This document shows, piece after piece, positions 1-24,258 of a stretch of 24,258 bases of DNA. The stretch is from a bacterium (GTDB lineage: Bacteria; UBP14; UBA6098; 4484-93). Location: assembly GCA_021158465.1 (NCBI GenBank), contig JAGGUN010000038.1, positions 1 to 24,258 on the forward strand. The letters are read 5' to 3'. How positions within the stretch are numbered: the stretch's first letter is position 1; each line of letters begins with the position of its first letter. A model generated the notes under the pieces. It had not been told where the DNA came from. It searched no databases and saw only the letters and a list, made by a program, of their open reading frames with translations. A program made the translations under genes and the position numbers.

Positions 1-2371
1 CGGTTGAGAACTCGACCCATATACCGCTTGGCCAGGGTGTGCTTGGATGCCAGGTGAGATACGGCGGTGTCCAGTCAAGCTCGGGGTCGCTGATAAAGTA
101 ATCGACTCCGTTGACCGTTAGCCTGAATGTAAGTGGGTTCACATTATATGATGGATCATATTCTATAATGATGTCCTGATACTCGCAGGATGTAATCCCG
201 CCGCAGGGGAAAGGTCTTATAATTGTCGGCTGTGGCGCCTCTCCGACATATACGGTAACGCTCGCCTCGCCATAGCAGTCGCCACCATCGGTAACGGAAA
301 ATGTGTATGTTGTCGTTGTTGTTGGGCAGGCGGTCGGATTGAGTGCGCTCGGGTCGGATAGACCTGTTGTCGGTGTCCAGGAATAATACCAGGTCGTCGT
401 GCCACCTGTTCCACCGGTTACCTCGACATCGTCTATATACCAGCCGTCTCTCGTCACTGAGCCGTCTGTCCCGAAATGCCATCTGAGCCTTATATGCCTC
501 CCAGCATATGCGGATAGGTCAAACTGCTCCTGTGTCCATCCTGATGTGCCTGAATAGCAAGCCTGCCCCGGTATTCCACTGTTTGAACTCGATGCGGCGT
601 CCTCGGGGTATCCTCCAACAGGTGTTATGAGTGTCCAGCTCGAGCCACCGTCTGTCGATACCTTGACATTTCCGCCATCCCAGTAGCTTTCCATATTATA
701 CCAGTGCCAGAATCGGAGCGTTGCATCGGAGCATCCTGTGAGGTCAATGTCGGGTGATGTAAGCGTCCAGTTAGCATTGTTGGAATAATCCCCCCCAAGA
801 ACTGTTCCCCAGCAGTTCGGCGCAGAATGTGCACTACCGGGACCAGATGTTGGGTTTCCCCACTGCCAGGAGCCGGTCGACGAGAAGCCGCCGTTGTTTG
901 CGTTGAAGTCTGTCGAAAGCCACTCGCAGGTCGTGCCGCCTCCACCCGTTCCGGGGTCGGCATGAAGCACCGTGCATTCACCGTCGCAGAGTAGCGTATC
1001 ATCTGCCCAGGCGGTTGGCTCAGGCATATCGAGAAGCTCGGGTATATCCATACAATAGTGCTCTGTTACAGGACCACCTTCATCCCAGTCGAGCGTCACG
1101 GAATAGCACTGTGTTGTCCCATACGCCGAAGCCGGGATGTTCACCTGCCAGTTGACCGTCTGGCTACCGCCGTAACCTGCTATGCTCGAATATGTGCTCG
1201 GATTAGGGTCGCCGCCAGCGTATGTCAAAACCGAACCACTGAGGTCCAGGCTGACCGTTATGTTGTGCGCCGTTGATGTTGTCGGATTGACGATTATAAA
1301 TGTCAGTGTTGCCGGGTTCGGATGGACACTCAGGCAGCTTGCTGTTATATCCGGTGGATTATGCGATAGTGTAAGCTCGATCCCCTCGGGAATGTCGCCG
1401 ATTCCATAGTAGGTAACAAACCGCAGTGTATCTCCCGGGCAAACATTCCTCGGATACCACTTGACCATCGTTGCAGTGTCCGAGCCGAATGTCCCCGTTG
1501 CGTCGGCTATCCATTGTGCATCGCTCCAGCCGTTTGTATAGGAAACGGGCCATCTGCCACACCAGAATACATCCGGCATAACCGCCTCGAACCCGATGAG
1601 GATTCCCAGTGCAACGAGGTCGCCAGGACCCGGTGGATATCCGTTCTCATAGGCTCGCCAGATAGAAGGGATAGTCGGTGCAAAGAATATCTCGGCGTTG
1701 CCCGTGTATCCGAATGAGGTAGAAATCGGGCAGCCATCATTGTTGTGCAGTTTTGTATCATAATAGACCAAACATCCACAACTGTGGCAGGAGCCGTCCA
1801 CTGGAATAAAGAGCGTGGTATACATGATCTGCTCGTTATCGCCCGGAAGCGCACCCAGACTAACAGGCTCGAGTATCTGGATTATCTTGACACCATGACG
1901 GTTGTTCCACACAGTCACAATCGAATCGCCGTTCATATATGTGCTGCTGGGAGCAGGGAGTGCGGCGCAGTCAGGACCCAGACGATACTGTTGCTCGGGA
2001 GTATGACTGTCAATCTTGTATATGGAGAATGACCAGGGCACGGATGGATAATAAAATGTTAGCTTCATCCAGGAGCTACCTCCTGCTGGGTCAGCTCCCT
2101 CCTCGAAGGCACCTGTATTCTGGTCCATCCTGACATCCACATAACCGTTGTTGCTCGATAGCACCATCGGAGCCGTAGTGGAGGTTATTTCTGCTGACTC
2201 GCCGGAAAGGTAGCGGGCATACTCCACCTTCCATGCGGCATATCCCTCAGGATCCTCTCTCGGATCGGGCATACGGGAAAGAAAGTCATCTACTGCTCTG
2301 TCGAGTGCAAAAACCTCACCCGCCGCAAGCAGAATGAACACAAAGACAAAACATAATCTTATATGCTTCAT
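1..2371 (-). CDS. Large secreted multidomain protein (MAM-like jelly roll inside a PKD-like domain), N-terminal part
   Basis: Translating the minus strand from ATG at 2371 gives about 790 codons with no stop; the gene continues past the left edge. A GGAGGA ribosome site lies 3 nt upstream of the ATG. Residues 1-22 are a signal peptide (MKHIRLCF, hydrophobic core, cut near VFA). Residues ~40-450 form a long beta-rich region rich in Cys, Trp and Tyr that I do not recognise. Residues ~483-655 resemble a MAM-like / choice-of-anchor J jelly roll (WQWGNPTSG, LRFWHWY, VSTDGGSSW, DGWYIDDVEV). This sits between two halves of a PKD-like domain (~451-482 and ~659-709, with YSWTPTTGLSDPSALNP and TTTTYTFSVTD). 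A further Ig-like module follows to the edge. It is probably exported, perhaps by T9SS; any C-terminal sorting signal would be outside the window. No catalytic motif is visible. Adhesin or surface structural role is inference. Confidence 0.88.
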   Translation of the reverse strand, partial: MKHIRLCFVFVFILLAAGEVFALDRAVDDFLSRMPDPREDPEGYAAWKVEYARYLSGESAEITSTTAPMVLSSNNGYVDVRMDQNTGAFEEGADPAGGSSWMKLTFYYPSVPWSFSIYKIDSHTPEQQYRLGPDCAALPAPSSTYMNGDSIVTVWNNRHGVKIIQILEPVSLGALPGDNEQIMYTTLFIPVDGSCHSCGCLVYYDTKLHNNDGCPISTSFGYTGNAEIFFAPTIPSIWRAYENGYPPGPGDLVALGILIGFEAVMPDVFWCGRWPVSYTNGWSDAQWIADATGTFGSDTATMVKWYPRNVCPGDTLRFVTYYGIGDIPEGIELTLSHNPPDITASCLSVHPNPATLTFIIVNPTTSTAHNITVSLDLSGSVLTYAGGDPNPSTYSSIAGYGGSQTVNWQVNIPASAYGTTQCYSVTLDWDEGGPVTEHYCMDIPELLDMPEPTAWADDTLLCDGECTVLHADPGTGGGGTTCEWLSTDFNANNGGFSSTGSWQWGNPTSGPGSAHSAPNCWGTVLGGDYSNNANWTLTSPDIDLTGCSDATLRFWHWYNMESYWDGGNVKVSTDGGSSWTLITPVGGYPEDAASSSNSGIPGQACYSGTSGWTQEQFDLSAYAGRHIRLRWHFGTDGSVTRDGWYIDDVEVTGGTGGTTTWYYSWTPTTGLSDPSALNPTACPTTTTTYTFSVTDGGDCYGEASVTVYVGEAPQPTIIRPFPCGGITSCEYQDIIIEYDPSYNVNPLTFRLTVNGVDYFISDPELDWTPPYLTWHPSTPWPSGIWVEFST

Positions 2372-2510
2372 TGTTCCTCCAATCCAGACTTGGACACCAC
2401 TGCTGGAGGGAAAAACTGTTTTGTCAGCGGCTGTAAGGACAAGAATTCAAACTCTCTTTACCCTTTCCCCTCCCTTAGCATAGTTTTATATTTACTCTAT
2501 CCTTATTACT

Positions 2511-2538
2511 AATTTATATTATCTTTTATAGATTTCAA
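2511..2538 (-). promoter_or_regulatory. Possible promoter of the large secreted protein
   Basis: On the minus strand TTGAAA (2538-2533) and TAAATT (2516-2511) are separated by 16 bp in an AT-rich stretch. The leader would be about 135 nt. The match is modest and this is only a candidate; no better site is seen in 2372-2617. Confidence 0.3.
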
Positions 2539-2550
2539 CTAAAAATTTTA

Positions 2551-2578
2551 TTGACACTGTTGGTTTCCTACATATCTT
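2551..2578 (+). promoter_or_regulatory. Sigma70-like promoter of the GT2 / sugar transferase genes
   Basis: A consensus -35 TTGACA (2551-2556) and a -10 TATCTT (2573-2578) have a 16-bp spacer, about 40 nt before the glycosyltransferase ATG at 2618. The ribosome site AAGGGA follows at about 2605-2610. Confidence 0.6.
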
Positions 2579-2617
2579 TTGATTAGCCTCAACTGTCCCA
2601 AACCAAGGGATTTCTGA

Positions 2618-3604
2618 ATGAGATTGAGTGTGGTTGTTCCTGTTCGCAATGAAGAGGGTTTTATCTCGGAGTTTCTAACATCTCTTCTCCGTCAGAGTTT
2701 TCCGCTGGAGCAGTTTGAGGTTGTAGTTGTCGATGGCTTATCCACCGATTCCACAGTGCAGGAAGCACGTTCCTTTCAAGAGAGGTTCCATAGCTTTAAA
2801 TTGCTCTCCAATCCTGATAGGATAACGAGCGCCGGGATAAACCGCGGAATAGAAGCATCGACAGGGGATGTTATTCTTATAGTTGGAGCGCACACTGTTC
2901 TCCCGGAGGATACCCTTGAGAAAGGTATGAGGATTTTAGAGGAGGAAAGTGAATATGCTGGGGTGAGTGGTGTCTCGGTTATGCTCCTCTCCGATGTTCC
3001 CAGAATCAGGGCGATAGGTGCTGCCTTGCAGTCGTTTTTCGGTGTCGGTGCGTCTCACTATCGAACAGGATTGAAGAAGAGACGAGAGACATACAATGCA
3101 GGTTACACATTCTTCCGCCGCTGGGTGTTCGAAAAGTATGGTGGTATGGACCCATCTTTCGTCAGAAGCCAGGATTTTGCATTCTTTTATAAACTTCACC
3201 TTGCAGGTGAAAAGATACTTCATTGCCCGGAGATAAAATTCCTTTACCATTACCGGAGTGATTTTCGCTCTCTTTTCAAGCAGTTCTTCTATACAGCGAT
3301 GTATAAGCCTTTTATCTTCAAGCAACTCAGGACATTCGGTCGCTTAAACAATCTTGTCCCGGGAATCTTCCTCCTGTTTCTGTTGGTAGCTGGTGTTTGT
3401 GGAATATTTTTTAAGCTGTCCCTGTACCTCTTCATAGGCGCGGTCTCAGTTTATCTTGTTGTGGCTTCTGTTGCATCGATTGCCGCATCGATCAGGTTCG
3501 GGGTCAATCGGTTCTGGTATGTTCTCTGGGCTTACATTGTTATGCATTTCTCTTATGGAGCAGGTTTCTTATCCGGTTTTATAAGGTATATCGTGTTCGG
3601 GTAA
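2618..3604 (+). CDS. GT2-family glycosyltransferase, ExoA-like, with C-terminal membrane segments
   Basis: 328 aa. It is expected to transfer a sugar from a nucleotide donor to a lipid-linked or growing polysaccharide at the inner membrane. The GT-A fold is seen in SVVVPVRNE (4-12), VVVDGLSTDST (36-46) with the donor-binding Asp39, and GDVILIVGAHTVLP (83-96). The distal acidic site is RSQD (183-186), followed by the LFKQFFY segment (219-225) typical of ExoA-type enzymes. Residues ~247-325 hold three to four hydrophobic helices. Oddity: where ExoA relatives usually carry an Asp in the DXD-like DAH motif, this protein has Gly90 (GAH). The gene starts behind its own promoter and is followed 38 nt later by a sugar transferase, so the pair likely builds envelope polysaccharide. 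The exact sugar is unknown. Confidence 0.88.
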   Translation: MRLSVVVPVRNEEGFISEFLTSLLRQSFPLEQFEVVVVDGLSTDSTVQEARSFQERFHSFKLLSNPDRITSAGINRGIEASTGDVILIVGAHTVLPEDTLEKGMRILEEESEYAGVSGVSVMLLSDVPRIRAIGAALQSFFGVGASHYRTGLKKRRETYNAGYTFFRRWVFEKYGGMDPSFVRSQDFAFFYKLHLAGEKILHCPEIKFLYHYRSDFRSLFKQFFYTAMYKPFIFKQLRTFGRLNNLVPGIFLLFLLVAGVCGIFFKLSLYLFIGAVSVYLVVASVASIAASIRFGVNRFWYVLWAYIVMHFSYGAGFLSGFIRYIVFG

Positions 3605-3642
3605 GCGAAGGTTTTGGATAGAAAAGAAAGGATTTTCATAAG

Positions 3643-4311
3643 ATGACAGTCTCACGGGTGCTTGAACTTCTGGCTGTTTTCTTTCTTTTTGTGGTCTTTT
3701 TTGTGCCGTTTATTATGCTGGCTGTTCTTCTGCAGATAGATTCTGCCGGTCCCATCCTTTTTGCTGACCTTCGCTATGGCAAGGGTAAGCGCCCGTTTTA
3801 TATGTATAAACTCCGCTCGATGAAGCGGGGAGAGGATGGCACTACCCCATATCACACAACCGATAGGGACAGCCGCTTCTCAAGGTTCGCTCATTTTGTC
3901 CGCTCGACCGGGCTGGATGAGCTCCCACAGATTTTCAATGTGATGAAGGGTGAAATGGCTCTTATCGGTCCCCGCCCGGAAAGGGTGTTCGTTGTTGATA
4001 AGTATTACTCCGGCTGGATGGAGGATGTATTCGAGTTCACTCCTGGGATATGCGGTGTTACGCAGCTTGTATTTCGGGGGATGGTTTTCCCTGATGAGTT
4101 TCCGGACAAGCTCGCCCTTGAACTCTGGTATGCGAGAAATCGGACATTCCTCTCCGATGTTGCTCTTCTATGCTATACTGTTGTTGCCACCACCAGCTTC
4201 TCGTGGAAATTCTATTTCCCTTCTTCGCAGCGAGAAAACATAGAGATAGTGGATAAAAAGCTCTCGCTCTTTACCCGCTCTCCGTTTAGAGAATCCTGTA
4301 GAGCCGTTTGA
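3643..4311 (+). CDS. Monotopic phosphoglycosyl transferase (bacterial sugar transferase, Pfam PF02397 type)
   Basis: 222 aa, the length of a minimal monotopic enzyme. The family moves a sugar-1-phosphate from a UDP-sugar to undecaprenyl phosphate, the first membrane step of O-antigen, capsule or exopolysaccharide assembly. The N-terminal hydrophobic re-entrant helix is at ~8-30 with Pro22; the conserved core follows: KLRSM (56-60), RSTGLDELPQIFNVMKGEM (87-105) with the Asp92-Glu93 catalytic dyad, and IGPRPER (108-114). ATG at 3643 is preceded by AAGAAAGGA. The tail after ~190 is not conserved. It follows the ExoA-like transferase on the same strand with a 38-nt gap, so co-expression is likely. 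It converges on the DUF6485-type gene; the 42 bp between them show no clear terminator hairpin. Confidence 0.92.
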   Translation: MTVSRVLELLAVFFLFVVFFVPFIMLAVLLQIDSAGPILFADLRYGKGKRPFYMYKLRSMKRGEDGTTPYHTTDRDSRFSRFAHFVRSTGLDELPQIFNVMKGEMALIGPRPERVFVVDKYYSGWMEDVFEFTPGICGVTQLVFRGMVFPDEFPDKLALELWYARNRTFLSDVALLCYTVVATTSFSWKFYFPSSQRENIEIVDKKLSLFTRSPFRESCRAV

Positions 4312-4353
4312 GAAAATATTGGATGGACAAGTTATTCGGCGGGTGGCAGAAAG

Positions 4354-4554
4354 TTATCGCCCTGTCCTTCTTTTTATGAAGAACTCAATGGAACGGTCGT
4401 ATGTTTTCTCCTCCTCGGCGGTGAAATAGCAGGCGGGCAGTTCTCCAAGAGCCCTGTGGTATGCAATGCACTCACAGCAGTTGCCTTTCCTCGGACAAGG
4501 CTCATAGGTGCAGTTGCATCGCTTCAGGTTTAACTCGTATCTATCGCACACCAT
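4354..4554 (-). CDS. Small cysteine-rich protein, DUF6485-like
   Basis: 66 aa with nine cysteines packed in a metal-site-like pattern: C3, C13, C15, C20, C26, C27, C29, C42 plus His33 (core [20 protein letters not shown], then [12 protein letters not shown]). Recognised from memory as the DUF6485 type, a short cytoplasmic family with no known function; the name should be confirmed by a profile search. The start is fixed by a TAATG overlap with the stop of the upstream Rrf2 gene, so the two are translationally coupled. Binding of zinc or an Fe-S cluster is inference from the cysteines. Its pairing with an Fe-S-type regulator suggests a shared role in metal or redox response, not shown by the sequence. 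Confidence 0.75.
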
Positions 4555-5009
4555 TACACCCTCTTCGGCTTTCTTTTCTGTCTTCCCTTCTCTTTGTTCT
4601 TTTTCTGCTCTGTGCAGATGTCAGCTACTGTTATATCACGCAGGAACCTTTCGAGCACCTCTGCCATATCTTCCCAATATCTCTCTGGGATGCAGAGATT
4701 CACCCCTTCGCACTTGTATATCGCCTGTTTGAGACAGGTGGATATGAATTTCTTTCCGTCAAGTAGCTTTATGATGTCGTAGAGCTTTATCTTTTCTGGG
4801 GGATGAGCGAGTTTATACCCTCCCCCTGGACCTTTGACGCTTGTTATGAAGCCAGCCTTGCGCATCTGAGAGAGTATTTGTTCAAGGTAAGATATGGAAA
4901 TTTCCTGGCGAGCGGCTATCCATTTTATCGTGATGGGGCGTTTCCCATAGTAGTTAGCAAGTTCAGTTATCGCCCGCAGTGTATATTTAATCTTGGTTGA
5001 AAGCCTCAT
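4554..5009 (-). CDS. Rrf2-family transcriptional regulator with three candidate cluster cysteines
   Basis: 151 aa, usual Rrf2/IscR length. The N-terminal winged helix-turn-helix begins [18 protein letters not shown]; residues 27-60 form the recognition region ([20 protein letters not shown], then [15 protein letters not shown]) and GPGGGY (60-65) is the family wing. Cys92, Cys100 and Cys106 (spacing X7, X5) lie where IscR holds its Fe-S ligands (92, 98, 104), so an iron-sulphur or nitric-oxide sensor is likely; Cys132 is extra. The last ~18 residues are strongly basic ([16 protein letters not shown]). ATG at 5009 has a weak AAGAAAGAG ribosome site. It heads a two-gene unit with the cysteine-rich 66-aa protein. 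A palindrome overlapping its promoter suggests self-regulation. It could also be CymR-like, but the three cysteines argue for an Fe-S type. Confidence 0.9.
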
Positions 5010-5075
5010 TGTTTGTCTCTTTCTTCAGTTTCTTTATTTTTTCTTGTCTTCAGAAATCCGAGTTAAATGTTTTCC

Positions 5076-5103
5076 AATTTACAAGAGAAATTTAGCTTGT
5101 CAA
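5076..5103 (-). promoter_or_regulatory. Promoter of the Rrf2 / DUF6485-like genes
   Basis: On the minus strand TTGACA (5103-5098) and TAAATT (5081-5076) have a 16-bp spacer, giving a leader of about 60 nt before the ATG at 5009. It lies just past the pyrG stop, so this pair can be expressed apart from the sppA-pyrG operon. Confidence 0.6.
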
Positions 5104-5104
5104 T
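5077..5104. promoter_or_regulatory. 28-bp imperfect palindrome over the Rrf2 promoter, candidate operator
   Basis: The arms ACAAG (5081-5085) and CTTGT (5096-5100) are centred exactly on AAATTT (5088-5093); outer bases 5077-5079 pair with 5102-5104. Eleven of 14 base pairs are symmetric; mismatches are 5080/5101, 5086/5095 and 5087/5094. It covers the whole spacer and parts of the -35 and -10, so a bound dimer would block polymerase. Length fits Rrf2-family operators. Binding by the neighbouring regulator is inference. Confidence 0.5.
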
Positions 5105-5119
5105 CTATTTTTGCGCATT

Positions 5120-6742
5120 TTATGTTTGCGACTGCTTTCGCTCGAGGGCGTTTTTTACCAGATGGTAGAACAGCGGAGCAGGCTTCTCCAGTTTGGATAT
5201 AAGCTCTGGGTGAAACTGTGTGCCGATGAAGTATCGGTGGGATGGAAGTTCCATAGCCTGCATAATCCCTTCTGTTTTTGAGTATCCAGAGAATACAAGT
5301 CCGTGTTTCTCTATTATCGGCACATATTGGGGGTTCACCTCGTATCGGTGTCTAAACCGCTCTCTTATGGTATCTCTCTCACCATAGATTTTATGCAAGA
5401 TTGTCCCTTGCTTGATTGAAACATCGTATCCGCCTCGTCGTAGTGTTCCGCCGTAGTTTTTCTCCTTTGCCTTGTCTGGCAGGATGAATATTACAGGATG
5501 CTTTACCTCTACTCCATCCGATTCTACCTCCGTTGTATTTGCCCCCTCGAGCCCGCAGATATTCCTCGCAAATTCAATCACGGCAAGCTGCATTCCGTAG
5601 CATATTCCCAGAAACGGGATATTGTGCTCCCTTGCATATTTTATAACCTCGATTTTCCCCTCTATTCCCCTTGTGCCAAAACCACCGGGGACAATGATAC
5701 CGTCTATACCCCTGAGAGCTTCCTCGACAGAGGTCTCTCCCGTTTCGATGTTTGTTGTCTCGAGCCAGATTATCTCTGGCTTAACATCGAGGTGAGCTCC
5801 AGAATGGATCAGTGCTTCGATGATGCTTGCGTAGGAGTCCTGTAATCTGGTGTACTTACCGCATATAGCGATTTTTACCCTCTGTTTCGGTCTCTTTATC
5901 TTCTTTACAAGTGTTTTCAGTCCAGACAGCTCCGGCGGGGAGTAGATATGAAGTTTCTTATGGATAAGCTTTGTCAATCCTTGCTCGTCGTACAGGATAG
6001 GGACTTCATACACTGTTTCGACATCGTGTCCATCGATAACAGCATCGGGAGGTATGTTGCAGAAGAGGGCTATCTTCTCCCTTATTTTTTTGTTGAGCTT
6101 TGCCTTCGAGCGTGTGATAACCACATCGGGTCTTATCCCTCGCTCGTTTAGGAGCTTCACCGACTGCTGGGTTGGCTTGGATTTTTGCTCCTTGGTGTTT
6201 GAGAGCATCGGGACATAGGTTAGGTGTACGAAGAAAAAGTTTTCCTGCCCCATATCAAGTGATATCTGTCTAACAGCTTCGATGAAAAACTCGTTCTCCA
6301 GGTCCCCGACTGTTCCGCCTATCTCTATCAGTCCGATGTCTGCCTTCTCGCTCTCCAATATTCTTCTTATCATCGATTTTATCTCGTCGGTCACATGTGG
6401 TATAAATTGCACCGTTCTTCCAAGGAAATCACCTCTTCGTTCCTTCTCAAGGATAGATTTAAACACCTTCCCCATAGTAAGGTTCCAGGAGAACTTGCAG
6501 GTAACATTGAGAAACCTTTCGTAATGCCCGAAATCCATATCAACCTCGCCACCGTCGTCGAGGACAAATACCTCGCCATGTTCTATCGGGTTCATTGTTC
6601 CAGGATCGGTGTTGAGGTATCCGTCGCATTTTATCGGGATGACCTTCAGGTATCGTGTCAGCAGGTGTCCTATCGATGCTGCGGCTATCCCTTTGCCAAG
6701 CCCGGACAGCACTCCCCCTGTTACGACAATGAATTTGGTCAT
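5120..6742 (-). CDS. pyrG: CTP synthase
   Basis: 540 aa, normal length. It makes CTP from UTP with ATP and glutamine in the cytoplasm. The amidoligase domain spans ~1-268: VVTGGVLSGLGKG (6-18) is the ATP loop, with magnesium residues Asp70 and Glu139. The glutaminase domain spans ~288-535 with the oxyanion loop GGFGTRG (353-359), nucleophile Cys381 in GICYGMQ, and His511/Glu513 in TQFHPE. The start is set by an ATGA overlap with the end of nth and a GAGGTGAT ribosome site. Some signature stretches differ from common bacterial PyrG, such as KCDGYLNTDPGTMNPIEHG (38-56), where KLDPYxNxDPGTMSPxxHG is usual, and KPTQQS (189-194), where the common form is KPTQHS; these recall archaeal and candidate-phylum versions, an impression from memory. 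Last gene of a four-gene coupled operon. Confidence 0.97.
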   Translation of the reverse strand: MTKFIVVTGGVLSGLGKGIAAASIGHLLTRYLKVIPIKCDGYLNTDPGTMNPIEHGEVFVLDDGGEVDMDFGHYERFLNVTCKFSWNLTMGKVFKSILEKERRGDFLGRTVQFIPHVTDEIKSMIRRILESEKADIGLIEIGGTVGDLENEFFIEAVRQISLDMGQENFFFVHLTYVPMLSNTKEQKSKPTQQSVKLLNERGIRPDVVITRSKAKLNKKIREKIALFCNIPPDAVIDGHDVETVYEVPILYDEQGLTKLIHKKLHIYSPPELSGLKTLVKKIKRPKQRVKIAICGKYTRLQDSYASIIEALIHSGAHLDVKPEIIWLETTNIETGETSVEEALRGIDGIIVPGGFGTRGIEGKIEVIKYAREHNIPFLGICYGMQLAVIEFARNICGLEGANTTEVESDGVEVKHPVIFILPDKAKEKNYGGTLRRGGYDVSIKQGTILHKIYGERDTIRERFRHRYEVNPQYVPIIEKHGLVFSGYSKTEGIMQAMELPSHRYFIGTQFHPELISKLEKPAPLFYHLVKNALERKQSQT

Positions 6743-7413
6743 CTTCTATCACCTCGGAGGTATTTTGACCTAACTCCCACCTTCTCGCAGAGCTTGTTAA
6801 CCGGGCAGAGATCGCACCTTGGATTTGTAGGCTTGCAGATGTTTTGCCCGAATGCAACCAAAATTTTGTTATATTCCTTCCACAGATCTTTTGGAAGTTT
6901 CTTTCTAATTTCTCTTTCTGTTTCCAATGGGGTTCTTGTTTTGACGAAACCGAGCCTGTTTGATATTCTGTGGACATGTGTATCGACACAGACACCGTAC
7001 TTGCCAAACGCCTCGACCAGAACAAGGTTCGCTGTTTTCCTGCCGACGCCAGGGAGACTGACAAGTTCCTCGATCGTCTCGGGCACATTCCCGTTGAAGC
7101 GGGTTATGAGTTCCTGTCCAAGTCTTTTCAGGTTTTTTGCCTTTACACGATAGAACCCTGCGGGGAAGATGAGAGAGGCAAGCTTCTCCTCATCGATTGT
7201 TGCAAGCTCCTTTGCGGTCTTCACATGCTTAAACAGCTTCTCTGTAACCTTTCTTGTAGTTTCGTCCTTTGTCCTTGAGCTTATAACGGTTGAGATAAGT
7301 ATGATGAACGGATCTTTATCTTTCTTTGCGAGTTTCGTAACGATAGGGGTGTTGAATTTTCTCGTCTCTTCTCGGAGGATGCTGATAACCTCTGTAATAG
7401 TTTTTTTGTTCAT
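6739..7413 (-). CDS. nth: Endonuclease III (bifunctional DNA glycosylase / AP lyase)
   Basis: 224 aa, typical length. It removes oxidised pyrimidines and nicks abasic sites in base excision repair. The helix-hairpin-helix LPGVGRKTANLVL (120-132) carries the catalytic Lys126, and VDTHVHR (143-149) carries the catalytic Asp144. The C-terminal [4Fe-4S] loop is complete: Cys193-X6-Cys200-X2-Cys203-X5-Cys209. The ATG at 7413 overlaps the stop of the upstream PorV-like gene in ATGA, and its own stop overlaps pyrG in the same way, so expression is coupled to an operon of mixed envelope and nucleotide functions. MutY is excluded by the short length and the Lys in the HhH motif. Confidence 0.96.
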   Translation of the reverse strand: MNKKTITEVISILREETRKFNTPIVTKLAKKDKDPFIILISTVISSRTKDETTRKVTEKLFKHVKTAKELATIDEEKLASLIFPAGFYRVKAKNLKRLGQELITRFNGNVPETIEELVSLPGVGRKTANLVLVEAFGKYGVCVDTHVHRISNRLGFVKTRTPLETEREIRKKLPKDLWKEYNKILVAFGQNICKPTNPRCDLCPVNKLCEKVGVRSKYLRGDRR

Positions 7414-8351
7414 CGCAGGCTGTGAAACAGTGTTATCCTGTGGACTCCTCCCAGAACGCCGTAGAGCGAATAAGAATAATTGATGCCAAGTGTTTTGTTC
7501 TCGTATCCAATTCCTACTGTTATTCCCTGGCTATTATCCTTTATTTCATCTGTTTCTGGCTTCTCCATATATGCGTATCCCACCCGCACGAAGAACGGCT
7601 TGAGTGATGTTGTCTCTGCCCCAAGCCTGAATCGGATGTCATCATCATACTCCTTCAGCAGTTCTCCCGTGAATATTGCTGGTAATCCTTTTAATCGGTG
7701 AGATGCCCCTATCCTGAAAGTAAGTGGTAGAGGGTCTTTGTGTCCTGAGGTGTAGCCTTTTGATTGGAACCCGGCATTCAGGACGGCTATCCCTGCTCTG
7801 GTCCTTGTCCCGATCCTGATGAGTGCGCCAAAATCACCTGCAAACCCGTATGATGTGTAGTTTTTTATACTTGACAGGATGAACTTCCCTGTCCCACCAA
7901 TGGCAAGCTTTCTTCCCAGTTTCCGTGAGTATCCGATCCCGACCGCTATATCGAACGGTGAGAATGTCCCGATAACCTCTCCTGTTTCATCGGTTTCATC
8001 CAGTTTACCGTAGCTTACAAAGTTCACACCAGATATTATCGTCTGGTTTTTGGCTACAGGGGTTGTGAACGCAATGTTTCCGCCGGTTATGCCAGCGAAG
8101 TAGTATCCGAAGTTTCCCATAATCTGTTTTCCCTTGATGAAGGCGCAGCCGCCAGGGTTAGAGAAGACAGCGGATGCATCATCGGCGAGACCGGAGAATG
8201 CAGAGCCCATAGCAGAACTCCTTGCTGATGGGTCGAACTTGAGAAACTGGTATGTGGCGCTTCCTGCATTATCGCTGGCAAAAAGAGCAGGTGCCAGCAC
8301 TGCAAACAGTAAAATGGAAAGGATAACTTCTCTCATCTTCTTCTCCGTCAT
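7410..8351 (-). CDS. PorV/PorQ-family outer-membrane protein
   Basis: 313 aa. The family forms FadL-like beta-barrels; PorV and PorQ members work in type IX secretion, PorV carrying cargo from the translocon to the attachment complex. A signal peptide spans ~1-25 (hydrophobic ILSILLFAVLAPALFA). The diagnostic start of the mature protein is YQFLKFDPSARSSAMGSAFS followed by GLADDASAVFSNPGG; the remainder alternates polar and non-polar residues as a barrel does and ends in a short aromatic strand (ITLFHSLR). The ATG at 8351 overlaps the sppA stop in ATGA; an internal Met6, after GGAGAAGAAG, could be the actual start. A T9SS sorting domain occurs in this same window (22931-24258), which supports a secretion role. 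Several PorV paralogues per genome are common, so a specific part in T9SS is not proven. Confidence 0.82.
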   Translation of the reverse strand: MTEKKMREVILSILLFAVLAPALFASDNAGSATYQFLKFDPSARSSAMGSAFSGLADDASAVFSNPGGCAFIKGKQIMGNFGYYFAGITGGNIAFTTPVAKNQTIISGVNFVSYGKLDETDETGEVIGTFSPFDIAVGIGYSRKLGRKLAIGGTGKFILSSIKNYTSYGFAGDFGALIRIGTRTRAGIAVLNAGFQSKGYTSGHKDPLPLTFRIGASHRLKGLPAIFTGELLKEYDDDIRFRLGAETTSLKPFFVRVGYAYMEKPETDEIKDNSQGITVGIGYENKTLGINYSYSLYGVLGGVHRITLFHSLR

Positions 8352-10084
8352 TTGACCGAGATATTTACCGGTGTCAAGAACAGGGCTTCTCCATCCTGGA
8401 AAAGCTCATACTCTCTGGCTGCTTTATACAGCTCCAGTACTGGGGTGGGTATGTCCAGAACCTTTGATATTCCAAGCTCAAGCACAAACTCAAGCAACTC
8501 TTTTCCCCTCGGATACTCGACGATATTCACATCCCTGCGGGAGAGGTTCTCGTTCTTGAGTATGCAGTCTATTGCATCGTTCAGTCCTCCAAGGCGGTCG
8601 ACAAGCCCGAATGTGATAGCTTCTCTTCCAGTGTAGACCCTGCCGCGAGCGAGTGGTTCAAGCTCATCAAAGCTCTTTTTCCTGTCTCTTGCTGCCTTTT
8701 CTACAAAGTCGTTGTAAACATCCTCGATATATCTCTTTATGAATTCGTATTCCTCAGGTGTGAGCTTCTCGTAGTCGCTTGCGAGCCCTGAGTGCTTACC
8801 TCGATAGATGCTGACATCCTTTCTCATTCCCAATTTCTCGTATAAGCCTTTGAGTGACGGCTTTCCGTAGAGCACACCTATCGAACCTGTGATGGTCATC
8901 GGTTCGACAAATATCGAATCACAAGCCATGGCGATGTAGTATCCTCCTGATGCTGCAATAGATGCCATAGATGCAATGACAGGCTTTTTATCTTTTGCGT
9001 ACTGGACAGCATTCCTGATTATATCGCTTGCCAGTGCACTCCCGCCACCTGAGTCGACGCGCAGGATTATCCCGATGATATCATCATCGTCTGCGGCATC
9101 TTTGAGCGCCTTTGCGTATGTTTTCGAGCCGATACTGGCTGAAGCACCAAAATACCCTGGCTTGCTCTCCCCTGTGTGTATAGTGCCGGAGGCATAAATC
9201 ACGGCAATCTTCTTCTCTCGAGGAGGGAAGCTCATTTCTCTCTCGGTGATGTATTTCAAGAAACCTGTGATATTCTCCTCATCTCCTGCCAGTTCTTGCT
9301 CTATCTCCTCGTAGTCGATGGGGTAGATAAGTGAATCAACCAGTCCCAGTTTTTTAGCCTCTTTGGCGGTGATGATCCCGCTGTCGATGCAGGAGATGAG
9401 CACAGATGTATCGATGCTCCTCGCCTCGGCAATCTCACGGATTGTCTGCCGATAGAGCGTATCCACAAGAGCGGTGTACACCTCTCTGCTTTCGGGCGAG
9501 AGGGTGTCAGAGACGAACGGGTCGAGTCCGTCCTTGTACTCCTTCATCTTGACGATATCCCACTGGATGCCCAGCTTGTCCATCGTTCCCTTAAAGAAGA
9601 TCGGTTCAACCCTTATCCCAGGAACGATAAGCTCTCCTGTCGGCGGGATGAACACCCTCTCACAAGAGCTGGCAAGAAGAAGTGTCCCAAGGGTGTAATA
9701 GTCTGAGTAAATGTAAACGGGCTTCCCCGTTTCCTCACGGAACCTCTTAATTCCGTCTGTTAGTTCTTCCACCTTTGCCATGCCGATGATGGGGGAGTTA
9801 AGCACGATGGATATGCCTTTTATCCTCTCGTCGTTCCTTGCATACTCGAATGTCTCGAGCAGGCTCTCGAAATCCTTTGGTTTCCTGAATCTGACGAAGA
9901 ATTGCGGGTATCTCCCAGGTGAGCGCTCCTCGAATCGCCCCTTCATATCGACCCTCACGACAAGCTTATGCCCCAGCTTTATCTTCGGCTTGAACGCATG
10001 TATCCTGCTTTTCAGCGTGAGAAAATTAAACAAAAAGAATAGTATAAGTAGAATGAGAATTATAGCAAGTACCCATTTCTTCAC
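8348..10084 (-). CDS. sppA: Signal peptide peptidase SppA, long (67-kDa) type
   Basis: 578 aa from the GTG at 10084. SppA is an inner-membrane serine protease facing the periplasm that degrades leftover signal peptides. One N-terminal membrane helix (WVLAIILILLILFFLFNFL) is followed by two tandem SppA/ClpP-like domains. The catalytic Lys184 is in EYKDGLDPF of the first domain and the Ser379 in AASGGYYIA of the second, 195 residues apart, close to the 200 of the E. coli enzyme (K209/S409). The segment RVDSGGGSALASD has Gly where Pro is usual in SPGG. Start choice: AAGGAGG at 10099-10093 lies 8 nt before the GTG; an in-frame TTG at 10111 lacks such a site and would leave almost no leader after the predicted promoter. 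First gene of the sppA-PorV-nth-pyrG chain. Confidence 0.95.
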   Translation of the reverse strand: MKKWVLAIILILLILFFLFNFLTLKSRIHAFKPKIKLGHKLVVRVDMKGRFEERSPGRYPQFFVRFRKPKDFESLLETFEYARNDERIKGISIVLNSPIIGMAKVEELTDGIKRFREETGKPVYIYSDYYTLGTLLLASSCERVFIPPTGELIVPGIRVEPIFFKGTMDKLGIQWDIVKMKEYKDGLDPFVSDTLSPESREVYTALVDTLYRQTIREIAEARSIDTSVLISCIDSGIITAKEAKKLGLVDSLIYPIDYEEIEQELAGDEENITGFLKYITEREMSFPPREKKIAVIYASGTIHTGESKPGYFGASASIGSKTYAKALKDAADDDDIIGIILRVDSGGGSALASDIIRNAVQYAKDKKPVIASMASIAASGGYYIAMACDSIFVEPMTITGSIGVLYGKPSLKGLYEKLGMRKDVSIYRGKHSGLASDYEKLTPEEYEFIKRYIEDVYNDFVEKAARDRKKSFDELEPLARGRVYTGREAITFGLVDRLGGLNDAIDCILKNENLSRRDVNIVEYPRGKELLEFVLELGISKVLDIPTPVLELYKAAREYELFQDGEALFLTPVNISVK

Positions 10085-10092
10085 CTTAACTT

Positions 10093-10099
10093 CCTCCTT
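10093..10099 (-). promoter_or_regulatory. Ribosome binding site that sets the sppA start
   Basis: AAGGAGG on the minus strand, 8 nt upstream of GTG 10084. It lies inside the reading frame that an upstream TTG (10111) would open, so it favours the GTG. Confidence 0.75.
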
Positions 10100-10121
10100 G
10101 CTTACCTTCAAATAATTCTCT

Positions 10122-10149
10122 AAAATAAGTCAAAAAAGTTTTTTTGCAA
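10122..10149 (-). promoter_or_regulatory. Possible promoter of the sppA operon
   Basis: On the minus strand TTGCAA (10149-10144) and TATTTT (10127-10122) are separated by 16 bp. The predicted transcript would start near 10115 and leave a leader of about 30 nt before the GTG at 10084. Confidence 0.45.
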
Positions 10150-10170
10150 GTTATTTTCCCGAGTGAAGTT

Positions 10171-10281
10171 TGCAACTAATTTTGTGTAAACTTGAGGGGA
10201 TGAGGATAGTCATAAGTTTTTTGTTTTTGGTTTCCCCTGCTGGGGAGTTTTTTTACCTCCCCCAATTACACAAAATAAGTT
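10171..10281 (+). repeat. Intergenic repeat copy A, with terminal inverted repeats (MITE-like)
   Basis: The 16-bp arms AACTAATTTTGTGTAA (10174-10189) and TTACACAAAATAAGTT (10266-10281) are inverted repeats with one mismatch and enclose 76 bp. The interior has a G-rich block, a conserved GGATAGTCATAAG block (10204-10216), a TCCCC/GGGGA hairpin and runs of T. 10171-10271 aligns with 12076-12169 (copy B) in the same orientation: the first 20 bases are identical, and a 37-base block from 10204 has one mismatch. It has no coding sequence and no clear target-site duplication. The size and structure suggest a small non-autonomous mobile element, which is inference. Confidence 0.7.
10232..10254 (+). 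terminator. Terminator-like hairpin within repeat copy A
   Basis: TCCCC (10233-10237), loop TGCT, GGGGA (10242-10246), then G and seven T. It reads on the plus strand, yet no plus-strand gene precedes it closely. It may be part of the repeat rather than a working terminator here. Confidence 0.45.
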
Positions 10282-10308
10282 ATGATCTCGTTGGTAAAAA
10301 ATTTTTCC

Positions 10309-10338
10309 TTGACTATAGTGTTTGTTTCACGAGATTAT
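10309..10338 (+). promoter_or_regulatory. Possible promoter of the symporter gene
   Basis: TTGACT (10309-10314) and GATTAT (10333-10338) with an 18-bp spacer, about 27 nt before the ATG at 10365. It lies just outside repeat copy A. Confidence 0.4.
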
Positions 10339-10354
10339 TCGGTTTCCAAAAAGT

Positions 10355-10359
10355 GAGGG
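10355..10359 (+). promoter_or_regulatory. Ribosome binding site that sets the symporter start
   Basis: GAGGG with a 5-nt gap to ATG 10365. It decides against a start about 65 codons upstream, inside the intergenic repeat. Confidence 0.65.
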
Positions 10360-10364
10360 CGAAA

Positions 10365-11693
10365 ATGAGTCAAAAACGCAATGTTGAGCTATTTTTTGCC
10401 ATCGTGGCGGTGTCGGTGATCACTATGTTTCTCCCTATTCAGGGGCTTTCGCTAGCGGGGAAAAGGGCTCTGGGAGTGTTCATGTTTGCGGCGCTGTGCT
10501 GGATAACAGAGGTGATTCCTATCGCTGCCACCGGCGGAATAGTGGTAGGACTTCTGGCGTTTCTTCTGCCGCCGGTGTTGAACGGAGTTAGTGTGAGAAC
10601 CTTCTATGCAGCATTTTCGGCGCCGGTGATTGTGCTTTTCGCTGGGGGATATTTCATTGCGGCGGCGGTTCAGAAATACCGTATGGATGGGATTTTCACC
10701 GCCTGGATCTTGCGCCGAACAGGGACAGAGCCCAAGATGGTTTTAGGCGGGATGATGTTTGCTGCGGCGTTTCTGTCTATGTGGATGTCCAACACGGCGA
10801 CCACAGCGCTGATGATTGCCGTTGCTCTGCCAGTGGTGAGAAAAATCAAGGACGACCCTTTCAGCGTGGCGCTTTTGTTGGGGATACCCTTTGCGGCAAA
10901 TGTCGGCGGGATTGCAACGCCGATCGGGACGCCGCCAAACGCTATCGCAATTGAGTTTTTAGCCGATGCGGGCAAAAAAATCTCCTTCGGGCAATGGTTT
11001 ATGTGGGGTTTCCCGATAACGCTGGCGATGACCGTAATTATCTGGTATCTTCTGAGAATATTTTTCCAGCCGAAGGTCAAAGAAATCAAGTTTGAGACCA
11101 GGGATATAAAGTTCACGACGAACCACAAAATCGTCGCCATCACATTTGCTGTAACTGCGATACTATGGTTCACCGAGAAACTGCACGGGGTTTCAACCTC
11201 GCTTGTGGCGATGCTTCCGCCGGCGGTATTCTTAATCACCGGCGTGCTGACCCGCCAGGACATAAAGACCTCTGTCGGCTGGGATATACTGATTCTGGTG
11301 GCGGGCGGAATCGCTCTGGGGACTGGAATGAAGGTCAGCGGGCTCTCCGAGTGGATTCTGACCACCTTCCACCTGAAGGCACTCTCGCCGGTGGTGGTTA
11401 TACTGCTGTTCGGGATACTATCTCTTGCTCTCTCGTCGTTTATGAGCCACACTGCGGCAACAAACCTGCTTATCCCCCTTGCGATTTCGGTGGGGACTTC
11501 TGTCTCGCAGGTCGTGGTGATGACTGCGTTAGTGTCCTCGTGTGCTATGATTTTCCCCGTGTCCACGCCGCCGAACGCAATCGCCTATGGCTCGGGGATG
11601 ATAAAATCCTCGGATATGAACAAAGCCGGTGTTGTAATTGCTCTAATCGGATTTATATTGAATTATGTGGTGGTTCAACTTTTAGTAAGATAA
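10365..11693 (+). CDS. DASS/SLC13-family sodium:anion (dicarboxylate or sulfate) symporter
   Basis: 442 aa from ATG 10365, the normal family size. The reading frame is open further upstream to 10170, but that part is the intergenic repeat. The protein is an inner-membrane carrier with about 11-12 hydrophobic segments and the inverted two-fold family signature. The first half has MSNTATTALMIAVALPV and ATPIGTPPNAIAIEFL; the second half has SHTAATNLLIPLAISV and PVSTPPNAIAYGSGM. These SNT/SHT and TPPN motifs form the sodium and substrate sites. Substrate (di- or tricarboxylate, or sulfate) cannot be told from sequence here. Codon use is unlike the neighbours: by hand count about 19 of ~50 Leu codons are CTG, against fewer than 10 in rpsA. 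The gene and its downstream partner lie between two repeat copies, suggesting acquisition as a cassette. Confidence 0.92.
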   Translation: MSQKRNVELFFAIVAVSVITMFLPIQGLSLAGKRALGVFMFAALCWITEVIPIAATGGIVVGLLAFLLPPVLNGVSVRTFYAAFSAPVIVLFAGGYFIAAAVQKYRMDGIFTAWILRRTGTEPKMVLGGMMFAAAFLSMWMSNTATTALMIAVALPVVRKIKDDPFSVALLLGIPFAANVGGIATPIGTPPNAIAIEFLADAGKKISFGQWFMWGFPITLAMTVIIWYLLRIFFQPKVKEIKFETRDIKFTTNHKIVAITFAVTAILWFTEKLHGVSTSLVAMLPPAVFLITGVLTRQDIKTSVGWDILILVAGGIALGTGMKVSGLSEWILTTFHLKALSPVVVILLFGILSLALSSFMSHTAATNLLIPLAISVGTSVSQVVVMTALVSSCAMIFPVSTPPNAIAYGSGMIKSSDMNKAGVVIALIGFILNYVVVQLLVR

Positions 11694-11705
11694 AAGGGGA
11701 GAGAT

Positions 11706-12062
11706 ATGGCAAGCAATTTCTCGTATGTCAGGTTGGAGCACTGCCCGAAATGCGGTTCAACCGAGTGTGAGAACATATTTGCGCTGTTCCCCTGCAGACC
11801 GGTGCAGGTATATGTAAGGTGCAAAAAGTGTGGTGGTTTTGTGGCAAGATATACTCTTTTGCGCTACACCTCAGACAAACCTTACGAGTCGCTTTTGAGC
11901 GCGATAAGATGTCCCTGTTCAAGCGGGAGGCAGATGGTTCGCGAGCTTGAGGCGTTCTCCGGGGAGGTTGAGGCGGATTTTAAAAAGGTTCTGGAACTGC
12001 TTGAAAGCGGCGAGGACAAGCGCAAAATTGAAGAGATTATCGCCGAAAGACGCGGTGAGTGA
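11706..12062 (+). CDS. Cysteine-rich protein with zinc-ribbon-like motifs, unrecognised family
   Basis: 118 aa; not recognised. An N-terminal ribbon is suggested by CPKC (13-16) and CKKC (39-42, in VRCKKCGGFVARY), with Cys21, Cys30, Cys69 and Cys71 (CPC) as extra candidate ligands. Residues ~56-66 (SDKPYESLLSA) look like a conserved linker. Residues ~78-115 are charged and likely helical, possibly a coiled coil (LEAFSGEVEADFKKVLELLE). There is no signal peptide or membrane segment, so it is cytoplasmic. The ATG follows a good GGGGAGAG site only 12 nt after the symporter stop, so the two form an operon, and both lie between the repeat copies. A metal-dependent accessory or regulatory role for the carrier is a guess from context only. 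Confidence 0.78.
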   Translation: MASNFSYVRLEHCPKCGSTECENIFALFPCRPVQVYVRCKKCGGFVARYTLLRYTSDKPYESLLSAIRCPCSSGRQMVRELEAFSGEVEADFKKVLELLESGEDKRKIEEIIAERRGE

Positions 12063-12075
12063 TACTACAAAAGTC

Positions 12076-12169
12076 TGCAACTAATTTTGTGTAAATCCTA
12101 GGGATAGTCATAAGTTTTTTGTCTTTGGTTTCCCCTGCCGAGGAGGTTTTTTAACTCCCCTGATTACAC
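12076..12169 (+). repeat. Intergenic repeat copy B, right arm degenerate
   Basis: This is the second copy of the repeat at 10171-10271 in the same orientation. The left arm AACTAATTTTGTGTAA (12079-12094) is identical; the right arm keeps only TTACAC and nearby AATAA. It is shorter by about seven bases in the G-rich segment after the left arm (CCTAGGGATAG here). It lies between the cysteine-rich gene and the cmk promoter. Confidence 0.7.
12131..12152 (+). terminator. Terminator-like hairpin in repeat copy B, after the symporter operon
   Basis: CCCCT (12132-12136), loop GCCG, AGGAGG (12141-12146) pair with one C-A mismatch, followed by six T. It is correctly placed to end transcription of the symporter/cysteine-rich pair, about 70 nt past the stop, and before the cmk promoter. 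Confidence 0.5.
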
Positions 12170-12183
12170 CGAGGAATAACTTC

Positions 12184-12211
12184 TTGACAATTTGGAATGA
12201 AGTTATATATT
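12184..12211 (+). promoter_or_regulatory. Sigma70-like promoter of cmk-rpsA
   Basis: Consensus TTGACA (12184-12189) and TATATT (12206-12211) with a 16-bp spacer, about 26 nt before the cmk ATG. Confidence 0.65.
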
Positions 12212-12236
12212 TGCTGTTTATTTTGTCAGGGGGGAG

Positions 12237-12902
12237 ATGTTGATAATAGCGATTGATGGACCGGCTGGTGCAGGCAAGACAACGCTTGCTCGTGCGCTCG
12301 CTGATAGGTTGGGGTATGCCTATCTTGACACTGGTGCGATGTATCGTGCTTTGACTCTTGTTGCGATAAGAGAAGGCATTAACCCGGAGGACGAGGAGCG
12401 GCTTTTTGAGAGGGCGAAACAGCTTTCCTTTCGGTTTGAGGGGAGAAGGTTGTTTGTGGATGGTGACGATGTTACGAGAGAGATTCGCTCCCGCTCGGTG
12501 AGCAATCTGGTTTCTGTTGTCTGTCAGCATAGGAAGGTGCGTGAGCTGATGGTATCTCTCCAGAGGCAACTTGCCAAGAAAGGGGGTGTTGTCGTTGAGG
12601 GTAGAGACATAGGAACGGTAGTTTTCCCTGAAGCTGATCTCAAGATATACCTTGATGCCTCGCTCTCCGAGAGGGTAAGTCGGAGGGCAGAAGATCTTGA
12701 GAAGCTTGGGGAGGGGGTAGAGTTAGAGAAGGTGAAGCAGGAGATACAGGAAAGGGACAGACTTGATTCCACGAGGGATGTTGCCCCTTTGAGGAAGGCT
12801 TGCGATGCCATCCTTCTCGACAATACGAACCTTTCTTTGGAAGAGGAGGTAGTCGCAATCGAGCGGTTGATTAAACCTATGACCAAAAAGGAGATGGTAT
12901 GA
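12237..12902 (+). CDS. cmk: Cytidylate kinase
   Basis: 221 aa, normal length. It phosphorylates CMP and dCMP with ATP in pyrimidine nucleotide recycling. The P-loop GPAGAGKTT (8-16) is at the N-terminus; LDTGAMYRALTL (35-46) is the CMP-binding segment; VVEGRDIGTVVFP (118-130) is the family signature; the lid region has RDRLDSTRDVAPL. The GGGGGAG ribosome site is only 2-3 nt from the ATG at 12237, so the next codon, TTG at 12240, may be the real start; this changes one residue. The stop overlaps the rpsA start in ATGA. The cmk-rpsA pair is a widely conserved arrangement. Confidence 0.96.
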   Translation: MLIIAIDGPAGAGKTTLARALADRLGYAYLDTGAMYRALTLVAIREGINPEDEERLFERAKQLSFRFEGRRLFVDGDDVTREIRSRSVSNLVSVVCQHRKVRELMVSLQRQLAKKGGVVVEGRDIGTVVFPEADLKIYLDASLSERVSRRAEDLEKLGEGVELEKVKQEIQERDRLDSTRDVAPLRKACDAILLDNTNLSLEEEVVAIERLIKPMTKKEMV

Positions 12903-14752
12903 GTTTTCAAGAGGAAAACACCCCTGAGCCACAGGAGCTTGGTATTTCTGTGGTTGAGGAATTTGGGGATACAAAGGAGGAAGAAGAGTTTGTTGTTCCT
13001 GAGGAGGATGCGAAACAGATATCAGAAAGCATCCATGAGATTCGGGAGAACGAGATAGTCAAAGGGACGGTTGTTAGTGTAGGCAAGGACGCTGTGGTTG
13101 TTGATATAAACTTCAAGCAGGATGGTTTTATACCGCTTGAGGAGTTTCGTGAGGTTCCCAAGGTTGGTGATGAGGTATCTGTTTATATTGAGAAGCTTGA
13201 GGATACCAACGGTGAGCTTGTATTATCGAAGAAGAAGGCGGACTTCATCCTTCTCTGGGATACGGTGCGCGAGGCGTATGAGTCAGGGGGTCTTATTCGA
13301 GGTGTCTGTAAGCGCCGGATCAAAGGAGGGATAGTTGTTGACCTTATGGGTGTGGACGCTTTTCTGCCGGGTTCTCAGATTGCGTTGCGCCAGGTGCCCG
13401 ATTTCGATGCTTTGATCGGGCAGGAGATGGAGTTTAAGGTAGTGAAGATAAACAAGCTTCGCCGAAATATAGTTGTTTCCCGTCGGGCTGTTCTTGAGCA
13501 GGAGCGGGCGGAGAAGCGCAAGGAACTGCTCTCGCAGATAGAGGTAGGTGGAGTATATGAAGGCGTTGTTAAGAACATAACGGATTTTGGTGTCTTTGTT
13601 GACCTTGGTGGTCTGGATGGTCTTCTTCACATCACCGATATGTCCTGGGGCAGGGTAAATCATCCATCTGACCTTGTAAGTCTTGGTGACACTATAAAGG
13701 TTAAGATACTTGACTTTGACCGTGAGCGAGAGCGGATATCGCTTGGTATGAAGCAGTTGACGCCGTCCCCCTGGGAGAAGATAGCTGAGAAGTATCCTCC
13801 TGGTACGCGCGCCCGGGGTAAGGTTACCAACATTACGAAGTATGGTGCTTTTGTTGAGCTTGAGGAGGGGGTTGAAGGGTTAGTTCACATATCTGAGCTT
13901 TCCTGGACAGAGCGGATCGAGCATCCGTCACAGGTGTTAAAGGTTGGTGAGGTAATCGATGTGGTTGTTCAGGATGTTGATGTAGAGAATCAGAAGGTTT
14001 CGCTTTCTGTGCGTGCGCTTGAGCCTGATCCATGGACTGTCATCGAGCAGAAGTATAAAAAAGGGTCGCGTGTCAGCGGTGTGGTGCGGAATATAACATC
14101 GTTTGGTGCGTTTGTTGAGTTAGAGAAAGGGATTGATGGGCTTATTCATATTTCTGATCTGTCCTGGACACGACGGGTTCAGCATCCGAGTGAGATTCTG
14201 AAGAGGGGACAGAAGGTAGAGGTTGTTGTGCTTGAGGTTGACCGGAAGAATAAGCGTATCTCGCTTGGTTACAAGCAGTTGGAGAACGACCCTTGGCCCA
14301 CGCTCTCCTCAAAATATCCACCTGGTCGGGAAACAACAGGCAAGATTGTTCGTCTTTCCGAGCGGGGTGTTATTGTTGAGCTTCCAGATGGTGTTGAGGG
14401 GTTTGTTCCAGTGACGCAGCTGGGTAAGGAGGTCAACAAGCCTTCCGATGCGTTCAGTGTTGGAGATGTTCTACCGATGAAGGTGATAGAGTTCGACGGC
14501 AAGGCACATAGGATAGTGCTTTCTGTGAATGCGTATTTTGAGTCGAAGGAGAAAGACGAACTGTCCAGGTATCTTGCCAGGCACCCAACAAGGACGCTGA
14601 AGGTAAAAGATGTGCTTAAGGGTAACCTCCCAGATGCGGAGGAGGTGGTGAGGAGGTCGGAAGAACCCGAACCTGAAAATGGAGAGGATATTCCAGAGGA
14701 CAAGTCTTCGGAGATGAAGGAAGATCAGAAGAAAACCGAAGAAGAGAAGTGA
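12899..14752 (+). CDS. rpsA: 30S ribosomal protein S1
   Basis: 617 aa with six S1 (OB-fold) domains, the long form. S1 brings mRNA to the 30S subunit. Domain starts are visible at residues ~54 (IVKGTVVSVG), ~130 (LIRGVCKRRIKGG), ~217 (YEGVVKNITDFGVFVDL), ~302 (ARGKVTNITKYGAFVEL), ~389 (VSGVVRNITSFGAFVEL) and ~476 (TGKIVRLSERGVIVEL). Domains 3-5 carry the strong GLxHIxxxSW motif; domains 1, 2 and 6 are more divergent. Both ends of the protein are rich in Glu and Asp. The start overlaps cmk by 4 nt. Leu codons are mostly CTT, a useful baseline for the window. The OmpA gene follows after 45 nt. Confidence 0.97.
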   Translation: MSFQEENTPEPQELGISVVEEFGDTKEEEEFVVPEEDAKQISESIHEIRENEIVKGTVVSVGKDAVVVDINFKQDGFIPLEEFREVPKVGDEVSVYIEKLEDTNGELVLSKKKADFILLWDTVREAYESGGLIRGVCKRRIKGGIVVDLMGVDAFLPGSQIALRQVPDFDALIGQEMEFKVVKINKLRRNIVVSRRAVLEQERAEKRKELLSQIEVGGVYEGVVKNITDFGVFVDLGGLDGLLHITDMSWGRVNHPSDLVSLGDTIKVKILDFDRERERISLGMKQLTPSPWEKIAEKYPPGTRARGKVTNITKYGAFVELEEGVEGLVHISELSWTERIEHPSQVLKVGEVIDVVVQDVDVENQKVSLSVRALEPDPWTVIEQKYKKGSRVSGVVRNITSFGAFVELEKGIDGLIHISDLSWTRRVQHPSEILKRGQKVEVVVLEVDRKNKRISLGYKQLENDPWPTLSSKYPPGRETTGKIVRLSERGVIVELPDGVEGFVPVTQLGKEVNKPSDAFSVGDVLPMKVIEFDGKAHRIVLSVNAYFESKEKDELSRYLARHPTRTLKVKDVLKGNLPDAEEVVRRSEEPEPENGEDIPEDKSSEMKEDQKKTEEEK

Positions 14753-14797
14753 GAGCCTCCCTTTTCGTGTTGTTATTCTGAGGATTTTTCATAAGTT

Positions 14798-16078
14798 ATG
14801 CAGAGGGCAGTCCTTTCCTGGAAGGTGTTATTGAGGGTAGTCATTATTCTCATACTGTTTTCGTTTTTTTTCTGGTTTTCCCTTGCCTTTGGGAGCTCGG
14901 GGAGCCTTTATTTCTTGTTTGGATTTGGTGGAGCGCTTCCGGATTCAGGAGCACTGGAGCCTGCGGTCTCTTTGGGTGCTGGTTTTACCAAGGGACATTT
15001 TATCTCCCCTGTTTCCATTGCTCTATCCGACACGGGGTATACTCTTAGTGTTGATGGGCTTTTTGAGACGGTATCAGGTTCCTTCTCGAGGCTCGGGCTC
15101 GGTCTTGGAGTAGATTACTGCTCTTCTGGGGTTGGGGTTGGACCGTCTCTTATGTTTATCAGGCGGTTTTCTCCCTCCTGGGGAGTTGGATTTTTGGGAA
15201 GGTATCTTCTGGGTTCTGGTGACAGGATGAACAGGTTTTCCTTTGGGGTGTCTATTCTCTGGTATCCAGGGATTAGCGATTCTGACCGTGACGGTGTTCC
15301 GAACGGTTCTGATCGCTGTCCTGCTACCCCTCTGGGTGCGGAGGTTGATAGGTTCGGTTGTGCTATCGACGCAGATAGGGATGGCGTCTTTGATGGTCTT
15401 GATAGGTGTCCGGATACACCGTATCTTGCGATAGTTGACAGCACCGGATGCCCTATTGATACTGATGGTGACGGTGTGTTTGATGGGGTTGATGTCTGTC
15501 CTGATACCCCGTCCGGTATGGCTGTGGATTCTGTTGGTTGCCCGGAGGATTCTGATGCGGATGGAGTACCTGATTTTGAAGATACCTGCCCAGACACGCC
15601 TTTCGGTGCGACCGTTGACAGATTCGGTTGTCCGAGTGACTCTGATGACGATGGTGTATATGATGGTCTTGACCGATGCCCTATGACGCCGCTTGAGGTT
15701 AAGGTCGATGAGTTCGGCTGTCCACTTATACCGCCAGTTAAGAGGATAGTGATAACAGAGGCGTTTGACGAGAACGGCAATCTGCCGGAATGGTGTGTTG
15801 ATTCCCTCCGTTCAGTAGCTGAGATGATATTTGCCTATCCCAATGTATCTATTGAACTTTTGGTCTACACCGATGGTGAGGGTAGTTTCCTTTACAATAT
15901 AAATCGTGCTACCCGTGTTATCGGGAAGATAAAAGGGATATTTAAGGAAAAGGGAGTTTCCGTTGATAAGATAAGATTTGTGGCAAAAGGAGAGGTAGAC
16001 CCGATAGCAGATAATTCCACTGCATCCGGCAGGATGAGAAACCGCCGGATCATTATAGTAGGGAAGGTTGAGGAATAA
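14798..16078 (+). CDS. OmpA-family protein with five thrombospondin type 3 repeats
   Basis: 426 aa. A signal peptide or anchor lies in the first ~35 residues (VVIILILFSFFFWFSLAFG). Residues ~36-155 are rich in Gly, Ser and aromatics like a small beta-barrel. Residues 161-310 hold five 30-residue repeats of the form DSDxDGVxDGxDxCPxTPxGxxVDxxGCP, which bind calcium and carry two Cys each. Residues ~312-420 are an OmpA-like domain, degenerate at the peptidoglycan site: VYTDGEG in place of GHTD, YNINRATRV in place of YNxxLSxxRA, but MRNRRIIIV is kept. The protein would link outer membrane to cell wall. The ribosome site before ATG 14798 is poor (GAGGA about 14 nt away), so the start is less sure. 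The longer paralogue follows 22 nt downstream. Confidence 0.85.
   Translation: MQRAVLSWKVLLRVVIILILFSFFFWFSLAFGSSGSLYFLFGFGGALPDSGALEPAVSLGAGFTKGHFISPVSIALSDTGYTLSVDGLFETVSGSFSRLGLGLGVDYCSSGVGVGPSLMFIRRFSPSWGVGFLGRYLLGSGDRMNRFSFGVSILWYPGISDSDRDGVPNGSDRCPATPLGAEVDRFGCAIDADRDGVFDGLDRCPDTPYLAIVDSTGCPIDTDGDGVFDGVDVCPDTPSGMAVDSVGCPEDSDADGVPDFEDTCPDTPFGATVDRFGCPSDSDDDGVYDGLDRCPMTPLEVKVDEFGCPLIPPVKRIVITEAFDENGNLPEWCVDSLRSVAEMIFAYPNVSIELLVYTDGEGSFLYNINRATRVIGKIKGIFKEKGVSVDKIRFVAKGEVDPIADNSTASGRMRNRRIIIVGKVEE
15278..15727 (+). repeat. Five tandem 90-bp coding repeats (TSP3 units, shorter OmpA paralogue)
   Basis: Five in-frame units of 30 codons, each beginning with a DxDxDG calcium loop and ending in GC(P). 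The units are diverged at DNA level but keep exact length. Confidence 0.85.
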
Positions 16079-16100
16079 AGTAAGATAGGGGGAGATTGAG

Positions 16101-18140
16101 ATGAGGAAGCTTGGATTAGTGGTTTTAGTTCTGCTTGTTTTTGCCTCTGGTTTGAAAGCGGGACTTATGAAGGAGCGGTTTGGTCTTGGAGCGGGCTGGT
16201 CGGTGGGCAAGCACTGGTCGAACTATGACTATATAGCTATCGGTCAGGACTGGTGGGGGCATCTGAAGTTCGGCGTGCTGGATGAGCTGGAGGTTGGTTT
16301 TCAGGGCGGGTATATGGTAGACTGGCCTGCAACGAATATCGACGAGGCTCCGTTTCGTATGAAGCTTGCCACCGGTGATACGCTCCCCTATGGTGTCATT
16401 ATTTGTAGGCAACCTTCTGGGATGAACAACGATAACCGTCCTTACCGTGTGAAACCCGATGGTAACAGGGATAGAGCTGTTGGGCTTTCATTCGAGAAAG
16501 GGTCTCTTCCCTTCCATTACGAGTATATCCCGCTTGAGCTTTTTATTCAGGCGAGAGCCCTTGCAAGGTCTATCTTCAACCCGTTTATGACTGTCGGTTT
16601 CGGCAGGACATCCTGGTCGGTAAAAGATAATGAGACAGGTAAGGTGTTCGATGTTCTTGACCAAGATGACAACTGGAAACCGTTTAAGGGAGAGATGTAT
16701 AATCTGTTGTTTGGGATAGGGTTTGAGGTTTTTCCTGTGAATGATGTTGGTATCACGGTTCTTGCTCAGACTCGCTACTTCTTTGCCGATGAGTTCACGC
16801 AGTATGTTTTTGATACACTTGGTGCCCAGACAGATTTGGGTGCGCGATTGACCTTCTATTACGGTGGCATCAAAGATTCGGACAGGGATGGTGTTCGGGA
16901 CAACAAGGATGAGTGTCCTGATACCCCGTTTGGTGCCATAGTTGATGAGCAGGGGTGTCCAATGGACTCTGATGGTGATGGGGTATTCGATGGTCTTGAC
17001 CTCTGCCCGAACACGCCTTCCAGAGCGATTGTTGATGCCAAAGGTTGCCCGAAGGATTCCGATGGAGATGGTGTCTACGATGGAATAGATAGGTGTATGG
17101 ATACTCCGGCGGGGGCGAAGGTAGATTCCGTTGGATGCCCTGTGGATTCAGACAGCGACGGCATTCCTGACTACAAGGACCGCTGCCCGAATACGCCCAT
17201 TGGCGCTCTTGTTGGGGAGTTTGGTTGCCCGAAGGATTCCGATGGTGATGGTGTTTATGATGGGTTAGACCTCTGCCCAAATACTCCACCTGGCACTCCT
17301 GTGAACCTCAACGGTTGTGAGGTCAAGCCTGGTGACTCCGATGGAGATGGTATCCCTGACGATAAGGACAAGTGTCCTGATACTCCATCAGGTGTCAGGG
17401 TTGATGCCTCGGGTTGTCCTGTTGATATGGATGGCGACGGCATTCCCGACTACAAGGACCGCTGCCCGAGAACACCGGAGAGAGCGATAGTGGATACCTT
17501 CGGTTGTCCAATGGATACGGACAACGACGGGGTTTACGATGGAATCGATAAATGTCCCAGCACTCCCTCAGGGGTTCAGGTTGATTCTCTCGGTTGTCCG
17601 ATGGATTTAGATGGAGATGGGGTGTACGATGGCACGGACAGGTGTCCGGGTACGCCGCGTGGTGCTTTGGTCGATGCCTCAGGTTGTCCGAAGGATTCCG
17701 ATGGAGATGGTGTCTATGACGGTTTGGACAAGTGTCCCAATACTCCTGCTGATGTAGAGGTTGATTCTGTTGGCTGTCCTAAGGTGAGGAAGCTTGAGAA
17801 GGGGGAATCGATTCGGGTGAAGGTGTATTTTGAAACAGCGAAGTGGGATATCACTCCCAAGGGTGAAGAAGACCTGCAAGAGGTTCTTATGATGCTGAAG
17901 GCGTATCCGGAGATGCGGATTCTGATCGAGGGGCATACAGACAATGTGGGTGGTGAGAAATATAATCTTGAACTTTCTACCAAGCGAGCGCTTTCGGTAA
18001 AGAACTGGCTGGTTGAGCACGGTATTGACCCGTCACGCCTTGAGACCAAAGGTTTCGGCTATTCGCGCCCTGTTGACACAAATGAGACGCCAGAGGGTAG
18101 GGCAAACAACAGGAGGATCGAGTTCAGGCGGATTGACTGA
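16101..18140 (+). CDS. OmpA-family protein with ten thrombospondin type 3 repeats
   Basis: 679 aa. ATG 16101 follows GGGGGAG; the signal peptide is MRKLGLVVLVLLVFASGLKA. Residues ~21-255 resemble an outer-membrane barrel with many aromatic-bounded strands (FMTVGFGRTSW, VGITVLAQTRYFF, LGARLTFYYGG). Residues 259-561 hold ten TSP3 units, nine of 30 residues and the fifth of 33. Residues ~565-679 are a full OmpA-like peptidoglycan-binding domain: VYFETAKWDITPKG, IEGHTDNVGGEKYNLELSTK then RA, and EGRANNRRIEF. It likely tethers the outer membrane to the cell wall across an unusually long calcium-stiffened spacer (roughly 300 residues). Tandem with the five-repeat paralogue. The stop overlaps the next gene by 1 nt (TGATG). 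Confidence 0.93.
   Translation: MRKLGLVVLVLLVFASGLKAGLMKERFGLGAGWSVGKHWSNYDYIAIGQDWWGHLKFGVLDELEVGFQGGYMVDWPATNIDEAPFRMKLATGDTLPYGVIICRQPSGMNNDNRPYRVKPDGNRDRAVGLSFEKGSLPFHYEYIPLELFIQARALARSIFNPFMTVGFGRTSWSVKDNETGKVFDVLDQDDNWKPFKGEMYNLLFGIGFEVFPVNDVGITVLAQTRYFFADEFTQYVFDTLGAQTDLGARLTFYYGGIKDSDRDGVRDNKDECPDTPFGAIVDEQGCPMDSDGDGVFDGLDLCPNTPSRAIVDAKGCPKDSDGDGVYDGIDRCMDTPAGAKVDSVGCPVDSDSDGIPDYKDRCPNTPIGALVGEFGCPKDSDGDGVYDGLDLCPNTPPGTPVNLNGCEVKPGDSDGDGIPDDKDKCPDTPSGVRVDASGCPVDMDGDGIPDYKDRCPRTPERAIVDTFGCPMDTDNDGVYDGIDKCPSTPSGVQVDSLGCPMDLDGDGVYDGTDRCPGTPRGALVDASGCPKDSDGDGVYDGLDKCPNTPADVEVDSVGCPKVRKLEKGESIRVKVYFETAKWDITPKGEEDLQEVLMMLKAYPEMRILIEGHTDNVGGEKYNLELSTKRALSVKNWLVEHGIDPSRLETKGFGYSRPVDTNETPEGRANNRRIEFRRID
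16875..17783 (+). repeat. Ten tandem coding repeats (TSP3 units, longer OmpA paralogue)
   Basis: Nine units of 90 bp and one of 99 bp. Some units are close at DNA level: the segments from 17157 and from 17436, 279 bp (three units) apart, are almost identical over about 35 bp, and units 3 and 10 open with the same GATTCCGATGGAGATGGTGT block. This suggests local copying between units. Confidence 0.88.
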
Positions 18141-18988
18141 TGGAGAAAAGCTATCTTCTGCTCATAATTCTTTGGGTGTGGGTTCTGGTTTTTGTCAGCT
18201 GTTCGGTGCTGGCTGAGCCCTCTTTTGTGGATACCGTTTTCGCCGACACAGATCTCCATCGGATGGATGTGAGCCGGGTGGATCCTTACCGTCTTGCCAT
18301 ATTCTCCGGGGTAGTGGTTGGGCTTTCTGCTTACAGTATAGACCAGTTTCAGGAGATATGGGGTCGCTCTACCGGTAGGTTTCATTTCAAGGAGCACGAC
18401 TGGAACGGCGATAATCTTGCCCAGTCCGACGAGGTAAGCCATCTTGTTCTCGGCTACAGGGCAACTCAGCTGGGGATAAATTTTGCCCGGTGGACAGGGA
18501 TGTCGGATGGGTTGAGCCGTGCGGTTGGAGCAGGTATCTCTGCCTTTTATATGACTTTGGTGGAATATCCTATCGATGCTTACAACCCCTACCAGGGGCT
18601 TGGTATATCCGACCTTATTTTCGACTATGTGGGGGTTGGCTTTGGACTGCTCCGGGACAAATATGAACCCCTTCGCCAATACGATATGAAGATAGAGGTG
18701 AAGGATGTTAGAAAGGTTCCCAAGAAGTTCTTTTCTCAGAGCAATCGGGAGTATGATTACTATATCTACTGGTTGACATACTCACCCTATCTGGGAGATG
18801 TTCCGTTGAACTTCGGTGTCGGCTATTCGACCGACCACTCAGATTGGAGAAATGTCAAGCGGGAGCTTTGGCTCGGCGTGGGAACGAGCGTCACAGATGT
18901 CGGCTACCTCTTTGGCGCGCGCTGGAGGCAGCTTCTTGATGTGTTGGGGTTGCTTGAGTTCTCCCTAAGAGTGCAGGTTCTCCGATGA
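18140..18988 (+). CDS. DUF2279/YfiM-like envelope protein, first paralogue
   Basis: 282 aa. An N-terminal signal peptide covers ~1-25 (LLLIILWVWVLVFVSCSVLA). The core matches the YfiM/DUF2279 type as I recall it, a poorly characterised family placed in the envelope: RFHFKEHDWNGDNLAQSDEV then SHL, ARWTGMSDGLSRAVGAGIS, VEYPIDAYNP, and GISDLIFDYVGVGFG. Conserved acidic and His residues lie in DE-x-x-H and EYPxDAY. The C-terminal ~90 residues (YYIYWLTYSP, PLNFGVGYS, ELWLGVGTS) look beta-rich. The start is fixed by TGATG overlap with the OmpA stop. The next gene is a paralogue overlapping by 4 nt. Function unknown; context with OmpA proteins suggests outer membrane or periplasm. Confidence 0.8.
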   Translation: MEKSYLLLIILWVWVLVFVSCSVLAEPSFVDTVFADTDLHRMDVSRVDPYRLAIFSGVVVGLSAYSIDQFQEIWGRSTGRFHFKEHDWNGDNLAQSDEVSHLVLGYRATQLGINFARWTGMSDGLSRAVGAGISAFYMTLVEYPIDAYNPYQGLGISDLIFDYVGVGFGLLRDKYEPLRQYDMKIEVKDVRKVPKKFFSQSNREYDYYIYWLTYSPYLGDVPLNFGVGYSTDHSDWRNVKRELWLGVGTSVTDVGYLFGARWRQLLDVLGLLEFSLRVQVLR

Positions 18989-19791
18989 GGGGTATTCTTG
19001 CTGTCCTTCTTATACTTGCTCTGGCCTCAACTTCTCTTGCCTCGGTGGATGCATCCGTGTCGGATAGTTCTTTACATAAGCCCTCGCCCTTGAAGATTGG
19101 GATCTATTCGGCTGCTGTTGCCTCTGTTGTATCCTATTCACTGCTCAAGTTCTACTCTGTTTGGGACACAACGCATGTTGGTTTCCACTTTAAGAAGGAT
19201 GATTTAAGAGGTGATAGGCTTCTTTTGCTCGATGAGGTTGCACACCTGTTTGGAGCTTACGCCTTCGTGCGGGCAGGGGCAGGACTTTCGAGATGGGCGG
19301 GATTAAGCGAGAAGACAAGCATACTTGCCGGCGTCGGTATCTCGTTTTTTGTTATGACATTTATGGAGTATCCGCTCGATGCTTACAAGCCGAACGAGGG
19401 TGTTTCCATAAGCGACCTTGCGTTTGATTATGCCGGCACGGCTATCGGTGTCTTGAGGGAAGCGACGCCTGCTCTTCACAATTTCGACATCAAGGTCGGT
19501 TTTGAGAACCTCTCTCGCATTCCCCCGGAGTTTCTTCCTCGTTCGACACCCGAGCATGGCGTGTTCGTCTACTGGCTCACATATTCTCCCGCACCAGAAT
19601 CCTTACCGCTCAATATCGGGCTCGGATATTCGGTCCGCCACGACGAGCGAAGGCAACCTCATCATGAGTGGTATGTTGGTGTGGGCACGAGTTTGACCGA
19701 ACTTTCAAAGAGGTTTTTGGGGAAATACGCAAGCGATTTTGAGTATCTTGGTGTTGTTGAGGTTGCTCTGACAGCGAAGATTGTTGATTAG
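18985..19791 (+). CDS. DUF2279/YfiM-like envelope protein, second paralogue
   Basis: 268 aa with signal peptide MRGILAVLLILALASTSLA. It aligns along its length with the preceding protein, about 40% identical by eye in the core: GFHFKKDDLRGDRLLLLDEV then AHL, SRWAGLSEKTSILAGVGIS, MEYPLDAYKP, SISDLAFDYAGTAIG, then YWLTYSP, PLNIGLGYS and YVGVGTSLTEL. The shared invariants (FHFK, GD, DE-V-x-H, RW-x-G, EYPxDAY, ISDLxFDY) mark likely functional residues. The ATG overlaps the previous stop (ATGA), so it is a coupled tandem duplicate. It ends the long plus-strand run; no convincing terminator hairpin follows before the tRNA promoter at 19800. Confidence 0.8.
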   Translation: MRGILAVLLILALASTSLASVDASVSDSSLHKPSPLKIGIYSAAVASVVSYSLLKFYSVWDTTHVGFHFKKDDLRGDRLLLLDEVAHLFGAYAFVRAGAGLSRWAGLSEKTSILAGVGISFFVMTFMEYPLDAYKPNEGVSISDLAFDYAGTAIGVLREATPALHNFDIKVGFENLSRIPPEFLPRSTPEHGVFVYWLTYSPAPESLPLNIGLGYSVRHDERRQPHHEWYVGVGTSLTELSKRFLGKYASDFEYLGVVEVALTAKIVD

Positions 19792-19799
19792 TTTTTCTC

Positions 19800-19827
19800 T
19801 TGACAATTTCTGGTAAGATGGTATAAT
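19800..19827 (+). promoter_or_regulatory. Strong sigma70 promoter of tRNA-Met and the GH57 genes
   Basis: Perfect TTGACA (19800-19805) and perfect TATAAT (19822-19827) with a 16-bp spacer; the tRNA begins 14 nt later. Confidence 0.85.
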
Positions 19828-19841
19828 TTATTTCCTTGGAA

Positions 19842-19915
19842 GGCGGCGTAGCTCAGCTGGTTAGAGCAGCGGAATCATAATCCGCGTGTCCGGGGTTCGA
19901 ATCCCTGCGCCGCTA
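19842..19915 (+). tRNA. tRNA-Met (anticodon CAT, elongator type)
   Basis: A complete 74-nt cloverleaf. Acceptor GGCGGCG (19842-19848) pairs with CGCCGCT (19908-19914, one G-T), D stem GCTC/GAGC, anticodon stem GCGGA/TCCGC with CAT at 19876-19878, T stem CGGGG/CCCTG with loop TTCGAAT, discriminator A. No CCA is encoded. The first pair is G-T and the D arm is of elongator type, so initiator fMet is unlikely; an Ile tRNA with a modified C (lysidine) cannot be fully ruled out by sequence alone. The next gene starts 23 nt later with no separate terminator or promoter. Confidence 0.95.
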
Positions 19916-19938
19916 TATTTTGTTTTTGAGGAGCAGAG

Positions 19939-22104
19939 ATGAAGCGCTTATCTTTGGCAATTCTCTGGCATATGCACCAACCATACTATTACCTTGAGGC
20001 AGAGGAGAGGTTCCTACTTCCTTGGGTAAGGCTTCATGCCCTCAAGGATTACTACGATATGCCTTACATTGTTTCTCGCTTCCCCGATCTCCATGTCAGT
20101 TTCAACCTTGTTCCTTCTCTTTTGGAGCAGATCGAGCTTTACATCTCTGGTAAGAAGGACTACTGTCAAGAGATAGCGTCGCGCCCTGTGGAGGAGTTGT
20201 CGGATGAGGATAAGCTATTTATCCTGAAAAACTTCTTCTTTATTGAGTTCGAGCACAACATAAGGATATCGCCGAGGTATCTTGAGCTTTACCGCAAGCG
20301 CGGCAAGAGTTTTTGGGAAGAGTATTTGAAGGAGAAATTACATCTTTTTACCCTTCAGGAGTACATTGACATAACTGTTCATTTTCTTCTTGCATGGTCT
20401 GGGAATTCCATTCAGGAGGATGGTTTTGTCCGCTCACTTATTGATCAGGATTCTTATTACACCGAGGAGCAGAAGCGGCGTCTTCTTCAGATCCATTCAG
20501 AGCACTTAAAGAAGATTGTTCCTCTCTACCGCAAGATGTGGGAGAATGGGCATATTGAACTCACTGCGAGCCCATATTTTCACCCGATACTCCCGCTCCT
20601 GTGTGATACAAACGTTGCAAAGGTGTGTCAGCCTCATCTTCCGCTTCCCGATAAGCGGTTTTCTCATCCCGAGGATGCAAGAAGGCAGGTAAAGGAGAGC
20701 ATCAGCTATTTTGAGGATAAGCTCGGCAGACCTCCCTCTGGGTTCTGGCCTGCAGAGGGAGGGGTGTCGGAGGCTGCTCTACGGATACTTGCCGAGGCGG
20801 GCGTTAGTTTTTGCATAACCGATGAAGGGATTCTTAGGCGCTCGCTTGCTCTCACGAGGGGAACGGCACTACAAGTCTGGTCACCTGAGCAGCTATATCA
20901 GCCATATTCAATATACCGTGGCGGGAAACTTTTGCACATCTTCTTCCGCGACAGGAAGCTGTCGGACAAGATAGGGTTCGAGTATGCCAATCTTCCCGCC
21001 GATGTCGCCGTCTCTGACTTTATCTCCAATCTTGAGAGGATATACAATTCCCTTCCTGACGATGGAAAGGAGTATATTGTCTCTGTGGTACTGGACGGTG
21101 AGAACGCCTGGGAGTATTTTGAGAGGAACGGTCTCGATTTTCTGACCAGGCTTTATGATGCCTTATCTTCTCATCCTGTAATAAGGACGACCACATTCTC
21201 AGATTATCTTTCCCGCAATTCCGGATTCCCTGTTCTTGAGAGGGTTTACCCTGGTTCCTGGATATCCAGTGATTTCCATATATGGATAGGTGACAAGGTA
21301 AAGAACAGAGCCTGGGATTATCTTGCTGAGGCGGTGGAGGCTGTAAATTCATCTGGGAACAAGGGGTCTGATGCCACAAGACCGCTTCTTGTTGCTGAGG
21401 GTAGCGACTGGTTCTGGTGGTATGGTGCTCCAAACTACACGCAGTTTATGCTTGAGTTCGACTACCTCTTCCGTGCTAACCTTTCCGCTGCGTATAAGGA
21501 GGCACATCTTGATATCCCTGAGCATCTCTGTGTTCCGGTTATGAAGGAGGGTGTTCTGCTTGAGCCGGCTCGTCCACCGCTCGAGCTTATGTCACCGACG
21601 CTTGATGGACTTGCCACATCGTTCTTTGAGTGGTCACCTGCTGGTTTCTATCAGCTCTCGGATTTTTCTGTGCGCCTTGCCAGGGATGAGAAGCCTATTA
21701 TCCGAAAGCTATATTTTGGCTTCGATAATGACTATCTATACATAAGGCTTGACCTCCGCCAGAAGCTAAATCGTATGTTGGATGTGGTGGATAGCTTGCG
21801 TCTTGTGTTTGAGGAGCCAGTCCACTGTGAGATAACCCTCACGATCACCCCCCTGTGTCAGGAGCCTGTCATTACCGTGAAAGGCGATATTTCCAAATCG
21901 GATAAGGATGTCTTAGCAAAGGCGGTTGAGCTGGTTGAGCTTGCTGTTCCAAGGGAACTCCTCGGCGGTTCACCAGGGGATAAAATTCTTTACTATATAG
22001 AGATGTTGGAGAAGGGTGAGGTGGTTGAACGTTTCCCTACTGGGGGAAGGCTTGTTGCTGTTCTCCCTTCTGCCGATTATAACGATGAAATGTGGTTTGT
22101 GTGA
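19939..22104 (+). CDS. Glycoside hydrolase family 57 (alpha-amylase / 4-alpha-glucanotransferase type)
   Basis: 721 aa, without a signal peptide, so cytoplasmic. GH57 enzymes act on alpha-glucans with retention. The family blocks are all visible: WHMHQP (10-15), SPYFHPILPL (211-220), GFWPAEGGVSE (268-278) with nucleophile Glu273, VVLDGENAWEYF (383-394) with acid/base Asp386, and AEGSDWFWWYG (486-496). A region after ~560 (KLYFGFDNDYLYIRLDL) looks like a beta-sandwich of the DOMON or glucodextranase C-terminal kind. Exact activity (amylase, pullulanase, glucanotransferase or branching) cannot be assigned; a role in storage glucan turnover is likely. ATG 19939 follows GAGGAG. It shares a promoter with tRNA-Met and is followed by folE2 10 nt after its stop. 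Confidence 0.93.
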   Translation: MKRLSLAILWHMHQPYYYLEAEERFLLPWVRLHALKDYYDMPYIVSRFPDLHVSFNLVPSLLEQIELYISGKKDYCQEIASRPVEELSDEDKLFILKNFFFIEFEHNIRISPRYLELYRKRGKSFWEEYLKEKLHLFTLQEYIDITVHFLLAWSGNSIQEDGFVRSLIDQDSYYTEEQKRRLLQIHSEHLKKIVPLYRKMWENGHIELTASPYFHPILPLLCDTNVAKVCQPHLPLPDKRFSHPEDARRQVKESISYFEDKLGRPPSGFWPAEGGVSEAALRILAEAGVSFCITDEGILRRSLALTRGTALQVWSPEQLYQPYSIYRGGKLLHIFFRDRKLSDKIGFEYANLPADVAVSDFISNLERIYNSLPDDGKEYIVSVVLDGENAWEYFERNGLDFLTRLYDALSSHPVIRTTTFSDYLSRNSGFPVLERVYPGSWISSDFHIWIGDKVKNRAWDYLAEAVEAVNSSGNKGSDATRPLLVAEGSDWFWWYGAPNYTQFMLEFDYLFRANLSAAYKEAHLDIPEHLCVPVMKEGVLLEPARPPLELMSPTLDGLATSFFEWSPAGFYQLSDFSVRLARDEKPIIRKLYFGFDNDYLYIRLDLRQKLNRMLDVVDSLRLVFEEPVHCEITLTITPLCQEPVITVKGDISKSDKDVLAKAVELVELAVPRELLGGSPGDKILYYIEMLEKGEVVERFPTGGRLVAVLPSADYNDEMWFV

Positions 22105-22108
22105 GGTG
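22103..22108 (+). promoter_or_regulatory. Ribosome binding site that sets the folE2 start
   Basis: GAGGTG overlaps the GH57 stop codon and lies 6 nt before GTG 22115. It favours that GTG over an in-frame ATG at 22085 within GH57. Confidence 0.65.
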
Positions 22109-22114
22109 ATTCCT

Positions 22115-22882
22115 GTGCGTGATGTTCAGAACGACGCTCCCAAAGATGCCATCCCGATAGACGAGGTCGGTATAAAATCTCTCCGTTATCCGATGAGGGT
22201 GCTCGATAGGACCCGTGGCTACCAGTATACTGTCGCAACTGTCTCGATGTTTGTCAACCTGCCGAAGCATTACCGTGGAACACATATGAGCCGTTTCGTG
22301 GAGATACTCAACGAGTTCCGCGGCAAGATGAGCTTCGAGGAGGTTTACCCGATGCTCGAGAAGATGCAGGAGGAGTTTGATGCCCAATCTGCAGGTGTTA
22401 GAATGGAGTTTCCTTATTTTGTCAGGAAGGTGTCGCCTGTTGCAGGTAGCGAATCCATAGCAGTGTATACTGCCTTCTTCGATGCCACATTGAAAGACGA
22501 TTTCGATTTCCGGTTCGGTGTTACTGTCCCTGTGAACCTTCTCTGCCCCTGCTCGAAGGAGATATCGGATAAGGGCGCACACAATCAACGTGCGTACATA
22601 AAGCTCGAGGTCAAAACCGAAGGTTTTGTCTGGTTTGAAGAGCTTATCCAGATAGCAGAGGATGCCGCCAGTTCCCCAGTTTATCCGCTTTTGAAGCGGG
22701 TAGATGAGAAGTTTATAACAGAGAGGGCATACAATACCCCACGCTTCGTCGAGGATGCAGCCAGAAGGGTTGCAAAGACACTATCCGAGGACAAACGGAT
22801 AACCTCATTCCTCGTCGAGGCGGAGAGTATGGAGTCGATCCACAACCACAACGCTTACGCCCTTATAAAATCCCGCTGTTGA
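22115..22882 (+). CDS. folE2: GTP cyclohydrolase FolE2 (type IB)
   Basis: 255 aa from GTG 22115, giving an N-terminus of (V/M)RDVQND as in known FolE2 proteins. It converts GTP to dihydroneopterin triphosphate, the first step of folate and also of queuosine synthesis. Family marks: IDEVGIKSLRYPMRV, GTHMSRFVEIL, LLCPCSKEISDKGAHNQRAY (the Cys and His of the metal site), and VEAESMESIHNHNAYA near the C-terminus. FolE2 uses varied metals and can replace the zinc enzyme FolE when zinc is short; nothing here shows such regulation. The gene lies 10 nt after GH57 with no terminator, so it belongs to the tRNA-GH57 unit. Its stop codon overlaps the -35 box of the next promoter. Confidence 0.95.
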   Translation: MRDVQNDAPKDAIPIDEVGIKSLRYPMRVLDRTRGYQYTVATVSMFVNLPKHYRGTHMSRFVEILNEFRGKMSFEEVYPMLEKMQEEFDAQSAGVRMEFPYFVRKVSPVAGSESIAVYTAFFDATLKDDFDFRFGVTVPVNLLCPCSKEISDKGAHNQRAYIKLEVKTEGFVWFEELIQIAEDAASSPVYPLLKRVDEKFITERAYNTPRFVEDAARRVAKTLSEDKRITSFLVEAESMESIHNHNAYALIKSRC

Positions 22883-22906
22883 CATATCACAAAAAATTGC
22901 GATAAT
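22879..22906 (+). promoter_or_regulatory. Sigma70-like promoter of the T9SS-sorted propeller protein
   Basis: TTGACA (22879-22884, overlapping the folE2 stop) and GATAAT (22901-22906) with a 16-bp spacer. A second TATAAT at 22911 is too far from the -35. The leader would be about 18 nt and contains TTAGGAGG. Confidence 0.65.
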
Positions 22907-22930
22907 GAGATATAATTAGGAGGTATAACT

Positions 22931-24258
22931 ATGCAAATGTTCAGGATTTTGTCAATCTGTATGGTCTTTCTGTTTCTCCTGGCAATATCGTGCTACGCTC
23001 AGTCGCTTCATACTTCTGTCGTCGGGACAAGCTATGTCGACGATGCCACAGCATTCAGCAACGGCTTCAAGATTGTGCCGCTACCTGCCTGTGAGGATAC
23101 CCTTTTTGCCGTATACGGCTACAATACCGACAGTTGTTATTATGCCATCAGCAGTGATATGGGTGTGACCTGGGAATCTCATCCCCTGATGGTTCCTGGT
23201 TCCGGCTGGGAGAATGCACATCATCCATCCTGTGATGTATATCCCTCTGGGCTGATAGTTGTCTACGAGTCGGATTCTGCCGGGAATAGCGAGATATTTA
23301 TCGAGAACCCTTTTGACAGATGTCTCCCTCAGAGGATTAGCCACACCGCCGGGAATTCGATTCTCCCTGCAATCGTTGTTGACAGAGATGGTGGTATCCA
23401 TATTGTGTGGCAGGAGGATACTCCAGGGAACTCTGAAATCTACTACTACTTTGCCAGTTCTTACTGTCCGCCGGCTGATAGCGGGACCATCAATCTTAGC
23501 CATAGTGAGACAATCTATGACCGCTATCCATCGATTAGCATTTATAACGGGGATGAGGTGCATGTGATATGGGAGCGGTATGACCCCCCGTGTGAAACTC
23601 CGTACTCAATTGCTCACCGCTATCTGCGAGATGGTGTCTGGTCTGAGCTGGAACTGCTGGATTATGATTGGCATCCACTGCATCACGCTTCGCTCGACTA
23701 CTGTCACGGCGAGGATGGCTTATCCGCTGCCTGGGAGCATAATGATGACGCAGTTTTCTATGGTGGGAATGGTGGCGGTTTCTCGACGACCGGAGAATCA
23801 CGCTATCCGGTGGTATCCACTGTCGGTTATATCTGGAGCTATCTCTACTGGGAGGACAACAGCGATGGCTATGATGATATCCTTGCCCATCTTTACTATT
23901 CTGTGTCGGGATGGAGTTCCTATAAGTTCCGTGATTACTGTGATGAGAAGGTGCGTTATCCCAATACCTCGGGCTGCTATGTAATATGGACGCAGGGCGA
24001 CTCTGCACCGTATGAGGTGATGTTCAGCTGCGAGGGTTATCCAATAGGGGTTGAGGAGGACAAAGATTTGCCACAGTGCCTTGCAATAGATTGTTTCCCC
24101 AATCCGTTCAATTCGTCCTGTATTGTTTCCGCACCTGCTGGAGCGGAGATAGAGATATACGATTTGCGGGGGAGACTTCGACTACGCTCAGTGCCTGATG
24201 TCCCGGTCATTGACCCTGCCGAAATGACCGCCACGCGCACATTCATCTGGCAACCCGA
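22931..24258 (+). CDS. Secreted beta-propeller-like protein with T9SS C-terminal sorting domain, 3' end cut
   Basis: 442 codons from ATG 22931 without a stop, running off the right edge; the site AGGAGG lies ~6 nt before the ATG. A signal peptide covers ~1-24 (MQMFRILSICMVFLFLLAIS, cut near CYA). Residues ~30-365 contain recurrent sialidase/BNR-like strands: AISSDMGVTW, IVVDRDGGIHIVWQED, EVHVIWERYD, SYLYWEDNSDGYDD. No sialidase catalytic set is visible, so treat it as a propeller of unknown ligand. The last part is a T9SS type A sorting domain: CFPNPFNSSC (NPFN from residue 391), then AEIEIYDLRGR and a final FIWQP. Such domains usually end shortly after this point, so probably only a few residues are missing. 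It should be exported by Sec, then T9SS, to the surface or medium. Confidence 0.87.
   Translation, partial: MQMFRILSICMVFLFLLAISCYAQSLHTSVVGTSYVDDATAFSNGFKIVPLPACEDTLFAVYGYNTDSCYYAISSDMGVTWESHPLMVPGSGWENAHHPSCDVYPSGLIVVYESDSAGNSEIFIENPFDRCLPQRISHTAGNSILPAIVVDRDGGIHIVWQEDTPGNSEIYYYFASSYCPPADSGTINLSHSETIYDRYPSISIYNGDEVHVIWERYDPPCETPYSIAHRYLRDGVWSELELLDYDWHPLHHASLDYCHGEDGLSAAWEHNDDAVFYGGNGGGFSTTGESRYPVVSTVGYIWSYLYWEDNSDGYDDILAHLYYSVSGWSSYKFRDYCDEKVRYPNTSGCYVIWTQGDSAPYEVMFSCEGYPIGVEEDKDLPQCLAIDCFPNPFNSSCIVSAPAGAEIEIYDLRGRLRLRSVPDVPVIDPAEMTATRTFIWQP

Follow-up and report, generated by a model that had tools for sequence, protein, structure and literature searches.

A putative MITE-bounded IS256-type composite carrying a symporter operon between sppA and cmk in a candidate-phylum bacterium

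Introduction

Composites in which two MITEs enclose other genes have a demonstrated precedent in TIME-COMP, Tn3-derived MITE composites of which one carries its MITEs in direct orientation (PMC4133298; PMC13367494). MITEs are likewise known to bracket class 1 integrons of Acinetobacter (reviewed in PMC10969869). The IS256 family (p-MULT 1) is defined by inverted repeats of 18-39 bp with a terminal C, and in the systematic 2014 study of Mutator-like prokaryotic transposases its insertions were random, with no enrichment at promoters (PMC3942029). Insertion upstream of promoters, peaking at a distance of 16 bp from the right end, was described for TnGBS/ISLre2 (p-MULT 3) and for part of ISKra4 (p-MULT 4); these elements lie 15-17 bp upstream of the sigma-A -35 box, and in TnGBS/ISLre2 the right end faces the promoter (PMC3942029). 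A fixed promoter distance has thus been reported for relatives of the IS256 group and not for IS256 itself, and we found no later report of promoter-targeted IS256 insertion in the open-access literature. In the TnGBS, ISLre2 and ISKra4 transposases, a signature between the N1 and N2 domains is linked to promoter targeting.

The locus described here resembles TIME-COMP in having two MITEs (direct or inverted in TIME-COMP) around cargo without transposition functions, 2-4 kb in that system, where the unit is moved by a transposase acting in trans. It differs in that its ends are IS256-derived rather than Tn3-derived, it is found on a chromosomal contig from a member of a small candidate phylum, its cargo is a metabolic transporter, and we infer its mobility. 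Like the Acinetobacter integrons, it has acquired genes with a MITE at each terminus, although MITE sequence and cargo are unrelated and no integron is present. MITE-bounded composites have so far been mainly Tn3-derived and found on resistance plasmids; here a metabolic operon has apparently moved between families of an uncultured phylum.

Results

Genomes compared

The window, that is the whole stretch of DNA analyzed (24,258 nucleotides), is the entire contig C22 of G000, a draft genome of 2.04 Mb with a bin completeness of 97.6% and 0 contamination. All genomes used for comparison are drafts. The genus is represented by two genomes, G000 and G001 (the sole other member compared), whose pyrG products are 96% identical; the corresponding value for G000 and G014 is 72%. 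G014 belongs to the same class and to a different family, f3, which also includes G010 (MAG AUK226) and G016 (MAG B30_G16).

Two direct repeats flank a symporter and a Cys-rich gene

The original prediction described a pair of ~100-bp repeats in the same orientation around a DASS symporter and a cysteine-rich gene. Such a pair is indeed present, with a full size of ~100-124 bp once its limits are set by comparison with related copies:

10165-10289 (about), + strand: MITE copy A, both ends intact (alignment to copy B and to G010 and G016 elements)
10165-10189, + strand: R-end of copy A, on its left side (23-nt R-end 100% identical in several G010 copies)
about 10266-10289, + strand: L-end of copy A, on its right side (alignment to related elements)
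12071-12169 (about), + strand: MITE copy B, same orientation as A, outer (right) L-end truncated past TTACAC (alignment to A and to G010 and G016 elements)

The copies are 90% identical in a 68-bp core, 96% in the 25-bp left end and 82% overall with indels; compared with A and related copies, B lacks the terminal ~18-20 bp of its right end. The predicted 16-bp inverted ends of copy A, with one mismatch, were readily identified (AACTAATTTTGTGTAA / AACTTATTTTGTGTAA), and span ~24 bp when judged against related copies. A search of the whole G000 genome recovered A and B and no further copy. A 24-nt match in G001 (L008) falls in an apparently coding region and was taken as chance.

Both repeats had also been said to carry a hairpin followed by a T-run. 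This is present in copy A, but the region has 4 terminator-like sites where shuffled sequences have 2.7 +/- 1.8, and T-run hairpins are therefore weak evidence for a cassette. Only copy A folds better than its shuffles (z -2.9/-4.2); for B, z is -0.6/+0.1. The folding of A, and the location of each repeat 5' of a gene, would suit duplicated regulatory leaders such as riboswitches or attenuators. However, B folds at chance level, the only Rfam match in the window is one tRNA, with neither repeat matched, and the repeats lie upstream of the promoters, outside the transcripts. Copies in G010 precede unrelated genes and hold transposase fragments, and the G010 and G016 copies with transposase pieces refute a riboswitch or attenuator; we give duplicated leaders a negligible chance.

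The repeats belong to a family of IS256-type MITEs

Using a G010 copy of ~509 bp as query, we obtained 40 matches in G010, 6 in G016, 2 in G000 and 0 in the 14 remaining genomes of the phylum. The 23-mer of the copy A R-end recurs exactly at several sites in G010 and G016, and an exact scan of 84,980 species genomes returned 15 contigs, of which MAGs AUK226 and B30_G16 account for 10. In line with the proposal of a dispersed element, the repeat belongs to a family dispersed in related genomes, with two copies only in its own. Examples of the degenerate IS256-type element and its MITEs in G010 are found at L014 1018-1526, L105 2734-2870 and L107 3060-3565.

On G016:C190, the same two ends as those of the window repeats enclose a transposase reading frame, which matches the profiles PF00872 (7.9e-34) and NF033543 (3.4e-36). 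A second piece covers the region of the C-terminal RTTNTIESIF motif, the NF033543 values across fragments being 3.4e-36 and 2.2e-20. All these matches are to fragments from related copies and do not reach the full-length cut-off (150 bits); as the transposase is known solely as broken fragments, its IS256 placement relies on its catalytic part and its C-terminal part. An intact transposase was not found in G010, nor an intact N-terminal half in the related copies. A scan against NCBIfam to E 10 returned IS256, IS1249, ISH6, ISL3 and IS481, and no ISLre2 or ISKra4. Models for the latter two are contained in the NCBIfam library.

Because the same ends enclose IS256 transposase pieces, we identify the repeats as MITEs in which the R- and L-ends of an IS256-type element are joined. 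In line with this, the 124-bp copy A has inverted ends of ~24 bp and no coding capacity, and homologous ends surround the transposase pieces. About 60 nt of the window-copy L-end can be aligned with the G010 and G016 elements, and the alignment takes in the GGAAACCAAA box and the position of the hairpin. The outer terminus is CTC or CCC in most copies. End length (~24 bp) and terminal C both lie within the IS256 definition, and the element also has the transposase profile and the TTACACA-type ends in common with IS256. The G010 and G016 copies derive by deletion from a single element, whose transposase is of the IS256 family; no target duplication was seen by eye at the degenerate copies.

The transposase fragment, compared with 386 genomes, found besides G016 only one relative (28%, in G025), and no PF00872 protein was found in G000. 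Among plasmids, transposase relatives are no closer than about 30% identity; among viral contigs, neither the end sequence nor a transposase relative was matched.

The sppA-cmk junction is intact in a relative

The cassette had been predicted to sit between sppA and cmk, and G001 confirms this with an intact junction that lacks the 2.0-kb block. Window positions 8723-10157 and 12164-14394 map to adjacent G001 bases, with sppA and cmk as neighbors on one G001 contig, and the flanking genes on both sides of the block have 83-93% amino acid identity to G001. The junction reads ..GTTATTTTGCAACAAGGAATAAC.. in G001, and ..GTTATTTTCCCGAGTGAAGTTTGCAAC.. (left) and ..GATTACACCGAGGAATAAC.. (right) in the window, where the following features surround the insertion:

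10153-10164, no strand: left outer flank TTTTCCCGAGT, whose CCGAG is found again on the right (seen against the empty G001 junction)
12169-12183, no strand: outer junction on the right, CCGAGGAATAACTTC, reaching the -35 box of cmk (seen against the empty G001 junction)
10120-10148, - strand: pre-existing sppA promoter TTGCAA-16-TATTTT, -35 box 16 nt from the copy A R-end
12184-12211, + strand: pre-existing cmk promoter TTGACA-16-TATATT, conserved in G001

As to a target duplication, only CCGAG is common to the outer flanks, versus 8-9 bp in the IS256 family. It may be the remnant of such a duplication; as the end of B is eroded, a clean 8-9-bp duplication is not demonstrable.

The cargo is an operon of foreign origin

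Between the repeats we identified the following features:

10297-12062, + strand: cargo, comprising promoter, 5' UTR, symporter and Cys-rich gene (88% DNA identity to G014:C323)
10309-10338, + strand: symporter promoter TTGACT-18-GATTAT (conserved in G014)
10365-11693, + strand: DASS-family sodium-coupled anion symporter, 442 aa (TIGR00785, E 6.9e-84; PF00939, PF03600)
11706-12062, + strand: Cys-rich zinc-ribbon-like protein, 118 aa (tblastn adjacency to the symporter)

The nearest solved structures of the symporter are Pho90 and VcINDY, and the Cys-rich protein has no significant Pfam or NCBIfam family. According to tblastn, the Cys-rich gene adjoins a DASS symporter also in G014, G002 and G005 (four genomes and three families in all), and since the two genes are neighbors in G002 and G005 as well, where the pair has 43-54% identity, they form an old operon; the Cys-rich protein may be a partner of the transporter. 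The 18-bp spacer of the symporter promoter, predicted to differ from the 16 bp elsewhere, does so from that of cmk, and the conservation of this promoter in G014 indicates that it traveled with the cargo.

Amino acid identity to G014 is 90% for the symporter and 88% for the Cys-rich gene. At the DNA level, homology to G014:C323 covers window 10298-12058 at 88% with none outside: it spans the symporter promoter and stops close to the repeats, no more than ~12 bp from A and ~10-15 bp from B. The dxs product encoded on this G014 contig has 57% identity to that of G000 and 63-71% to those of other f3 genomes, and being closer to f3 members than to G000 it shows that the contig is not misbinned. 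The symporter is absent from G001, and no plasmid DNA matched the cargo. Taken together, the comparisons support a cargo of foreign origin that arrived as a unit. We infer family f3 or a relative of it as the source, because G014, the nearest cargo relative, and the MITE-rich G010 and G016 all belong to f3. In G014 the pair adjoins a tRNA-Ser gene (G014:C323, L101 3433-3525) and is without repeats; this site is possibly an integration hot spot.

Codon usage had been put forward as a sign of acquisition. The symporter is CTG-rich relative to rpsA (CTG/Leu 0.38 versus 0.16), but pyrG (0.33) and a PorV-like gene (0.42) in the same window are similar, and its GC3 of 0.62 is slightly above the window range of 0.44-0.59. 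With CTG share and GC3 so near those of other window genes, the foreign origin is undetectable from composition alone.

Two further explanations bear on this contrast between cargo and flanks. If the cassette were ancestral in the genus and had been lost in G001, GCAAC at the G001 junction, which is present in the MITE end too, could be its scar, and the genus sample comprises only two genomes. Yet the 90% identity to another family, against 57-72% for housekeeping products, requires transfer in any case, and CCGAG is common to the outer flanks; an ancestral cassette is improbable. An assembly or binning artefact, by which the cassette of another organism was joined at the repeats, would agree with a draft genome that has repeats at the junctions and no other copy of the family. 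Against it stand the similarity of both flanks to G001 and the quality of the bin, and the cargo, 12% diverged from G014, is therefore not contamination by the latter. We consider such an artefact very improbable.

Right ends lie at a fixed distance from promoters

We mapped 24 distinct R-ends and took their outside flanks irrespective of context. A TTG (-35) lies exactly 16 nt from the R-end in 14 of the 24 copies, a count reached in none of 5000 shuffles (shuffle maximum 6; binomial ~5e-15 after 40 offsets), and in 13 of 22 without the two window copies. At a 16-bp spacer the -10 hexamer follows, with its first T in 20/24 and its last T in 19/24 copies (e.g., TTGACA-16-TATAAT). Among the ~40 G010 matches, most mapped right ends are 16 nt upstream of a promoter. 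L-ends show a weak tendency (4/26; 262 of 5000 shuffles equally high). Copy A fits the rule, as its R-end is 16 nt from the TTGCAA-16-TATTTT promoter of the divergent sppA, while copy B departs from it, its R-end facing the end of the Cys-rich gene, where there is no promoter.

This oriented insertion upstream of promoters is what TnGBS/ISLre2 and ISKra4 display, with the difference that the transposase here matches IS256 and not p-MULT 3 or 4; from IS256 itself, the fixed distance sets the element apart, as insertion of that family is random (PMC3942029). Promoter-directed transposition was previously thought to be limited to two other Mutator-like branches, and its appearance in an IS256-type element suggests that it goes further back or evolved more than once.

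A single insertion is the preferred reading

We propose that 10165-~12170 is a MITE-bounded IS256-type composite, with the two-gene symporter operon as cargo, inserted once after the split from G001 (probability roughly 0.58). Two direct-orientation IS256-type MITEs around a symporter operon from a related family would have formed a ~2-kb unit; a transposase acting in trans would have brought together the two outer ends, the R-end of A and the L-end of B, and the A-cargo-B unit would have been pasted in one event between the divergent promoters of sppA and cmk. The R-end of A would thereby have come to lie upstream of the -35 box of sppA at 16 nt, the distance typical for the element family. 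The outer end of B would have eroded after insertion, which would leave the unit immobile and fixed, and the symporter would be transcribed from its own imported promoter. The empty site, the foreign cargo and the MITE/IS family in relatives support the original idea of a small mobile or recombination-acquired cassette.

Several observations count against transposition as a unit: there is no clean 8-9-bp duplication, the R-end of B is not at a promoter, the identity between A and B is only 82%, the G014 cargo has no repeats, and neither an intact autonomous element nor a donor composite was found. Alternatively, a MITE may have inserted first between the sppA and cmk promoters, followed by MITE-linked cargo through homologous recombination between MITEs. 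This would produce an identical geometry of two direct copies, and in some G010 and G016 MITEs a TTG lies close to each of the two ends (e.g., L142, L148 and L134), so that a lone MITE would be typical of the divergent sppA-cmk junction. It demands, however, two events, and that the one resident copy of an otherwise copy-free genome was at precisely this site, and the longest identical tract of A and B today is only about 20 nt. We regard this two-step route as a tentative alternative, with a chance well below even.

Other features of the window

Tandem paralogous membrane proteins with an overlap of a few bases are encoded at 18140-19791, the first of which was tested and has no Pfam family. 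An open frame for a large secreted protein (2-2446, - strand) runs off the contig end. Two adjacent OmpA-like genes at 14798-18140 contain thrombospondin type 3 repeats with a 90-bp unit (9 copies reported).
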